Origin: Alphaproteobacteria bacterium
Lineage (GTDB): Bacteria; Pseudomonadota; Alphaproteobacteria; Sphingomonadales; Emcibacteraceae
Assembly (NCBI GenBank): GCA_030428615.1
Contig: JAUIDN010000002.1
Span: 248,001-312,000 of the forward strand
Direction: 5' to 3'
Length of the DNA: 64,000 nt
Part shown: positions 1-64,000 of the stretch, piece by piece
Numbering within the stretch: the first letter of the stretch is position 1
Layout of the letters: each line of letters starts with the position of its first letter
Translations under genes and position numbers: made by a program
The notes under the pieces: model-generated
What the model saw: the letters and a program-made list of their open reading frames with translations, nothing else
Databases searched by the model: none
What the model was told of the DNA's origin: nothing

Positions 1-1849
<1,849 letters not shown>

Positions 1850-1882
1850 TTATTTTATACCGTTCACTATATCACAGTTCTG

Positions 1883-3085
1883 TTATTCTGCTTCAATTTT
1901 TCCATTGCTAAAATGGAAAAATCGTGCCCTGTTTTCCATTTGAGAAAAAAGGGATTTATCCGTCCCTGTCAACCATACCTGAGAGCCGATATCATCAAGT
2001 TCTTCGAACAAAAACCCCCGCCGTCGATCGTCGAGATGAGCGGCAACTTCATCGAGTAAAAGAAGCGGTGGCGCTCCAAACTGTGTCGCGCTAAGACGTG
2101 CCCCAGCCAGTGTGATCCCGATAAGAAGCGCCTTCTGCTCCCCCGTCGAGCAAAGATCAGCCGGCATATTCTTACCCCTATGGCGAACAAGAATATCTGT
2201 TTTATGGGCGCCCGCAGACGTACGCCCCGACGCGGCATCAAGTGATCTGGTTTTTCTCAGCTTTTCGCAGAAATCCCCTTCCACATCCACCGCTGGTCTT
2301 GAAAGCAACCCTTCCTCTAGCTCCCCGCTGAGCGAAAGGGTCGCGCGGGGAAAGGCTGACTGGCTTTTTTCTATGGCTTGCGACAACTTTTGAATGGCAT
2401 CAAGCCTCGCTGCGGCCACCGCAACACCATGTTCTGCCATTCTGCTTTCAAGACTAGATATCCATACCGGATCGCTTCCACCGTCTGATAGAAGCCTGGC
2501 TCTTTCCCGCATTACTTTTTCGTAAGCATTTACCTCCCGGTTGTGTGACGGATGATATGCTGCGACCAGGCGGTCCAGAAAACGCCTTCTTCCGGATGAC
2601 CCCTCGATAAATAACCGATCCATCTGTGGTGTCAACCAAACCACCTGCAAAATGTCGCCAAAAGCCGCCGGACTAGATAACGTTTCACCGTCGAGCCTTA
2701 CAACACGCCTGTCCGCTGCCACTTCCGACGACAGTTCGCGTCGTGGTAATAACCCGCTGCCCATCTGCCGCATACCATCCGGCGTCATCACGCGCCCAGA
2801 TACCGCCCATGTCCCATCGGCGCCGATGCGGCTGACATCGGAAAGTTTGGACCCCCTCAAACCTCGCCCGGGTGATAGGAATGATATTGCTTCCAGAAGA
2901 TTAGTTTTTCCCGCGCCATTCGTGCCGGTAAGAACGACAGAATTTGATCCCGCCTCAAGCTGTAAATTCTGATAAGAGCGAAAATTATCGAGCATTATAC
3001 GGTCCACATAAAGCACGAGTGCTTTGCCCGAAGGCAAAACACTCTTGAATTTATGCTCTTTCGTGGACTGTGCTAAGTTGCTCAC
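1883..3085 (-). CDS. recF: DNA replication and repair protein RecF
   Basis: SMC/ABC-type ATPase that loads RecA at single-strand gaps. The 400 residues show a Walker A motif GTNGAGKTN at 54-62, an ABC signature around CSTGEQKALL near 316, and a Walker B run ending LLLLDEVAAHLD near 345. The longest frame starts at GTG (3085). The RecF fold itself begins only near residue 27 (VDRIMLDNFRSY), so a later start is possible, although no later in-frame start has a clearly better ribosome site. Only 12 bp separate it from dnaN, so the two are likely co-transcribed. Confidence 0.95.
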   Translation of the reverse strand: MSNLAQSTKEHKFKSVLPSGKALVLYVDRIMLDNFRSYQNLQLEAGSNSVVLTGTNGAGKTNLLEAISFLSPGRGLRGSKLSDVSRIGADGTWAVSGRVMTPDGMRQMGSGLLPRRELSSEVAADRRVVRLDGETLSSPAAFGDILQVVWLTPQMDRLFIEGSSGRRRFLDRLVAAYHPSHNREVNAYEKVMRERARLLSDGGSDPVWISSLESRMAEHGVAVAAARLDAIQKLSQAIEKSQSAFPRATLSLSGELEEGLLSRPAVDVEGDFCEKLRKTRSLDAASGRTSAGAHKTDILVRHRGKNMPADLCSTGEQKALLIGITLAGARLSATQFGAPPLLLLDEVAAHLDDRRRGFLFEELDDIGSQVWLTGTDKSLFSQMENRARFFHFSNGKIEAE

Positions 3086-3097
3086 CAGGGATACCCG

Positions 3098-4219
3098 CTA
3101 CACTCTCATAGGCATGAGAACATAGAGCGCACCTTCATCTGTTAGATCTTTAAGAATTGTCGGCGCCGCCGCATCGGCAAAAGAAACCTGAACAACATCC
3201 CCTTCTATTTGCGCTAGAATATCAAGCAGATATCTTGAGTTAAAGCCGATTTCCATTTCTTCTGATTCGTAGCTTACAGAAAGTTCTTCTCTTGCAGTGC
3301 CGTGCTCTGGGCTGTTTACAGAAAGATTCAATTGACCCGCTTGCATCGCCAGTTTTACCGAGCGCGTTTTATCCGTTGAAATAGTTGAAACACGATCAAC
3401 GGCTTCTGCCAGAATTTTACTATCAACTTCCATGTTCTTGTCATTCCCTTCCGGAATAACACGCGAATAATCAGGGAAGGTTCCATCAATCAATTTTGAA
3501 GTAAGGACAATATCGGCGAAAGAAAAGCGGATTTTGGTATCAGAAAGACTGACTTCAACATCCCCTTCATACTCATCAATCAATTTACGTAATTCGCCCA
3601 CGGCTTTACGGGGCACGATAATCCCCGGCATATCTGCCGCACCATCGGGCTGATCAACATCGAAACGTGCCAGCCTGTGACCATCTGTTGCCACACCGCG
3701 AAGAACGGCTTCTCCGTTATCGTCGCTCGCAGCATGAAGATAAATACCGTTAAGGTAATAGCGCGTTTCTTCGGTAGAAACAGCAAATCTCGTTTTATCA
3801 ATCAAGCGTTTCAGATTAACGCCTGTCACCTTAAAGCTGACGGGTAATTCACCTTCTGACATGATCGGGAAGTCTTCCCGTGGCAAACAGGCAAGCGTGA
3901 AGCGTGACCGTCCCGCGCTAATTGTAAGGCGACCGCTATCCACATCATAATACAGCTCCACCTGGGATCCTTCAGGCAGCTTTCTGACGATATCATACAA
4001 TGTGTGCGCTGGTGCGGTTATGCCCCCCGCTTCTTCGGTTTCAACCGCAACCGTTTCACCAATAGCAATGTCCAGATCAGTCGCCGCCAAATTAAGTCTT
4101 CCATCTTCTCCCTCAAGCAGAACATTGGACAAGATGGGAATAGTATTCCGACGCTCAACAACACTTTGGATATGGCCCAGAGATTTTAGTAGGGCACCTC
4201 GCTCTATATTCAATTTCAT
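3098..4219 (-). CDS. dnaN: DNA polymerase III beta sliding clamp
   Basis: Processivity clamp of the replicative polymerase. The length of 373 residues is normal for the family. The protein begins MKLNIERGALLKSLGHIQSV and ends in YVLMPMRV, the usual LMPMR-type clamp C-terminus. Three similar clamp domains are expected, and internal features such as ATDGHRLA and the IPEGNDK linker fit. It lies between dnaA and recF on the same strand, with 193 bp to dnaA that contain a candidate promoter at 4308-4335. Confidence 0.98.
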   Translation of the reverse strand: MKLNIERGALLKSLGHIQSVVERRNTIPILSNVLLEGEDGRLNLAATDLDIAIGETVAVETEEAGGITAPAHTLYDIVRKLPEGSQVELYYDVDSGRLTISAGRSRFTLACLPREDFPIMSEGELPVSFKVTGVNLKRLIDKTRFAVSTEETRYYLNGIYLHAASDDNGEAVLRGVATDGHRLARFDVDQPDGAADMPGIIVPRKAVGELRKLIDEYEGDVEVSLSDTKIRFSFADIVLTSKLIDGTFPDYSRVIPEGNDKNMEVDSKILAEAVDRVSTISTDKTRSVKLAMQAGQLNLSVNSPEHGTAREELSVSYESEEMEIGFNSRYLLDILAQIEGDVVQVSFADAAAPTILKDLTDEGALYVLMPMRV

Positions 4220-4307
4220 TTGATAACTTCACGCTTCATATTTACTAGATTATTTCACCCAGGACTGTTGTAGCCCAATTCATATTTATTAATTTTAGTT
4301 GAAAAAC

Positions 4308-4335
4308 AGACTACCATAACTAGCCTTCACGTCAA
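4308..4335 (-). promoter_or_regulatory. Candidate sigma70-type promoter for dnaN
   Basis: On the minus strand a TTGACG -35 element (4335-4330) is followed after 16 bp by TAGTCT (4313-4308). This places a transcription start about 80-90 nt before the dnaN ATG at 4219. It is assigned by consensus match only. Confidence 0.45.
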
Positions 4336-4412
4336 TGGCTTTTTCACGGTTTTCTGCCGAGTCGCAATATAAATTTACAGGATTTGAAATGCGCCCTGAA
4401 CGGTGCCATTTT

Positions 4413-5831
4413 TTAGGTGCTAAACACCCTTTCAAGATGCAAAATATCTTCTTCCAGAACGCTGTCGGTTTGGCGGAGTTCTTCAATTCGTTTTACCGCA
4501 TGCATGACTGTTGTGTGATCACGACCACCAAATTTACGTCCTATTGATGGCAGCGATTTGGACGTCAGATGTTTACACAAATACATGGCCACCTGACGGG
4601 GTCGAGCAACCTGACGCGCGCGCCTTGCTGATAAAAGGTCGGAAAGCTTGATATTAAAATAATCCGCAACCTGTCTCTGTATTTCGTCAACCGTCACCCG
4701 ACGATCATTGGCCCGCAAAAGATCCTGGAGAACTTCCTGTGTCATATCAAGGGTAATGGGACGCCCTATAAGTGTCGAATGCGCAACCATTCTGTTAAAG
4801 GCTCCTTCCAGCTCACGAACGTTGGAACTTATTCTCCGCGCCAGAAACTCCAGCACTTCACTTTGAATTTCAACCTCCGGCACATGGTTTGCCTTTTGCT
4901 GCAAAATACCAAGCCGGAGTTCATAATCCGTCGGATGTATATCCGCAACAAGACCCCATCCCAGTCTTGACCGGATCCGCTCTTCAACCCCGTCCAGATT
5001 AGACGGGGAACGGTCCGCCGACAATATGACCTGACGATGATGATCAATCAGCGCATTAAATGTATGGAAAAATTCTTCCTGTGTTGAGTTTTTATTGGCG
5101 ATAAACTGCAGGTCATCAATCATAAGCAGATCCACATTACGGAACTTCTGTTTAAATGCCATTGTATCCTTATAGCGGATCGAGGAAATAAACTGATACA
5201 TAAACTGTTCGGCGGACAAATACACAACCTTACGTTCCGGAAAATATTCACGGTTAGCCCAGGCAATCGCATGCATTAAATGTGTTTTACCGAGTCCTAC
5301 CCCCCCATGAAGAAAAAGGGGATTAAAGTTCACATCCTTGTTTTCTGCAACGCGCCTTGCCGCTGCGTAGGCGAGTTCATTTGATTTACCAACCACAAAA
5401 CTGTCGAATGTGAAGCGAGGGTCAAGCGGCGCGCCAAACTGGTCGTCGCTTATGATTTTAATTTGCTCTGTTGTCTTCGCTTGCGATGTTTTCCCCGCCG
5501 TATCGGTCGTCTTTATGTTGGTTGGCGCTTCATTATCAGCACCCTGAAAACCGGAAAGCACTACAATGTCGATTTCTTTTACCCCTGCATTTACCTTCTG
5601 CCACGCTGCTTTAATGCGGTCCGCAAAATTGGACATCAGCCAGTTTCGCATAAACCGTGTCGGGGCCGCCATCACGGCACATCCGTCCTGTAGATTGATT
5701 AAAGCCAGAGGCTTTATCCAGCTTTTATAGGTATTTTCATCTAAATCAGCCCGTAGCTGACCAAGAACGCTCTCCCACTGCATATCCATGGTGTTGTCGA
5801 TCACCACTTCATTCGCCCTATTTCGACCCAT
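4413..5831 (-). CDS. dnaA: Chromosomal replication initiator DnaA
   Basis: AAA+ initiator that binds DnaA boxes and melts oriC. The 472 residues carry all four domains: an N-terminal DnaB/HobA-type interaction domain (WESVLGQLRADLDENTYKSW), a variable linker rich in Thr/Lys near 100-130, the AAA+ core with Walker A GGVGLGKTH near 175-185 and Walker B LLMIDDLQFI near 238, and domain IV with the DnaA signature GGRDHTTVMHAVKRIEEL close to the C-terminus. The chosen ATG at 5831 has a weak AGGT upstream; Met16 or Met18 could also serve. A rhodanese gene lies 36 bp upstream on the same strand and may share its promoter. Confidence 0.98.
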   Translation of the reverse strand: MGRNRANEVVIDNTMDMQWESVLGQLRADLDENTYKSWIKPLALINLQDGCAVMAAPTRFMRNWLMSNFADRIKAAWQKVNAGVKEIDIVVLSGFQGADNEAPTNIKTTDTAGKTSQAKTTEQIKIISDDQFGAPLDPRFTFDSFVVGKSNELAYAAARRVAENKDVNFNPLFLHGGVGLGKTHLMHAIAWANREYFPERKVVYLSAEQFMYQFISSIRYKDTMAFKQKFRNVDLLMIDDLQFIANKNSTQEEFFHTFNALIDHHRQVILSADRSPSNLDGVEERIRSRLGWGLVADIHPTDYELRLGILQQKANHVPEVEIQSEVLEFLARRISSNVRELEGAFNRMVAHSTLIGRPITLDMTQEVLQDLLRANDRRVTVDEIQRQVADYFNIKLSDLLSARRARQVARPRQVAMYLCKHLTSKSLPSIGRKFGGRDHTTVMHAVKRIEELRQTDSVLEEDILHLERVFST

Positions 5832-5867
5832 TTTAATCGTTACCTAATTTGTGCTTCACGTTTAACC

Positions 5868-6287
5868 TTAATGTTTCCACGGCAGGCCTCGTCCCTGCCA
5901 GCCCGATGTCCGTCCCCTGTGGCCATCTTCATCTGGTCCCCCTTCAAATCCCTCAAGTATATTATAACTATTTTTGTAACCCGCTTTTGTTGCCGCGATA
6001 GCCGCTCCAATGGAACGCACCCCGGTACGGCAAAGAAAATAAATTGGTGTTTCTTTATCGGAAATTGCAGCTTCAAGTTCACCAACAAAATTTGCATTGG
6101 GAGCACCATCCGGAAAGTTAACCCATTCAATCAGAATTTCGTCTTTATTAAGTGACGATAAATTGGTTGTGCCGACACATTTCCATTCCGCAAATGTGCG
6201 TACATCCACCAACACAGCCTTTTCGTCTTCTGACAGAAGGCTCCACGCCTCATCTGGAGTAATATCACCCTTATATTGTTCCGGCAT
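5868..6287 (-). CDS. Rhodanese-like domain protein upstream of dnaA
   Basis: Single-domain rhodanese (sulfurtransferase fold) of 139 residues. The active-site loop CRTGVRS has its cysteine at residue 86, preceded by the usual VLVDVRTFAEW segment at 25-35, so the persulfide-forming cysteine is retained. The C-terminal 35 residues are rich in Gly and charged residues (EGFEGGPDEDGHRG) and resemble those of many alphaproteobacterial single-domain rhodaneses. Its substrate cannot be told. It reads into dnaA with a 36-bp gap, so readthrough is likely. The start at 6287 has AGGA very close to the ATG and GGGAAA about 12 nt upstream, so the ribosome site is not textbook. Confidence 0.88.
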   Translation of the reverse strand: MPEQYKGDITPDEAWSLLSEDEKAVLVDVRTFAEWKCVGTTNLSSLNKDEILIEWVNFPDGAPNANFVGELEAAISDKETPIYFLCRTGVRSIGAAIAATKAGYKNSYNILEGFEGGPDEDGHRGRTSGWQGRGLPWKH

Positions 6288-6421
6288 TTCCTGTTTTTTC
6301 CCACAAGCAAACTAATTTTTTACACTTTTTTCGACATTTTTAGAGCAAAAAATTCTTTGGCTGCAAAAGCGCATTTTACAGGGTGTATCGTCTCTCGATG
6401 TCGATAGTTTTATTATTGATA

Positions 6422-6450
6422 AGCCTACTCGCGATACAGGGCTCTTGCAA
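6422..6450 (-). promoter_or_regulatory. Candidate promoter for rhodanese-dnaA
   Basis: On the minus strand TTGCAA (6450-6445) is followed after 17 bp by TAGGCT (6427-6422), about 135 bp before the rhodanese start. The spacing is ideal but the -10 match is moderate. Confidence 0.35.
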
Positions 6451-6601
6451 CAAATCAATTGATCAAAAAAATAAATAAAATACCACTATATGTCTTGACT
6501 TGATATCGACCTACTAGATGTAGTGGTGTAAAAAAAATCGAGAAAATTTCAACTTTTATCTAAAAAGAACATTAAGAGAATATCCGTTTAAAGGTGTGCA
6601 C

Positions 6602-6636
6602 AAAAAAAGCCGAACCATGATTGGCTCGGCTTTTTT
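6602..6636 (-). terminator. Rho-independent terminator of rpsT
   Basis: The stem AGCCGA/TCGGCT is flanked by A- and T-tracts, giving AAAAAAGCCGA and TCGGCTTTTTT around a 12-nt loop. It lies 87 bp downstream of the rpsT stop. It is symmetrical enough to work in both directions. Confidence 0.88.
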
Positions 6637-6722
6637 CTCTATTTTTTGACTTTTTTCATCCAAATCTAATGCGAATCGTTGGGAACTCTATTGCGACTCG
6701 CGACCAAAGCGAATGGAAAAAT

Positions 6723-6986
6723 TTAGCTCATCGCTTTAACGCGTTTTGCCAACCTAGAAACTTTACGGGAAGCGGTCTTTTTGTGAAGAACCCCTTTGGT
6801 TACACCACGCATTAATTCCGGCTGAGCGGCTTTCAAAGCATCTTTTGCGTCTTGCGCATTTCCTGCTTCAACAGCAAGCTCTACTTTTTTCACATATGTG
6901 CGAATACGGCTGCGGCGCGATTTGTTAATATCTTCACGCTTTGCATTTCTGCGCACTCTTTTCTTAGCTTGTAATGTATTAGCCAT
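6723..6986 (-). CDS. rpsT: 30S ribosomal protein S20
   Basis: Small, strongly basic 87-residue protein of the 30S subunit that binds 16S rRNA early in assembly. It starts [18 protein letters not shown] and contains the typical helical [12 protein letters not shown] and [20 protein letters not shown] segments. An AAGGAAT ribosome site precedes the ATG. It is followed by a clear terminator and preceded by a 43-codon open frame and an enoyl-CoA hydratase gene on the same strand. The position between dnaA and mutM is common in Alphaproteobacteria. Confidence 0.97.
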
Positions 6987-7046
6987 TATCCAATTCCTTA
7001 AAGTGAGGATGTCTCAGACCGCTGGAATAATTTTCATGCGGGAGAA

Positions 7047-7178
7047 TCAATATCCTCGAATTTTTTCAATATCATATTTAGCTTGTGGCTTATAAACATG
7101 CGGCCCGCATTGGTCAATAAGCTTTTGACGATTTTCACTCAAAAGACGTGAATAAGGACCATTTTTGTCTCTTAACAC
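7047..7178 (-). CDS. Unrecognised 43-residue protein immediately after enoyl-CoA hydratase
   Basis: An open frame begins with GTG directly after the TAG stop of the enoyl-CoA hydratase gene, in the same frame, and ends at TGA (7047-7049). AAGGA lies 7 nt before the GTG, inside the last codons of the upstream gene, so there is a well-placed ribosome site and coupling is likely. The product starts MLRDKNGPYSRLLSENRQKL and continues with a Cys-Gly-Pro-His segment and a Lys/Tyr-rich tail. Its composition is hydrophilic and protein-like, with no low-complexity bias. No signal peptide or membrane segment is seen and no family is recognised. It could instead be the remnant of an extended hydratase C-terminus cut off by the TAG, but the hydratase already has full family length. 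Confidence 0.55.
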   Translation of the reverse strand: MLRDKNGPYSRLLSENRQKLIDQCGPHVYKPQAKYDIEKIRGY

Positions 7179-7955
7179 CTATTGATCCTTGAAATTGGCG
7201 GGGCGTTTCTCGATAAAAGCCGCCATTCCCTCTATCTGATCATCAGTTCCGAATAACGACTGGAAAACACGACGTTCGAATCGAATGCCCGTTTCCATTG
7301 TGGTTTCATAAGCTGCATTAACGCATTCTTTCGCCATTTTTACGGAAGGTTGCGACATTGACGCTATTTTATCAGCGATTTCCATCACTTCCTTCAACAG
7401 CTCCCCCGCCGGCACAACACGGCTAACCAATCCGCTTCGTTCTGCTTCCTGTGCATCCATCATCCTACCGGTCAAAATCATGTCCATCGCTTTTGACTTG
7501 CCGACAAAGCGTGTCAGACGCTGTGTCCCGCCTGCCCCCGGGATAACCCCTATACTGAGTTCCGGCTGTCCGAACTTAGCATTATCGGCGGCAATAATGA
7601 AGTCACACATCATCGCCAGCTCACATCCACCACCCAAAGCATATCCCGCTACCGCAGCGATAATTGGTTTCGTGCACCGGGCCGCCATTTCCCAATGATC
7701 AGCAATGAAATCCTGTTGGTAGATATCAAGATGGGTTTTGCTACTGATTTCCTTAATATCTGCGCCCGCAGCGAATGCTTTCTCACTACCCGTTAGGATG
7801 ATGACCTTGATTTCTTCGTCATGCTCTAGTTCGGTCAGAACTTCCGTTACTTCACCCATCATTTCGTTATTGAGCGCGTTAAGTGCCTTCGGGCGATTAA
7901 GTGTTACGCATGCAACCGGGCCTTGTCGATTCACTAATATTGAGGTATATGCCAT
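7179..7955 (-). CDS. Enoyl-CoA hydratase (crotonase family)
   Basis: Hydrates trans-2-enoyl-CoA in fatty-acid beta-oxidation. The 258 residues have normal length. The crotonase features are the oxyanion-hole segment FAAGADIKE at 61-69, [11 protein letters not shown] at 104-114 with catalytic Glu112, and [13 protein letters not shown] at 131-143 with catalytic Glu132; both glutamates are present, supporting true hydratase activity. The C-terminus RPANFKDQ is typical. It is followed without a gap by a 43-codon frame and then rpsT, and it is preceded by a small secreted-protein gene 25 bp upstream. Confidence 0.93.
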
Positions 7956-7980
7956 TTCTAAAATTTTCCTGTCTGATATG

Positions 7981-8394
7981 TCATTTTGGCGATAAAGAAT
8001 AAGTCACTACGGAGAGCTTTTCATTATTTGCCACATTCACCAAAAGGGTTTCCTCACCCCTTACCGCGCTTAGGCAATAATCCGGTTCCCCTTCGCAGCT
8101 CATGCCCGTCTGATAATCCTGATCAATCTGCCAGCCAAGGGACGGTAATACGACGCGGTAATAATCGAACGCTGCCTTCTGGCCAACTACGCCGCTTGCC
8201 TGCGCCGAAATAATGCGACCATCCGGACTGTCAAACAACATGCCTTCCTCCGTATTTTCCTGAAGGCCGTCCATTAATGGAATTGCCATATCCATCAGCA
8301 TTTGATTCCGTCCGTCCTGGGCTTTTGAGATCAGGGTGCTGAGTACCGATGCAACTAGGACCGGCAATATAAGTCTTTTGCAAATGATGTTCAT
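7981..8394 (-). CDS. Small secreted/periplasmic protein of unknown function
   Basis: The 137-residue protein has an N-terminal hydrophobic stretch ([20 protein letters not shown], residues 7-26) that looks like a signal peptide with a cleavage site near Ala25. The mature part has a mixed alpha/beta character, a Cys pair (CEGEPDYC near 100-107) that may form a disulfide, and segments such as [12 protein letters not shown] near 79-90. That segment recalls small domains found in many alphaproteobacterial secreted proteins near mutM, but no function is assigned. It sits 13 bp downstream of mutM and 25 bp upstream of the hydratase, so it is probably part of their operon. Confidence 0.75.
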
Positions 8395-8407
8395 ATCCGA
8401 AGTCTAC

Positions 8408-9238
8408 TTATTTCTGACACTCTGGGCAATAAAATGTAGAACGCCCCCCTTGATTAATGCGGCCGACCGTCCCCCCGCAGCCATCATTACGACACGCTTC
8501 TCCTTCACGACCGTAGATGGCAAATTGATGTTGAAAATAACCAAGGTCACCATCTGTTCTGGCGAAATCCTTTAAGCTTGACCCTCCGGCATCTATCGCT
8601 CGCCCAAGAATATTGCGGATGGCCGACACCAGTTCCTCTGCCTCATGAGCGCTTATTTCATTCGCCATTTTTGTCGGTGAAATTTTTGTCATATTAAGGG
8701 CTTCGCACACATAAATATTTCCCAGCCCCACAACCGTTTTCTGATCAAGAAGACATGTTTTAATTGGCGTCTTTCTGGTTGCCAGTTTTTCAAGCAGGTA
8801 TTCACCATTAAATTCATTACCCAAAGGTTCTGCGGCCATATCCCTGAATAATTTATGCTGCTCCAGTTCAGAACTATGACATATTGTCATAAGGCCAAAT
8901 CGTCGCGGGTCGTTGTAAATGACCATATCATCACTATCCGTTTGAAAGATAATGTGGTCATGCTTGGCAAAGGGCTCATTATCATTCTTTTTTACAATGA
9001 ACTTCCCGGACATGCCAAGATGGCAAATGATCACGTCATCCGAATCGAGATAAATCTGTAAATATTTGGCGCGCCTTTTTATATTGGCTACTTTACGTCC
9101 CTCTATCCGTTTTTCAAAATCATCCGGTATCAGAATCCTGATTTTATCCCTTCTTTTAATCACCCTGATTATTTTGGCGCCTTCAAGTGCGGGGGCTAGG
9201 CCTCTACGGGTTGTTTCGACTTCAGGTAATTCGGGCAT
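8408..9238 (-). CDS. mutM: Formamidopyrimidine-DNA glycosylase
   Basis: Base-excision repair glycosylase/AP lyase that removes 8-oxoguanine. The protein starts with the defining MPELPEVETTRRGL, in which Pro2 is the catalytic nucleophile and Glu3 an acid. Other family features are HLGMSGKF with the beta-hairpin Lys, YNDPRRFG, QKTVVGLGNIYVCEAL, and a C-terminal zinc finger with four cysteines (CRNDGCGG ... YCPEC). Length is 276 residues, normal for the family. It is divergently transcribed from ubiE with about 70 bp between the starts, which is the usual alphaproteobacterial arrangement. Confidence 0.98.
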   Translation of the reverse strand: MPELPEVETTRRGLAPALEGAKIIRVIKRRDKIRILIPDDFEKRIEGRKVANIKRRAKYLQIYLDSDDVIICHLGMSGKFIVKKNDNEPFAKHDHIIFQTDSDDMVIYNDPRRFGLMTICHSSELEQHKLFRDMAAEPLGNEFNGEYLLEKLATRKTPIKTCLLDQKTVVGLGNIYVCEALNMTKISPTKMANEISAHEAEELVSAIRNILGRAIDAGGSSLKDFARTDGDLGYFQHQFAIYGREGEACRNDGCGGTVGRINQGGRSTFYCPECQK

Positions 9239-9311
9239 TTATTGATAAACTCTGACAATTCATAAGGTTTTCTTCTGGAACAGCATGCAACACTGCGCTA
9301 TGTTCCGCAAT

Positions 9312-10109
9312 ATGGCAAATAAAGAAAAAATAAAAAACAGTGATACGACCCATTTCGGCTTCAAAGAAGTGCAAGAGGACGAAAAACAGACCCTTGTGCG
9401 GGGCGTATTCGACAGCGTGGCAGACAAATATGATATCATGAATGATGTCATGAGCGCTGGCCTTCACCGTGCATGGAAAAACAACCTTATCCGCAGTTTA
9501 CGGCCAAAGCCGGGAATGCACCTGCTTGATGTCGCTGGTGGTACAGGGGATATTGCCTTCAGATTTCTTAAAGCCGCGAATAAATCTGCCGATAGTGCCG
9601 ATAATAAAAAACCGAAAGCGAAGGTTACAATTTGCGATATCAATACCAGAATGCTTGAAGCGGGGCGCGCACGCGCTTTGGACGAAGGGATTTTCGACCC
9701 TATAGATTGGGTAACAGGGAATGCTGAAATGCTCCCCTTTCCGGATCGATATTTTGACGCGTACACAATTGCATTTGGCATTCGAAATGTTACCCATATT
9801 GACGCCGCACTAAGGGAAGCTTACCGGGTTCTGAAACCCGGCGGTCGATTCATGTGTCTGGAATTCAGCAAAGTCGATCTGCCGCTCCTGAAGGAAATAT
9901 ATGACACTTATTCATTCAACCTCATTCCATATTTCGGTGAACTCATAACAGGTGACAAAGACAGCTACCAGTATCTGGTCGAAAGCATTCGAAAATTTCC
10001 TTCACAGGAAAAATTCAAACAAATGATCGATGAGGCTGGCTTTAAAAATACTTCATACCGCAATCTGTCCGGAGGCATTGTGGCCATTCATTCTGGATGG
10101 CGGGTCTGA
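9312..10109 (+). CDS. ubiE: Demethylmenaquinone/2-polyprenyl-benzoquinol C-methyltransferase
   Basis: SAM-dependent C-methyltransferase of ubiquinone synthesis. The Rossmann SAM-binding motif [13 protein letters not shown] and the family signatures [30 protein letters not shown] and [10 protein letters not shown] are present. The frame stays open to 9285, but the ATG at 9312 (MANKEKIKN) matches the usual family N-terminus, giving 265 residues. Only 2 bp separate its TGA from the probable ubiB start. It is the first gene of a plus-strand run through moeB. Confidence 0.96.
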
Positions 10110-10111
10110 TC

Positions 10112-11644
10112 ATGTTCAGATGGGCTATTCATACCGGTCGCATCGTAAAGGTTGCCTATACGTTATCGAAACATGATGCCCTGGTGGATCTTCTGAAACT
10201 TTTTGGCAAGCAACCAAAAGCGTTTGATAAGCTTCGAAACATAACAATAAAATACGACGTAGACGGAAAGCCGGAAACGCGCCTGGTTATCGCACTGCAG
10301 GATCTGGGACCTAGTTTCATCAAAATCGGGCAAGCGCTTGCCACAAGACCGGATATTATTGGTGCCGATGTTGCTCTGGATCTTCTGAAGCTTCAGGATC
10401 AGGTGCCGCCCTTTCCCGGAAAACAGGCAATAGACATTATTGAAAGTGATCTGGGCGCTTCAATTGACGAGCTTTTTAAAGAGTTTGATGAAGCGCCGAT
10501 TGCCGCCGCCTCCATTGCACAGGTTCATATGGCTAAAACGCAAAATGGTCGCGATGTAGCGGTTAAGGTTTTACGCCCAGGCATTGCCAAAGCCTTTAGC
10601 CGGGACCTGGAAGCCTTTGGATGGCTTGCAGATATAGTCGAATTTTTTTCAAGCGAAGCACGCCGATTGCGCCCAAGCAAAGTGGTTGAAACAATCGCTG
10701 ACGTCATAACGCTTGAAATGGATTTAAGGATAGAAGCGGCCGCTGCAGCCGAATTAAAACATAATGTCAAAGACAACCCCCATTATGACGTGCCAGATGT
10801 GGACTGGGACTTAACAAGCCGGCAGGTGCTTACCACACACTGGGTTGACGGAATATCATTTAAGAAAATTGACGCCATAAAAAAAGCGGGTATTGATCCC
10901 GTTAAACTGGCAGAGAACCTCATTCAAAGCTTCCTTATTCAGGTCCTTGACGACGGGTATTTTCACGCTGACCTTCACCAGGGTAATCTATTTGCCTGCG
11001 CGGATAATAAGATTACAGCCATTGATTTTGGCATCATGGGGCGCATCGACCTGAAAACAAGAAAGGCATTGGCCGATATTCTGTTTGGTTTTGCCAATCA
11101 GGATTATGACCGTATCGCCAAAGCACATTTTGATATGGGATATGTCCCCAATGATCAGGATTATATTGCCTTCAAGCAAGCCATCCGTGCAATTGGCGAG
11201 CCTGTGGTCGGCAAGCCCCTCAGCGAAATATCGGCCGGACGATTACTCGGTCAGCTTTTTGAAACCACAAGCCGGTTTAATATGCGTACACAACCGCAGC
11301 TCATCTTGCTGCAAAAAACAATGGTCACCGCAGAAGGTGTCGCTTTAAACCTTAACCCCGATATTAATATGTGGGAAGTGTCGCGCCCGGTCGTCGAAAA
11401 ATGGGTGCGCGAAAACCTAAACCCCTTCGCGATGTTCAGAGACAAGGCAAAAACAACTTTCGAAACCCTTGCCAAGCTACCCCATATTATTGAAGACGTG
11501 GAAGATATCGTCCACAATATGAAAGAAATGCAGGATAATGGCGCGCGCCGACGCAGTTCATTAAAACTGTTTTTATATGGGGCGTTAGGCGGTATTATCG
11601 GTAGCGCACTATGCTATTCACTTTATATGCTGTTGATTCTGTAG
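10112..11644 (+). CDS. ubiB: UbiB ABC1-type atypical kinase for ubiquinone synthesis
   Basis: Atypical protein-kinase-like ATPase needed for ubiquinone biosynthesis, probably helping precursor handling at the inner membrane. The KxGQ motif (IKIGQALATRPD), the A-rich loop (AAASIAQVH), the kinase-like DLHQGNL and AIDFGIMG motifs, and a C-terminal hydrophobic segment (YGALGGIIGSALCYSLYMLL) that would anchor it are all visible. The frame is open from 10097, but the ATG at 10112, 2 bp after the ubiE stop, gives the more usual N-terminus MFRWAIHTGRIV and a length of 510 residues. Confidence 0.95.
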   Translation: MFRWAIHTGRIVKVAYTLSKHDALVDLLKLFGKQPKAFDKLRNITIKYDVDGKPETRLVIALQDLGPSFIKIGQALATRPDIIGADVALDLLKLQDQVPPFPGKQAIDIIESDLGASIDELFKEFDEAPIAAASIAQVHMAKTQNGRDVAVKVLRPGIAKAFSRDLEAFGWLADIVEFFSSEARRLRPSKVVETIADVITLEMDLRIEAAAAAELKHNVKDNPHYDVPDVDWDLTSRQVLTTHWVDGISFKKIDAIKKAGIDPVKLAENLIQSFLIQVLDDGYFHADLHQGNLFACADNKITAIDFGIMGRIDLKTRKALADILFGFANQDYDRIAKAHFDMGYVPNDQDYIAFKQAIRAIGEPVVGKPLSEISAGRLLGQLFETTSRFNMRTQPQLILLQKTMVTAEGVALNLNPDINMWEVSRPVVEKWVRENLNPFAMFRDKAKTTFETLAKLPHIIEDVEDIVHNMKEMQDNGARRRSSLKLFLYGALGGIIGSALCYSLYMLLIL

Positions 11645-11693
11645 CAGTCAGTGACTATCTTTAAAACGATATGATTTAGCGAAAGGCCCTTTC

Positions 11694-12908
11694 TTGGCGG
11701 ATATCCTTAAAAATAAAAAGATACTCCTTATTATTGGCGGCGGAATTGCGGCATATAAATGTCTCGACCTTATTCGTCGGCTAAAAGATCGTGGCGTCGA
11801 GATCAAAGCCATTCTCACCAGAGGCGGGGAGCAATTTGTCACGCCCCTTTCTATAAGCAGTCTTACTGAAAACAAGGTCTATCAGGAGTTGTTTTCACTA
11901 ACCGACGAGGCTGAAATGGGGCATATCAGACTTTCCCGGGAGAATGATTTAATTCTTGTCGCGCCCGCAACAGCGGATCTTATGGCTAAAATGGCAACGG
12001 GGATTGCTGATAATCTCGCGACAACAACGCTGCTGGCCACAAACAAACCTGTCATGGTTGCCCCTACCATGAACAGTGAAATGTGGGGTAACCCGGCAAC
12101 ACAAAACAACCTAAATGTTTTAAAGAACCGGGATGTTGCCATTATACCACCTGCCGATGGTAATCTTGCCTGTGGCGAAGTGGGAACAGGACGCCTCGCG
12201 GAAGTTGACGATATAATTTCACATATCGAAGCTTTTTTTTTGAGCATCACAAATAATCCCCTGAACGGGAAAAAAATAATTGTCACCGCTGGACCAACCC
12301 ATGAAACCATTGATCCGGTTCGCTATATTGCAAACCGGTCATCCGGAAAGCAGGGTTATGCTATCGCGGAATCCCTGCGAATGAAAGGCGCCGACGTCAT
12401 ATTGGTTTCCGGTCCGACGAATTTGAAAACACCCAACGGTGTGGACAGAAGGAATGTAATCTCCGCGCAGGAAATGATGGAAGAAACCAAAAGAACCCTT
12501 CCCGCAGACGCTGTAATTTGTGTCGCTGCGGTTGCTGACTGGCGTGTGAAAGAACCGAAAACCCAAAAAATAAAAAAACAGAATAGTGCGATACCCAGAC
12601 TGGAATTTACAGAAAACCCCGACATTTTAAAAACCGTATCAACCGACAAAAAAAGGCGGCCTTCTCTTGTGATTGGTTTTGCCGCAGAAACGGAAAATGT
12701 AACGGAATATGCCAAAGACAAACTGGCAAGAAAAGGCTGTGACTGGATTATTGCCAATGACATATCCGGCGATGTGATGGGCGGAGACGAGAATAAGGTT
12801 TATTTAATCACAAATACCGGTATAGAAAGCTGGCCCAGTATGAGCAAATCAAGGGTCGCAGATAATATTGCACAGAAAATCGAAGCATATTTTAAGGAAC
12901 ATCAATGA
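11694..12908 (+). CDS. coaBC: Bifunctional phosphopantothenoylcysteine decarboxylase/synthetase
   Basis: Two-step enzyme of coenzyme A synthesis. The N-terminal CoaC flavodoxin-like half shows [16 protein letters not shown], the [11 protein letters not shown] loop, the active-site MNSEMW motif and the substrate-lid cysteine in [11 protein letters not shown]. The C-terminal CoaB half begins near residue 185 with [16 protein letters not shown] and NRSSGKQG. Length is 404, as usual. The start is TTG at 11694 with a GAAAGG ribosome site 7 nt upstream; no better ATG exists ahead of the conserved core. It is coupled to dut by an ATGA overlap. Confidence 0.96.
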
Positions 12909-13360
12909 CAACAGTGGCAATTCAGGTGTTAAAGAACGGTGAAGGATTAAAGTTACCCGAGTATGAGACATCAAACAGTGCAGGTATGGACTTAATGGCC
13001 GCAATCCCGGAAGGTGAAGAACTTATTTTACCTGTTGGTCAGAGACTATTGGTGCCAACTGGCTTCGCCATGGCCCTTCCCCATGGTTTTGAGGCGCAGG
13101 TAAGGCCCAGATCAGGCCTTGCCTGGAAAAACGGTGTAACCGTTCTTAATACACCCGGAACAATCGACGCCGATTATCGGGGCGAAGTTAAAGTCATTCT
13201 GATTAATCATGGTGATGAAGAGTTTGCCATAACCAGGGGTATGCGTATCGCGCAAATGGTCATCGCCCCCGTCACTCAGGCGCGCTGGAATATTTGCGAA
13301 AAACTCGATGAAACAGCGCGTGGAGAGGGCGGTTTCGGCTCCACCGGTACAAAATCATGA
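12905..13360 (+). CDS. dut: Trimeric dUTPase
   Basis: Hydrolyses dUTP to dUMP, keeping uracil out of DNA and supplying dTMP synthesis. All five trimeric-dUTPase motifs are visible in 151 residues: [35 protein letters not shown] (catalytic Asp), RIAQMVI and the C-terminal [10 protein letters not shown] lid. The start ATG overlaps the coaBC stop (ATGA), and its own stop overlaps the next gene in the same way. Confidence 0.97.
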
Positions 13361-13620
13361 CGGAAACGGTTACACTTATTATCGCCGGAACGGAAAGCAC
13401 GCTTCCGGCAAGCGAACTGACAATAGAAAGAATTATCGCCGAAGCACATTCCCTTGGATATCAGCAATTCAGCGTGTTTTGTAATGACCATGAAATTACA
13501 AATCCCGAGGATTTTGAACTGATCCCCGGCGCAACCTATATTATCGCCACGCCAGATGACATAATAAATCCGGACAACATTAAATATGATGTTGAGGAAG
13601 AAGAAAATGGCGCTCACTGA
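13357..13620 (+). CDS. Small ubiquitin/ThiS-like (beta-grasp) protein of unknown function
   Basis: The 87-residue acidic protein is coupled to dut upstream (ATGA) and overlaps the E1-like moeB/thiF gene downstream by 14 bp. Its pattern reads as a beta-grasp fold: a beta hairpin ([14 protein letters not shown], residues 5-18), a helix ([14 protein letters not shown], 22-35), a strand ([11 protein letters not shown], 37-47) and the typical [16 protein letters not shown] segment near 49-64. It lacks the C-terminal Gly-Gly of sulfur carriers such as ThiS and MoaD, ending instead in an acidic tail and NGAH, so it cannot be a classic sulfur carrier unless processed. The fold is inferred by eye; gene position suggests a link with the neighbouring adenylyltransferase. 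Confidence 0.7.
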
Positions 13621-14356
13621 CGACCAATTGGAACGGTATGCCCGTCACATTATCCTAAAAGAAGTCGGTGGCCACGGACAACAGAAACTGATGAACGCAA
13701 AAGTGCTTGTCATTGGTGCTGGTGGATTGGGAAGCCCGCTTCTGATGTATCTTGCGGCAGCGGGTGTCGGCACGCTGGGGATAATTGATGACGATAAAGT
13801 GGATCTTAGTAACCTTCAGCGTCAGATCATCCATATGACCAGCTCCATTGGCGAAGAGAAGGCATCGAGCGCTCGCGGCATGATAAACAAATTAAACCCT
13901 GATATTAAAGTCAACACTTACGCCGAACGCCTTGATAAAAGTAACGCCGAAGAAATTATCGCACATTATGATATCGTTGCCGATGGCTGCGATAATTTCA
14001 GTACGCGGTTCCTGGTTAATGACATTTGTCTTAAACACAGAAAGCCGCTTATTTCCGGCGCGCTCAGCCAATTTGACGGACAGCTTGCAACTTTCAAAGG
14101 GTATGAAGAAAACCTTCCATGTTACAGATGCCTTGTCCCTGATCACCCCCGTGGTGTATTAAGCTGCGCCGAGGCAGGAATTCTGGGCGCCGTTGCCGGC
14201 GTGGTCGGCACCATGCAAGCCATTGAAGTATTAAGGGAAATTTTGAATCTAGGCGACAGCCTCGCTGGTAAGCTGCTTATCTATGATGCGCTTAACGCAA
14301 GCAGCCGAACCATTAAATTACCAAAAGACCCCGGATGCCTTTACTGTGGTTCTTAG
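13607..14356 (+). CDS. moeB: MoeB/ThiF-family E1-like adenylyltransferase
   Basis: E1-like enzyme that adenylates the C-terminus of a beta-grasp sulfur carrier (molybdopterin or thiazole synthesis). The sequence shows the nucleotide-binding VLVIGAGGLGSPLLMYLAAAGVG, the DDDKVDLSNLQRQI segment with Asp/Arg ligands, two CxxC pairs for structural zinc (CYRCLVP and CLYCGS at the very end), and SCAEAGILG. The ATG at 13607 is preceded by a GAGGAAGAAG ribosome site and gives 249 residues; the longer frame from 13586 would begin with a Lys-rich artefact. MoeB, ThiF and HesA roles cannot be separated from sequence alone. The 3' end overlaps the convergent dehydrogenase by 4 bp. Confidence 0.88.
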   Translation: MALTDDQLERYARHIILKEVGGHGQQKLMNAKVLVIGAGGLGSPLLMYLAAAGVGTLGIIDDDKVDLSNLQRQIIHMTSSIGEEKASSARGMINKLNPDIKVNTYAERLDKSNAEEIIAHYDIVADGCDNFSTRFLVNDICLKHRKPLISGALSQFDGQLATFKGYEENLPCYRCLVPDHPRGVLSCAEAGILGAVAGVVGTMQAIEVLREILNLGDSLAGKLLIYDALNASSRTIKLPKDPGCLYCGS

Positions 14357-15330
14357 TAGCTTTCCGCCAGTACACGGTCTCGCGGGCTGTGACCATCGAT
14401 AAAAGTTTTTACGTTGATGAGAACCTTTTCACCCATGGCATATCGTGCTTCTTCTGTCGCCGATCCCATGTGGGGGGCGAGCACTACATTTTCAAGATCA
14501 AAAAACACAGGATTAACGTTGGGTTCGTTTTCATAAACATCGAGACCCGCACCGGCGACCGCGCCTGATTGCAGTATATCTATAAGTGCTTTTTCATCGA
14601 CTACATCACCTCGTGCAGTATTGACCAGATAGCTATGTGGCTGCATCAACGCCAACCTGCGTTTTGACATGATCCGGTGTGTGTCCGGCGTAAAGGGACA
14701 ATTTAGCGAGATCACATCCATTTGCGTAATCATCTGATCAAGACTTTCCCAGTATGTTGCCCCTAATTTCTTCTCAACATCATCATCCAGTCTGTTGCGA
14801 TTGTGATAATGGATGGAAAGCCCAAACGCACGTGCACGTGCCGCAAGTGCCTGCCCGATACGGCCCATCCCGATAATACCCAGCTTTTTATCTTGAAGAC
14901 GCATACCAAGCATTCCCGTTGGTGACCAGGTTTTCCAGTTTCCTGATCTAAGCATTCGTTCCCCTTCGCTTACACGGCGGGTGATCGAAAGAAGCAGAGC
15001 CATCGCCATATCCGCGGTATCTTCCGTTAAAACGCCTGGTGTATTGGTGACGGTAATCATCTTTTGTGCCGCCGCTTTCAGATCAATATGATCAACGCCG
15101 ACGCCGAAATTGGCAATCATTCTAAGATTTGGACCCGACGAGGCGATGATATCAGCGTCTATTTTTTCCGTCACCGTTGAGACCAGAATGTCCGCTTCAT
15201 TCACTGCGGTCAATAATTCTTCCCGACTGAAAAGATGATCATCCGAATTCAACCGAACCTGGAACAGCTCTTTCATTCTTTTTTCTATTTCAAGCGGCAG
15301 TTTTCTTGTAACAATGACTAGGGGCTTCAT
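14353..15330 (-). CDS. D-2-hydroxyacid dehydrogenase (glyoxylate/hydroxypyruvate reductase type)
   Basis: NAD(P)-dependent reductase of the D-isomer 2-hydroxyacid dehydrogenase family. The GMGRIGQALA nucleotide-binding motif, the conserved Arg in NTARGDVVDE, the Glu in AGLDVYENEP and the catalytic His in APHMGS form a complete catalytic set. The frame is open to 15525, but the first 62 codons do not resemble the family. The ATG at 15330 (MKPLVIVTRKLP) gives 325 residues and has a GAGATG upstream; the ATG at 15339 is an alternative. Substrate specificity (glyoxylate or hydroxypyruvate) is inferred from overall similarity only. Confidence 0.9.
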   Translation of the reverse strand: MKPLVIVTRKLPLEIEKRMKELFQVRLNSDDHLFSREELLTAVNEADILVSTVTEKIDADIIASSGPNLRMIANFGVGVDHIDLKAAAQKMITVTNTPGVLTEDTADMAMALLLSITRRVSEGERMLRSGNWKTWSPTGMLGMRLQDKKLGIIGMGRIGQALAARARAFGLSIHYHNRNRLDDDVEKKLGATYWESLDQMITQMDVISLNCPFTPDTHRIMSKRRLALMQPHSYLVNTARGDVVDEKALIDILQSGAVAGAGLDVYENEPNVNPVFFDLENVVLAPHMGSATEEARYAMGEKVLINVKTFIDGHSPRDRVLAESY

Positions 15331-15401
15331 AAAATTCATCTCACACAATTTTTGTCGAGAGTATATTTTGCATAATTTCCGCTGACAATGAAAAAGCAAC
15401 C

Positions 15402-15432
15402 TTGACGTAAGATCGAGAAAATTACATATAAT
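15402..15432 (+). promoter_or_regulatory. Candidate promoter for the SH3-like protein gene
   Basis: TTGACG (15402-15407) and TATAAT (15427-15432) are both close to consensus, but the spacer is 19 bp, longer than ideal. The gene starts 32 bp downstream of the -10 element. Confidence 0.4.
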
Positions 15433-15463
15433 TGACCAACCAAAACGGAAAGTATGTCTTACG

Positions 15464-15976
15464 ATGAAAATATTTGTCAGATTTCTATTTTTTATATCAT
15501 TTTTTATTACGTCATTTTCTCCCACCTTTTCACAAACTGCAGAACAAAGAACAACCGGTGCATCGGGCTACCCGTTGCCGCGCTTTATGTCGCTTGACGA
15601 TGATATAACAAATATGAGAACGGGACCGGGACTTGAATATCCAATAGACTGGATTTATCAGAGGGAAGATTATCCCTTAAAGGTGATTGCGGAATACGGA
15701 AACTGGTTTAAGGTTATCGATATGGACGGTACAACCGGCTGGATTCTTCGCCACCTGCTTTCCCTGAACCGAAGTGGCATTATTATAAACGGGACACAAA
15801 GCCTGGTAAAATCACCGGAAGATGAAAATATTATGATGGTCATCGCCGAGCAGGATGTCGTCGGATCAATTTTACAGTGTCAGAGTAACTGGTGCGAGAT
15901 GGAGGTCGGCGGCTTTACCGGCTGGATAAGAAGTGAAAATATCTGGGGGACATTTGACAATGAGGTTTTTGATTAA
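15464..15976 (+). CDS. Secreted protein with tandem bacterial SH3-like domains
   Basis: The 170-residue protein has a clear signal peptide (FVRFLFFISFFITSFSPTFSQ, cleavage near residue 24). The mature part shows a bacterial SH3 repeat with NMRTGPGLEYPIDWIYQ (50-66) and GNWFKVIDMDGTTGWILR (81-98), then a second, more divergent copy ending in NWCEMEVGGFTGWIRSENIW. Such proteins are common single genes in Alphaproteobacteria and are thought to act in the envelope, possibly binding peptidoglycan. It is divergent from the dehydrogenase and convergent with irr, with only 2 bp between the two genes. Confidence 0.85.
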   Translation: MKIFVRFLFFISFFITSFSPTFSQTAEQRTTGASGYPLPRFMSLDDDITNMRTGPGLEYPIDWIYQREDYPLKVIAEYGNWFKVIDMDGTTGWILRHLLSLNRSGIIINGTQSLVKSPEDENIMMVIAEQDVVGSILQCQSNWCEMEVGGFTGWIRSENIWGTFDNEVFD

Positions 15977-15978
15977 AT

Positions 15979-16392
15979 TTAATCATCTTCCATATGAACT
16001 ACAACGCTGACACCACTTATTTTTTTTCCTTCCGGGACTTCCGGTAGTGCCGATATTACCAACTCTTCAGAAGAAATATCCTTAAGCGCTTCTTCTTCCT
16101 TGAAATAGATATGATGATGATCGCCGATATTCGTATCAAAATAGGTGCGGTTTGAATCAACAATAACTTCCTTAAGCAGACCCGCTTCTGTGAACTGATT
16201 CAATGTATTATAGATAGTCGCTAATGAAACCTTGGCCCCTAACTCATTCACTTCCTGATGAAGGGTTTCCGCAGTTACATGCCGATCTTCCTCGTCAAAC
16301 AACAACTTAGCGATAGCCAACCTTTGACGTGTTGGGCGAAGGCTCACATCCTGCAGGCATTTCAGTGCATTTGAGTATGGTCTATTCATCAC
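15979..16392 (-). CDS. irr: Fur-family iron response regulator Irr
   Basis: Heme-responsive transcription factor of Alphaproteobacteria controlling iron and heme genes. The winged-helix part reads SLRPTRQRLAIAKLLF, RHVTAETLHQEV and VSLATIYNTLNQFTEAGLL, the Irr version of the Fur DNA-binding domain. The dimerisation part has the HHH heme/metal motif (GDHHHIYF near 91-98). The N-terminal GCPWH heme-regulatory motif of Bradyrhizobium Irr is absent, as in rhizobial Irr proteins that respond through the histidine site. Either Met1 or Met2 may be the start. It lies downstream of a flavoprotein gene on the same strand, with a 12-bp palindrome just upstream. Confidence 0.9.
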   Translation of the reverse strand: MMNRPYSNALKCLQDVSLRPTRQRLAIAKLLFDEEDRHVTAETLHQEVNELGAKVSLATIYNTLNQFTEAGLLKEVIVDSNRTYFDTNIGDHHHIYFKEEEALKDISSEELVISALPEVPEGKKISGVSVVVHMEDD

Positions 16393-16416
16393 TTAACTTT
16401 CTAAACATCAAACCAG

Positions 16417-16428
16417 AGCATATATGCT
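16417..16428. promoter_or_regulatory. Perfect 12-bp palindrome upstream of irr
   Basis: AGCATATATGCT lies 25-36 bp upstream of the irr start, where an operator would sit. It does not match a full Fur or Irr consensus, so the binding protein is unknown. Confidence 0.35.
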
Positions 16429-16466
16429 ACACGTTAACAAATCTTTTATCAAGCTACCGGGCATGA

Positions 16467-17870
16467 CTAGTCACCCGTGGTTATTCTTTCGACCAATTCC
16501 CGGACAGTCGGCACAAAACCGTTACTATAGAACGGATCCGTCGCGAAATTAAAGGCTGAATGGCCCGCAAACATCAAATTATCATCCAAAGATGCGCCAT
16601 GCGCAATATCCATCAAAGATTTTTGAATGCAAAAACTTCTTGGGTCAGCGCCGCGACCGGTAGAATAGTTGGTATCAGGGTTTTCAGACCAGTTTGAAAA
16701 TTTACACTGGCTCAGGCAACCCATACAGTTTTTCTGATCTGTTCTGATGGCATCCGCCTGATCACTTGTCACAAGTATTATTGTGTCATCCGGCGTTCTC
16801 ATGGAAGTGTCAAACCCCTGATCGATCCATTTCAGAATATCTGTTTTTTCTTCCTCTTTAACAAAATAACGTTTTTTGCCAATAGTAACTTCTGTGTTAA
16901 AGGCTTCGTCAACCCCCGCTTTACGGCAAAACTTCACTTGCCGTTCGCTACGACCTTCAAGTTCACGAAGCAGATTATTGCGGACGGCCGATGAATAAAA
17001 CCCCGTGGGGCTGAAACGATGCAGCAGGACATCCCCTTCTTTAATGGTTGTCAATCGGTCTTTCCATCCCTGTGGGATTGGGCTCTCTATTGTAAGCAGG
17101 GGTCTCGTACCAAACTGGAATGCGATCAAGCCAATTTCAGGGTTATCAAGCCAATGCTCCCAATCACGCAGGTACCATACGCCACCCGCCATTAATATCG
17201 GCACATTTTCCAACCCGAATTTATTCATCATTGCTCTCAAGGCGACAACACGTGGATACGGGTCCTGCGGGACACGTGGGTCTTCCGCATTCGAAAGGCC
17301 GTTATGACCCCCGGCCAGCCACGGGTCTTCATAAACAACCCCGCCCAGCCATTCGCCGTAATTTTTATAAGCCCGCTTCCACAAAATGCCGAAAGCGCGG
17401 GCCGATGATATAATTGGATGGAAAAATACTTTATGATTTGCGGCAATTTCCGCAAGCTTATACGGCATTCCCGCACCGCAGGTTATGCCGTGAACCAATC
17501 CCTTTGTTTCATTGAGAACCCCTTCCAGCACTGGTTCAGCACCACCCATTTCCCACAAAACGTTGATATGGATACGTCCTTTTCCGCCAGCGATATCATG
17601 GGCGTCTTTTACCTGGCGAATACCTCCATCAATACCATACTGGATAAGTTCCGCATGTCTTTCAATGCGTGTTTTTCCATGATATATTTGTGGAATAACA
17701 TTGCCTTCTTCATCAAAATTATCAGCATTTACGCACGATACCGTCCCAACGCCCCCTGCCGCCGCCCACGCTCCTGCACTTGCGCCGTTTGTGGCGGAAA
17801 TTCCTTTCCCGCCTTCAACAAGAGGAAGAACATCGCTTCCTGAAATATTTAATGATTCTAACGCTTTCAT
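16467..17870 (-). CDS. Nitronate monooxygenase-like FMN flavoprotein with a C-terminal Cys cluster
   Basis: TIM-barrel FMN enzyme of the NAD(P)H-dependent flavin oxidoreductase / nitronate monooxygenase superfamily. Visible features are ATNGASAGAWAAAGGVGTVS near the N-terminus, GLVHGITCGAGMP, PILMAGGVWY and IAFQFGTRPLLT. The ATG at 17870 (MKALESLNISG) has an AAGGA ribosome site and gives 467 residues; the longer frame to 17930 runs into the hairpin-rich spacer. The protein is about 130 residues longer than classic nitronate monooxygenase, and the extra C-terminal part carries NCMGCLSQCKFSNW plus a further Cys (RSFCIQ), a pattern suggesting a metal or Fe-S site. The true substrate is unknown. 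Confidence 0.8.
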   Translation of the reverse strand: MKALESLNISGSDVLPLVEGGKGISATNGASAGAWAAAGGVGTVSCVNADNFDEEGNVIPQIYHGKTRIERHAELIQYGIDGGIRQVKDAHDIAGGKGRIHINVLWEMGGAEPVLEGVLNETKGLVHGITCGAGMPYKLAEIAANHKVFFHPIISSARAFGILWKRAYKNYGEWLGGVVYEDPWLAGGHNGLSNAEDPRVPQDPYPRVVALRAMMNKFGLENVPILMAGGVWYLRDWEHWLDNPEIGLIAFQFGTRPLLTIESPIPQGWKDRLTTIKEGDVLLHRFSPTGFYSSAVRNNLLRELEGRSERQVKFCRKAGVDEAFNTEVTIGKKRYFVKEEEKTDILKWIDQGFDTSMRTPDDTIILVTSDQADAIRTDQKNCMGCLSQCKFSNWSENPDTNYSTGRGADPRSFCIQKSLMDIAHGASLDDNLMFAGHSAFNFATDPFYSNGFVPTVRELVERITTGD

Positions 17871-17883
17871 ATTATTCCTTTGC

Positions 17884-17935
17884 CGCAAACCTACGTTTGC
17901 GAGCCGGACGTTTGCGTCTCGCGCACACACCCGGC
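17884..17935. repeat. Hairpin and direct-repeat cluster between pnp and the flavoprotein gene
   Basis: CGCAAAC-ctac-GTTTGCG forms a perfect 7-bp stem (17884-17901). ACGTTTGC recurs at 17893-17900 and 17908-17915, and GCCGG (17903-17907) can pair with CCGGC (17931-17935). There is no U-tract, so it looks more like an RNA stabiliser or processing element than an intrinsic terminator. Confidence 0.55.
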
Positions 17936-17959
17936 TACACTATACTACGCGAGCGAGCC

Positions 17960-20086
17960 TTAATCGCCGTCGTTTTCGGCTTCTTCGTCTTCCTTAGCCT
18001 CACCATTGGTGACGGCCTTCATACTGAGGCGTACCTTGCCGCGGTCATCAATGCCAAGAACCTTAACTTTAACGATTTCGCCTTCTTTTACAACATCAGT
18101 CACCTGTTTAACACGCTCGTTTGCAAGTTCGCTGATATGAACAAGACCATCTTTACTGCCAAGGAAGTTTACAAAAGCACCAAAATCAACGGTTTTAACA
18201 ACTTTACCTTCGTAGGTTTTTCCAACCTCCGGCTCTGCAACAATTCCGTTAATCCAGTCCATTGCCGCTTTGATGGCGGCACCGTCAGGCGATGAAACAT
18301 TGACAACACCATCGTCATCAATATCAACCTTGGCGCCTGTTACTTCACAAATTTCACGAATTACTTTACCGCCTGTACCGATAATTTCACGAATTTTGTC
18401 TTTCTTGACCTGTAATGTTTCAATACGCGGCGCGTGCTGGCTCATTTCTTCGCGAGCTCCATCAAGCGCTTTGTTCATCGCTTCAAGTATTGTCGCGCGG
18501 CCACCTTTTGCCTGATTAAGGGCCACTTCCATAATGTCTTTGGTGATACCTGTAATTTTGATATCCATCTGAAGTGAGGTTATCCCTTCGGTAGTACCAG
18601 CAACCTTGAAATCCATATCACCCAGATGATCTTCATCACCCAGAATATCGGAAAGAACGGCGTAATCATCGCCTTCCTTGATAAGGCCCATCGCAATACC
18701 GGATACCGGGCGTTTGATCGGAACACCGGCATCCATCATTGACAATGAGGCACCACAAACAGTTGCCATTGAAGACGACCCGTTGGATTCAGTAATTTCC
18801 GACACAACACGAATGGTATATGGAAATTCTTCCTTCGACGGCAACACGGCATGCACTGCGCGCCACGCCAATTTGCCATGGCCAATCTCACGACGTCCGG
18901 TGAACCCCATGCGTCCTACTTCACCAACAGAATATGGTGGAAAGTTATAGTGGAGCATGAAGCTGCGCTTGGTTGTGCCCGTCAGCGCATCAATGAATTG
19001 CTCATCATCAGCAGTACCCAATGTCGTAACACAAATCGATTGCGTTTCACCACGAGTGAACAAAGCAGAGCCATGTGTGCGCGGCAGAATATTCACTTCG
19101 CCAACCACTTGGCGAACCGTATCAAGTGCACGTCCGTCAATCCGTTTTCCGGTTTTGATGATATCGCCACGAACAATGTCCTTTTCGATATTCTTGAGTA
19201 TGCCACCAACGAGAATTTCCTTCTGATCGTCACCTTCTTCAACGAATTTTGCTTTAACCGCTTCCTTCACCTCAGAAATTTTTCCGACACGTTCCTGCTT
19301 ATCAGTTTCCCCGTAAGCATCGCGAAGCCCCTTCTCAGCCATTGCCTTGATTTCTGCAATAAGGTCGCTGTGGTCTTCTTTTTCCGGAAGTTCCCATGGA
19401 TCATTCGCAGCTTGCTCGGCAAGTTCGATGATTGCATCAATAACCACCTGCATTTCTGCATGGCCGAACATCACGGCATCAAGCATTACTTCTTCGGAAA
19501 GCTCGTTTGCCTGTGATTCAACCATAAGTACAGCATCGCGTGTGCCCGCGACGACAAGATCAAGTTCTGATTTTTCCAGTTCCTCTCCTGTCGGGTTCAG
19601 CACATATTCGCCGTCTATATATCCAACGCGCGCAGCGGCTATCGGCCCCATAAACGGCAGCCCTGATAATGTAAGCGCAGCACTTGTTCCAACGATTGCC
19701 ACAATATCAGGATTATTTTCGAGATCGTGGCTCATTACTGTCGCCACCACTTGTGTTTCGTTTTTAAAACTTGATACAAAAAGCGGACGGATCGGACGGT
19801 CAATAAGACGACAAATCAGTGTCTCTTCTTCGCTTGGACGTCCTTCACGTTTAAAAAAACCGCCAGGTATTTTACCGGCGGAATATGCTTTTTCTTGATA
19901 ATTAACTGTTAGTGGGAAGAAATCAATACCAGCTTTTGCGTTTTTAGCGGCTGTTACCGCTGTAAATACTGACGTTTCTCCGTATGTTACCATAACGGCC
20001 CCTGCCGCCTGGCGGGCAATATGCCCTGTTTCGATTACCAGCGGACGACCGCCCCAGGTAATTTCTTTTTTATGTATATTAAACAT
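17960..20086 (-). CDS. pnp: Polyribonucleotide nucleotidyltransferase (PNPase)
   Basis: 3'-5' phosphorolytic exoribonuclease and degradosome component. The 708 residues contain two RNase PH domains ([29 protein letters not shown] in the first; [37 protein letters not shown] and [19 protein letters not shown] in the second), then a KH domain ([15 protein letters not shown]) and an S1 domain ([17 protein letters not shown]). A short acidic tail closes the protein. It follows rpsO with a 118-bp spacer that holds a strong hairpin, the same order as in most bacteria, where PNPase autoregulates through its leader. Confidence 0.98.
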
Positions 20087-20126
20087 TTATATTTCCAACT
20101 TATTGATCGGCTTTATTTTTTGAAAC

Positions 20127-20155
20127 GTGGGTTCAGGGCCCATCCCCGAACCCAC
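20127..20155 (-). promoter_or_regulatory. Hairpin in the rpsO-pnp spacer
   Basis: GTGGGTTC and GAACCCAC form an 8-bp stem extended by a G-U pair and three G-C pairs in the minus-strand RNA, with a 5-nt loop. It lies about 40 nt before the pnp start and is not followed by a U-tract. In enterobacteria the pnp leader hairpin is an RNase III site used for autoregulation; the same role here is an inference. Confidence 0.65.
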
Positions 20156-20204
20156 ACATCAAAAAGCCTTTGCATAACCCCTATGGTCATACATTCATAT
20201 TTTC

Positions 20205-20474
20205 TTACTTACGTAGCCCCAAGCTTTTAATCAAAGCTTGATAACGGCCTTCGTCTTTACTTTTCAGATAGTCAAGAAGCTTGCGTCTTTTATTGACAAG
20301 CATCAAAAGCCCGCGACGCGAGTGATTATCTTTCTTATGTGTTTTAAAGTGTTCTGTGAGTTGCACAATCCTGTGTGTTAGAATAGCAACCTGAACTTCC
20401 GGGGAACCTGTATCGCCATCCTTGACGGCATACTCTTTAATAAGTTCCTGCTTTTTTTCTGCAGTAATCGACAT
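20205..20474 (-). CDS. rpsO: 30S ribosomal protein S15
   Basis: Primary 16S rRNA-binding protein of the small subunit platform. The 89 residues include [37 protein letters not shown], the classic S15 core, and a basic C-terminus ending SLGLRK. It lies 20 bp after truB, in the usual truB-rpsO-pnp order. Confidence 0.98.
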
Positions 20475-20494
20475 CGATAACTCCTTTATTTAAG

Positions 20495-21415
20495 TCATAA
20501 ATTAAAAACACGCACCGGTTTAATGTAACCGCTGTCCAGCTCACATAGGGCGATCAACTTATCACCTTCCATGGCTCTCACAGTAAGTTCAGCCGGGCTT
20601 GAAGCTGGTAAGCTTTCCGTCAAATATTCACGCGGTAAAAAACCGCCATGTTTGAGAAGGTCTGCTTGTTCTTTCGTTACGGCCAGTGCCAAGATGTCGT
20701 CCAGCACGGTCACAATGTTTAGAATCCACTCTTCAAGCGGCGCACTATGTACTAATTCTTCAAGCTTTACCAGTGAAATCGTACTGGATAAATCAAATGC
20801 TCCTACTTTCGTTCGCCTGAGCATTGAAATGTAACCAAAAGTACCTAATCTAGCCGCTAAATCCCGACCAACCGACCTTACATACGTGCCTTTTGAGCAT
20901 TCCATTTCGAAGGTAGCGTGATCTCTTTCCACGCTCAGGAGCCTGAGATCATTTATCTCAACTTCTCTCTCCTTAATAACAAAATCTTCTCCTGATCTTG
21001 CCAGGTCATATGCTCGTTTACCACCGATCTTTACGGCACTATACGCGGGCGGCTTCTGCATGATACGGCCACTAAAATGCTTTATTTGCTCCAATATGCC
21101 CTTTTCATCCGGCCTGGTTTCGCTGGTTTGAAGCACAGTGCCTTCCAAATCATCCGTTGTCCGACTTTCTCCCCAATTTACCGTAAATTGGTAGGTTTTA
21201 CGCGCATCCATAATAAACGGTATGGTTTTTGTAGCTTCGCCAAATGCTATTGGCAAGACACCTGTTGCAAGCGGATCAAGTGTTCCTGCATGGCCCACTT
21301 TTTGCGCTTTGGTGAGATATCGGCATTTTCCGACAACCTTGGTCGAGCCCATATCATATGGCTTATCAATTGCAATCCAGCCATCTATTTTAATACCTTT
21401 TCGTCTTCTTGCCAT
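20495..21415 (-). CDS. truB: tRNA pseudouridine(55) synthase
   Basis: Makes pseudouridine 55 in the T-loop of tRNAs. The catalytic-Asp segment is VGHAGTLDPLATGVLPIAFG, with KTYQFTVNWGESRTTDDLEG, PPAYSAVKIGGKRAYDLAR and CSKGTYVRS following in the family order. A GTG at 21421 overlaps the rbfA stop, but the ATG at 21415 (MARRRKGIKIDGW) is the likelier start, giving 306 residues. Co-transcribed with rbfA upstream and rpsO downstream. Confidence 0.95.
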   Translation of the reverse strand: MARRRKGIKIDGWIAIDKPYDMGSTKVVGKCRYLTKAQKVGHAGTLDPLATGVLPIAFGEATKTIPFIMDARKTYQFTVNWGESRTTDDLEGTVLQTSETRPDEKGILEQIKHFSGRIMQKPPAYSAVKIGGKRAYDLARSGEDFVIKEREVEINDLRLLSVERDHATFEMECSKGTYVRSVGRDLAARLGTFGYISMLRRTKVGAFDLSSTISLVKLEELVHSAPLEEWILNIVTVLDDILALAVTKEQADLLKHGGFLPREYLTESLPASSPAELTVRAMEGDKLIALCELDSGYIKPVRVFNL

Positions 21416-21420
21416 CGGCA

Positions 21421-21828
21421 CTATTCATTTTCATCTTTGTTCAGATCCTGCGCAACATGAGCACTGGCAAGCAACGCTTCAATATGATCGGCCTCCCCAA
21501 AACTGTAATCAGATGTAAATTTCAAATTTGGCAGATATTTCATACGCACCATTTTAGAAAGTTGCCCACGAATAAATTTACTGTTTGCGTTAAGCCCGTC
21601 AACCACCTCTTTTTCATTTATGCCCCCAAGCGGCATCACAAAGACGGTTGCGTTTCTTAAATCAGGGCTGACACGCACCTCGGTTACGGTAATGGATACA
21701 TCGTCAAGCGCCGGGTCACGAATCTCGCCCCGCGAAAGTATATCGGAAATCGCATGACGTATATTTTCACCAACCCTCAGGACACGGTGGCTCGGGCCAC
21801 TTTCGTTATTAAATCTGGACTTAGACAT
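21421..21828 (-). CDS. rbfA: 30S ribosome-binding factor A
   Basis: Late 30S assembly factor binding near helix 1 of 16S rRNA. The 135 residues have the KH-like core: VGENIRHAISDILSRGEIRDP, VSITVTEVRVSPDLRNATVFVMPLGG and SKMVRMKYLPNLKFTSDYSFGEADHIEALL. It is located between infB and truB, but separated from infB by an intrinsic terminator-like hairpin. Confidence 0.96.
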   Translation of the reverse strand: MSKSRFNNESGPSHRVLRVGENIRHAISDILSRGEIRDPALDDVSITVTEVRVSPDLRNATVFVMPLGGINEKEVVDGLNANSKFIRGQLSKMVRMKYLPNLKFTSDYSFGEADHIEALLASAHVAQDLNKDENE

Positions 21829-21842
21829 TATATTTATCCTTG

Positions 21843-21879
21843 AAAAGCAAAACGGCTCCCCGTTTTTATAGGGAAGCCG
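21843..21879 (-). terminator. Intrinsic terminator or attenuator between infB and rbfA
   Basis: On the minus strand CGGCUUCCC (21879-21871) pairs with GGGGAGCCG (21861-21853), nine pairs including one G-U, with an A-rich 9-nt loop, followed by UUUUGCUUUU. It starts 22 bp after the infB stop, inside what is otherwise a continuous operon. Confidence 0.75.
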
Positions 21880-21901
21880 GTAAACCTATCATTTAGAATC
21901 T

Positions 21902-24460
21902 TTAAAGGTTGCGTTCGATTTCCTGAACCTCGTAACACTCGATAACATCGCCAACCTTCATATCATTATAACTTTCGAAATTCATCCCGCATTCGACACC
22001 ACTTTCCACTTCCTTGACAGCATCTTTAAAGCGGCGCAACGACCCAAGATCACCCTCATATACAACAGTGTCATCACGAAGCAATCTTGCCTTTGCACCT
22101 TGCCTTATAACACCACTGGTTACCAGACAACCCGCCGCTTTTCCCTTACCGGCATTAAAGATATCAAGCACCTCGGCTGTACCGATAATGGTTTCCTTGA
22201 TTTCGGGTGCGAGCATTCCTGACATCACAGCTTTGATATCATCAATCAAATCATAGATAATTGAGTAATAACGAATTTCAACACCTTCTTTGCCTGCCAA
22301 GTCGGCCGCATTACGGCTCGCGCGCACATTGAAACCAATTATCGGTGCGCCCGTCGCAAGGGCAAGGCCAACGTCCGTTTCATTGATGCCCCCAACACCG
22401 CTATGAACGATTTTACATTTCACTTCGTCTGTGTTCAGTTGCTCCAAAGACGCCACAATCGCACCGACGGAACCCTGCACATCAGCTTTCAACAATATCG
22501 GAACCGTTGAAATTTCGGCTTCTTTGAGCTTGTCGAACATATTTTCAAGACTTGCTGCCGGTATTTTATTCTTATCATCTTTAATCTGATTAAGCCTGAA
22601 ATCAACCACGCTTCGCGCTTTGGCTTCATCGTCCACCACAACAAAATCATCCCCCGCGCCTGGCGCACTATCAAGGCCAAGTATTTCTACAGGCATGGAA
22701 GGCCCGGCTTCCTTTACCTGCGATCCGCGGTCGTCAACAAGTGCACGTGCACGTCCCCAAGCCGTGCCAGCCACAACAACGTCACCCACTTTCAGGGTGC
22801 CGTTTTGAACGATCACGGTTGCGACGGCACCACGCCCTTTATCAAGTTTCGCCTCCACCACGACGCCTTTGGCTGTGCGGTTCGGGTTGGCGTTCAGATC
22901 ACTAAGTTCAGCCTGTAGAAGGATTGCTTCCTCAAGTTTATCAAGGCCCGTTCCTTCCTTGGCAGACACTTCAATATCAAGAACCTCACCGCCCATGCTT
23001 TCAACAAAAACCTCATGTTGCAACAGGTCCTGACGCACTTTCATTGCGTTGGCTCCCGGGGCATCCATTTTATTTATGGCGACAACAATCGGGACTTCAG
23101 CCGATTTCGCATGGCTAATCGCTTCAATGGTCTGCGGCATAATGCCATCATCCGCAGCCACAACAAGCACCACAATATCAGTCACCTGGGCGCCGCGCGC
23201 GCGCATGGCTGTAAACGCAGCATGGCCCGGTGTATCAAGAAACGTGATTTTATCTCCACTGGCAACTTTAACCTGATAAGCACCAATATGCTGGGTAATC
23301 CCGCCCGCTTCTCCTTTGGTGACGCTTGATTTACGAAGCGCATCCAAAATAGATGTCTTACCATGATCAACGTGGCCCATAACGGTAACAACAGGTGCTC
23401 GTGGCAACAAATCTTCTTCCGCATCTTCCGGCCCGGAAAGGTCGAGTTCCACATCCGAGGCGCTAATTCGTTTTAGCTTATGACCAAATTCTTCAACAAT
23501 TAGTTCCACAACATCGTGATCAATTTCTTCACTGGCCGAAGCCATTACACCCATTTTCATCAGGGCACGGATCACATCGTTTGTTTTTTCAGTCATTCTG
23601 CTGGCAAGTTCAGCAACGGTGATACTGTCCGGAACGACAACTTCGCGATACACTTTCTTTGCTGGCTCCAGAAGGCCACTTTGCCTTTTCTCCTTGGCTC
23701 TCTTACGCTTTAGCGATGCCAAACTGCGCTGACGTTCTATGTTCCCTGAAAGAGCTTGTGTAACCGTTAGTCGACCGCTTCTACGTCGGCTTTCGTCCAC
23801 ACGTCCTTTTTTAACCTCTGGACGTTTAGGAGTGGCTTCTTTCTCAACAATTTTCTTCACCGGCTCCTTGGCCTTAACTGGCTGACCCGCAGCCAATTTT
23901 GCTGCAGCAGCTTCTGCATCGGCAATTCGGGCAGCCTCTTCCTCGCGTTCTCTCTTTAGCTCAAGATCCGCCAGACGTTTTTCTTCATCTATCTCTACCT
24001 TGCTATGTTTCTCTGGTTCTGCTTTTGGCCTATTTTTCTTTTCAGCCTCTTCTTTTGCAAGCCTTTCCGCATTTGCCGCTTGCTCTACAGCTCTGCGTTT
24101 TGCTTCTTCTGCTGCTCGTTTTGCTTTTTCTTCATTGTCCTTTTGAGCTTTTTCAAGAACCTTTGCACGTTTTTCACGCTCACTTTCAGAAAGACCCCCT
24201 GAAGATAATTCTTCTTCAACCGGTTTCGCCAATCGTGTGCTTTTACCAGAATCAAATGGTGTCTTTATGATTGATTTCGGTTTCGCCGCTGTTTTCTCAA
24301 TGCTTGGTTTCTGACCCGGCATCACAAGTTTTTTCTTCTTGTGCTGAACCACAACACCGTTCGCATTGCCGCCCACACCAAACGCGCCGGGAGGTTTCAT
24401 CTGAAGTGTTTTACGTCCAGACGTCGATAACGGTGTTTTTTTATTTTTTTCGTCGCTCAT
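21902..24460 (-). CDS. infB: Translation initiation factor IF-2
   Basis: GTPase that brings initiator tRNA to the 30S subunit. The 852 residues start with a long charged, Lys/Glu/Ala-rich region (about 1-260) that is low in complexity, then the IF2-N domain ([17 protein letters not shown]), the GTPase domain with G1 [11 protein letters not shown] near residue 360, G3 DTPGHAAF and G4 NKMDA, and the C-terminal tRNA-binding domains ending in [17 protein letters not shown]. The charged N-terminus explains several spurious antisense open frames. It lies in the nusA-ylxR-infB order. Confidence 0.98.
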
Positions 24461-24522
24461 TCTTTTATCGCCTTAAAAACCAATTTAACCTTTTAACATA
24501 AAAAAGGAAAAATGGCTTTATT

Positions 24523-25125
24523 TTATAACTTTTTTCTACAGTGTTTATAACGGGATATCTCACGCAATAAACTTGTTTTAATACCGCCCGGCAAAAGTGC
24601 CAGGTGCACCGCATTCTCAAGCCCAACGGCTTTACTAAGTTCTTCACGGGCAAACATATCGATTACTCGCAAATTATCAAGCCCTTGACACATTTTGCTG
24701 CGCCCATTTTCCGCACCATCGCTTGCGGTAATTAAAATATCTGTCTTACCACTTTTCAGCATCGCCCTTACTTTTTCATAGCCCGAAATGATGTTTCCGG
24801 CTCTATTGGCGAGGCCTATGTAATCCAAACAGCGCTTACGCAGCAGGTCTTCTATTTGATCCAAAAGACCGTCTGTTATCTTAACGGTCTTATTTTCAGT
24901 TTCCTTTTTCAACAAAGCTCGGCCCGCATGCAAAAGTCGCTTGCTCCTGATGGCTTCCTTCAAAATATCTCTATCCGCCGTAATCCAGCAACCCCGACCG
25001 GGTAATTTAGCTGCGACATCCGGAATTATAACGCCATCCGGCGCGCAGACAAATCGCACTAATTTATGAGCGGGCAAACTTTGGCCCGTGACCAAACACT
25101 TTCTTATTCGCTTTTCTTTGGTCAC
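24523..25125 (-). CDS. YlxR-family RNA-binding protein fused to an L7Ae-like domain
   Basis: The N-terminal 80 or so residues are the YlxR (DUF448) fold: RKCLVTGQSLPAHKLVRFVCAPDG, then LPGRGCWITADRDIL. The C-terminal part is an L7Ae/L30e-like RNA-binding domain (IGLANRAGNIISGYEKVRAMLKSGKTDILITASDGAENGRSK). This two-domain form is typical of Alphaproteobacteria, where the gene sits between nusA and infB. Both parts suggest an RNA or ribosome role, unproved in detail. It follows nusA by 11 bp. Confidence 0.92.
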   Translation of the reverse strand: MTKEKRIRKCLVTGQSLPAHKLVRFVCAPDGVIIPDVAAKLPGRGCWITADRDILKEAIRSKRLLHAGRALLKKETENKTVKITDGLLDQIEDLLRKRCLDYIGLANRAGNIISGYEKVRAMLKSGKTDILITASDGAENGRSKMCQGLDNLRVIDMFAREELSKAVGLENAVHLALLPGGIKTSLLREISRYKHCRKKL

Positions 25126-25136
25126 AACACATCATC

Positions 25137-26699
25137 CTATTCCACGGCTTCAGGAGCAATTTCCTCGGCCTCTCCTTCTGCTTCTTCATCTTCGAACCAA
25201 TGCGCCCGCGCTGCCATAATGATTTCATTCGCCTGATCCGTTGAAAGGTCATACTCACGAAGAATGCCATCTTCAGAGCTTGTCAGCTCATCACCGGCAA
25301 GGTCTCCCAGATCATCAAGCGTCTTGATGCCTGCCTCGCCAAGTGTAACCAGCATTGGCGGTGTTAAGCCTTCAATTGTCGCAAGCTCATCTTCCACACC
25401 AAGTTCTTTTCTTTTGACTTCCGCTTCTTCGGCAATTGACCCAAGTGCTTCACGGGCACGTGACTGCAGTTCCTCGACAAGAGCCATATCAAACCCTTCG
25501 ATGCCTGCGAATTCATCCGGCGCAACATAAGCGACTTCTTCAAGATTTCTAAAACCTTCACCTACGAGCAGCAATGCAAGCGTCTCATCAACGTCAAGGG
25601 CATTTATAAATAGTTCGCTGCGTTCCTTATATTCCGCCTGACGACGTTCCGATTCGTCCGCTTCGGTCATAATATCAACCTGCCAGCCAGTCAGCTGGGA
25701 CGCCAGGCGCACATTTTGCCCGCGACGCCCAATTGCCAGACTAAGCTGATCTTCACCAACAACAACATCCATCCGTCTCGCGTCTTCATCAATAACAACT
25801 TTAGAAACATTGGCCGGTGCAAGTGCCCGAATAATATAGGTCGCCGGATCAGGCGACCATTGGATAATATCAATTTTTTCACCCTGAAGTTCCTCTACCA
25901 CCGCTTGAACACGGCTACCCCGCATACCAACGCAGGCACCAACCGGGTCAATACTTGGGTCATTACTGGTCACCGCAATTTTTGCCCGGCTGCCAGGATC
26001 ACGGCTTACGCCAACGATGCCGATGACACCGTCGTAAATTTCCGGAACCTCTCCTGCAAAAAGTTTTGCCATGAAATCCGGATGGCTTCGGGAAAGAAAT
26101 ATTTGCGGGCCGCGCGGCTCTTCTCTCACATCAAGGATGATGGCGCGAACACGTTCACCAGTTCGGACATGTTCCCGCGGGATAAGTTGATCACGCCTTA
26201 TAATTGCTTCGGCAGACCCAAGATCAACAATTACATTGCCATATTCAACGCGTTTCACCACGCCATTGATCAAATCACCAATTTTATCTTTATATTCTTC
26301 ATATTGGCGGGCACGTTCTGCTTCACGCACTTTTTGAACAATCACTTGTTTCGCAGTCTGCGCAGCGACGCGGCCAAAGTCAATTGCGGGTAGTTCATCC
26401 GCCAGTATATCACCAATAGCCGCGTCTTCCTTAAATTGGCCCGCGTCCTCAACAGTGATTTCCGTCGAATGGTTTTCCACATTTTCCACAACTTCGAGAA
26501 CGCGATAAAGCTTTATGTCGCCGGTTTTACGATCAATATGGGCCTTAATCTCATTTTCCATACCGTATCGGGACCGCGCTGCTTTCTGAATTGCTTCTTC
26601 CATCGCGCCCAAAACAATTTCCTTGTCGATATTTTTTTCGCGCGCTACCGCATCGGAAATTTGCAATAGTTCTAATCTATTTGCGCTTACTGCTGTCAT
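25137..26699 (-). CDS. nusA: Transcription termination/antitermination factor NusA
   Basis: RNA-polymerase-associated elongation factor. The 520 residues carry the NusA N-terminal domain (VAREKNIDKEIVLGAMEEAIQKAARSRYG), an S1 domain (GDLINGVVKRVEYGNVIVDLGSAEAII), two KH domains (GACVGMRGSRVQAVVEEL and LAIGRRGQNVRLASQL) and two C-terminal acidic-repeat helical domains (LLVGEGFRNLEEVAYV and LTPPMLVTLGEAGIKTLDDL), ending in a highly acidic tail. Between rimP and ylxR in the standard operon. Confidence 0.98.
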   Translation of the reverse strand: MTAVSANRLELLQISDAVAREKNIDKEIVLGAMEEAIQKAARSRYGMENEIKAHIDRKTGDIKLYRVLEVVENVENHSTEITVEDAGQFKEDAAIGDILADELPAIDFGRVAAQTAKQVIVQKVREAERARQYEEYKDKIGDLINGVVKRVEYGNVIVDLGSAEAIIRRDQLIPREHVRTGERVRAIILDVREEPRGPQIFLSRSHPDFMAKLFAGEVPEIYDGVIGIVGVSRDPGSRAKIAVTSNDPSIDPVGACVGMRGSRVQAVVEELQGEKIDIIQWSPDPATYIIRALAPANVSKVVIDEDARRMDVVVGEDQLSLAIGRRGQNVRLASQLTGWQVDIMTEADESERRQAEYKERSELFINALDVDETLALLLVGEGFRNLEEVAYVAPDEFAGIEGFDMALVEELQSRAREALGSIAEEAEVKRKELGVEDELATIEGLTPPMLVTLGEAGIKTLDDLGDLAGDELTSSEDGILREYDLSTDQANEIIMAARAHWFEDEEAEGEAEEIAPEAVE

Positions 26700-26775
26700 A
26701 ACCTTAATGCTCCAGTATTTTTACGGTGCCTCTCCTTGGCCCCTAACATCATTCTTAATCTTATAATCACTTCAC

Positions 26776-27276
26776 TCATGATGGTTTAGCGCCTGCTGCT
26801 GCCATCAACTCGTCAGTCATTACCAATTTTGCTTTTTGGATGCCGTTAAAATTGAGCTTATAAAGCTCGCCTTCCACATCCAGTAAAATTAACTCATCCT
26901 CTGTACCCAACAATTTACCACGATACCGTTTCCGGCTATCCACTGTTTTTTTCATTTCTACTTTCGCTTCAAAACCAGCGTAATTTACAAAATCCTTCAG
27001 CCGGGTTAGTGGTCGATCAAGCCCCGGCGAGCTAACCTCCAAAACATATTCGCTATCGATTGGATCTTCTACATCCAGTATTACCGATATTTCACGACTT
27101 ATTTTCGCACAAGCTTCAACAGTCATGGTACCATCTTCTGCTTCTGCCATCACCTGCAGTGTTGACGGCCCACCCGTTGGTGAGCTGAACAACTGCACGC
27201 GGACAAGCTCATATCCCAACCCTTCAATAGTGGGTTCAATAAGTGTCGCTATTTTATCTGTCAGCGCTGACGACAT
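26776..27276 (-). CDS. rimP: Ribosome maturation factor RimP
   Basis: 30S assembly factor. The 166 residues contain LIEPTIEGLGYELVRVQLFSS, EACAKISREISVILDVEDPI, the signature YVLEVSSPGLDRPLTRLKDF, and an Sm-like C-terminal domain with RKRYRGKLLG. It is the first gene of the rimP-nusA-ylxR-infB block and lies 158 bp downstream of trmB. Confidence 0.96.
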   Translation of the reverse strand: MSSALTDKIATLIEPTIEGLGYELVRVQLFSSPTGGPSTLQVMAEAEDGTMTVEACAKISREISVILDVEDPIDSEYVLEVSSPGLDRPLTRLKDFVNYAGFEAKVEMKKTVDSRKRYRGKLLGTEDELILLDVEGELYKLNFNGIQKAKLVMTDELMAAAGAKPS

Positions 27277-27318
27277 CTCAGTTCAATTTCCAAAAATCTA
27301 TTTATTACAAACAAAGTG

Positions 27319-27343
27319 GCAGGCCAGTGAAACACTTGCCCGC
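27319..27343 (-). promoter_or_regulatory. Hairpin in the trmB-rimP spacer
   Basis: In minus-strand RNA, GCGGGC-A-AGUG and CACU-G-GCCUGC pair around a UUU loop (10 pairs, one A-G mismatch, one G-U). It lies about 90 nt after trmB and 43 nt before rimP. It could be a weak terminator or a leader element for the rimP-nusA operon. Confidence 0.45.
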
Positions 27344-27434
27344 ACCAAAAAATAAAAATTTTAAGTGATTCGGATGCCTATATATATAGAGCAATTTTAT
27401 CGAACTTCAAGAGCTTTATTTTACCCTTGTTTTT

Positions 27435-28139
27435 CTAGGGGCGCCGCTTTCTGACAAATGTCATATAGGCGCTCTTACGGCCCGCCTTTAGCGCTTTTAT
27501 TTCATAACGGGTTTCAGGCCAGTCAGCCGGTCTTTTATGCCAATCATCCGGATGATCATTTTTCCAGTCAAAGTCGTTATTTTCCAATAACCTAGCCAGA
27601 ATCCACCGACAATAATCGTGATGATCCGTGGCAATGCGAAGTTCTGCATCGTCTTTAAGTAACCTGGAGAGAACGGCTACATTTCCCGGGCTTACGACGC
27701 GACGTTTATAGTGTCTTTTTTTTCTCCAGGGATCAGGAAACAAAATAAATGCGCGTGATAATGACCGGTCTGGCAGCGCATCCATCAACAGACGGGCATC
27801 ATCCATAAAAAACCGAACATTTTCAATTTTTTCTCGATCAATATGATCAATTAACCCTGAAACCCCATTTAAAAAGGGCTCACAGCCGATAAAACCAACA
27901 TTGGGGTGAGCAATGGCCTGCGCCACCAGATGCTCACCTTTGCCGAACCCTATTTCCAGCCAGATATCATCCGGCTTTTCATCAAACAGAACGAAAGGGT
28001 CGATCATTTCTGTTGGCTTAACGAATATGTTTAATTTTGGAAAATATTTATCCAGTCGGTCCTGGCTCGCTTTTCGTAGCGGCTTTCCCTGCCGCCGCCC
28101 ATAAACGCGGCTGCCCCTGATGTTTTCCAGATTCTTCAT
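27435..28139 (-). CDS. trmB: tRNA (guanine-N7-)-methyltransferase
   Basis: Makes m7G46 in tRNA. The SAM motif LEIGFGKGEHLVAQAI and the substrate motif FILFPDPWRKKRHYKRR are both present, and the C-terminus SAYMTFVRKRRP fits. A longer frame to 28304 overlaps metK. The ATG at 28139 (MKNLENIRGSRVYGRRQG) gives the family N-terminus GRRQGKPL and 234 residues, avoids the overlap, and is preferred. It follows metK by 37 bp on the same strand. Confidence 0.94.
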   Translation of the reverse strand: MKNLENIRGSRVYGRRQGKPLRKASQDRLDKYFPKLNIFVKPTEMIDPFVLFDEKPDDIWLEIGFGKGEHLVAQAIAHPNVGFIGCEPFLNGVSGLIDHIDREKIENVRFFMDDARLLMDALPDRSLSRAFILFPDPWRKKRHYKRRVVSPGNVAVLSRLLKDDAELRIATDHHDYCRWILARLLENNDFDWKNDHPDDWHKRPADWPETRYEIKALKAGRKSAYMTFVRKRRP

Positions 28140-28176
28140 ATCCACAATATGATTTTTCAATGACCTCTGGTCAATA

Positions 28177-29343
28177 TCAGAATTCAGCTTTAAGCGCGTC
28201 CACCAGATCGGTTTTTTCCCATGAGAACCCACCATCGGCTTCCGGCTCCCTGCCGAAATGCCCGTATGCGGCGGTTCGTTCGTAAATGGGCCTGTTAAGG
28301 CCAAGATGTTCGCGAATTCCTCTTGGGCTGAGATCCATCACTTCCGCAAGTACTTTTTCCAGTTTTGCCGGATCAACATTGCCTGTTTGGTGAAAGTCGA
28401 CATAAAGTGACAATGGTTTTGAAACGCCGATTGCATAAGCAAGTTGAATGGTACAGCGATCCGCCAGACCCGCAGCGACAACATTTTTTGCCAGATATCT
28501 TGTTACATACGCGGCCGAACGATCCACTTTTGTCGGATCTTTTCCTGAGAAAGCACCACCGCCATGCTGAGCAGCGCCGCCATAAGTATCAACAATAATT
28601 TTTCGGCCCGTAAGACCCGCGTCGCCATCCGGTCCGCCGATTATGAATTGCCCTGTAGGATTTATATAAAGCTCTTCTTCCGGTGGCATCCATCCTTCAG
28701 GCAGATTTTTTTCGATGTGCTGTATGACAATTTCACGAATACGTTCCTGGCTGACATTCGCGCCATGCTGTGTTGACACAACAACAGATGTCGCCTGCAC
28801 CGGTTTTCCGTTTTCATATCTCAATGTTACCTGGCTTTTAGAATCCGGGCCAAGCTCGCTTGCTTCCCCGCTATGGCGGGCTTCCGCCATAGATTTAAGT
28901 ATACTGTGTGAATATTGCAGTGTGGCCGGCATCAATTGTTCAGTTTCATTCGTTGCATAACCGAACATAATACCCTGATCGCCCGCACCTTCATCTTTAT
29001 TTCCGGATGCATCAACCCCCATGGCAATGTCGGAAGATTGTTCATGGACATGGACTTCAACATCCATATGTTTCCAGTGAAACCCTTCCTGCTCATAGCC
29101 AATATTGCGCACAGCATCGCGTGCGGACTGTTCCATTACATCTTTGGTAATGCTTTCGGGACCCCGCACTTCACCCGCTAGAACCACCCTATTTGTAGTG
29201 GTCAGTGTTTCCACAGCAACACGGGATTCAGGTTCAAGCTCCAAAAATTTGTCGACAATAGAATCTGAAATTCTGTCCGACACTTTATCGGGATGCCCTT
29301 CGGACACTGATTCACTTGTAAATAGGTAATTTTTTCTGCTCAA
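28177..29343 (-). CDS. metK: S-adenosylmethionine synthase
   Basis: Makes SAM from methionine and ATP. The 388 residues include [54 protein letters not shown] and the closing ATP-site segments [11 protein letters not shown]. The start is TTG at 29343 with AGGAG 7 nt upstream. A 9-bp perfect hairpin lies in its leader. No recognised SAM riboswitch consensus could be matched by eye upstream. Confidence 0.97.
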
Positions 29344-29381
29344 TTTTCTGCTCCTGCATAGAGGTCTTTATCTCAACACAT

Positions 29382-29403
29382 TATATAAAGATTTCTTTAT
29401 ATA
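29382..29403 (-). promoter_or_regulatory. Perfect hairpin in the metK leader
   Basis: TATATAAAG and CTTTATATA form a 9-bp perfect stem with a 4-nt loop, 39-60 nt before the metK TTG start. It is AT-only apart from one G-C pair, so its stability is low. It could be an operator rather than an RNA structure. Confidence 0.4.
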
Positions 29404-29467
29404 TAATTAACGAACAGTCATATCCTGCGAAAAAGTTAAAATCAACTCTTAATTTTACATTATTGGC

Positions 29468-30115
29468 CTAATTTTTCTGTGTTGATCTGATAAAATGTGA
29501 AATAGATTTCAGTGCCTGTTTAAGATGACCTTGATGCGTTAGCCCGGATTTTTTTCTTGGCGCCAGATCATGATTGCCGTCCGCAAGCCAATTTATCGTA
29601 ATGTTTGATGACAGTGAAAACCGTCCAACAATTTCCCTTGTGCCCATGGGATCTCTTTCTCCCTGTAAAATAAGCGTTGGTGTCCTGATTTCACGAAGAT
29701 GTTCGATCCGCGGGTTGTCCATCTTGCCGGGAGCATAAAATGGATATCCAAGACAAATTAGTCCATCAACCGCCATTTCATCCGCAATCATCGAAGCCAT
29801 TCTTCCTCCCATGGATTTACCACCGATAAAAAGGCGACTTTTACTTCCTTTTCTATTGTCATTGATGATTTGACGCCATGACGTCAGTAATATTTTCTGG
29901 CCATTTGGCGGACGTTTTCCATGACCTTCACGCCTCAGGGCCATATAGGGAAATTCAAACCGGATAACCCGTATGCCGGATGAAGCCAACTTTTCAGCGA
30001 AAAAATTCATGAAGTCCGTGTCCATAGGCGCGCCCGCACCATGGGCCAATATAACCGTCACCGCCGCATCAGTAGGACCGTTACATAGGGTTGGACGCTT
30101 TATAGTCTCAGACAA
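29468..30115 (-). CDS. KANL3/Tex30-like alpha/beta hydrolase
   Basis: Cytosolic alpha/beta hydrolase of 215 residues. It shows VILAHGAGAPMDTDFM near residue 22, the nucleophile elbow GGKSMGGRMAS near 97-107, GYPFYAPGK, and a C-terminal DGNHDLAP with the presumed catalytic His. The family (KANL3/Tex30 hydrolases, often called dienelactone-hydrolase-like in bacteria) has no fixed substrate. Its start overlaps the Rieske-protein stop by 8 bp, so translation is probably coupled. Confidence 0.85.
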   Translation of the reverse strand: MSETIKRPTLCNGPTDAAVTVILAHGAGAPMDTDFMNFFAEKLASSGIRVIRFEFPYMALRREGHGKRPPNGQKILLTSWRQIINDNRKGSKSRLFIGGKSMGGRMASMIADEMAVDGLICLGYPFYAPGKMDNPRIEHLREIRTPTLILQGERDPMGTREIVGRFSLSSNITINWLADGNHDLAPRKKSGLTHQGHLKQALKSISHFIRSTQKN

Positions 30116-30482
30116 CTAATATTTTTCCGTTTTTAATTTCAATTTCAACCGCTCTCAGCTTTGCGCCATTACAGGGGCCCGCTACACACAGGCCGTCCGA
30201 TAATTGAAATAAAGCTCCATGTGTATGACACATAAAATAACTACCGGTTTTTTCAAGAAACTGGCCTTCTTCCATATTCAGCGGGGTCCCTGCGTGGGGG
30301 CAGACATTGACATAGGCATATATGTTATCTTCTTTCCGCTGAATAAATATATCGTGGATATCGCTACCGGAACGATAGGAAAACTCCTTTGCTTCCCCGT
30401 CTTTTATATCATCGACAAGACAAAGAATATCGCCCGCTTTTAGCGCGACCCCAATTTCGCTCAGTCTTAATATATTAGTCAC
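30108..30482 (-). CDS. Rieske-type [2Fe-2S] protein
   Basis: Small soluble Rieske ferredoxin-like protein of 124 residues. The two ligand pairs are CPH (Cys61, His63) and CHTH (Cys85, His88), with the LFQLSDGLCVAGPC loop following. There is no membrane segment or Tat signal, so it resembles the ferredoxins/subunits of dioxygenase or nitrite-reductase small-subunit type. Its partner is not obvious nearby. It lies between yciI and the hydrolase in the tsaD-gpsA transcription unit. Confidence 0.88.
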   Translation of the reverse strand: MTNILRLSEIGVALKAGDILCLVDDIKDGEAKEFSYRSGSDIHDIFIQRKEDNIYAYVNVCPHAGTPLNMEEGQFLEKTGSYFMCHTHGALFQLSDGLCVAGPCNGAKLRAVEIEIKNGKILVV

Positions 30483-30488
30483 TTGATA

Positions 30489-30788
30489 TTAGTCGCTTGC
30501 TGGTAGCCACGGACCGATCGCGCCCATCCAGCGGCGGACGGTTACCTTGTCAAATAATCCTGCTTTGTTATAGGGATCATTTTTTGCGAAGTCCTCTGCT
30601 TCTTCCCGGCTGTCAACTTCAACGATGATCATGCTGCCTTTGGGCTTCGGGTCATCTCCTTCCGTAAGCAGTGGCCCGGCGAGGACCGTTATTCCCTTTT
30701 CTGCAGCATACGCGAGATGATCGGGCCTTACGCTCATTCTGAGATCCAGGCTGTTTTCCTTGTCAAACGCTGTAATTATGTAATGCAT
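30489..30788 (-). CDS. YciI-family (YCII-related) small protein
   Basis: Ferredoxin-like fold protein of 99 residues from the ATG at 30788, which has an AAAGGAA ribosome site; the frame extending to 30818 would overlap gpsA. Typical segments are HYIITAFDKENSL, RPDHLAYAAEKGITVLAGPLL and EDFAKNDPYNKAGLF, with the conserved His/Asp pair of the family. YciI proteins are commonly next to gpsA and tsaD in Alphaproteobacteria; no biochemical role is firmly known. Confidence 0.88.
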   Translation of the reverse strand: MHYIITAFDKENSLDLRMSVRPDHLAYAAEKGITVLAGPLLTEGDDPKPKGSMIIVEVDSREEAEDFAKNDPYNKAGLFDKVTVRRWMGAIGPWLPASD

Positions 30789-30801
30789 TTTTATTCCTTT
30801 T

Positions 30802-31815
30802 CTATATTTCTGAAACAAATGGTCTGTTGAGCAGATCGGTTATGACAGTATCTACATCCTTACCTTCATGAAGAATATCATTCACTGCCATAACAATCGG
30901 CAGATCAATTTTCTCTTCGCGGCAAATTTTGGCCAACACTGCGCTTGTATAATAACCTTCCGCAACCGTTTTGCGGCCATGCATCAGTTCCTCAACCGAT
31001 TTTCCCTGACCAATGGCAATCCCAAGGGACATATTTCTGGATTGCGGCGAAGAACATGTCAAAATCAGATCTCCCAGCCCGCAAAGGCCCATCATGGTTG
31101 TACGTTCTGCGCCATAGATTTCACCGAAACGAACCATTTCCGAAAGACTTCTTGTAATAAGGGCCGCTCTGGCATTATCCCCCATATTTCTACCTGCTGT
31201 GATCCCGCAAGCGATGGCAAATACATTTTTAAGAGCCCCGCCAATTTCCGCGCCGATAACATCCCTGGATGCATAAGGTCTGAATGTCGGCTGTCCTATG
31301 GCATCCGAAAGCTTCTGGGTGACCCGTTGATATTTTGAGGCAATTGTCACTGCTGAAGGCCTGCCTTCGGCTACTTCCCGTGCGAAAGTCGGGCCGGAAA
31401 GCACAACGAGCGGAGATTTCGGCATAATTTCAGAGACAACTTCTGTCAATATCTTTCCCGACGACTGTTCCATTCCTTTTGCGCATAATACCAGCGCCGT
31501 TTTTTCCGAAATATGTTTCTTCATTTCAAGCAAGACGGATCTGACAAACTGGGCCGGAACAACCATAAAAATATAGTCCTTGTCCGCCATATCAGACAAA
31601 TCCGATGTTGCCTTAAGATTTTCGGGTAATTTTATACCCGGCAGGAAACTTTCATTCTCATGTCGTTCGTTGATTGAATTTACAACTTCTTCTTCACGCG
31701 CCCAAAGAATGACATCATTTCCGGCTTTTATTGAAAGTTGTGCCAATGCCGTACCCCAGGCGCCTGCGCCAACAACCCCTATTTTTGGAGCTTCTGTTTT
31801 ATCCTCTTCTGACAT
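30802..31815 (-). CDS. gpsA: Glycerol-3-phosphate dehydrogenase [NAD(P)+]
   Basis: Supplies sn-glycerol-3-phosphate for phospholipid synthesis. The N-terminal Rossmann motif IGVVGAGAWGTALAQL, LCAKGMEQSSGK, LSGPTFAREVAEG, GGALKNVFAIACGI (catalytic Lys) and GLGDLILTCSS are all present. The frame opens at 31827, but the ATG at 31815 has a better ribosome site (GGAAG 5 nt upstream), giving 337 residues. It lies 36 bp downstream of tsaD on the same strand. Confidence 0.95.
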   Translation of the reverse strand: MSEEDKTEAPKIGVVGAGAWGTALAQLSIKAGNDVILWAREEEVVNSINERHENESFLPGIKLPENLKATSDLSDMADKDYIFMVVPAQFVRSVLLEMKKHISEKTALVLCAKGMEQSSGKILTEVVSEIMPKSPLVVLSGPTFAREVAEGRPSAVTIASKYQRVTQKLSDAIGQPTFRPYASRDVIGAEIGGALKNVFAIACGITAGRNMGDNARAALITRSLSEMVRFGEIYGAERTTMMGLCGLGDLILTCSSPQSRNMSLGIAIGQGKSVEELMHGRKTVAEGYYTSAVLAKICREEKIDLPIVMAVNDILHEGKDVDTVITDLLNRPFVSEI

Positions 31816-31851
31816 ATTTTCTTCCATTTACTACCCGTCATTACATGGTTT

Positions 31852-32952
31852 TTAAGCCTTCGCACCAGCCCCAATCGCCGGGGTGGCATCAGGATCAAGC
31901 GGCCATCTTGCAACAGCCCCTGTATCCAATCCCGAAAATTGCTGCCCCTCAAACTTTTCAACACCGACCCACGCAATCATCGCGCCATTATCGGTGCAAA
32001 GGTTCATCGGCGGCGCTTTTAATTCAAATCCTCGTTTATCGCAAAGCCCTTCTAATTGTTCTTTTATAGAACTATTTGCAGCAACGCCACCCGCGATGAC
32101 CAACATTTTGTTTTTATTCTGGTAATTTTCAAGATAATAATCCATTGCGTTTTGAACCCTGTCCAGAATGGCATCTGTCAATGCCTTCTGGAAGCTCGCC
32201 GCAAGGTCGCAAATATCCTGTCTTTTAAGCTTACCGTCCTGCTCTGCCGACAACTGATCACGGGCACGAAGCACCGCCGTTTTTAATCCCGAAAATGAAA
32301 AATTACTGCCCGGTTTTCCTTTAAGTGGTCTTGGAAATTTAAAGCGGTTCGGATCACCTTGAGCAGCCGCCTTCTCAACGGCGGGGCCGCCGGGGTAACC
32401 AAGCCCCAGAATTTTGGCCGTTTTATCAAACGCTTCACCGGCGGCATCATCAATTGTTGTGCCAAGCCTTTCATAATCGCCAACCCCCTTTACAACCAGT
32501 AACTGGCAATGCCCGCCTGAAACAAGCAGGAGCAGATAGGGAAAAGAGATCTCTTCTGTCAGACGTATTGAAAGCGCATGGCCTTCGAGATGGTTTACAC
32601 TGATAAGCGGCAACCCACGGGCATATGCCATTGCTTTCGCGGTCATCAGCCCCACCATTACGCCGCCAATAAGCCCTGGGCCGGATGTAACGGCAATCGC
32701 AGAAATGTCGTCAAATCCGATCTTCGCTTCACTGAGTGCCCTGCGCACCAAACGGTTCAGATGGTCGATATGTGACCGTGCCGCTATTTCGGGTACCACC
32801 CCGCCATAAGGCATATGTTCTTCAAGTTGCGTCAGGATAATATTTGAAAGTATTTTTTTGTCATTCGAAACAATCGCAACGGCGGTTTCATCACAGCTGC
32901 TTTCTATGCCCATTATTACTGTTGGATTATTTCGTTTCTGTGTCGTAATCAT
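31852..32952 (-). CDS. tsaD: tRNA threonylcarbamoyladenosine transferase TsaD
   Basis: ASKHA-fold protein that completes t6A37 on ANN-decoding tRNAs. The 366 residues show GIESSCDETAVAIV, the metal-binding VNHLEGHALS, LLLVSGGHCQLL, and GGVAANSSIKEQL with a C-terminal CTDNGAMIAWVG. Divergent from hemC with about 115 bp between starts, an arrangement widely conserved in Proteobacteria. Confidence 0.97.
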   Translation of the reverse strand: MITTQKRNNPTVIMGIESSCDETAVAIVSNDKKILSNIILTQLEEHMPYGGVVPEIAARSHIDHLNRLVRRALSEAKIGFDDISAIAVTSGPGLIGGVMVGLMTAKAMAYARGLPLISVNHLEGHALSIRLTEEISFPYLLLLVSGGHCQLLVVKGVGDYERLGTTIDDAAGEAFDKTAKILGLGYPGGPAVEKAAAQGDPNRFKFPRPLKGKPGSNFSFSGLKTAVLRARDQLSAEQDGKLKRQDICDLAASFQKALTDAILDRVQNAMDYYLENYQNKNKMLVIAGGVAANSSIKEQLEGLCDKRGFELKAPPMNLCTDNGAMIAWVGVEKFEGQQFSGLDTGAVARWPLDPDATPAIGAGAKA

Positions 32953-33068
32953 TAATTTTTTACTATCTTTGCTGGCCTCACCATGCGATTTCCATTAAAC
33001 CTTATAACATAAATCAAAATTAATAACACACGCTCTAACATTTGGACGCAAAAGGTGCAAGTTACAGT

Positions 33069-33983
33069 ATGGAAAGACAAAAATTTAATCTGATCATCGG
33101 CACCCGCGGCAGCAAACTTGCCCTTGCTCAGGCCTATGAAGTTAAAGGGCTGTTGATTGAACGCCATGCACATTTAAATGAAGACAATATAGCAATAAAT
33201 GTTATGTCAACACGTGGCGATCGGGTTCAGGACCGAAATCTCAGTGAGATTGGCGGCAAAGGTCTTTTTACCGAAGAAATTGAAGACGCGCTTCTTAAAG
33301 GCGCCATTGATATTGCCGTACATTCCCTTAAAGACATGCCGACAAAACTGCCTGAAGGGCTGGAACTTGCCTGCTATCTGGAGCGGGAGGATGTCCGAGA
33401 TGCGTTTCTATCAAGCGCGGCGTCCTCAATAAATGACCTGCCGCAAGGAGCAACCGTTGGCACGTCTTCGCTACGTCGAAAGGCGCAGGCCCTGGCCATA
33501 CGCCCGGATCTCAAAATCATTAATTTTCGCGGCAATGTCCAGACACGATTAAGAAAACTGGATGAAAGGGTCGCTGACGCAACCTTTCTGGCAATGGCGG
33601 GGCTTAATCGCCTGCAAATAGAGGACCCGCGTGTTTTTCCGATTGACACCCGCGATCTGCTTCCTGCGGTAGCGCAGGGCGCCATAACGATTGAGGTCGC
33701 CCGTAACAATGAAACGATGAAGACCCTGCTTGCGCCGCTCAATCACCGCGAGACAGAATTAACCGTGCGTGCTGAACGCGCCATGCTGCATGAGCTTGAC
33801 GGTTCCTGCCGTACACCAATAGCCGGGCTTGCAAGCTTAAAGGACGGCATTCTGACACTGCGGGGACGGGTGCTGGATGAAGATGGAACAAATGACCGCT
33901 CTGACAGTATAAGCGGAGACGAAAACAATCCTGAAAAAATCGGCCATGAACTGGGACAGCGACTAAAATGCGCTTCCTGCTGA
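33069..33983 (+). CDS. hemC: Hydroxymethylbilane synthase (porphobilinogen deaminase)
   Basis: Polymerises four porphobilinogens into hydroxymethylbilane. The sequence has IGTRGSKLALAQAYEVK, DIAVHSLKDMPTKLPEGL, GTSSLRRKAQAL, FRGNVQTRLRKLD and the dipyrromethane-cofactor cysteine in LDGSCRTPIAG. The frame can start at a TTG at 33042, but the ATG at 33069 (MERQKFNLIIGTRG) is preferred and gives 304 residues. Overlaps hemD by 16 bp. Confidence 0.96.
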   Translation: MERQKFNLIIGTRGSKLALAQAYEVKGLLIERHAHLNEDNIAINVMSTRGDRVQDRNLSEIGGKGLFTEEIEDALLKGAIDIAVHSLKDMPTKLPEGLELACYLEREDVRDAFLSSAASSINDLPQGATVGTSSLRRKAQALAIRPDLKIINFRGNVQTRLRKLDERVADATFLAMAGLNRLQIEDPRVFPIDTRDLLPAVAQGAITIEVARNNETMKTLLAPLNHRETELTVRAERAMLHELDGSCRTPIAGLASLKDGILTLRGRVLDEDGTNDRSDSISGDENNPEKIGHELGQRLKCASC

Positions 33984-34678
33984 CCCGACCGTTAATCGAT
34001 AGCGAAAGTACCGCGGGACAACTTCGCCATCAAGATCATATCGTTCATATACACCCTTTGATGTTCATTGCGTCGCAAGAGACGAAGCCTATTGACTTTA
34101 GCGGATATCAGGCCCTCATCTTCACCAGTCCGAATGCCATCCGCGCCTATGATTATCCAAGAACGGCAAAAACCATCATGGTATTTGCGGTTGGTGATAA
34201 AACGGCAAAAACCGCACAAGATGCTGGATTTAAAGACATTATCAGCGCCGCCGGAAACGTGGAAAAGTTGTCTGAAACAATTAAATCGACAATTGATCCC
34301 AAAGACGGCCGATTGCTATATTTATCCGGGTCTGACGTCGCAGGATCAATTGACGAAGATCTAGGCCGCGCGCAATTTCATGTTGATGTCAGGATAATTT
34401 ATAAAGCAAAAGCCGCCGAAAACGCTGATCAGGAAATGTTGTTGCTGTTAAAACAGGGACAGATTGATTATATCCCCTTTTATTCACCGAGAAGCGCGCT
34501 TATATTTAAAGAGTTGATAAAAAAGGCCGGTATGGAGGAAACATTAGAGGGCGTTACCGCACTTTGCATGAGCCCGGCGACAGAAGCCGTCGTGACCCCG
34601 TTAAGATGGAAAAGGATTCTAACGGCAAAATCACCAAACCAATCGGCCCTTTTTAAATTGATCGATATTGATCTTTAA
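33968..34678 (+). CDS. hemD: Uroporphyrinogen-III synthase
   Basis: Cyclises hydroxymethylbilane. As usual for HemD the sequence is divergent, but the 236 residues show MRFLLTRPLIDSE, ALIFTSPNAIRA, VFAVGDKTAK, IPFYSPRSALIFKEL and the Cys/Ser-Pro-Ala segment ALCMSPATEAV. The bi-lobed fold and the overlap with hemC make the assignment secure. mic60 starts 11 bp later. Confidence 0.9.
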   Translation: MRFLLTRPLIDSESTAGQLRHQDHIVHIHPLMFIASQETKPIDFSGYQALIFTSPNAIRAYDYPRTAKTIMVFAVGDKTAKTAQDAGFKDIISAAGNVEKLSETIKSTIDPKDGRLLYLSGSDVAGSIDEDLGRAQFHVDVRIIYKAKAAENADQEMLLLLKQGQIDYIPFYSPRSALIFKELIKKAGMEETLEGVTALCMSPATEAVVTPLRWKRILTAKSPNQSALFKLIDIDL

Positions 34679-34689
34679 GGAACGTCAAA

Positions 34690-35958
34690 ATGACAGAAAA
34701 TGATAACCCGATAAAAGATGAAGCATCAAAGACCGACGCTTCCCCCAAAAAGCCATCGGAAGCCGCCAATAAAAACACGGCGAAATCTGAGCTTAAAAAG
34801 AAACCCGCTCCCTCAAACTGGTCGAAGCGCGTTCTAATTGTCTTTGTTATCTTTTTCGTTGGAGCAGCCGCCGCTATTTATTTTATGCCTGTTCTCAAGG
34901 AACGGCTTCCCTTCGTGGCAAACTGGATTGGTGAAAATGACCCGTCGGGGCTTGCCGCAGTAAACGCGGAAATGAATAATCAGCAATTGGAAATTGATGC
35001 CCTCTCGCAGAAACTAACCGCATTGGAATTCAGTCTGGGACAACTTTCTTCGGCCGGCCCAACCACACTTGGTGCTGACATCGAAGAACGCCTGAAACTG
35101 CTGGAAGAACGTATGGACGCAATCCCGACGGAAACCCGTGAAATTGCCAGTAGCAGCCCCCAGGATACATCGCAATCTGGCCGAATTGACATGCTTTTAA
35201 GTCGGATGAGCCAACTTGAAGCTTCATTCATTCCGTTGAGCAAAAATATGATTGATGCCGCGCAGGCGGAAAAGGAACGCCAGGCGCTTCAAAACGAAAA
35301 CGCGTCCTTTTCGGATAAACTGTCCAATATTGAAAGTCGTCTTGAAAGTGTTGAAAAAATAGCCGCGAAGGATAATAGCGGTATCCTGGTCAATTTGAAG
35401 GTCGGCGAATTAAAGCGGAAATTGCTTTCGGGCCAGCCCTATCAGGCCGAGCTTGGGGCACTGCGCAATCTTGTTTCCAAAACGTCCCTCACGGAAAATT
35501 TGAAAATAACCGAAGCCCTGGATTATCTTTCGCAGAGTTCAGCGATGGGCATTCCAACGCCTGATCAGTTATCCAGACAGTTTGATCAACTGCTTCCTAC
35601 CCTTCTTGGTGCTGAGGGTATCGATGAAAATGCGTCCTGGTGGCAAAATACGTTAAACAGTATCAAAAACATGATTACCGTTCGCAGAACGGATCAATTT
35701 TCACCCGCCGACGAAGGGTTAGACAGCCTGATTGCCCGCATAGAACGCTGGCTGTCGAGCCGGGATTTAAGGCCGATTATTGATTTAATGGAAACCTTGC
35801 CTGCCGAGATGCAACAGCTACTTGCCGATTGGAGAAGCGCACTTGAAAGGTGGCTGCAAAGCGAGGATGCAATTTATGACCTGGAAACGGAGGTGGCGGA
35901 AAGCTATCTGGTAGACGCTCCCGCCACGCCAGAGGTTCCGGCTGAGGCGCAATTATGA
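34690..35958 (+). CDS. Alphaproteobacterial Mic60/mitofilin-like inner-membrane protein
   Basis: The 422 residues have a cytoplasmic Lys/Ser-rich head (1-48), one membrane helix (VLIVFVIFFVGAAAAIYFM, about 50-69), a coiled-coil region (about 95-240, NQQLEIDALSQKLTALE and later SNIESRLESVEKI) and a C-terminal mitofilin-like helical domain (QPYQAELGALRNLV, ending near LLADWRSALERWLQSED). Mitofilin homologues in Alphaproteobacteria are usually encoded exactly here, between hemD and hemY. They are thought to shape intracytoplasmic membrane, as Mic60 shapes cristae; a role in heme synthesis is not implied by the sequence itself. It overlaps hemY by ATGA. Confidence 0.85.
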   Translation: MTENDNPIKDEASKTDASPKKPSEAANKNTAKSELKKKPAPSNWSKRVLIVFVIFFVGAAAAIYFMPVLKERLPFVANWIGENDPSGLAAVNAEMNNQQLEIDALSQKLTALEFSLGQLSSAGPTTLGADIEERLKLLEERMDAIPTETREIASSSPQDTSQSGRIDMLLSRMSQLEASFIPLSKNMIDAAQAEKERQALQNENASFSDKLSNIESRLESVEKIAAKDNSGILVNLKVGELKRKLLSGQPYQAELGALRNLVSKTSLTENLKITEALDYLSQSSAMGIPTPDQLSRQFDQLLPTLLGAEGIDENASWWQNTLNSIKNMITVRRTDQFSPADEGLDSLIARIERWLSSRDLRPIIDLMETLPAEMQQLLADWRSALERWLQSEDAIYDLETEVAESYLVDAPATPEVPAEAQL

Positions 35959-37238
35959 TCAGGTTTACAATTTATATATTTGTCGCGCTGTTTATCGGCC
36001 TATGTGCCTATTGGGTCTCATCAAATCCGGGGCAGGTTCTTATTACATGGCAGGATTGGGAAGCCCGCTTTTCGCTTGCAACCATGATATTTCTTGCGCT
36101 GGTCTATTCGATGTTATTATGGGGCATCCTGCGACTGCTCAAATGGTTGAATATAGTCGATTTTTTCAACAGCCCCAAAAGACTTGCCGCAAAGAGGGCA
36201 AAAGCAGACAGGGAACTTGACTTGGCGTGGTCAGCATATGCGCTTGGTGACTATAAGGAAGCCATTAAGCTTGGATTGCGGGCCAAATCCCGGTTAGGGG
36301 ATGATCATAATATATTAAGGCTTCTTGCCCGTGCGAACAGTCAGCTTGGTGAAGTAAAAAATCCCTATCTCAATATGCTTGAGGCATCTTTGGAAAGTTC
36401 CGTCTGGGTGGAAAAACAGCGTCTTGATGGCCTGCTTGCGCAAAAAGACTGGGTAGCCGCAAAACCGCTCGTCAAGAAAATGCTTGTAACCCATCCAAAA
36501 AATGCATTTTTGCTCAGACTTGATTTTCTTCTATCCGCACGGACGAGCGACTGGCGCGCGGCGGATAAGTCGCTACAGGAAGCTGCAAAAACAAAGAATG
36601 CCTTCTCCCCGGCAGAGGTGAAACATTATAAAGCCGTGATCGATTACTGTCTGGCATTGGAAGAAAGAGCCGCAGGAAAAAGATCAGAAAGTCTGACGCT
36701 GTTAAAGTCGGCATTAAAGAATGACGCATATTTTGCACCGGCGGCGCTGTCTGCGGCGCGTTCTTATATTGAAAAAGATGATAAGAAGTCTGCGGAAAAG
36801 GCCATTGCATCCGTGTGGACACATGCACCAAATAACGAACTGGCCGAAACCCTGGAAGAACTTTATCCCCTGGAAAGCAGCAGTGAGGCATATAGACGAC
36901 TTAAAAAAATCGCCGGTCAGTCGCCTGACTTTCCGGAAAGTGCCCATTTGCTTGCCAAAGCCGCGATTAACGCCGGACATTGGCCCGAAGCCCACCGCGC
37001 ACTTGAAAACCTGGTCAACAATAAAAAAGCGACGAAAACAACATATCATCTTCTGGCTTTGCTGGAAGAAAAACAAAAAAAGGACCGGGCCGCCGCCGAC
37101 AAGCTACGGGAACGGGCGGAAAAGGCCACCCCGGACAGTCATTGGAGATGTTCTGCTTGCCAAAGCCCCGCAGACCATTATAAGCCGATCTGCCCGAAAT
37201 GCGGTGAGTTTGATCAGATAAAATGGACGGCCCAGTAA
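35955..37238 (+). CDS. hemY: HemY-family membrane TPR protein
   Basis: The 427 residues begin with two membrane helices (FTIYIFVALFIGLCAYWV near 3-20; MIFLALVYSMLLWGILRLL near 45-63), the HemY_N domain, followed by TPR-like helical repeats (ALGDYKEAIKLGLRAKSRLGDD and others) through residue 390. It ends with a four-cysteine zinc ribbon (CSACQ ... CPKCGEFD). Despite its name the molecular role in heme metabolism is not settled. The gene ends with no spacer against the convergent crp/fnr gene. Confidence 0.88.
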   Translation: MIRFTIYIFVALFIGLCAYWVSSNPGQVLITWQDWEARFSLATMIFLALVYSMLLWGILRLLKWLNIVDFFNSPKRLAAKRAKADRELDLAWSAYALGDYKEAIKLGLRAKSRLGDDHNILRLLARANSQLGEVKNPYLNMLEASLESSVWVEKQRLDGLLAQKDWVAAKPLVKKMLVTHPKNAFLLRLDFLLSARTSDWRAADKSLQEAAKTKNAFSPAEVKHYKAVIDYCLALEERAAGKRSESLTLLKSALKNDAYFAPAALSAARSYIEKDDKKSAEKAIASVWTHAPNNELAETLEELYPLESSSEAYRRLKKIAGQSPDFPESAHLLAKAAINAGHWPEAHRALENLVNNKKATKTTYHLLALLEEKQKKDRAAADKLRERAEKATPDSHWRCSACQSPADHYKPICPKCGEFDQIKWTAQ

Positions 37239-38027
37239 TCAGTCGTAGAGTATTATTTCATCCTTGCTTGAAATACAGTCCGGATTCGGACAATCCGGTG
37301 TTCCATGGCGGGAACACATACCGGCCGCATCGGAGTCACAAAAACCACACAATGCTTTCACCTGCGGCAGGATCACAGCGTCCTTTCTGATCTCAAACCC
37401 TTTTTGTTTGAATTTTTTCAGTGTTCGGGAAAATGTTTCCGGCTTCATATCAAGGTAGGATGCGATCAGGGATTTGTCGTAGGGAAGTTCAACCATATCC
37501 GGCACTCTTCCCTGTTCCAGAAGCAGTTTTAATAAAAACCACCCGACCCTTTCAGTAGCGGATTTAAGTCTTATACTCTCTACGCCCTGAATAAGGTGCT
37601 GTGAGTGCTGCGACATGGCGGAAAGTAAATTTACCGCAAAATTATTATCCGAACTGATCACATTTCGAACACCGGAAGACGGGATTGAAAGAATTTCCGC
37701 TTCTTTGGCGACCTGTGCGCTGATGGGAAATGGCGCGTTGAGAAACACAGCGGATTCAGCAACCATGTCACCCTTTGAGAGCATCTGAACGATGGTCTCC
37801 TCACCGCTTGAATTGATTTTATAGAGCTTAACCCATCCATCGATGATCATGTGCAGGTGATTTGGGTGTTCCCCTTCCATAAACAGGTCTTTCGATTTCT
37901 TATGCACGTCAATCGAAGAACCCTTAAATAAATCATGCAATGTTTTTTCCGATAGCCCCTTCAAAACGGGAAGGATCTCCAACGCTTGCTGCTGTTTTCG
38001 GGTGAAATTATCCAAACCGTCGGTCAC
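37239..38027 (-). CDS. Crp/Fnr-family regulator with C-terminal cysteine cluster
   Basis: The 262 residues contain a cyclic-nucleotide-binding-like sensor domain (about 20-140, with FMEGEHPNHLHMIIDGWVKLY) and a winged helix (about 150-220) whose recognition segment SYLDMKPETFSRTLKKF matches Dnr/Fnr-type readers. The N-terminal cysteines of oxygen-sensing FNR are absent. Instead there is a C-terminal extension with five cysteines (227, 230, 238, 246, 251) in a CxxC-x7-C-x7-C-x4-C pattern that could bind metal or an Fe-S cluster. Its start overlaps the carbonic anhydrase stop (ATGA), and an FNR-type box lies upstream of the pair. Confidence 0.88.
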   Translation of the reverse strand: MTDGLDNFTRKQQQALEILPVLKGLSEKTLHDLFKGSSIDVHKKSKDLFMEGEHPNHLHMIIDGWVKLYKINSSGEETIVQMLSKGDMVAESAVFLNAPFPISAQVAKEAEILSIPSSGVRNVISSDNNFAVNLLSAMSQHSQHLIQGVESIRLKSATERVGWFLLKLLLEQGRVPDMVELPYDKSLIASYLDMKPETFSRTLKKFKQKGFEIRKDAVILPQVKALCGFCDSDAAGMCSRHGTPDCPNPDCISSKDEIILYD

Positions 38028-38674
38028 TTTATTTCCTCAAATTTTTCTGCGCCGTGTTTATATTCACTAAGAACGCCGCTTTTAATATCAAAATACCAGC
38101 CATGAAGCTGCAATTTACCCCCTTTTACCGCATCTTTCACCCATGGGAAGCTGACAAGGTTATTCAATGATATCAGTATCGCCCTTTTTTCGCAGGTTGC
38201 AATTTTTGATTCCCTGCTCATACTTACTTCTTCAAGTTCGCTAAATTCACGGGCTTCTTCAACAATCTTCATCCAAGGCCTGATAAAACTGTAACCCTTT
38301 GTGTCTTCGGTTATCGACTTGTCCATAAGCGCCCCAATACCGCCGCAGCCGCTGTGTCCCATAACAATGATATGTTCCACCTGAAGATGGTTGACCGCAA
38401 ATTCAATGGCGGCACTGGTACCATGATAGGTACTGTCACCGCCCCCTTCTTCAAATGGGGGAACCACATTTGCAACATTTCGCACCATGAAAAGTTCGCC
38501 GAGCGCCGTGCGGGTAAGTATAGCAGGATGTACACGACTGTCACTACAGGCGACCATCATTACTTTCGGGTCCTGCTTTTCGCCGGCCACCTTAAGCCAT
38601 TCCCTGTTTTCTTCACCCAAATAATTTGCTTTAAATTCCCGGTATCCTGAGATTAACCTGTCATAAATATCCAT
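38024..38674 (-). CDS. Beta-class carbonic anhydrase
   Basis: Interconverts carbon dioxide and bicarbonate. The zinc ligands and dyad are visible in the 216 residues: CSDSRV with Cys43 and Asp45/Arg47, and HSGCGG with His107 and Cys110. FMVRNVANVVPP fits the family. It forms a coupled pair with the downstream crp/fnr gene and is divergent from the desaturase gene. Confidence 0.96.
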   Translation of the reverse strand: MDIYDRLISGYREFKANYLGEENREWLKVAGEKQDPKVMMVACSDSRVHPAILTRTALGELFMVRNVANVVPPFEEGGGDSTYHGTSAAIEFAVNHLQVEHIIVMGHSGCGGIGALMDKSITEDTKGYSFIRPWMKIVEEAREFSELEEVSMSRESKIATCEKRAILISLNNLVSFPWVKDAVKGGKLQLHGWYFDIKSGVLSEYKHGAEKFEEIK

Positions 38675-38735
38675 AATTCTGTCTTTTTCTTATTTTACCT
38701 AATTCCACAATAAATGATATTTTTACAATTGAATA

Positions 38736-38749
38736 TTGATTTGTGTCAA
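38736..38749. promoter_or_regulatory. FNR/Dnr-type binding site
   Basis: TTGAT-TTGT-GTCAA matches the FNR/Dnr consensus TTGAT-N4-ATCAA with one mismatch. It lies between the divergent carbonic anhydrase-crp/fnr pair and the desaturase, centred about 66 bp before the desaturase ATG. A possible -10 (TATGTT, 38766-38771) follows for the desaturase. Confidence 0.65.
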
Positions 38750-38808
38750 AAACAAACATAGAGAGTATGTTAGAAAAAACATCACAGGATGTTTTATCGG
38801 AGAAATGA

Positions 38809-39858
38809 ATGCCTGCACCGGAAAACAGCCAGGACTTTCCCTTAAAGGAAGCGCGTGCCCTGGTTGCTCATTTAATGAAACCAAAAGCGTATATCTATTG
38901 GGCTGATCTTTTGCTTAATCTCATCCTTGGATGGGGTGGGTTTTATCTTGTTGTTGTGACAGAAAATTTTTCGCCCCTTAATATCGCCGCGTTTGTTGTC
39001 AGTGCGTTTTCGCTTTACCGGGTTGGCATTTTTATCCACGAAATTGTGCATTTGAAAAAAGGTACCTTCAAATTCTTCATTGCATTCTGGAATGCCGTTG
39101 GCGGATTGCCGCTGCTTATCCCGTCATTCACTTATTATGGTGTTCATAATGATCATCATCGCCGCGATACTTATGGCACCCGGGAAGACGGTGAATATTT
39201 ACCGTTCGGCGCTGAGGAGCCATGGAAGATAATTGCTTACGTTTTCCTGTCTCTTTTGATCCCACTTCTTTTTTTAGGGCGCTTTTTAATTCTGACCCCC
39301 ATTTCGTGGCTTCATAAAGGGTTGGCCAAATACGCGTGGGAGCGGGCATCTTCACTTACTATTGATCTTAGCTACCGAAGACCACCACCAACAAAGCTTG
39401 ATGGTAAATACTGGCGTCTTCAGGAAGTGCTCGCCACCCTTTATAGCTGGGTGGCGGTACTGCTTATTTATTTTGGCGTGCTGCCTTTTAAAGTAGCCGT
39501 TGTCTGGTATATGATCACCGTATTCATTTTTATTATGAACAGCCTTAGAACCCTTGGGGCGCATGCTTACCGCAACCCGGGTGACAGAAAAATGTCTGTG
39601 CCTGACCAGTTTCTGGACAGTGTTGATGTAACAGGTGGCATCCTGTCACCGTTTTGGGCGCCGGTCGGCCTTAGATATCATGCAACCCACCATCTTTTCC
39701 CGCAAATGCCTTATCATAATCTTGGCACCGCGCATGATTTGCTGATTGAAACGCTCCCTGATAATTCACTTTATCTCGCGGCAACGAGGCGTAATCTAAT
39801 CCACGCGCTTTCTACGCTATGGGAAGATGCGAAATTAAGCCAGCAAAACGCTAGCTAG
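38809..39858 (+). CDS. Membrane fatty-acid desaturase
   Basis: Di-iron membrane desaturase/hydroxylase of 349 residues. Three histidine boxes are present: HEIVH (77-81), HNDHH (113-117) and HATHH near 295, with hydrophobic helices between them (about 36-72, 92-108, 137-160, 205-240). The exact lipid substrate is unknown. A CGGAG ribosome site precedes the ATG at 38809. The gene lies beside an FNR-type box; desaturases need oxygen, so oxygen-linked control would make sense. The stop overlaps the convergent antiporter by 8 bp. Confidence 0.9.
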   Translation: MPAPENSQDFPLKEARALVAHLMKPKAYIYWADLLLNLILGWGGFYLVVVTENFSPLNIAAFVVSAFSLYRVGIFIHEIVHLKKGTFKFFIAFWNAVGGLPLLIPSFTYYGVHNDHHRRDTYGTREDGEYLPFGAEEPWKIIAYVFLSLLIPLLFLGRFLILTPISWLHKGLAKYAWERASSLTIDLSYRRPPPTKLDGKYWRLQEVLATLYSWVAVLLIYFGVLPFKVAVVWYMITVFIFIMNSLRTLGAHAYRNPGDRKMSVPDQFLDSVDVTGGILSPFWAPVGLRYHATHHLFPQMPYHNLGTAHDLLIETLPDNSLYLAATRRNLIHALSTLWEDAKLSQQNAS

Positions 39859-41392
39859 CCACATTCGGTATTTTTACACCCGCAATCTTATTGAGCATAT
39901 AAAGCCCCACACCGATTAAAATCATCCCGGGGATAAATACGAAACTGTTACCGGTAAGCCCCGCAATGATGTAGGATACAATGCAAACAGAACCATTAAA
40001 AAGTTCGTAAGGGAGCTGAGTTCTGACATGGTCAAACTGACTGCATCCCGCGCCTGATGCGGACAGGATCGTCGTATCGGAAATGGGGGAGCAATGATCC
40101 CCGAACATCCCGCCGGAAAGCACCGCGCCAATTGAAACATGCATCGGCGCACCAAGAGCATCCGCCACCGCAATAATCAAAGGCATCATAATCGCATAAG
40201 TCCCCCATGATGAACCGGTGGCAAAAGACATAACCGCGCCAAACAGGAACGCCACAACCGGCACAAGAAAAGGTGCAAAATTACCCTGCGCCAGTGAAAT
40301 GATATACTCTGCGGTGCCAAGGTTTTTGCCCACCGAACTGAGCGACCAAGCAAGAACAAGAATGATCAAAACGCTTGTCATTTTGCTGACGCCGCCAAAA
40401 TAAATCACCATGCTTTCCTTGAAACTTTTAACGCCATATGCCATCAGCAGCGCGATCAACGTCATGGAAGAAAAGAAATAGGCGCTTGATAATGCCCCCC
40501 GAAACGCCAGTGATGGTACAGAATTTAAAGGAAACCCAAGCGGGACAAGCAGGTAAAACAAAACCCCCACCATGACAAGAAGCGGCAACCACACAAATAC
40601 CGGCTTCGCTTTCGGGTGAGACATATTGTCCGATACTTCCATACCGCTGTCATCGACAACGCCTTCTCCCGTTTGGGCACGAAGCTCGGCCCGCGCCATC
40701 GGTCCGAATTCGTATCCGGAAATCGCGACAAGCGGCACCATTAGAATGGCAAATAATGAATAAAATTGAAACGGGATTGCCGCTACATAAGCATCAAAGC
40801 TGTTTTCGTCGCGGCCTATTTCCAGAAATTCCCCTTCAATCAATCCCATCGAATAAACCCCCCATCCAATAAAGGGGATCAGAACAGCGACCGGTGAAGC
40901 AGTGGTGTCAACAATCCAGGCAAGCTTTACCCGTGATATTTTCAGCTTGTCGGTTATGGGGCGGTATATCGGGCCGACAATCAAAGGGGTCCCAAGATCA
41001 GAAAAGAAAATCATGATACCCGTCATCCAGGTGGCTATTTGCGCTTTGAACCGGTTGGTTATCACGTTGGTCATTTTGGTTGCGAAGGCTACCGCACCAC
41101 CGGATTTTTCCATAAGCGCGACAAGCCCCCCGATGAAACACATCAAAACCAGTATCCCCGCTTGACTCGGGGATAGCATTTGCGGAACAAAATAATCAGA
41201 TACCATCCGGCTTAATGTTTCGACCGGATCAAACCCATTTAAAATAACAACGCCGACAAAGACACCGGTAAAAAGGCCTATAATCACATTCTGTGCCCAT
41301 ACGGCAATCCCAAGCGTCAATATTATTGGAACAATAGAAATAATACCATATTCGGTGACTTCCAACTTTAATTCTCCCTCATTTTTCTTCAT
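39851..41392 (-). CDS. NhaC-family Na+/H+ (or amino-acid-coupled) antiporter, copy 1
   Basis: Polytopic membrane protein of 513 residues with about a dozen hydrophobic helices. The family signature FGDHCSPISDTT (near 435-446) followed by DHVRTQLPYEL is clear, as is TGSSWGTYAIMMPL. NhaC-type carriers exchange Na+ for H+, and some family members exchange metabolites such as malate/lactate or tyrosine/tyramine. A second member, sharing the same signature, lies at 47103. The position next to amino-acid catabolic genes makes substrate transport possible. Confidence 0.9.
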   Translation of the reverse strand: MKKNEGELKLEVTEYGIISIVPIILTLGIAVWAQNVIIGLFTGVFVGVVILNGFDPVETLSRMVSDYFVPQMLSPSQAGILVLMCFIGGLVALMEKSGGAVAFATKMTNVITNRFKAQIATWMTGIMIFFSDLGTPLIVGPIYRPITDKLKISRVKLAWIVDTTASPVAVLIPFIGWGVYSMGLIEGEFLEIGRDENSFDAYVAAIPFQFYSLFAILMVPLVAISGYEFGPMARAELRAQTGEGVVDDSGMEVSDNMSHPKAKPVFVWLPLLVMVGVLFYLLVPLGFPLNSVPSLAFRGALSSAYFFSSMTLIALLMAYGVKSFKESMVIYFGGVSKMTSVLIILVLAWSLSSVGKNLGTAEYIISLAQGNFAPFLVPVVAFLFGAVMSFATGSSWGTYAIMMPLIIAVADALGAPMHVSIGAVLSGGMFGDHCSPISDTTILSASGAGCSQFDHVRTQLPYELFNGSVCIVSYIIAGLTGNSFVFIPGMILIGVGLYMLNKIAGVKIPNVAS

Positions 41393-41560
41393 AGTAACGT
41401 AATATCATTCCAATAAAACCTTAAAATGAAATTCTTGATCCTGCACTATGGGTGGACTCATACAGTTATTTTCGTGCTCTTTTTATCCGCGCGACTTTTC
41501 TAAGCCTTGGTGTTTTGAATTCGCTATGCTAGCTTAGCGAAAAATTGCGGAGATACTTAC

Positions 41561-43144
41561 ATGAATATTTTTTATAAATTGTGTGCGTTGCTGATTGTGT
41601 CCCTTTTGATGGGCTGCTCTTCCGACGAACCATCAGCAGACATGACGGCAGAGACAGGACCTGATTATTCGATTACTTATGACCTATACATATCCGGCGG
41701 CACGATTGTCGATGGCTCCGGAGACGCCGCCTTTAAAGGGGATGTATTGGTCAGCGGTGATAAAATTGCCTTCGTTGGTGATGTGGATTCGTCAAAAGTT
41801 ATTACAAATCAGTCACTTGATGCAACCGGGAAAGTTGTCTCGCCCGGTTTTATAGATGCCCATTCTCATGGTGATCCGTTGCAGGAAGACAATGACATGC
41901 TTCGCAGCTTCCTTCGTCAGGGCATCACAACCGTTGTGCTAGGACAGGATGGTGGTAACCCGGGATATAACAGTGACATTTCTTTTCGCGATTGGATTGA
42001 TGCCGTGAACCGTCAGGGCACCGGCCCCAATGTCGCAACCCTTGTAGGGCATGGATCCATAAGAAGCCTTTCCGGCGGCGGTGAAAAAGACAAAATTTCA
42101 CCGGAGGAACAGTCCAAAATGGAAGCCCTGCTGGTTGATGGCATGGCCGCAGGTGCTTACGGCCTCAATACCGGACTTGAATATGTGCCCGGTCGCTATG
42201 CTGATCAGGAAGAAATGGCCGGTCTTGCCAAGGTAGTGGGGGCCACTGATGGTCTTATTTCCAGCCATGTCAGAAACGAAGATGATGATCAGGTACATGC
42301 ATCAATCGCCGAACTTATTGAGCAGGGAAAATACGCCCGGGTCAACGCCTCCCATATTAAAGTTGTCTACGGCAAAACACGTGAACAGGGAGAAGCGGTT
42401 CTGGAGCAAATCAGAGAAGCCCGTGCAAACGGCGTTGACATTACCGCAGACGTTTATCCATACCTGGCGAGTTTCGGGGATATGAGCTACCTTTATCCTG
42501 AATGGGCAAAACGTGAATATGAATTTAATGATGCCGTTGCCAATCGACGCGCAGAATTTCAGGAATTTCTCAGAGCGAAGATAATTCGCCGCAACGGACC
42601 GGGTGCCATTCTGGTTTCATCCGGTGAATATTCCGGGAAAACTGTGGCGGAGATTTCAGAAATTACCGGAAAAGCACCGGAAGATGTGATCATTGATTAC
42701 GGCCATAATGGTCCCGCCACAGCCCACTTTATCATGACAAAAGAAACACAGGACGCCTTTATCACGGCACCGGACGTATCAATTTCAACGGACGGAAGCC
42801 CAACGATGCGCCATCCACGCTCCTTTGGGTCATTCCCGAAAGTCATCGAAGAATATGTTGTGCGCGATAAGGTTTTGAGCCTTGAGCTGGCGATTAATAA
42901 AATGACCGGCCAGACCGCCAAAATATTCGATATTCAGACCCGCGGACTGATAAAGGAAGGGATGGGGGCGGACATTCTGGTAATGGATATTGAAAATGTG
43001 AAGGCAAATACCACATGGACCGATATTTATGCAGAACCCACCGGGTTTGATTATGTCATTGTCAACGGGCACGTGACAGACACAGCGCCAAAATCGTCCG
43101 AGCCAACTTATGGCCGTGTACTGCTAAAAACGGCGGGAGATTAA
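41561..43144 (+). CDS. N-acyl-D-amino-acid deacylase-like amidohydrolase lipoprotein
   Basis: The N-terminus has a lipoprotein signal (LCALLIVSLLMGC, lipidated Cys19), so it is anchored in the envelope. The amidohydrolase part begins DLYISGGTIVDGSG; GFIDAHSHGD supplies the first metal-binding His pair, SSHVRNED and NASHIKV further ligands, and ISTDGSPTMRHPRSFGSFPKVIEEYV is typical of the D-aminoacylase/AmdA family. Length is 527 residues. The reaction is most likely hydrolysis of N-acyl-D-amino acids, though dihydroorotase-like substrates cannot be excluded. A GGAGA ribosome site precedes the ATG. A peptidase-like gene follows by 20 bp. Confidence 0.85.
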   Translation: MNIFYKLCALLIVSLLMGCSSDEPSADMTAETGPDYSITYDLYISGGTIVDGSGDAAFKGDVLVSGDKIAFVGDVDSSKVITNQSLDATGKVVSPGFIDAHSHGDPLQEDNDMLRSFLRQGITTVVLGQDGGNPGYNSDISFRDWIDAVNRQGTGPNVATLVGHGSIRSLSGGGEKDKISPEEQSKMEALLVDGMAAGAYGLNTGLEYVPGRYADQEEMAGLAKVVGATDGLISSHVRNEDDDQVHASIAELIEQGKYARVNASHIKVVYGKTREQGEAVLEQIREARANGVDITADVYPYLASFGDMSYLYPEWAKREYEFNDAVANRRAEFQEFLRAKIIRRNGPGAILVSSGEYSGKTVAEISEITGKAPEDVIIDYGHNGPATAHFIMTKETQDAFITAPDVSISTDGSPTMRHPRSFGSFPKVIEEYVVRDKVLSLELAINKMTGQTAKIFDIQTRGLIKEGMGADILVMDIENVKANTTWTDIYAEPTGFDYVIVNGHVTDTAPKSSEPTYGRVLLKTAGD

Positions 43145-43164
43145 CATATAAAGGGGATAGCTAT

Positions 43165-44277
43165 ATGAATTTATTAAAGAAATTGATGATCCTTGTGGTT
43201 GCCGTCATGACGTCATTTACGGCAACATACGCGGATGAAACGGATGACCTTAAAGAACAAGTAGCCTCCCTGAAGGATCAGATCAGCGACCTGCGCCATT
43301 CATTCAATCGTGTCAATAAAGGTATATCAGACATTATGATGCACAACATCATGGGTGATGTGGCCTATATTGAACGGGTGCGCATGACCGGCCCGCCACT
43401 TGGAAAAGATCATGATTTTTCAGGGGATGGTGAGCAAAACCCCCTTTCGCTTACCAATCCGCTGACTTTCACTTCTTATGTGTTTTTCCCCAAAGATCTG
43501 GACCCGAACAAAAAATATCCGCTGCTTGTGTTTCCACATCAGGGCGTTCACGCCAACTTTAACGTTGAAAATGGCCAACTTTACCGTGAGCTCATGGCGC
43601 AGCAATATATTGTCATTGCCCCCGATTATCGCGGCAGCACCGGATACGGTAAACGGTTTTATGAAAGCATTGATTATGGCGGCAAAGAAGTCGCAGACGC
43701 CAAAGCCGCCCGCGATTATATGGTTGAAAATTATGCCATCGTTGATGAAAATCGCGTCGGGATCATGGGGCATAGTCATGGCGGTCTGATCACATTGATG
43801 AATTTGTTTGAATATCCAGATGCCTACAAAGTTGGCTTTGCCGACGTGCCGGTCAGCGATCTTGTCGCCCGGATGGGGTATAAAACCCAAGGTTACCGTG
43901 AATTATACGAAAATGACTATCATATAGGAGAGTCGGCTTTTGAAAATCATGAGGAATATATCGCGCGCTCGCCGGCGTGGAATACCCATAAACTTCAGAC
44001 GCCTTTAATGGTATATGGCAACACCAATGATGATGACGTCAATATTCTGGAAATTCGTCATCTTGTTAAGTCGTTGAAGGCGGATGGAAAGGATTTTACC
44101 TATAAGGAATTTGAAGATATTCCCGGCGGGCACAACTTTGCCCGAATGGATCACAAAGTGGCGCGGCAAGCGCGTTTTGATATTTATAAGTTCCTTGAGG
44201 GGTATTTGTCACCGGAACGCCCGTTTGCCAACATTAAAGAAATGGAAGCGGCGTCCTATAGATTTGTGTCCAGATAA
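43165..44277 (+). CDS. Secreted prolyl-oligopeptidase-like (S9) alpha/beta hydrolase
   Basis: The 370 residues start with a signal peptide (MILVVAVMTSFTATYA, cleavage near 23), then a short coiled coil (DLKEQVASLKDQISDLRHSF). The alpha/beta hydrolase domain has IAPDYRGSTGYGKRFYESID, the nucleophile elbow GHSHGG near residue 203, an acidic NTNDDDV and the C-terminal His in IPGGHNFAR, a complete Ser-Asp-His set of the S9 family. There is no beta-propeller, unlike full prolyl oligopeptidases. An AAGGGGAT ribosome site precedes the start. Likely co-transcribed with the deacylase. Confidence 0.85.
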   Translation: MNLLKKLMILVVAVMTSFTATYADETDDLKEQVASLKDQISDLRHSFNRVNKGISDIMMHNIMGDVAYIERVRMTGPPLGKDHDFSGDGEQNPLSLTNPLTFTSYVFFPKDLDPNKKYPLLVFPHQGVHANFNVENGQLYRELMAQQYIVIAPDYRGSTGYGKRFYESIDYGGKEVADAKAARDYMVENYAIVDENRVGIMGHSHGGLITLMNLFEYPDAYKVGFADVPVSDLVARMGYKTQGYRELYENDYHIGESAFENHEEYIARSPAWNTHKLQTPLMVYGNTNDDDVNILEIRHLVKSLKADGKDFTYKEFEDIPGGHNFARMDHKVARQARFDIYKFLEGYLSPERPFANIKEMEAASYRFVSR

Positions 44278-45594
44278 TCAGTTGTTCAGGCGCCATTCCT
44301 TATAAGCGTCCTGAAGCTGAAACAGCCAGTAAGCCGCTTGCGCGACGACTGGCCCAAATGGCTTTCCGGCATATTGAAGACCAAATGGCTTAAACAGCTT
44401 ATAGCGCTCATCCCCGTTAACGATGGCATCGGCGACAATTTCACCGCCCGCAACCGTCGGTGTCATGCCCGACCCGCCAAAGCCCTGCGCATACCAAAAT
44501 CCCGGCTCAAGTTCCCCGATCTGCGGCATTTTATGAGCGGGATAGCCCATGAAACCGCCCCATGCGACTTGAGGTTTGATCCCTTTAAGCTGTGGATAGA
44601 CCAGCAGCAGATCGTCCATCATGATTTTTTCAAGGCGTTCGCCGGTTGGGTTAAACATCGAAACCCGCCCGCCCCAAAAAAGGCTTTTATCTTCAAATGT
44701 GCGGTAGTAATTGGAGGAAAACCGGTTATCGCTCACGCCCCAGGGGCCGCGAATGGCATCTTGTAAACGCGCACCAAGAGGCTCCGTTAATAAAATATAG
44801 GTTGCGACGGGCAATGTCGCGCTCGCGAGCCTGAAATTAAGACCGCCAATATAAGCACTGCAGCAAACAACGACCCGGTCAGCCGTGACGGACCCCTTAT
44901 CAGTGGAGACTTTCCAGCCATTTGTCTGTTTCACAATCCCGGTTACCGGCGATTTTTCAAATATTCTTGCGCCGCCATTTTCCGCCAGTCTTGCCGAATG
45001 ACGAGTGTAGTTCAGGGAATGTAGCTGAAACCCGTTTGGTTTCATATAGCCGTCAAAATAATGTTTGGACAGGTAATAGTCCCTTATTTTTTCACGCGGC
45101 CAAAATTCATAGTCAACATTCATGACGTCATTTAGAAAGGCGACATTCTGCTCAACAACATTTCTTTCATTAAACCATGAAATATTCAGCAGGCCCGGAA
45201 CATTTTGTTTTAATTCCTTTTCATGATCACCGATACGGCGATTGATGATGGCCATGGCCTCGTTGGTCAGTTCAAAAAGTTCTCTGGCATGACTTTTACC
45301 AACCTTTTTGACGATGGAGTGGGCCCCCCTTGAATATCCGGGGCTTACAAAACTGCCATTACGGCCCGATGCGCCCCAACCGATCCGGTTGGCTTCTATC
45401 AGGACCGGTTTGTCGCTCTTTTCGACGAGGCTTGTTGCGGTCGCCACCCCGGCCATGCCCCCGCCGATCACACAAACCGATGCCGAAATATCATCATCAA
45501 GTTCATCAAACCCGCCTTTTTTATCAAGGGTTCTTGAATAATAGCTGTCAATATATTCACCCGCCTCACCGGCATGTTTATATGGATCGGACAT
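44278..45594 (-). CDS. FAD-dependent amino-acid/amine oxidoreductase (DAO superfamily)
   Basis: The 438 residues start at the ATG at 45594, which has a GAGGG ribosome site; the longer frame to 45627 is unlikely. The FAD-binding motif is VCVIGGGMAGVATATSLVEK, followed by LIEANRIGWGASGRNGSF, the pattern of the gamma-glutamylputrescine-oxidase/OrdL group. A C-terminal WYAQGFGGSGMTPTVAGGE closes the flavin site. The substrate is probably an amino acid or amine, in keeping with the neighbouring amidohydrolases. The stop abuts the convergent S9 hydrolase gene. Confidence 0.85.
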   Translation of the reverse strand: MSDPYKHAGEAGEYIDSYYSRTLDKKGGFDELDDDISASVCVIGGGMAGVATATSLVEKSDKPVLIEANRIGWGASGRNGSFVSPGYSRGAHSIVKKVGKSHARELFELTNEAMAIINRRIGDHEKELKQNVPGLLNISWFNERNVVEQNVAFLNDVMNVDYEFWPREKIRDYYLSKHYFDGYMKPNGFQLHSLNYTRHSARLAENGGARIFEKSPVTGIVKQTNGWKVSTDKGSVTADRVVVCCSAYIGGLNFRLASATLPVATYILLTEPLGARLQDAIRGPWGVSDNRFSSNYYRTFEDKSLFWGGRVSMFNPTGERLEKIMMDDLLLVYPQLKGIKPQVAWGGFMGYPAHKMPQIGELEPGFWYAQGFGGSGMTPTVAGGEIVADAIVNGDERYKLFKPFGLQYAGKPFGPVVAQAAYWLFQLQDAYKEWRLNN

Positions 45595-45729
45595 TTTTCC
45601 CTCTAAACCTGCCGAAACCGGCAACAAATGCGGAGTTTCCGCTAATACGTTTTGAAACTTATATTATAATATGGGCCAAGTAAAAAGAATAGTTAGCTCA
45701 AATGGTTGATAGATCGCCTTGCCGTTTCT

Positions 45730-47010
45730 TTATTCCGGTCTCTTATATAAAGCGCCATTGACCATGATCATCCCGGGCGCTTTCAGCACACCAAGATTCT
45801 CCAGCGGATTGCCCGAAACGGCGATGAGGTCTGCCAGATACCCGGCCTTTACTTCGCCAAGAGGGTCAATTGTATTCATCAGTTTTCCCGCCACCATTGT
45901 CGCTGCCTGTAACGTTTTTAGGGTGCTCAGGCCATATTCGTGAAGTAATAAAAGTTCCCGCAAGTTGTCTCCGTGGGTGTAGGGGCCAACGTCACTGCCA
46001 TTGCATATGGTAACCCCGGCTTTCATGGCTGACGTCATGGCGTCATGCTTTCTTTGCACCCCCACGGGAATGGGATCAACCCCTTTTTTCCAGCCTCTAT
46101 ATTGGGCGTTGGCTTCTGTTACAGCGAGGGTCGGACAAAAGACAACATTATGTTCTTTCATAAGTTTGAAGATTTCTTCTGTTCCGCTGTCCCCATGTTC
46201 AATCGACTGAACGCCGGCCAGGGTGGCACGTCGCATCCCTTCCGCGGTGGCGGAGTGGGCCACGACGCGTCTGCCGCTGCTGGCCGCGGTCTCAACAATG
46301 GCTTTAAATTCTTCAAGACTAAATGTTGGCCGGGCTTCCCCGTTTGGTCCCCAGCGATAATCGGCATAAACCTTGACAATATCGGCGCCCTTACCCATTT
46401 GGTCTCGCGTAACACGGATAAGGTCATCACCATCGGCAGGTTCGGCCCCAAGGGTGAGATCATGCGAAAGATCAAACCCTTTCGGGCCGTAACTTCCCGT
46501 GGCGACAATGGCCCGGCCCGCGACGATTAATCTTGGCCCGACAATCACACCTTTTTTTAAGGCAGTCTTGAGGCCTACATCGGCATATCCTGCGCCTTCG
46601 CTGCCCAGGTCTCTTAAAGACGTAAAGCCCGCATCCAAAGTCGCTTTAAGATGTCCGACACCCCGCGCAACACGTTCGGCACGACTTTCCAACAATACCT
46701 GATCATTCCAGCTCGTTTCGTTATAGGGATGAAGCAGAATATGGCTATGCGCGTCGATCAAACCGGGCATTAAAGTCAGCCCTGCCAAATCAATCATTTC
46801 CACCTGATCCGCGGAAAGGCCGTTTTCTTTTATCAGGTTTTTACCGACGGCCAGAATTTTATTCTCTCTGACAAGGACCTGTTGGTCTTCTATAACGGTA
46901 CCGGCGGCAACATCAACAATCGCCGACGGCGTCAGAAGTTTATATTCTTGCGCAAAAGTTGGCTGAACGAAAAGTAGCGCCAATATCAGAAATGCTGCGA
47001 AGTGTTTCAT
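45730..47010 (-). CDS. Secreted amidohydrolase (imidazolonepropionase-like / Xaa-dipeptidase group)
   Basis: The ATG at 47010 has a strong GGAGGGG ribosome site and starts a signal peptide (FAAFLILALLFVQPTFAQ), giving 426 residues. Metal-binding motifs are GLIDAHSHILLHP, VKVYADYRWG (with Lys), VVAHSATAEGMR and SIEHGDSGT, then NGSDVGPYTHGDN. Related enzymes hydrolyse dipeptides with a C-terminal Pro, Arg or Lys, but the substrate here is unknown. It is divergent from the second NhaC-type gene and reads towards the FAD oxidoreductase 135 bp downstream. Confidence 0.83.
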   Translation of the reverse strand: MKHFAAFLILALLFVQPTFAQEYKLLTPSAIVDVAAGTVIEDQQVLVRENKILAVGKNLIKENGLSADQVEMIDLAGLTLMPGLIDAHSHILLHPYNETSWNDQVLLESRAERVARGVGHLKATLDAGFTSLRDLGSEGAGYADVGLKTALKKGVIVGPRLIVAGRAIVATGSYGPKGFDLSHDLTLGAEPADGDDLIRVTRDQMGKGADIVKVYADYRWGPNGEARPTFSLEEFKAIVETAASSGRRVVAHSATAEGMRRATLAGVQSIEHGDSGTEEIFKLMKEHNVVFCPTLAVTEANAQYRGWKKGVDPIPVGVQRKHDAMTSAMKAGVTICNGSDVGPYTHGDNLRELLLLHEYGLSTLKTLQAATMVAGKLMNTIDPLGEVKAGYLADLIAVSGNPLENLGVLKAPGMIMVNGALYKRPE

Positions 47011-47102
47011 ATTTCCCCTCCATAAGAATTCTTGCAATTATCTATTTTCATCACCATACTCGAAAAAAATAAGAATTAACAAATAATTATAAAGGGCGGA
47101 AA

Positions 47103-48479
47103 ATGGGTTGGTTAACCATCTTACCACAAGTTGTTGCGATTGGAATTGTGCTTTGGCGAAAGGAAGTCATACTCGCCCTGATCGCCGGTATTTTCACGTC
47201 TGAACTGCTGCTTCTGATCGGATCGGAGAATGGCGTGGTTATGATGGCCCCCCTTGAAACCATCGAGAGGGTCGTCAATGTTTTTTCAAGTGCCGATAGC
47301 ACACGGGTGCTGATGTTCTCGCTTATTATTGGCTGCCTTATCGCTTACCTGAGGCATTCCGGCGGTGTAACGGCCCTTGTGGAACTGCTTATCAACAAAG
47401 GCGTTACCAAAACAAAAAAACAGGCGGGGTTAATGTCTTTTGTAATTGGTATTGTGCTTTTTGTGGAATCAAACCTTAGCGTGATTACGGCGGGGATCGT
47501 CTCCCGCGGGCTCTATGAAAAGTTTGGCATGAGCCGTGAGCGGCTTGCTTATGTAATTGACAGCACAAGCGCGCCGGTGTGTATCCTTATTCTCATTAAC
47601 GGCTGGGGCGCGGTTGTTCTGGCCAATTTAAATGCAAATGGACTTGAAAACGCGGAAACAACCCTGATCGGGACAATTTTTTATAATTTCTATGCCTGGA
47701 TCGCACTTGCGATCGTTCTTTATACAATCGTTGCCGACAAAACCCACGGCCCAATGAAGGAATGTGAGGAAAGAAAACAGATGGAAATTGCTCAAAGCGG
47801 GCTTGAGGAGTTTCCGGGCAGCAAAGCACGGTTTATGATTGTCCCGCTTTTTACCCTGATCAGCCTGATATTCATCTTTATGTATTGGACCGGGGGCGGT
47901 GAAATAAGAAGCGGGGACGGATCCAAATCTATTTTATACGCGACAATCATATCCTGTATCGTGGCCTATGTGATGATGATATCCACCGGACGCTTCAATC
48001 ATATGCAACTTGTTGAAATCGGGTTTAAGGGAATGAACGAGCTACTCCAGCTGGTCAGTATCGTTCTTCTGTCCCTTGCTTTGGGCGCAAGTCTCAAGGT
48101 GCTTGGCACCGGAGCTTTTGTCGCCGGTATGGCGGGTGACAACCTGCCGATGATCATGATCGTGCCGATGCTGTTTCTGGCATCATCACTTATGGCGTTT
48201 ACCACGGGGACGTCCTGGGGAACATTCGCCCTCATGATCCCGATCGGGGTTCCACTTATCCAAATGCTTGGACTACCCCCCGCATTCGTCATATCCGCTA
48301 TTCTGGGCGGCGGCGTATTCGGAGATCATTGTTCACCGATCTCAGACACCACAATGATATCGTCTGTCGCGTCCGGATGCAGTTTACTGGATCATGTGCG
48401 GACACAATTACCGTATGCGCTTGTCGGTGGCATTGCCACTTTCTTTGTTTATATTGTGGTAGGGATATTCGTGATTTAG
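47103..48479 (+). CDS. NhaC-family antiporter, copy 2
   Basis: Polytopic transporter of 458 residues with the signature FGDHCSPISDTT followed by DHVRTQLPYAL, the same block as in the copy at 39851-41392. The rest of the two proteins differs clearly in length and in the N-terminal part, so these are paralogues and not a recent duplication. It also shows TGTSWGTFALMIPIG. A GGGCGG ribosome site lies just before the ATG. Transport of a substrate hydrolysed or oxidised by the adjacent enzymes is a reasonable inference. Confidence 0.88.
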   Translation: MGWLTILPQVVAIGIVLWRKEVILALIAGIFTSELLLLIGSENGVVMMAPLETIERVVNVFSSADSTRVLMFSLIIGCLIAYLRHSGGVTALVELLINKGVTKTKKQAGLMSFVIGIVLFVESNLSVITAGIVSRGLYEKFGMSRERLAYVIDSTSAPVCILILINGWGAVVLANLNANGLENAETTLIGTIFYNFYAWIALAIVLYTIVADKTHGPMKECEERKQMEIAQSGLEEFPGSKARFMIVPLFTLISLIFIFMYWTGGGEIRSGDGSKSILYATIISCIVAYVMMISTGRFNHMQLVEIGFKGMNELLQLVSIVLLSLALGASLKVLGTGAFVAGMAGDNLPMIMIVPMLFLASSLMAFTTGTSWGTFALMIPIGVPLIQMLGLPPAFVISAILGGGVFGDHCSPISDTTMISSVASGCSLLDHVRTQLPYALVGGIATFFVYIVVGIFVI

Positions 48480-48828
48480 CCTGCTTTAAAATGCTGTTTC
48501 GTCAAATTTTCGAAAAAAGTTATCCTGTGTTATAAAGTTGCCTTTGACATTGTTGTCTTAAGATTTCCATTTCGCTTTGTTTTTCTTGATTAAGCCCGTT
48601 CAAAAAATTGGCCGAAAATAACCTTCTTCCGATTCTTTTTAAAGTTGTCTATTAAACAACAAATTTACCAAAATTATTTCACCTTATATTGCAGGGTGTT
48701 AGCACAAATGTTGTTTTTTTAAATATTCTTTTAATATAGTTAATGTTAAAGTTGGCCTGTCAATTTGATCGGAACTTTTCGGTCAAATTCAATCGGTTAG
48801 GGAATAAAGGTTTAGCGGTACATTAAAT
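48480..48828 (+). other. Leader region of the giant acidic protein gene
   Basis: This AT-rich gap of 349 bp has no credible open frame. It holds an inverted repeat at 48762-48789, 40 bp before the ATG, with arms AATTTGATCGGA and the matching TTCGGTCAAATT (12 pairs with two G-U in RNA, 4-nt loop). The rest shows nothing recognised. Confidence 0.6.
48762..48789 (+). promoter_or_regulatory. Inverted repeat upstream of the giant acidic protein
   Basis: Twelve-pair hairpin-forming repeat with a tight 4-nt loop in the presumed 5' leader. No U-tract follows, so it is not an intrinsic terminator; it may be an operator or RNA structure. Confidence 0.45.
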
Positions 48829-51800
48829 ATGAGCGTAGTGGAAAATTTGAATCAAGAACGTCGCATTACATTTTGTCTATATGAATATTGGGAAAAACTT
48901 GCTGGTGAAAACAGCCTGCCCGCGCTCAAGGATATGAACCGCGAGGAAATTGCCCCCTTCAAGAAAAATCTTGTCCTGCTTGATTTAAGAAATGGTCAGG
49001 ATCGGCCAACTTTTCAGGTGATCGGACAGGAGCTTCAGGAAGACCTTGAGGCAGACCTTTCCAATATGCCCGTCAGCAGTGTGCCGCGAAGAACAATGTT
49101 GAGCCGCATTACGGATCATTATCAGGAAGTTCTTGCCAACCGCGTCCCGATCGCATTTGAGGCCGAATTTGTCAATCGCGACGGCGAAAAAGCCCTTTAT
49201 CGGGGAATATTACTGCCCTTCAGTGATGACAACAAAAACATCAATTTTATCCTTGGTGGTGTCCGCTGGATTCTTGAAAAAGACGTTACTCTGGATGACG
49301 GCAAGCCAACTATCGAAGAGCTTATGAAAAACATCGCTGCCGGGCGCGAAGACAAGACCGGCGTTTCATTGGAAGAACAACCTGATCCTGAGACGGCCGC
49401 TGAAGACCCCCTGGAGGAAGAGATTGTCGCAGAAGAAGTTGGTTTCAACGAAGACAACATTGATGCTGAACTGGTCTTTGAAGATGAAGGTGAAGATGAT
49501 GACGTTCAAGTGCAAGAGGACGTGCCAGATGACGTTCGAAGTGACGAAGAACAGATTCAGGAAGACGGCAAACATGACGTAGACCCATCGGTAGAGCGGC
49601 CTGATGAAGTAGATATATCGAAAGCAACAATTGAGGAACTTCTTCAATCCGCCGAGCAGGATGATGAAATCGGCGACGAATACCCCGTACTGACAAACGA
49701 GGACACGTTTCCTGAGACCGGGAATGTTGCCCGGGATCCCGAGGAGGCCCCGGAGGCTGAAAATTTCGAGGTTGAAGAAGAAAATATCCAAGAAGTCGAA
49801 ATGGATATGGCCGAAGTGGAAATTACAGAAAGCACAGATGCCATAGAAGACACCCAACAGGACATATCGGCCAATGAAGTGACATCGGATTTTGCAGAAG
49901 TTTTAGCAGAAGAAGACGAAAATCAAAATGAATTTAATATAGCGGAAGCGAACTCCAAAGAAGATATTTCAGGAAATAGTGCCGATGATGAAGCAGATGC
50001 ACCCGTCACAGAGGAGCCCGCTATCGAAGGGACTGCCGAAGGGGCAACGCCGCTTTCCGTCGATGAGGATAACAATCCAAAATTAAAGCACAAAATTTTT
50101 ATTCCCGATCCTTCCGCCTACCCGGAGAAGGGGACAAAACAGTCATTAGAAGAAGTAAGTGAACTTGAGACCGCAGAAGACGAACTGATTTTGGACGAGA
50201 TTGCGCCGATAGATCCAGTAGATGAGGAAGTAGAAACAGAAAAAGATCTCTCAAGCAGTGAAACATCCTCAACCGAAGATGACATCTCACTGGAAGAAGC
50301 GTCGGAGGAAGAGGTTGAAGAAGATGTTGAAATGGTGCTTGTTGACCAGCTTACACAAGATGAGATCGTAGAAGCTGATATTTCTGACCCTATAGAGGAT
50401 GTTCTTCAGCCAGACGAAGCAATAGAAGCATCTTCAGATGTTGAGGAAGGCACACCGTCCTTCGGTGACATAGTCGAACAGGAGCTCACCCGTGAGAATT
50501 ATCCCGAAGCTGAATCCAAGAATGAAGACCTATCCGTCGGTGTTGATGACACTGGTACAACGCCGGAAGACTCTCTGGAACTTGCTGAAGAAATAGCAGA
50601 AGAAAATGCGGACGCGCTCCTAGCAAATGAGCTTTTGGAAGAAAACAAAATACCTGAACCCGAACAGTCAATTAGCGAAGACGACAAAGAAGATGTGTCG
50701 GACGCAATAGATGAAGGGGATATCGTTTTTGAGGATGAGACATCAGAAGACCTTATAATCGAAGTAAGCGAAGAACCGGAAATGGTCGTCACACCCGGCC
50801 CGCAAGAGGCCGGTGACGATGTTAATTTGGAATTATCCCCCGAGCCCGAAGACTATGAAACAGACGTAGCGACAGAAGACGCACCGGATGAGTATGTGGA
50901 TGAACATCTGGAAGAAACCGACGAAACGTCGACAGAAGATAACATCAGAAGCCGCGTGAAAGACGATGATGATGATCTTTCGATCGAGGAATTGATGCAA
51001 AGCATCATTTCTGAAAGAAAATTTGATCTAGCCTATCAGCGTGAACAACAAGCAAAAGAAAAACTTGCCGAGAAAAACGAAAAACAAGATTTAGACATAG
51101 CGGAAACCGGTAACGAAGAAATAGAAAGCCCGGAAGATTCTGTTTCTGATGATTTGATTGATGCCGAACCGGCTACAGAAGATTTGGCGGACGAAGTATC
51201 TGACGGACTTGAAAATGAAGAGCCCGAAGAATTAGCCGCAACCCACGCAGACACCCACGGTGTTGAGACTGACGATGTTGAGGAACCCGTGGAGGAATTT
51301 CACGAGCTGTCAGAGCCTTTCAAATCGGAAGATGAAAATATTGAATTGGCTGAAGACCTTTCCATTGATGAGACTCACAGTGATTCGGAACCCTCGAATT
51401 ACGTGGAAGAATTGGATGCCGCCCCCACCGAATTCGCTTCCGATGAAGAAGACTATTCAGAAACGTCGAGGGAAATGGAGCGCGAAGAGCATGAAGGTGA
51501 TGGCGAAAAAGAGACTGCAGTATCCTTTGAAAGCGTTGAAGTGGATGATGACGTTCATAATATAGACGTAGAAGTCAGTGAAGACGTGGATCTGGACGTC
51601 TTTATGGAGCGTGAGCTGGCCGAAACAAACGAAGATTTAACCTTTGAAGATGAAACACCGGTTCAGCAGCCGGATGAACCGGCCGCTGCACATCCGGAAG
51701 AAGTAAAGGAAGATAGCGATGATGAAGTCCCGGAAGGGGCAGAATTTGAAACGCCGAATTATCAGGATTCAGCTGATCGCGTCGAACAAACCGAAGAAAG

Positions 51801-53268
51801 CGATATTGCCGAAGATCTACCGACCGAAATTTCTGGTGATGTAATCATTTCAAAGGACGACACAATAGAAGATAAAGATGTCGAGGCGGGATCACCCGAC
51901 AAACAAATAGGTAATACCCCCGAAACATCAGAGCCTTCCCCCGCGGACGCAAAAGTCGTTATGAATCCTCTGGCTGAACGGGAGAAAACAAAAAAAAGAG
52001 GCAGCGTGATCGAGAGGGCCATGGCGTTAATGGCACCGGGGTTTGGCCGAAAACAAGTAATTGAAGATGATGCGCCTATTGCCGGAAACATTGATGACAT
52101 TGGAATTGGTCTTTCGAGTGCAGAACCCGAGCTTGGCAATACCGGTGCCCCTTTAACGGAAGAAACACACCACAACGAAGGCTTCATAGTCGGCAGTGCT
52201 GAAAATGAAGAGCGTGACATTGAAAAACCTGAAGCTTCACTGGATGAAACAGAAGTACTTGAGCCTGAAAAGAAAGGTGAACCAAATACACGTGAGGACA
52301 AAGCGAAGGAGATATCATCAGATGTCGAGGCTGTAGAAGACGAAGAATCGACACAAGAACTTGAAATAACAGATGATGATATTTTCATGGAAACAGAGAA
52401 TATCACATCATTCGAAGACGATATCGTGAACGAATTAGTTGGTCCGGAACAAAAAACATCTCCAGAAACAGACGAAACACAAGATCATCAGGAAGAGGAT
52501 GCGAGACCCTCTGATGCAAACGAAACAGCAACCGCTACCGAAGTTGAAGAAGCCCCTGTTGCAGATGCCGAAGAGAGTGAGGCAATAACGGAGCCCGACA
52601 CCACCGATTATGAACAATCCCTTAAGGAGTTGCAGGAAACCCATAAGCAGATCGTTGGCTATATCAAAAAAGAAGACGCCAACCACAACCGAAGCCGTGA
52701 TTCCCTCTATAATATTCTGACTGCAATTTATGAGTTCCACGAAACATGCGAACGATCACCGGAAGCGTATCATGCATTGGTAGAAGAAGCGGACCTTAAA
52801 ATTCAAAGCAGGGCTCCATTTACACCGATGTTGAAAATATGCCTCGGCAAGGATTATGACAAAACACGGCTTACGGAATATTCGGCGGCCCTTGGGATCG
52901 CCCGTTATATGGATGTGGCCGTCAGCGAATTCCATGATTTTATAAAGAATTTCCCTGGCGGGATTAAGGGCTGCGTAAAAGAAATGCGAGTCATCCGAAA
53001 GCACGGTGCGTCCGGGAATGTCATGGCACGAAAAACCAAGTCCGTGGAAGAAGCACGGGAAATCCTTCGTGAGATGGCCCCAATAGTCAGTTTCCGGTTA
53101 AAAAAAGTGATCGTCGGAAACAACATAGACGAATTTTGCTTATTGCTCGCGAAACGTGATGGTCATGATATCAATGTGCTGAAAATACTTGATGAAAAGT
53201 ACACAAAAATAGACCCTATTTTAAAACGGGCCGCTTTTATCAAGGGCAATCTAAATGGTCGTAAATAA
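48829..53268 (+). CDS. Giant acidic PAS-domain protein with PopZ-like motifs, function unknown
   Basis: The protein has 1479 residues. Residues about 10-145 form a PAS_5-type domain (YEYWEKLAGENSLPALKDMN, LVLLDLRNGQDRPTFQVIG, FILGGVRWIL). Residues about 150-1259 are overwhelmingly Glu/Asp with Ser, Thr, Pro, Val and Ala, and are presumably disordered. Three short helical motifs punctuate this stretch: TIEELMKNI (161-169), TIEELLQSA (267-275) and SIEELMQSII (718-727). They resemble the SMEEILASI-type N-terminal helix of PopZ/DUF2497 proteins. A basic island with AEREKTKKRGSVIERAMALM lies near 1048-1067. Residues 1260-1479 are a folded, helical, mildly basic domain (SRDSLYNILTAIYEFHE, YDKTRLTEYSAALGIARYMD, FPGGIKGCVKEMRVIRKHG) of no recognised family. 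The reading frame is intact and followed by glutamate dehydrogenase 74 bp on. A scaffold or condensate-forming role is an inference from architecture only. Confidence 0.85.
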   Translation: MSVVENLNQERRITFCLYEYWEKLAGENSLPALKDMNREEIAPFKKNLVLLDLRNGQDRPTFQVIGQELQEDLEADLSNMPVSSVPRRTMLSRITDHYQEVLANRVPIAFEAEFVNRDGEKALYRGILLPFSDDNKNINFILGGVRWILEKDVTLDDGKPTIEELMKNIAAGREDKTGVSLEEQPDPETAAEDPLEEEIVAEEVGFNEDNIDAELVFEDEGEDDDVQVQEDVPDDVRSDEEQIQEDGKHDVDPSVERPDEVDISKATIEELLQSAEQDDEIGDEYPVLTNEDTFPETGNVARDPEEAPEAENFEVEEENIQEVEMDMAEVEITESTDAIEDTQQDISANEVTSDFAEVLAEEDENQNEFNIAEANSKEDISGNSADDEADAPVTEEPAIEGTAEGATPLSVDEDNNPKLKHKIFIPDPSAYPEKGTKQSLEEVSELETAEDELILDEIAPIDPVDEEVETEKDLSSSETSSTEDDISLEEASEEEVEEDVEMVLVDQLTQDEIVEADISDPIEDVLQPDEAIEASSDVEEGTPSFGDIVEQELTRENYPEAESKNEDLSVGVDDTGTTPEDSLELAEEIAEENADALLANELLEENKIPEPEQSISEDDKEDVSDAIDEGDIVFEDETSEDLIIEVSEEPEMVVTPGPQEAGDDVNLELSPEPEDYETDVATEDAPDEYVDEHLEETDETSTEDNIRSRVKDDDDDLSIEELMQSIISERKFDLAYQREQQAKEKLAEKNEKQDLDIAETGNEEIESPEDSVSDDLIDAEPATEDLADEVSDGLENEEPEELAATHADTHGVETDDVEEPVEEFHELSEPFKSEDENIELAEDLSIDETHSDSEPSNYVEELDAAPTEFASDEEDYSETSREMEREEHEGDGEKETAVSFESVEVDDDVHNIDVEVSEDVDLDVFMERELAETNEDLTFEDETPVQQPDEPAAAHPEEVKEDSDDEVPEGAEFETPNYQDSADRVEQTEESDIAEDLPTEISGDVIISKDDTIEDKDVEAGSPDKQIGNTPETSEPSPADAKVVMNPLAEREKTKKRGSVIERAMALMAPGFGRKQVIEDDAPIAGNIDDIGIGLSSAEPELGNTGAPLTEETHHNEGFIVGSAENEERDIEKPEASLDETEVLEPEKKGEPNTREDKAKEISSDVEAVEDEESTQELEITDDDIFMETENITSFEDDIVNELVGPEQKTSPETDETQDHQEEDARPSDANETATATEVEEAPVADAEESEAITEPDTTDYEQSLKELQETHKQIVGYIKKEDANHNRSRDSLYNILTAIYEFHETCERSPEAYHALVEEADLKIQSRAPFTPMLKICLGKDYDKTRLTEYSAALGIARYMDVAVSEFHDFIKNFPGGIKGCVKEMRVIRKHGASGNVMARKTKSVEEAREILREMAPIVSFRLKKVIVGNNIDEFCLLLAKRDGHDINVLKILDEKYTKIDPILKRAAFIKGNLNGRK

Positions 53269-53342
53269 ACTATTTCTTAAACCCCTTACAATTATAATAA
53301 AATTATATATAAGAATAATTTCTATAATAGAAGGAAAACGCC

Positions 53343-56300
53343 GTGAGCAGCTGGTCTCAAAAAGAAATTCGCCTCGATTCCATCATTGACTATACAAAAG
53401 AAAATATGAAGTCTTCGCTTGGGGCGGGATTTGTCGAGTTTGTAACCAATTTTTATAAAAATGCCTCTCCTGAAGATTTAAGCCTCAGGTTAGACGAACT
53501 TTACGCTATCGCTTTAAGCAACTGGAAATTTATCGCAGAATATAATCAGCCGCGATCAAAAATACGCATATTTAACCCCACACTTGAAGAACATGGCTGG
53601 ACATCATCGCACACCATTATCCAGATCCTGACGAAAGATATGCCGTTCTTAATTGATTCGATTACTTCGAACCTGCTTGAGGATGGAAACACACTTCATA
53701 TGCTTATTCATCCCGTGCTCCGGAACACAAGAGATGACAATGGAAAAATAACCGCTAAGGGCGGAAAGAAAATAGCCGAATCGGTGATGCATATTGAAAT
53801 CACCGCCATGAGCAATCAGGAAGAAATAAATGCACTTAGTGACAAACTTAAACAAGTCACTGATTTCATCCATGATTCCGTTGAGGACTGGAAACCAATT
53901 CTCAAAAAGGTAGAAGAAACATCAAAGAATCTTGATCTCGCACCTAAATCTGTCTCACGTACCGAGGTCAAGGAAAGTCAGGCCTTCCTTAAATGGTTAA
54001 CCGAAAACAATTTTACGTTTCTAGGCTACAGGGAATATGACCATTCCAACCAAAAGAAGCCAACCACCGGAAAGGGATATGGCATTCTAAGGAACCCTGA
54101 GATTCATGTTCTGCGCGGCCCGGACGGGCTTGTCGCGATTTCCCCGGAAATCGAGGACTTCATGGCTCAGGATAAAATCATGCTGATCACCAAGGCCAAT
54201 GTCAAATCGATGGTGCATCGGGTGGTGCATCTTGACTATGTCGGTTTCAAAAAATTCGATAAAGCCGGAAAAGTGATAAGCGAAACCCGGTTCGTCGGTC
54301 TGTTCACATCAGACAGTTATAATGAGCGCGCACAAAATATTCCTTATCTTGACCGTAAGGTTAAATCCGTGGTTGAACGTTCAGGCTTCAATTATAACAG
54401 CCACAACGGTAAAGCACTTTTCCACATTTTGGAAACGCTGCCCAGGGATGAGCTATTTCAAATAGAAGAAGAGCCGCTTTTTCAAACGTCCATCGGCATC
54501 CTTCATCTTAACCTGCGCCCGCAATGCAGGGCATTCGTTCGTAAAGACAAATTTGAAAGATTTGTATCCGCCCTCGTATTTGTACCAAGGGATCTTTATA
54601 ATTCCATATTGCGGTCAAAAATCGAAAAAATTCTTTGCGAAGAATTTAACGGTGAATTGTCGTCCCGCTATGCACAGCTCAGCAATGAAAGAATTGCCCG
54701 CTGGCACTTTATTATTAGGACGAAACCAGGACAAGTCCGAAACCCGGCCCCTGAAGCAATCAATGACCGCATTTCCAAGGTTGCACAGAGCTGGACCGAT
54801 TATTTTCATGAAGTTCTTGTTGATCGTCACGGTGAAGAAACCGCAACGCAGCTTTACCGCAAATATGCCAAATCATTCTTGTCCGCTTATCAGGAAAATT
54901 TTGACCCGCGCTTTGCCGCGATCGATGTGGATAAGCTTGAGCAATTACCGACAAATAATAATATCGGGTTTAATTTTTACCGTCATCCAGAAGATGCCGA
55001 CCATGTTGTCCGTCTGAAAATATACACCAGCCGCAATACCATCGCGCTCAGCGATTGTTTGCCAATGCTTGAAAATATGGGCCTTCGCGTTATTGAGGAA
55101 TATGCCTTTGAGGTTATTACCGAAGAAAAAGAAGAAAAAATTGTCCATAGTATTCATGATTTCTATCTGGAAGATCCGTCAGGAAAAACTTTTGAATTAA
55201 GTGTTTTAAAAGATCAAATGGAACAGGCCCTGATTGCCGTCTGGCAAAATTCTGTTGATAATGACGGTTTCAACAAATTGGTCCTTAAGGCTCACATGAC
55301 ATATAAGCATGCGCTTATATTAAGAATTTACAGCAAATATCTACGCCAGCTGGGCAGCTCATATAGTGAAACTTATATGCAGGATACGCTCACCCAATAT
55401 GTTGATGTGTCGAAATTGCTCGCTGAGCTATTCGAAATTAAATTCTCGCTTGAAGTCACCGATGATGTTGACCGCAAAGCGGAAGAAGACAAAATTATCA
55501 AAAATATCAATTCACTGCTTTCACAGGTAGACAGCCTTGATCAGGACCGGATGCTTCGCAATTATCTGAACGTGATCAGCAGTTCGCTACGTACAAACTT
55601 CTATCAGCATGATGCTTCAGGGAAAGAAAAACCATATATTTCGATCAAGATAAAAAGTGCCGATGTTGAAGAAGCCCCCAAACCAAGACCATATGCGGAG
55701 ATATTTGTCTATTCACCGCGGTTCGAAGGTGTGCATCTGCGCTCCGGTCCGGTGGCGCGCGGCGGCTTGAGGTGGTCTGACAGAAAAGAAGATTACCGCA
55801 CGGAAATTCTTGGTCTGGTGAAAGCGCAGCAGGTAAAAAATACGGTTATTGTGCCCGTCGGGGCCAAGGGCGGTTTTGTACCAAAGCAGATGCCCGCCAA
55901 CCCAAGCCGTGAAGAATTTCTTGAGGAAGGCATCAATTGCTATAAATCCTTTATTTCAGGCCTGCTTGACATTACCGACAACCTGAAAGAAGGAAATGTT
56001 ATCCCGCCAAAAGATGTTATCCGGCAGGACGGCGACGATCCGTACCTTGTCGTGGCAGCGGATAAAGGAACGGCCACTTTTTCTGATATTGCAAACGGAC
56101 TTGCGCATGACTATGGGTTCTGGCTTGATGATGCGTTCGCATCCGGCGGATCCGTCGGCTATGACCATAAGAAAATGGGCATTACTGCGCGTGGCGCCTG
56201 GGTCAGTGTACAACGCCATTTTCGTGAGCATGGCATTGATGTGCAAAAAGACAATATAACCGTTGCCGGTATCGGCGATATGTCAGGGGATGTTTTTGGC

Positions 56301-58145
56301 AACGGGCTTCTTTGCTCGGAAGCGGTTAAACTTGTCGCCGCCTTTGACCACCGCGATATTTTCATTGACCCCGACCCCGACCCCGCCAAATCATATGCGG
56401 AACGAAAACGTATGTTTGATCTGCCGCGGTCAAGTTGGGAAGACTATAATAAAAAGCTGATTTCCAAAGGCGGGGGTGTTTTCAGCCGTAGCCTGAAATC
56501 GATTGGTCTGACGCCGGAAATAAAAGAATTGTTTGGTTTTGAAGAAGACGTCAAGACGACCACACCAAACGACCTTATTCGTACGATCCTTAAATCACAT
56601 GTTGACCTTTTATGGTTTGGTGGCATTGGGACCTATGTTAAATCGGAATCTGAAAGTAATCTAGCGGTCGGGGACCGTGCCAATGATGCGATCCGCATCA
56701 ATGGTAAGGAACTTAACTGCAAGGTGGTCGGCGAAGGTGGAAACCTTGGCTGTACGCAGCTGGGCCGAATTGAATATTGTCTGAAGGGCGGTATGATGAA
56801 CACCGATGCTGTGGACAATTCGGCGGGTGTTGATTGTTCTGATAATGAAGTAAACATCAAAATTCTGCTCAATAGCATTGTCGCCGAAGGTAAAATGACG
56901 AAAAAGCAACGGGATGCCCTCCTGGAAGCAATGACCGACGATGTTGCCGAAATTGTTTTACGGGACAATTATTTACAGACGCAGGCAATCAGTCTTGCAA
57001 AAACAAGCAGTATTCGCCAGCTCGATAGTTTCGAACGTTATCTCGACGAACTGGAGAAGTCCGCAAACCTTGATCGCGAGCTTGAATTTCTTCCGAACGA
57101 TGAAGAGCTTCTTGAACGAGGGGAAAAATCCCTCGGTCTGACACGACCGGAAAATTCCGTCCTTATTGCTTACGCAAAAATGTCCCTGTTTGACAGTTTG
57201 ATGGAAAGTAATATTCTCGATGATCCTTATCTCGAAAAATTCCTGTTCAAGTCTTTCCCCAAAAGATTGAGCGAAAAATACAAAAAGGAAATGAGAAATC
57301 ATCAGCTCAGGAAACAGATTATTGCAAAAGTCCTGTGTAACGATATTGTCAACCGCGGCGGCATTCAAGCCATCAAGGAAGAAACCGGTGCAAGCGGTGC
57401 AGAGATTGCCAGGGCCGCCATCATCGCAAGCGAAGTATTCGAGCTTGACAATCTCTGGGATCAAATCGAAAAGCTTGATTATATTGCCCCCGCGACTATT
57501 CAAATTCTGATGTTGATGGATGTTGAGGAATTTGCCCGCCGTCAAACCATCTGGTTTTTGAATAATACCGACAGCAAGCAGCCAATACAGAAAATTATTG
57601 ATAATTATAAACCCGGCATTACCGAGCTGTTCCTGATGAATACTGTTGTTGAAACAGTGTCGGAAGAAAGTATCTCCAGTAAGAAAAATATGTATTTGGA
57701 ACAGAATGTCGATGAAGCGCTGGCGCAGCATATCGCGAGCCTTGATATTAAAACAGCCGCTTGTGATATGGTGCAGGTTGCCAAGGAACTAAATCTTGAT
57801 GTCACTCAGGTGGCCGCGGCTTACTTTATGTTTGGTGAAGAGCTTGGTTTTGACTGGCTCAGAAGTCAGGCGGAAATGGTTGAAACAGGCGACCATTGGG
57901 ATCGTCTGGCGGTAAACAGCATATTAGGCGATCTTCAGGACCAGCAAAAAATCCTGACCCGTAGCGCCCTGAATGGCTGCAAGGATAAAGATTGTCTTAT
58001 TTCCGCCGAAAAATGGATAGCCGATAATAAATCCGCTACGGAGCGCGTCCGGAAATTGCTACAGGATTTCCAGAATGCCGGAAACCTGAATGTCACAAAA
58101 ATGGGCTTTGCAGCACGACAAATCCGGAATGTGATTGTAGATTAG
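53343..58145 (+). CDS. NAD-specific glutamate dehydrogenase, 180-kDa class
   Basis: Converts glutamate and NAD+ to 2-oxoglutarate and ammonia. The 1600-residue length identifies the large L-GDH180 class. The N-terminal half carries ACT-like regulatory regions (TKDMPFLIDSITSNLLEDG near 100; VTEEKEEKIVHSIHDFYLED near 590). The catalytic half has GPVARGGLRWSDRKEDYRTE, VPVGAKGGFVPKQMP with the catalytic Lys near 838, VAADKGTATFSDIAN, and the NAD-binding GIGDMSGDVFGNG. The start is GTG at 53343 with an AGAAGGA ribosome site. It reads in the same direction as the giant acidic gene and selO. Confidence 0.96.
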   Translation: MSSWSQKEIRLDSIIDYTKENMKSSLGAGFVEFVTNFYKNASPEDLSLRLDELYAIALSNWKFIAEYNQPRSKIRIFNPTLEEHGWTSSHTIIQILTKDMPFLIDSITSNLLEDGNTLHMLIHPVLRNTRDDNGKITAKGGKKIAESVMHIEITAMSNQEEINALSDKLKQVTDFIHDSVEDWKPILKKVEETSKNLDLAPKSVSRTEVKESQAFLKWLTENNFTFLGYREYDHSNQKKPTTGKGYGILRNPEIHVLRGPDGLVAISPEIEDFMAQDKIMLITKANVKSMVHRVVHLDYVGFKKFDKAGKVISETRFVGLFTSDSYNERAQNIPYLDRKVKSVVERSGFNYNSHNGKALFHILETLPRDELFQIEEEPLFQTSIGILHLNLRPQCRAFVRKDKFERFVSALVFVPRDLYNSILRSKIEKILCEEFNGELSSRYAQLSNERIARWHFIIRTKPGQVRNPAPEAINDRISKVAQSWTDYFHEVLVDRHGEETATQLYRKYAKSFLSAYQENFDPRFAAIDVDKLEQLPTNNNIGFNFYRHPEDADHVVRLKIYTSRNTIALSDCLPMLENMGLRVIEEYAFEVITEEKEEKIVHSIHDFYLEDPSGKTFELSVLKDQMEQALIAVWQNSVDNDGFNKLVLKAHMTYKHALILRIYSKYLRQLGSSYSETYMQDTLTQYVDVSKLLAELFEIKFSLEVTDDVDRKAEEDKIIKNINSLLSQVDSLDQDRMLRNYLNVISSSLRTNFYQHDASGKEKPYISIKIKSADVEEAPKPRPYAEIFVYSPRFEGVHLRSGPVARGGLRWSDRKEDYRTEILGLVKAQQVKNTVIVPVGAKGGFVPKQMPANPSREEFLEEGINCYKSFISGLLDITDNLKEGNVIPPKDVIRQDGDDPYLVVAADKGTATFSDIANGLAHDYGFWLDDAFASGGSVGYDHKKMGITARGAWVSVQRHFREHGIDVQKDNITVAGIGDMSGDVFGNGLLCSEAVKLVAAFDHRDIFIDPDPDPAKSYAERKRMFDLPRSSWEDYNKKLISKGGGVFSRSLKSIGLTPEIKELFGFEEDVKTTTPNDLIRTILKSHVDLLWFGGIGTYVKSESESNLAVGDRANDAIRINGKELNCKVVGEGGNLGCTQLGRIEYCLKGGMMNTDAVDNSAGVDCSDNEVNIKILLNSIVAEGKMTKKQRDALLEAMTDDVAEIVLRDNYLQTQAISLAKTSSIRQLDSFERYLDELEKSANLDRELEFLPNDEELLERGEKSLGLTRPENSVLIAYAKMSLFDSLMESNILDDPYLEKFLFKSFPKRLSEKYKKEMRNHQLRKQIIAKVLCNDIVNRGGIQAIKEETGASGAEIARAAIIASEVFELDNLWDQIEKLDYIAPATIQILMLMDVEEFARRQTIWFLNNTDSKQPIQKIIDNYKPGITELFLMNTVVETVSEESISSKKNMYLEQNVDEALAQHIASLDIKTAACDMVQVAKELNLDVTQVAAAYFMFGEELGFDWLRSQAEMVETGDHWDRLAVNSILGDLQDQQKILTRSALNGCKDKDCLISAEKWIADNKSATERVRKLLQDFQNAGNLNVTKMGFAARQIRNVIVD

Positions 58146-58168
58146 TTTACATATTTAATATAACCTTA

Positions 58169-58199
58169 TGGGATACTGCTGATAATCGGCGGTGTCCCA
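58169..58199 (+). promoter_or_regulatory. Hairpin directly before the selO ribosome site
   Basis: TGGGATACTGC pairs with GCGGTGTCCCA (11 pairs including two G-U) around a 9-nt loop. It ends one base before the AAGGA ribosome site of selO and 24 bp after the glutamate dehydrogenase stop. It has no U-tract, so control of translation or RNA processing is likelier than termination. Confidence 0.6.
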
Positions 58200-58212
58200 C
58201 AAGGATTAATTG

Positions 58213-59655
58213 ATGACACTTAAATTTGATAACAGATATGCCCGGCTTGGCGATAAGTTTTCCGTGCCATTAATGCCTGATCCGCTCCCTGACCCCGAGC
58301 TTGTCATCGTCAACAAAGACGCCCTTGAAGAAATTGGCCTAGACAACATTTCAAATCAGGATCTCATTGAATTCTTTAGCGGAAACCGTATCCCTGCCGG
58401 ATCGGAACCACTTGCTATGGTTTATTCCGGGCACCAGTTTGGCGGCTATAGCCCACAGCTTGGTGATGGCCGTGGCCTGCTTATCGGACAGGTGATTTCA
58501 AAGAGCGGATCGCTTGTTGATTTGCACCTGAAAGGCGCCGGTAAAACGCCTTTTTCGAGAATGGGTGACGGGCGCGCGGTCCTGCGATCCTGCATCCGCG
58601 AATTTCTGGCGAGCGAAGCGCTTCACCATCTCGGCATTCCCACAACCCGGGCTCTCGGCGTGAGTACGAGCGTGGAACCCGTCCGCCGTGAAACGATTGA
58701 AAAAGCATCAATGCTGATGCGTTATAGCGAAAGCCATATCCGATTTGGTTCGTTCGAGTATTTTTTCTACACCGAACAGCATAATGAATTAAAAGAGCTT
58801 TGTGATTACACCATTGAAAATCACTTTCCCGAAGCCGAAAATGCTGAAAACAAGTATGATGCACTTCTTTTACTCGCGGCGGAAAAAACAGCGTCACTCA
58901 TTGCGCAGTGGCAGGCTTTTGGCTTCGCCCATGGTGTGATGAACACTGATAATATGTCGATTATCGGCCAGACATTCGATTACGGACCTTACGGTTTCAT
59001 GGAACAATATGATCCCTATTATATCTGTAATCATTCTGATGATCGTGGCCGCTATGCCTTCAACAGGCAGCCGTTGATCGGCCACTGGAATGTGCAGGCG
59101 CTTGCGCAGGCATTGTCCCCGCTGACGTCAAAAAATGTGGTCAAAGGTGCCCTTGATACTTATCAGGATCGCTTTTTAAACAGATATCACGCGTTGATGA
59201 TAGAAAAACTCGGATTGACGGAAAATGGGCCCGATGACAAAGCGCTTTATGATGATTTACTGGATCTTATGGAAGGGTATGGCGTTGATTATACGCTATT
59301 TTTTCGCGCATTAAGCAATTTTCAAAGTGATGATACGATGTCGTCTTTTACAATGAGTAGAAGTTGTGCGGACGCGTTTGAGCCGTGGCTCAAACGCTAC
59401 AAAAACCGTCTTCTCATGGAAAAGTCCGATGACGTCAAACGTAAAAAATCAATGCGCCGCGTTAATCCCAAATATATCCTGAGAAACTACCTCGCGCAAA
59501 TTGCCATCCAGCAGTCCGAAATTGGTTATCATAACGACCTTCACACATTATATAACGTTCTGAAACGCCCCTATGATGAACAGCCGGAATATGACGACTA
59601 TGCGAAGGAGCCCCCCGAATGGGGGCGTAATCTACAGATCAGTTGCTCCTCCTAG
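58213..59655 (+). CDS. selO: Protein adenylyltransferase SelO (YdiU family)
   Basis: Pseudokinase that transfers AMP to Ser/Thr/Tyr of target proteins, linked to redox stress. The 480 residues show VYSGHQFGGYSPQLGDGRG, LKGAGKTPFSRMGDGRAVLRS, the catalytic-loop HGVMNTDNM and the DFG-like FDYGPYGF. The C-terminus ends ISCSS, in which Cys replaces the selenocysteine of eukaryotic SelO. The ATG at 58213 has AAGGA 7 nt upstream and is preferred over the TTG at 58210. It is convergent with purH, with 9 bp between the genes. Confidence 0.95.
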   Translation: MTLKFDNRYARLGDKFSVPLMPDPLPDPELVIVNKDALEEIGLDNISNQDLIEFFSGNRIPAGSEPLAMVYSGHQFGGYSPQLGDGRGLLIGQVISKSGSLVDLHLKGAGKTPFSRMGDGRAVLRSCIREFLASEALHHLGIPTTRALGVSTSVEPVRRETIEKASMLMRYSESHIRFGSFEYFFYTEQHNELKELCDYTIENHFPEAENAENKYDALLLLAAEKTASLIAQWQAFGFAHGVMNTDNMSIIGQTFDYGPYGFMEQYDPYYICNHSDDRGRYAFNRQPLIGHWNVQALAQALSPLTSKNVVKGALDTYQDRFLNRYHALMIEKLGLTENGPDDKALYDDLLDLMEGYGVDYTLFFRALSNFQSDDTMSSFTMSRSCADAFEPWLKRYKNRLLMEKSDDVKRKKSMRRVNPKYILRNYLAQIAIQQSEIGYHNDLHTLYNVLKRPYDEQPEYDDYAKEPPEWGRNLQISCSS

Positions 59656-59664
59656 ACATCAAAG

Positions 59665-61269
59665 TTAATGTCTGAAATGACGCATGCCCGTCAACACCAT
59701 CGCGAGACCCTGTTCATCCGCCGCCGCTATAATTTCGTCGTCACGAATTGAACCGCCCGGCTGGATCACCGCCGTTACGCCCGCTTCCGCTGCACTTAGA
59801 AGTCCGTCCGCAAAGGGGAAAAACGCATCCGAGGCAACCACTGATCCTTCTGTCATTGTATAAGGAAGGCCAGCCGCTTCACTGGCATCAATGGCTTTTC
59901 GCGCGGCCGTTCTTGAACTGTCAACACGGCTCATCTGACCCGCACCAATCCCGACTGTTGCCCTATCCTTCACATAAATAATCGCATTTGATTTCACATG
60001 CTTACACACAGTGAAAGCAAAAAGCATATCTTCAAGTTCCTGATCGGACGGTTTGCGTTTTGTGACCACTTTCAAGTCGTCTAACGTTACTATTCCATTG
60101 TCCCTGTCCTGTACAAGATACCCGCCCGCCACTGTGCGGATGGTCTGTCCGGTGCTTTTCGGGTTCGCAATTCCGCCCGTCAGAAGCAGACGTAAATTTT
60201 TCTTTGCCGCCATTATTTCAAGCGCTTCTTCGTCAGCATCCGTTGCAATGACGACTTCTGTAAATATTTTGGAGATTTCCGCGGCCGTCTCACCGTCAAG
60301 CTTCCCATTTAACGCGATGATACCGCCAAAGGCACTTGTCTGATCACAGAGAAGCGCTTTGTTATACGCCTCAATATAACTCTCCCCGCGTGCCACTCCG
60401 CAAGGATTAGCATGCTTTATGATGGCGACGGCCGGACCTTCCGTCGGGTCAAATTCGCTAACCAATTCAAATGCGGCATCAGTATCGTTTAAGTTATTGT
60501 AACTTAATTCTTTTCCCTGAAGTTGTCTTGCGGTGGCGATCCCTTTGCGCGGGTCCGCGCTACGTGTGACGTAAAAAGCCGCAGCCTGATGCGGGTTTTC
60601 ACCGTACCTTAATGTCTGTCTTTTAGTAGCAGTAATATTTAACCGGTCCGGGTAACTATCCCCCAATTGCGCTGCAAACCAGGCGGAAATCGCCGCATCA
60701 TAGGCCCCCGTACGTGCAAACGCCTTTGAAGCCAACTTTTTACGAAGTTCATACGTTGTCGCACCATTATTTTCGTTAATTGACGCTTTGACGTCATCAT
60801 AATCAGCGACGTCCACAACCACCGTGACAAAAGCATGGTTTTTTGACGCGCTTCTGATCATCGCCGGGCCGCCAATATCGATATTTTCAATACATGTAGC
60901 GAAATCGGCCCCTTTTTCCACCGTTTCTTCAAAGGGGTATAAATTGACAACTAAAAGATCGACCGCACCAATGCCGTGCTCGTTCATTGAGGCGACATGA
61001 TCATCATCATTACGAAGCGCAAGGAGCCCGCCATGTATTTTAGGATGTAGCGTTTTGACACGACCATCCATCATTTCAGGAAAACCGGTATAATCGGCAA
61101 CTTCCTTCACCGGAATACCCGCATCCGCAAGCGTTTTTGCTGACCCGCCGGTGGAAAGAATTTCCACACCCTGGTCATTTAGAAATTTCCCAAATTCGAC
61201 AAGTCCTGTTTTATCGGAAACGGACAGAAGGGCCCTTTTGATCGGTATTAAAGTCGGTTCGCTCATCAA
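59665..61269 (-). CDS. purH: Bifunctional AICAR transformylase / IMP cyclohydrolase
   Basis: Last two steps of IMP synthesis. The N-terminal IMP-cyclohydrolase domain has [33 protein letters not shown] and [15 protein letters not shown]; the AICAR transformylase part has [37 protein letters not shown] (catalytic Lys-His) and [15 protein letters not shown]. Length 534 is normal. It lies downstream of the heparinase-like gene on the same strand, a common alphaproteobacterial arrangement. Confidence 0.98.
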
Positions 61270-61353
61270 TTATCTCGTTCATAAAAATTATAAAATGTTC
61301 CCTCGCGCGTGGTAGTATATTTTCGAAAAATACGCAAGGTCTAATGGCCATCA

Positions 61354-63066
61354 TCAATCCAGTTTCAATGACCACAATATGGTTGTTAATGCACCGCCCG
61401 TTTTACCCGAGAGGACAATTTGTTTGGTGGGTGAAATCTTGCCGGCATTGCCAAAATAAATACTGTCTTCCAGTGAGAGTTTTGCACCGCGCTGGCGGAA
61501 TAACCAGGTTTCTCCACCCGGCAGTTTGATCCGTACGATATTGTCGTCATTGTCCACATCCACCGATACATTGGGATGGAGGTGAAACCTGATATCAAAC
61601 GTCGCCAGGTCAGCATGCCTATTTGGGCTGCTTTGTTCAATTATATCTTCACCGCGGATATCTTCACCGCTATCATTCATGTATATCAAGCGTTTATGGA
61701 GATAATTATATTGCTCCACATAGCCGTCATGCTCAGATTCGAATAATATATGCCCACGTTCCTCAAAACGGGTGCTTGATGTTTTGGTCACACCCGCACC
61801 GATCAGCCCATCATCCCTAATTTCGCTGCTGTTCAAGTGATTAAGAATTAATGTTGAATGAGCATCGGTGCTTCGGGACATTTTCGCGAGATTCTGATTT
61901 TCCATATTCAGGACGAATGACGCATCGCCACAATTGACAATAAAGCGTTCTGTGCCGCGGCTAAATTCGAAGGAATGTGTCCCGCTGTGACATTGCGCAC
62001 TTAATTCCAGTTCCGCAGGTGGCCCGGCATCCATGATGATCAGGCTTTTACCTTTTTCAATTCGGGCAAACCCACACTGGTCGAGCTTCGCCTGCTCCGC
62101 ATCTGCCTGATTTACCTTAAGAAGGGTCGCATAGATATCTTCATGGTTTTGAATTATCACGCCATTGAACAGCGGTAATTTACCGTCCCCCTGCGTAACC
62201 GTTTTCAGGTTTGATGCCATTCTTCTGATAGCGTTTTTAAGTTCCAACGGCACATTTTGACTGACATCCGAATACGCCTCTCTGAGTAAAACCAGATTCA
62301 TGAAAAGATGGAGCAGTTCCTGCGGGTTTCTGCTTCTTATTCCTCCATCCGCGAGAATTTCCCGGCTGAGAGCAAATTTCAACAGTGATGTTCCCTCTTT
62401 AAACCACGCCTCACCATAAGGAATATAAAGACCGGACAGCACAAGACCAATGATAGCTTTCAACCCGTCCGGCCCGTCCGGAAAATTTGAGGACATTTTC
62501 ATCAGATGGCGGGCGCTGCGCGCCATGATATCAAGGACGCGCCCTCTGTAAATCACATCATCCGTATCCATAATAAGCGGCGTATATATGAGCCAGTTTG
62601 TGACACGTTCACCAACAATATCCGCTCGCCATGATATTTCGCCCCATTGGGTGTGGTGATTAATCCAGCTTTCTATGAGTTCTTCTGCTCTTTTTCGGGC
62701 ATTATTCTGGTCTACTGCCTGATTAAGGTCTTTTAGCCAGCTGAATGAATGAATATGTTCAAGCCACCTTTTGTTTAAATCCGGTGCCTGCCAGAGATCG
62801 TCTGCAGACCAGCTGTTCTGATCACTTTTCGGGTTTTCAAGGATATACCCACCGCCAACCATTTTGCCGCTGACAATCTGGGTCCCCGCGGTTACTGATC
62901 CCGGCCAAATATCCTGTGGCGTGCCGAGAAGCCTGAGCGGATGTTTCCCCCGCAGGCTCAATTCATGATAAAAACTGCTGTGCTTTGCTCTGCCCATTGC
63001 TTTTGCGATGGGATTTTGCATCTTCTTGCCGCTTGAAGCTACCGGATTTCGGCGTAACTGGGCCAT
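61354..63066 (-). CDS. Heparinase II/III-like polysaccharide-lyase-fold protein
   Basis: The 570 residues show the alpha/alpha toroid first (WLEHIHSFSWLKDLNQ, AEELIESWINHHTQW, DIMARSARHLMKMSSNFPDGPDGLKAIIGLVLSGLY) and then a beta-sandwich with HSGTHSFEFSRGTERFIVNCG and STLILNHLNSSEI. There is no signal peptide, so it is presumably cytoplasmic despite its lyase fold. Proteins of this type sit between rpe and purH in many Alphaproteobacteria; neither a substrate nor a clear lyase activity is established. A role in surface polysaccharide turnover is only a guess. Confidence 0.85.
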   Translation of the reverse strand: MAQLRRNPVASSGKKMQNPIAKAMGRAKHSSFYHELSLRGKHPLRLLGTPQDIWPGSVTAGTQIVSGKMVGGGYILENPKSDQNSWSADDLWQAPDLNKRWLEHIHSFSWLKDLNQAVDQNNARKRAEELIESWINHHTQWGEISWRADIVGERVTNWLIYTPLIMDTDDVIYRGRVLDIMARSARHLMKMSSNFPDGPDGLKAIIGLVLSGLYIPYGEAWFKEGTSLLKFALSREILADGGIRSRNPQELLHLFMNLVLLREAYSDVSQNVPLELKNAIRRMASNLKTVTQGDGKLPLFNGVIIQNHEDIYATLLKVNQADAEQAKLDQCGFARIEKGKSLIIMDAGPPAELELSAQCHSGTHSFEFSRGTERFIVNCGDASFVLNMENQNLAKMSRSTDAHSTLILNHLNSSEIRDDGLIGAGVTKTSSTRFEERGHILFESEHDGYVEQYNYLHKRLIYMNDSGEDIRGEDIIEQSSPNRHADLATFDIRFHLHPNVSVDVDNDDNIVRIKLPGGETWLFRQRGAKLSLEDSIYFGNAGKISPTKQIVLSGKTGGALTTILWSLKLD

Positions 63067-63164
63067 CTACAATTCTATCTCCACTGGTACGGGCACTCAA
63101 ACCAACACCCTATCATAATTTTATGAAAAAAATATAATGGTTATTACCATAACTCCCAAGCAAA

Positions 63165-63827
63165 CTATGCGCCACGGAGCGCCTTGATATTGGTGGCATA
63201 CTGGTCGGGTCCTCCGGTAAATGTCGCCGTACCCGCGACCAGCACATCCGCACCGGCATCAATTACGCTTTGCGCTGTTTGCAGGTTTATACCGCCGTCT
63301 ACCTGCAAATCGATTTCACGGCCTTCTTTTGCGATCATGTTTCTTACCTGCCCGATTTTATCAATCGCGGCCGGGATAAATTTCTGCCCGCCGAAACCCG
63401 GGTTTACGCTCATGATCAGAACCAGGTCCACGAGATCCATCACATTTTCAATCATATTCACGGGCGTTCCCGGATTAAGTGAGATACCTGCCTTTTTGCC
63501 CAGTGATTTGATTAATTGCAAAGTACGGTGAAAATGTGGTGTCGCTTCTGCGTGTACGGTTATGATATCAGAACCGGCATCGGCAAATGCCTGAATATAC
63601 GTATCAACCGGTGAGATCATCAAATGAACATCAAAAATTTTATCGCTATAGGGACGGATCGCCTTCACCACGTCAGGCCCAATGGTAATATTGGGAACGA
63701 AATGGCCATCCATAACATCAACATGAATATAATCAGCCCCGGCGGCCGTAATGGCTGAGACCTCCTCCCCCAAACGTGAAAAATCCGCTGAAAGGATTGA
63801 TGGCGCTATTTTAATATGTGATGTCAT
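63165..63827 (-). CDS. rpe: Ribulose-phosphate 3-epimerase
   Basis: TIM-barrel metal enzyme of the pentose phosphate pathway. The 220 residues contain [17 protein letters not shown], the metal ligands in [14 protein letters not shown] and [20 protein letters not shown], and [13 protein letters not shown]. It starts 25 bp after the end of rsmB on the same strand. Confidence 0.98.
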
Positions 63828-63851
63828 ATATTGACCTTTAAATTTTCAGAT

Positions 63852-64000
63852 CTAAATTTTCACAAGACGGGAGATAAAGAAACCATCCATCCCATCTTCT
63901 ATATAATAAGGCAATGTTTGAACATCGCCCGTCTTTAAAATCGCCTGCTCAATACCCGGCAATTCATTCTTTTTAATCTCTTTTCGTTTTAACGAGCCAT
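63852..64000 (-). CDS. rsmB: 16S rRNA (cytosine-C5)-methyltransferase RsmB, C-terminal end only
   Basis: Only the last 48 or so codons fall in the window; the start lies beyond position 64000. The segment ends in LPYYIEDGMDGFFISRLVKI, matching the conserved C-terminus of the RsmB/NOP2 methyltransferases (GMDGFFIARL-type). The next gene is rpe, the usual alphaproteobacterial neighbour. Confidence 0.82.
   Translation of the reverse strand, partial: GSLKRKEIKKNELPGIEQAILKTGDVQTLPYYIEDGMDGFFISRLVKI

Follow-up and report, generated by a model that had tools for sequence, protein, structure and literature searches.

What kind of protein is encoded by an open frame of 1479 codons in an alphaproteobacterial genome, in which a PAS_5 domain and a C-terminal domain are held apart by more than a thousand acidic residues, and is its great length a property of the protein or an accident of assembly? 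An earlier note on this DNA had likened the product to a scaled-up PopZ joined to a sensory domain, and proposed it as a candidate sensor-controlled scaffold or condensate. The frame is intact as that note had it, translating without a stop, and its PAS_5 match passes the curated cut-off (29.3 bits versus 22). The giant size is no accident of assembly, since in four other genomes of the genus the open frame reaches 1025, 1138, 1422 and ≥1495 aa, a lower bound in the last case because that frame runs into a contig end. Within the window (the whole stretch of DNA analysed, 64,000 nt), dnaA was recognised by its ATP-binding motif at 4413-5843 on the minus strand, about 43 kb away and close to the 45 kb previously estimated. 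The features of the locus are collected in Table 1.

Table 1. Features of the gene and its downstream neighbour, in window coordinates
Feature	Residues	Position	Strand	Basis
Whole gene, PAS_5 - acidic linker - C-terminal domain	1-1479	48829..53268	+	ORF translation; orthologues with same layout
PAS_5 domain	16-143	48874..49257	+	Pfam PF07310, E 8.6e-7
Acidic, presumably disordered linker	153-1262	49285..52614	+	Composition and charge-hydropathy
Island M1, TIEELM post-PAS helix	153-177	49285..49359	+	Pattern and shuffle scan
Second IEEL copy, not conserved	267	49627..49644	+	Pattern search
Island M3, DDDLSIEELMQSIISERKFD	711-741	50959..51051	+	Pattern; codon comparison
Basic island M4, KKRGSVIERAMALMAP	1050-1074	51976..52050	+	Above shuffle threshold in 3/8 genus comparisons
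Island M5, SFEDDIVNELV	1188-1207	52390..52449	+	Above shuffle threshold in 2/8 genus comparisons
C-terminal domain, order-wide, undescribed	1263-1479	52615..53265	+	40-sequence alignment; genome survey
NAD-dependent glutamate dehydrogenase (PF05088), 74 nt downstream, conserved neighbour		53343..58145	+	PF05088; neighbourhood comparison

The family and its glutamate dehydrogenase neighbour

Judged by sequence comparison, the 1479-residue protein is an extreme member of an order-wide family that combines a PAS_5-like head, an acidic linker and the C-terminal domain. The family is present in 355 of 396 genomes of the order (in 11 of the 355 solely at E >1e-6), and its usual member has approximately 400-700 residues. 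Open-frame values of 1023 and 1053 among members from family f6 correspond to frames of 549 and 665 aa; with these giants discounted, members of more than 1000 aa are known, among the matches listed, solely in this genus. PAS_5-like heads were aligned for 44 sequences. Only three of the ten members tested from other genera pass the Pfam PAS_5 cut-off, with four below it and three unmatched, and sensing therefore need not be common to the family.

Of 44 loci that could be assessed, 40 have a gene for a large NAD-dependent glutamate dehydrogenase (GDH) immediately downstream in the same orientation, with a median gap of 76.5 nt; the count starts from 45 loci with wide flanks, excluding the 64-kb window, of which one has its family gene running off the contig, and three further matching genomes stand outside it. 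No terminator-like site was found between the 1479-aa gene and its GDH neighbour, and the two may be co-transcribed. Because the neighbouring GDHs, which share 77-85 % identity within the genus, diverge to as little as 32 % beyond it, the arrangement is old. In the remaining four loci, all f6, the family gene lies away from GDH, while a fifth f6 locus has GDH adjoining. G182, a genome outside the order that is 93 % complete, carries the family gene as two overlapping frames and has no PF05088 match; GDH occurs with no C-domain match in five genomes of f7 and in one of f2 (G050); and in the genus member G002 the gene is gone, with a scrap left upstream of GDH. Given these exceptions, neither gene needs the other and the association with GDH is not strict, and adjacency is in itself no demonstration of interaction. 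PF05088 also matches a Caulobacter control genome. Caulobacter GdhZ, an NAD-dependent glutamate dehydrogenase that passages in the literature tie to cell division, shares the PF05088 family with the downstream gene, but it corresponds to that neighbour and not to the 1479-aa protein; those passages mention no PAS partner. Among the papers listed by searches of open-licence PMC text, none is, judged by title and abstract start, on the pairing of a PAS protein with GDH or on a family with a PAS_5 head and this C-domain.

The C-terminal domain, which the earlier note called folded and basic, is predicted to be mostly helical. Folding is borne out by an AlphaFold model of residues 1258-1479, with helices and block-mean pLDDT values of 74-93 over the first 130 residues (≤53 beyond), and the basic character is slight (38 K/R versus 30 D/E). 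The 40-sequence alignment contains 18 invariant columns, seven of them K/R and one acidic (Fisher p 0.02), and the blocks RAPxTPxxKLxFGxxYDKTRxTEYA and GGIKGCV stand behind the PAS_5-like head in the 1479-aa protein. Pfam and PHROGs scans of six C-domains gave best E values of 0.06 and 0.1, respectively, and Pfam gave 0.075 for four further relatives; a PDB sequence profile search returned nothing at E ≤5, and Foldseek against the PDB gave no match below E 0.86. Plasmid records contained nothing related to the one C-domain queried or to the L117 protein, and phage records nothing related to one C-domain. The domain is apparently undescribed as well as nearly order-wide.

The acidic linker and its conserved islands

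The estimate of some 1100 acidic, presumably disordered residues agrees with what was counted. The linker comprises 1110 aa with 391 D/E (35 %), 58 K/R, 64 prolines (5.8 %) and no W or C, at a net charge of -0.30 per residue. On the charge-hydropathy line, a crude measure of disorder, it falls far on the disordered side (-0.362), as against +0.068 for the PAS domain and +0.074 for the C-domain, with an ordered-side stretch at about residues 1043-1091. Linker length across the family, as set by a crude boundary rule, runs from 0 to 1209 aa, with four members lacking a linker under that rule, and all 13 measured linkers of at least 100 aa, which come from several families, are acidic (21-42 % D/E). 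Within the genus the range is 40 to 1209 aa, the value of 40 belonging to a frame with an assembly gap and the minimum otherwise being 133. Four of ten linkers tested contain tandem duplications, offset by 46-97 aa, and the whole reading frames, 3-4.5 kb long, are uninterrupted in five genomes.

Over most of its length, the linker shows no similarity exceeding that of shuffled sequences in genus comparisons. A shuffle-controlled scan yielded four main conserved islands (M1, M3, M4 and M5), two of which are IEELM motifs, making this motif one of the few conserved linker elements. The three IEEL motifs do start at residues 161, 267 and 718, as reported earlier, and their conservation among orthologues holds for the first and third within the genus, but neither for the second nor for orthologues outside it. 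By pattern, M1 is present in 9/9 genus members and 0/37 other members (one a fragment without a head), and it exceeds the shuffle threshold in 8/8 genus comparisons. A pattern search of the other eight genus members found no counterpart of the copy at residue 267. M3, found by pattern in 5/9 genus members, is kept by purifying selection: over 20 codons, it differs from three orthologues by 9, 9 and 11 synonymous changes versus 1 nonsynonymous. An insensitive search of the genome with a 30-aa M3 query matched only M3 itself. A model of the head with M1 is poor (mean pLDDT 56.7) and places M1, at low confidence, in a helix at 162-171. Since several f6 members carry a different post-PAS helix, DELLLEIDQAL, at the same position, M1 may be no more than an output helix of the PAS domain. 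Strings resembling M5 were seen by eye in three more genus members (L002, L004 and L007).

Comparison with PopZ and MopJ

Membership of the PopZ family was rejected. PF10691 has no match in the 1479-aa protein at E ≤1, a DUF2497 search of the genome matched only popZ itself, and the C-domain profile, set against nine PopZ C-termini with hhalign, reached a probability of 0.2. The canonical popZ that the earlier note suggested looking for is thus encoded elsewhere in the genome (product ~211 aa), and the idea of a scaled-up PopZ gives way to that of an order-wide family whose main context is the NAD-dependent GDH gene downstream. As profiles, M1 and M3 resemble the client-binding N-terminal helix of PopZ (EPSMEEILASIRRII type), although they are not N-terminal; the protein's own copies, taken singly, show a weak match and are ordinary against background. 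Against PopZ N-termini of relatives, the IEELM profile gave hhalign probabilities of 75-88, among them 77.4, and 86.9 with 27 PopZ rows, a value reached by 0/200 column shuffles; column-order permutation gave p 0.00035 for M1 and 0.006 for M3. The M3 copy of L004 and the M1 copy of L006 outscore, on both scores, all 277,518 background windows, which were drawn from all open frames of at least 250 aa, unvetted as genes. In contrast, the 1479-aa protein's own copies are equalled by 117 and 245 such windows and singly reach hhalign probabilities of 37 and 19, with a shuffle p of 0.49 for M1. In a small control of natural IEEL-pattern segments (six, three belonging to the 1479-aa protein itself), the three unrelated segments scored 9.5-12.7 and family copies 14.3-25.2, with shuffled profiles reaching up to 15.9. 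The short helices therefore resemble those of PopZ to a degree that falls short of proving kinship. The linker, presumably disordered, is acidic at a charge density similar to that of the PopZ spacer, the PopZ value being -0.28 per residue according to a passage of PMC9512792. Unlike PopZ, the protein has a PAS head, its proline content is about 6 % as against the 23-29 % quoted for the PopZ linker, and its linker is more than ten times as long as the 78 aa given for Caulobacter PopZ. A PopZ-like scaffold role is possible.

A precedent for the head is MopJ, described in a passage of PMC4432633 as a polar cell-cycle regulator of Caulobacter whose location depends on PopZ, and given there as a single PAS_5 domain of 165 aa. 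The MopJ model NF051868 matches residues 15-143 weakly (E 0.13), but at 12.1 bits versus a cut-off of 200, and the protein, with 1479 aa and a second domain, does not belong to that equivalog.

Candidate roles

The favoured reading, to which we give a probability of roughly 45 %, is an order-wide two-domain signalling or tether protein that works with the large NAD-dependent GDH encoded by the next gene. The PAS_5-like head would serve as sensor of a cue and the C-domain, through its invariant basic residues, would bind a target, which may be GDH or else an anionic ligand or polymer. As a flexible, repulsive spacer, the acidic linker would keep the two ends apart and bear short binding peptides. 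Within the genus, some spacers have expanded to more than 1000 residues, partly through tandem duplication, and linkers have gained one to three IEELM sites as possible docks for a helix-binding receptor. The interest of the family lies in its C-domain, nearly order-wide and apparently undescribed, and in that domain's strong genomic link to GDH, an enzyme connected with cell division in Caulobacter according to literature passages. With linkers of 0 to ~1200 aa between one pair of end domains, the family also forms a natural series in which the effect of disordered length on bacterial signalling proteins could be studied, and it gives a testable example of a PopZ-type helix, shared or convergent, used outside PopZ.

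The profile, permutation and background scores of the motifs, the PopZ-like charge of the linker and the PopZ-requiring polarity of MopJ would also suit a sensor-controlled polar hub, in which IEELM helices mimic the PopZ client-binding N-terminus, the linker adjusts a condensate, the C-domain serves in assembly or anchoring and GDH is possibly brought to the pole. We regard this as unlikely, given the unexceptional scores of the protein's own copies, the possibility that M1 is a PAS output helix, the non-detection of DUF2497, the low proline content and the presence of popZ in the genome anyway. Very unlikely is a connector between metabolism and polarity, a PAS-controlled tether bound to GDH via its C-domain, whose long acidic brush would carry PopZ-like helices, duplicated, to recruit PopZ clients (e.g. 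CpdR, a ClpXP adaptor). Such a tether would link the breakdown of glutamate with the cell-cycle hub, whether through delivery of GDH to the pole or through competition with PopZ for its clients.

It is doubtful that the protein is a nucleic-acid- or phosphometabolite-binding regulator, with basic C-domain residues binding the anion and the acidic linker folding back as an electrostatic inhibitor to be released by PAS. The excess of K/R among the invariant columns and the consistent acidity of longer linkers would fit such a role, as would a weak fold likeness to TetR-type helical domains (VIA-align, best Z 6.1, rmsd 3.7, 98 aligned), but Z values near 6 are common for helical models, the family scans made gave no DNA-binding match and four members are linker-less by the boundary rule. 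Neutral bloat, namely tolerated, partly repeat-driven growth of a spacer with no role beyond length, is improbable. The spread of lengths within one genus and the tandem duplications speak for it; against it, conserved islands persist, M3 with its excess of synonymous changes among them, and the long frames have stayed open in five genomes.

The PAS_5 and C-terminal domain family

The protein encoded at 48829-53268 (+) is an extreme member of a family that is real, conserved and apparently undescribed. It is best filed as a PAS protein whose acidic linker has expanded and whose gene neighbours that of the large NAD-dependent glutamate dehydrogenase (GDH, PF05088), and not as a PopZ, the DUF2497 polar organiser. 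Its frame is open over 1479 residues, the PAS_5 head (residues 16-143) being the sole Pfam match. The following 1110 residues hold 391 Asp/Glu against 58 Lys/Arg, and charge-hydropathy analysis places them well within disordered territory, as had been presumed. Three IEEL strings start at residues 161, 267 and 718, and dnaA is approximately 43 kb from the gene (about 45 kb had been claimed). The last 217 residues do constitute a separate domain (the C-domain), but one that is only weakly basic by count (38 Lys/Arg, 30 Asp/Glu); in all other respects the description in the earlier note is accurate.

A first family search, with the C-terminal 148 residues as query, matched 51 of 60 related genomes, fragments among them, and returned six loci from MAG records carrying the label Emcibacteraceae, Kordiimonadaceae or Alphaproteobacteria. 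With a family-wide profile built from 40 C-domains, the domain was found in 355/396 genomes of the order (11 of them only at E above 1e-6), in 337/373 good-quality genomes of the order, and in 8/337 genomes of a class sample, five of those eight belonging to the same order. One genome from beyond the order encodes a distant C-domain relative, the 297-aa frame L117:1165-2058 (E 1.9e-11), which has no Pfam match and adjoins frames named by eye as integrase-like and IrrE-like.

The layout of PAS_5-like head, linker and C-domain is common, by alignment, to 45 wide-flank loci, bar one fragment (L079). The window protein passes the Pfam cut-off for PAS_5; among 10 members tested outside its genus, three lie above it, four below and three are unmatched, yet all 10 heads align with that of the window protein. 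Judged by these Pfam scores, the PAS_5 assignment appears weakened for distant members. Frames of 360-450 aa occur in 25 of the 37 members outside the genus. In family f6, five members have linkers of 57-270 aa and seven further frames (L131-L137) span 549-732 aa, widening the usual size to 400-700 aa. For two of these, L131 and L132 (G641, G500), the profile search listed open-frame lengths of 1023 and 1053 aa; reading gives 549 and 665 aa. Within the genus, linkers range from 40 to 1209 aa, the shortest being doubtful because its frame has an assembly gap; otherwise the minimum is 133.

The C-domain has no convincing match in Pfam, NCBIfam or PHROGs, nor among PDB sequences. Across 40 sequences, 18 columns are invariant (R28, L31, Y32, Q64, R66, A67, T70, K74, G78, K83, T84, R85, T87, E88, G116, K118, V121 and R125). 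Basic residues occupy seven of these columns and an acidic residue one, a skew with Fisher p 0.02 versus the domain's own composition. An AlphaFold model from six sequences is confidently helical over residues 1-130 of the domain and poor beyond them; no clear structural relative was found.

The glutamate dehydrogenase neighbourhood

Of the 44 loci that could be assessed, 40 have GDH as the next gene downstream in the same orientation, at a median distance of 76.5 nt. The underlying set of 45 wide-flank loci excludes the window, includes one gene running off its contig and two near duplicates (L044, L045), and omits three further matching genomes (G025, G028, G031). All four loci without an adjacent GDH belong to f6 and have GDH elsewhere in their genomes; in a fifth f6 locus the two genes are neighbours. 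In the window the gap is 74 nt, within which no terminator-like site was found.

Several genomes count against a strict partnership. In G182 the family gene is present as two overlapping frames and a PF05088 match is absent, and five genomes of family f7, as well as G050, have GDH without a C-domain match. The genus member G002 has lost the family gene: a 31-residue C-domain scrap with two stops persists within the 355 bases preceding the GDH frame. This scrap, within L078:6653-7007, matches the C-domain tail and sits between a gene named by eye as NhaC-like and GDH. G011 retains only a C-domain fragment with stops, on the same contig as its GDH. G004 and G005 were left out of this judgement for their short GDH frames (1492 and 1295 aa), which are probably cut by contig ends.

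Conserved islands and linker growth

The window linker was scanned with ungapped 14-mers against eight genus linkers, the threshold being the third-highest of 40 shuffles, and few islands survived.

Islands of the window linker in the 14-mer scan
Island	Residues	Outcome in genus comparisons
M1	153-177	above threshold in 8/8
M3	711-741	matches L002, L003 and L007 at their own M3
M4	1050-1074	above threshold in 3/8
M5	1188-1207	above threshold in 2/8
Marginal island	304-317	above threshold in 1/8

In the same scan, window M3 also matches three genus linkers (L005, L006, L060) via their M1, and the M3 of L004 fell below threshold. Conservation of the IEEL pattern among orthologues holds for M1 in 9/9 genus members and for M3 in 5/9, but the copy at 267 is private and M1 is found in 0/37 members outside the genus. 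Compared with three orthologues, 9, 9 and 11 of 20 M3 codons differ synonymously and one nonsynonymously, an excess implying that the M3 peptide itself is kept. Tandem duplications at offsets of 46-97 aa occur in the linkers of L002, L003, L007 and L059, so repeats account for part of linker growth; they were not seen in the six other linkers tested, that of the window included. All 13 measured linkers of at least 100 aa are acidic (21-42% D/E). On visual inspection, some of the seven f6 frames L131-L137 show recurring linker peptides of their own, e.g. GYSFASLADYIEAP and DELLLEIDQAL, which are unlike those of the window genus.

Likeness to PopZ and proposed working

A canonical popZ is present in the window genome, where the PopZ N-terminus reads EPSMEEILASIRRIISEDD, and in 38/40 relatives. 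The proposed likeness of the IEEL motif to PopZ N-termini holds for genus profiles: hhalign probability is 77 for combined M1/M3 (87 with 27 PopZ rows), 88 for M1 and 75 for M3. None of 200 column-shuffled profiles reached the real M1/M3 score (best 15.9 versus 22.0), both motifs stand out when their columns are permuted against the PopZ score matrix (M1, p 0.00035; M3, p 0.006), and under both scoring schemes the L004 M3 and L006 M1 copies rank above every one of the 277,518 background windows. The window protein's own copies, however, are ordinary: 117 and 245 background windows do as well, shuffled linker is not outperformed, and alignment of single copies reaches probabilities of 37 and 19. 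The motif had, moreover, been chosen by eye before the statistics were run. In several f6 members the M1 position is occupied by another helix (DELLLEIDQAL), which suggests that M1 may be a clade-variable post-PAS helix. A function shared with the PopZ helix is possible; common descent is unproven.

Membership of the PopZ family was rejected for the window protein, and its reading as a condensate is a minority hypothesis. According to one study, PopZ condensates are tuned by linker length and charge, and doubling the linker makes them more fluid and narrows the two-phase window (PMC9512792); an acidic linker tenfold longer than that of PopZ would therefore oppose, not favour, dense assembly. 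In the preferred reading, as a GDH-neighbour PAS protein, the head would sense, the acidic linker could serve as spacer and motif carrier, and the binding target of the C-domain may be GDH or some anionic partner. A cell-cycle link for the family is plausible since MopJ, a PAS_5 protein, is polar and PopZ-dependent (PMC4432633) and the PopZ N-terminal hub interacts with CpdR (PMC11519897). The window genome also has two more short PAS_5 proteins, at L008 and L010 (frames of 153 and 152 aa), which are possible MopJ-like paralogues.
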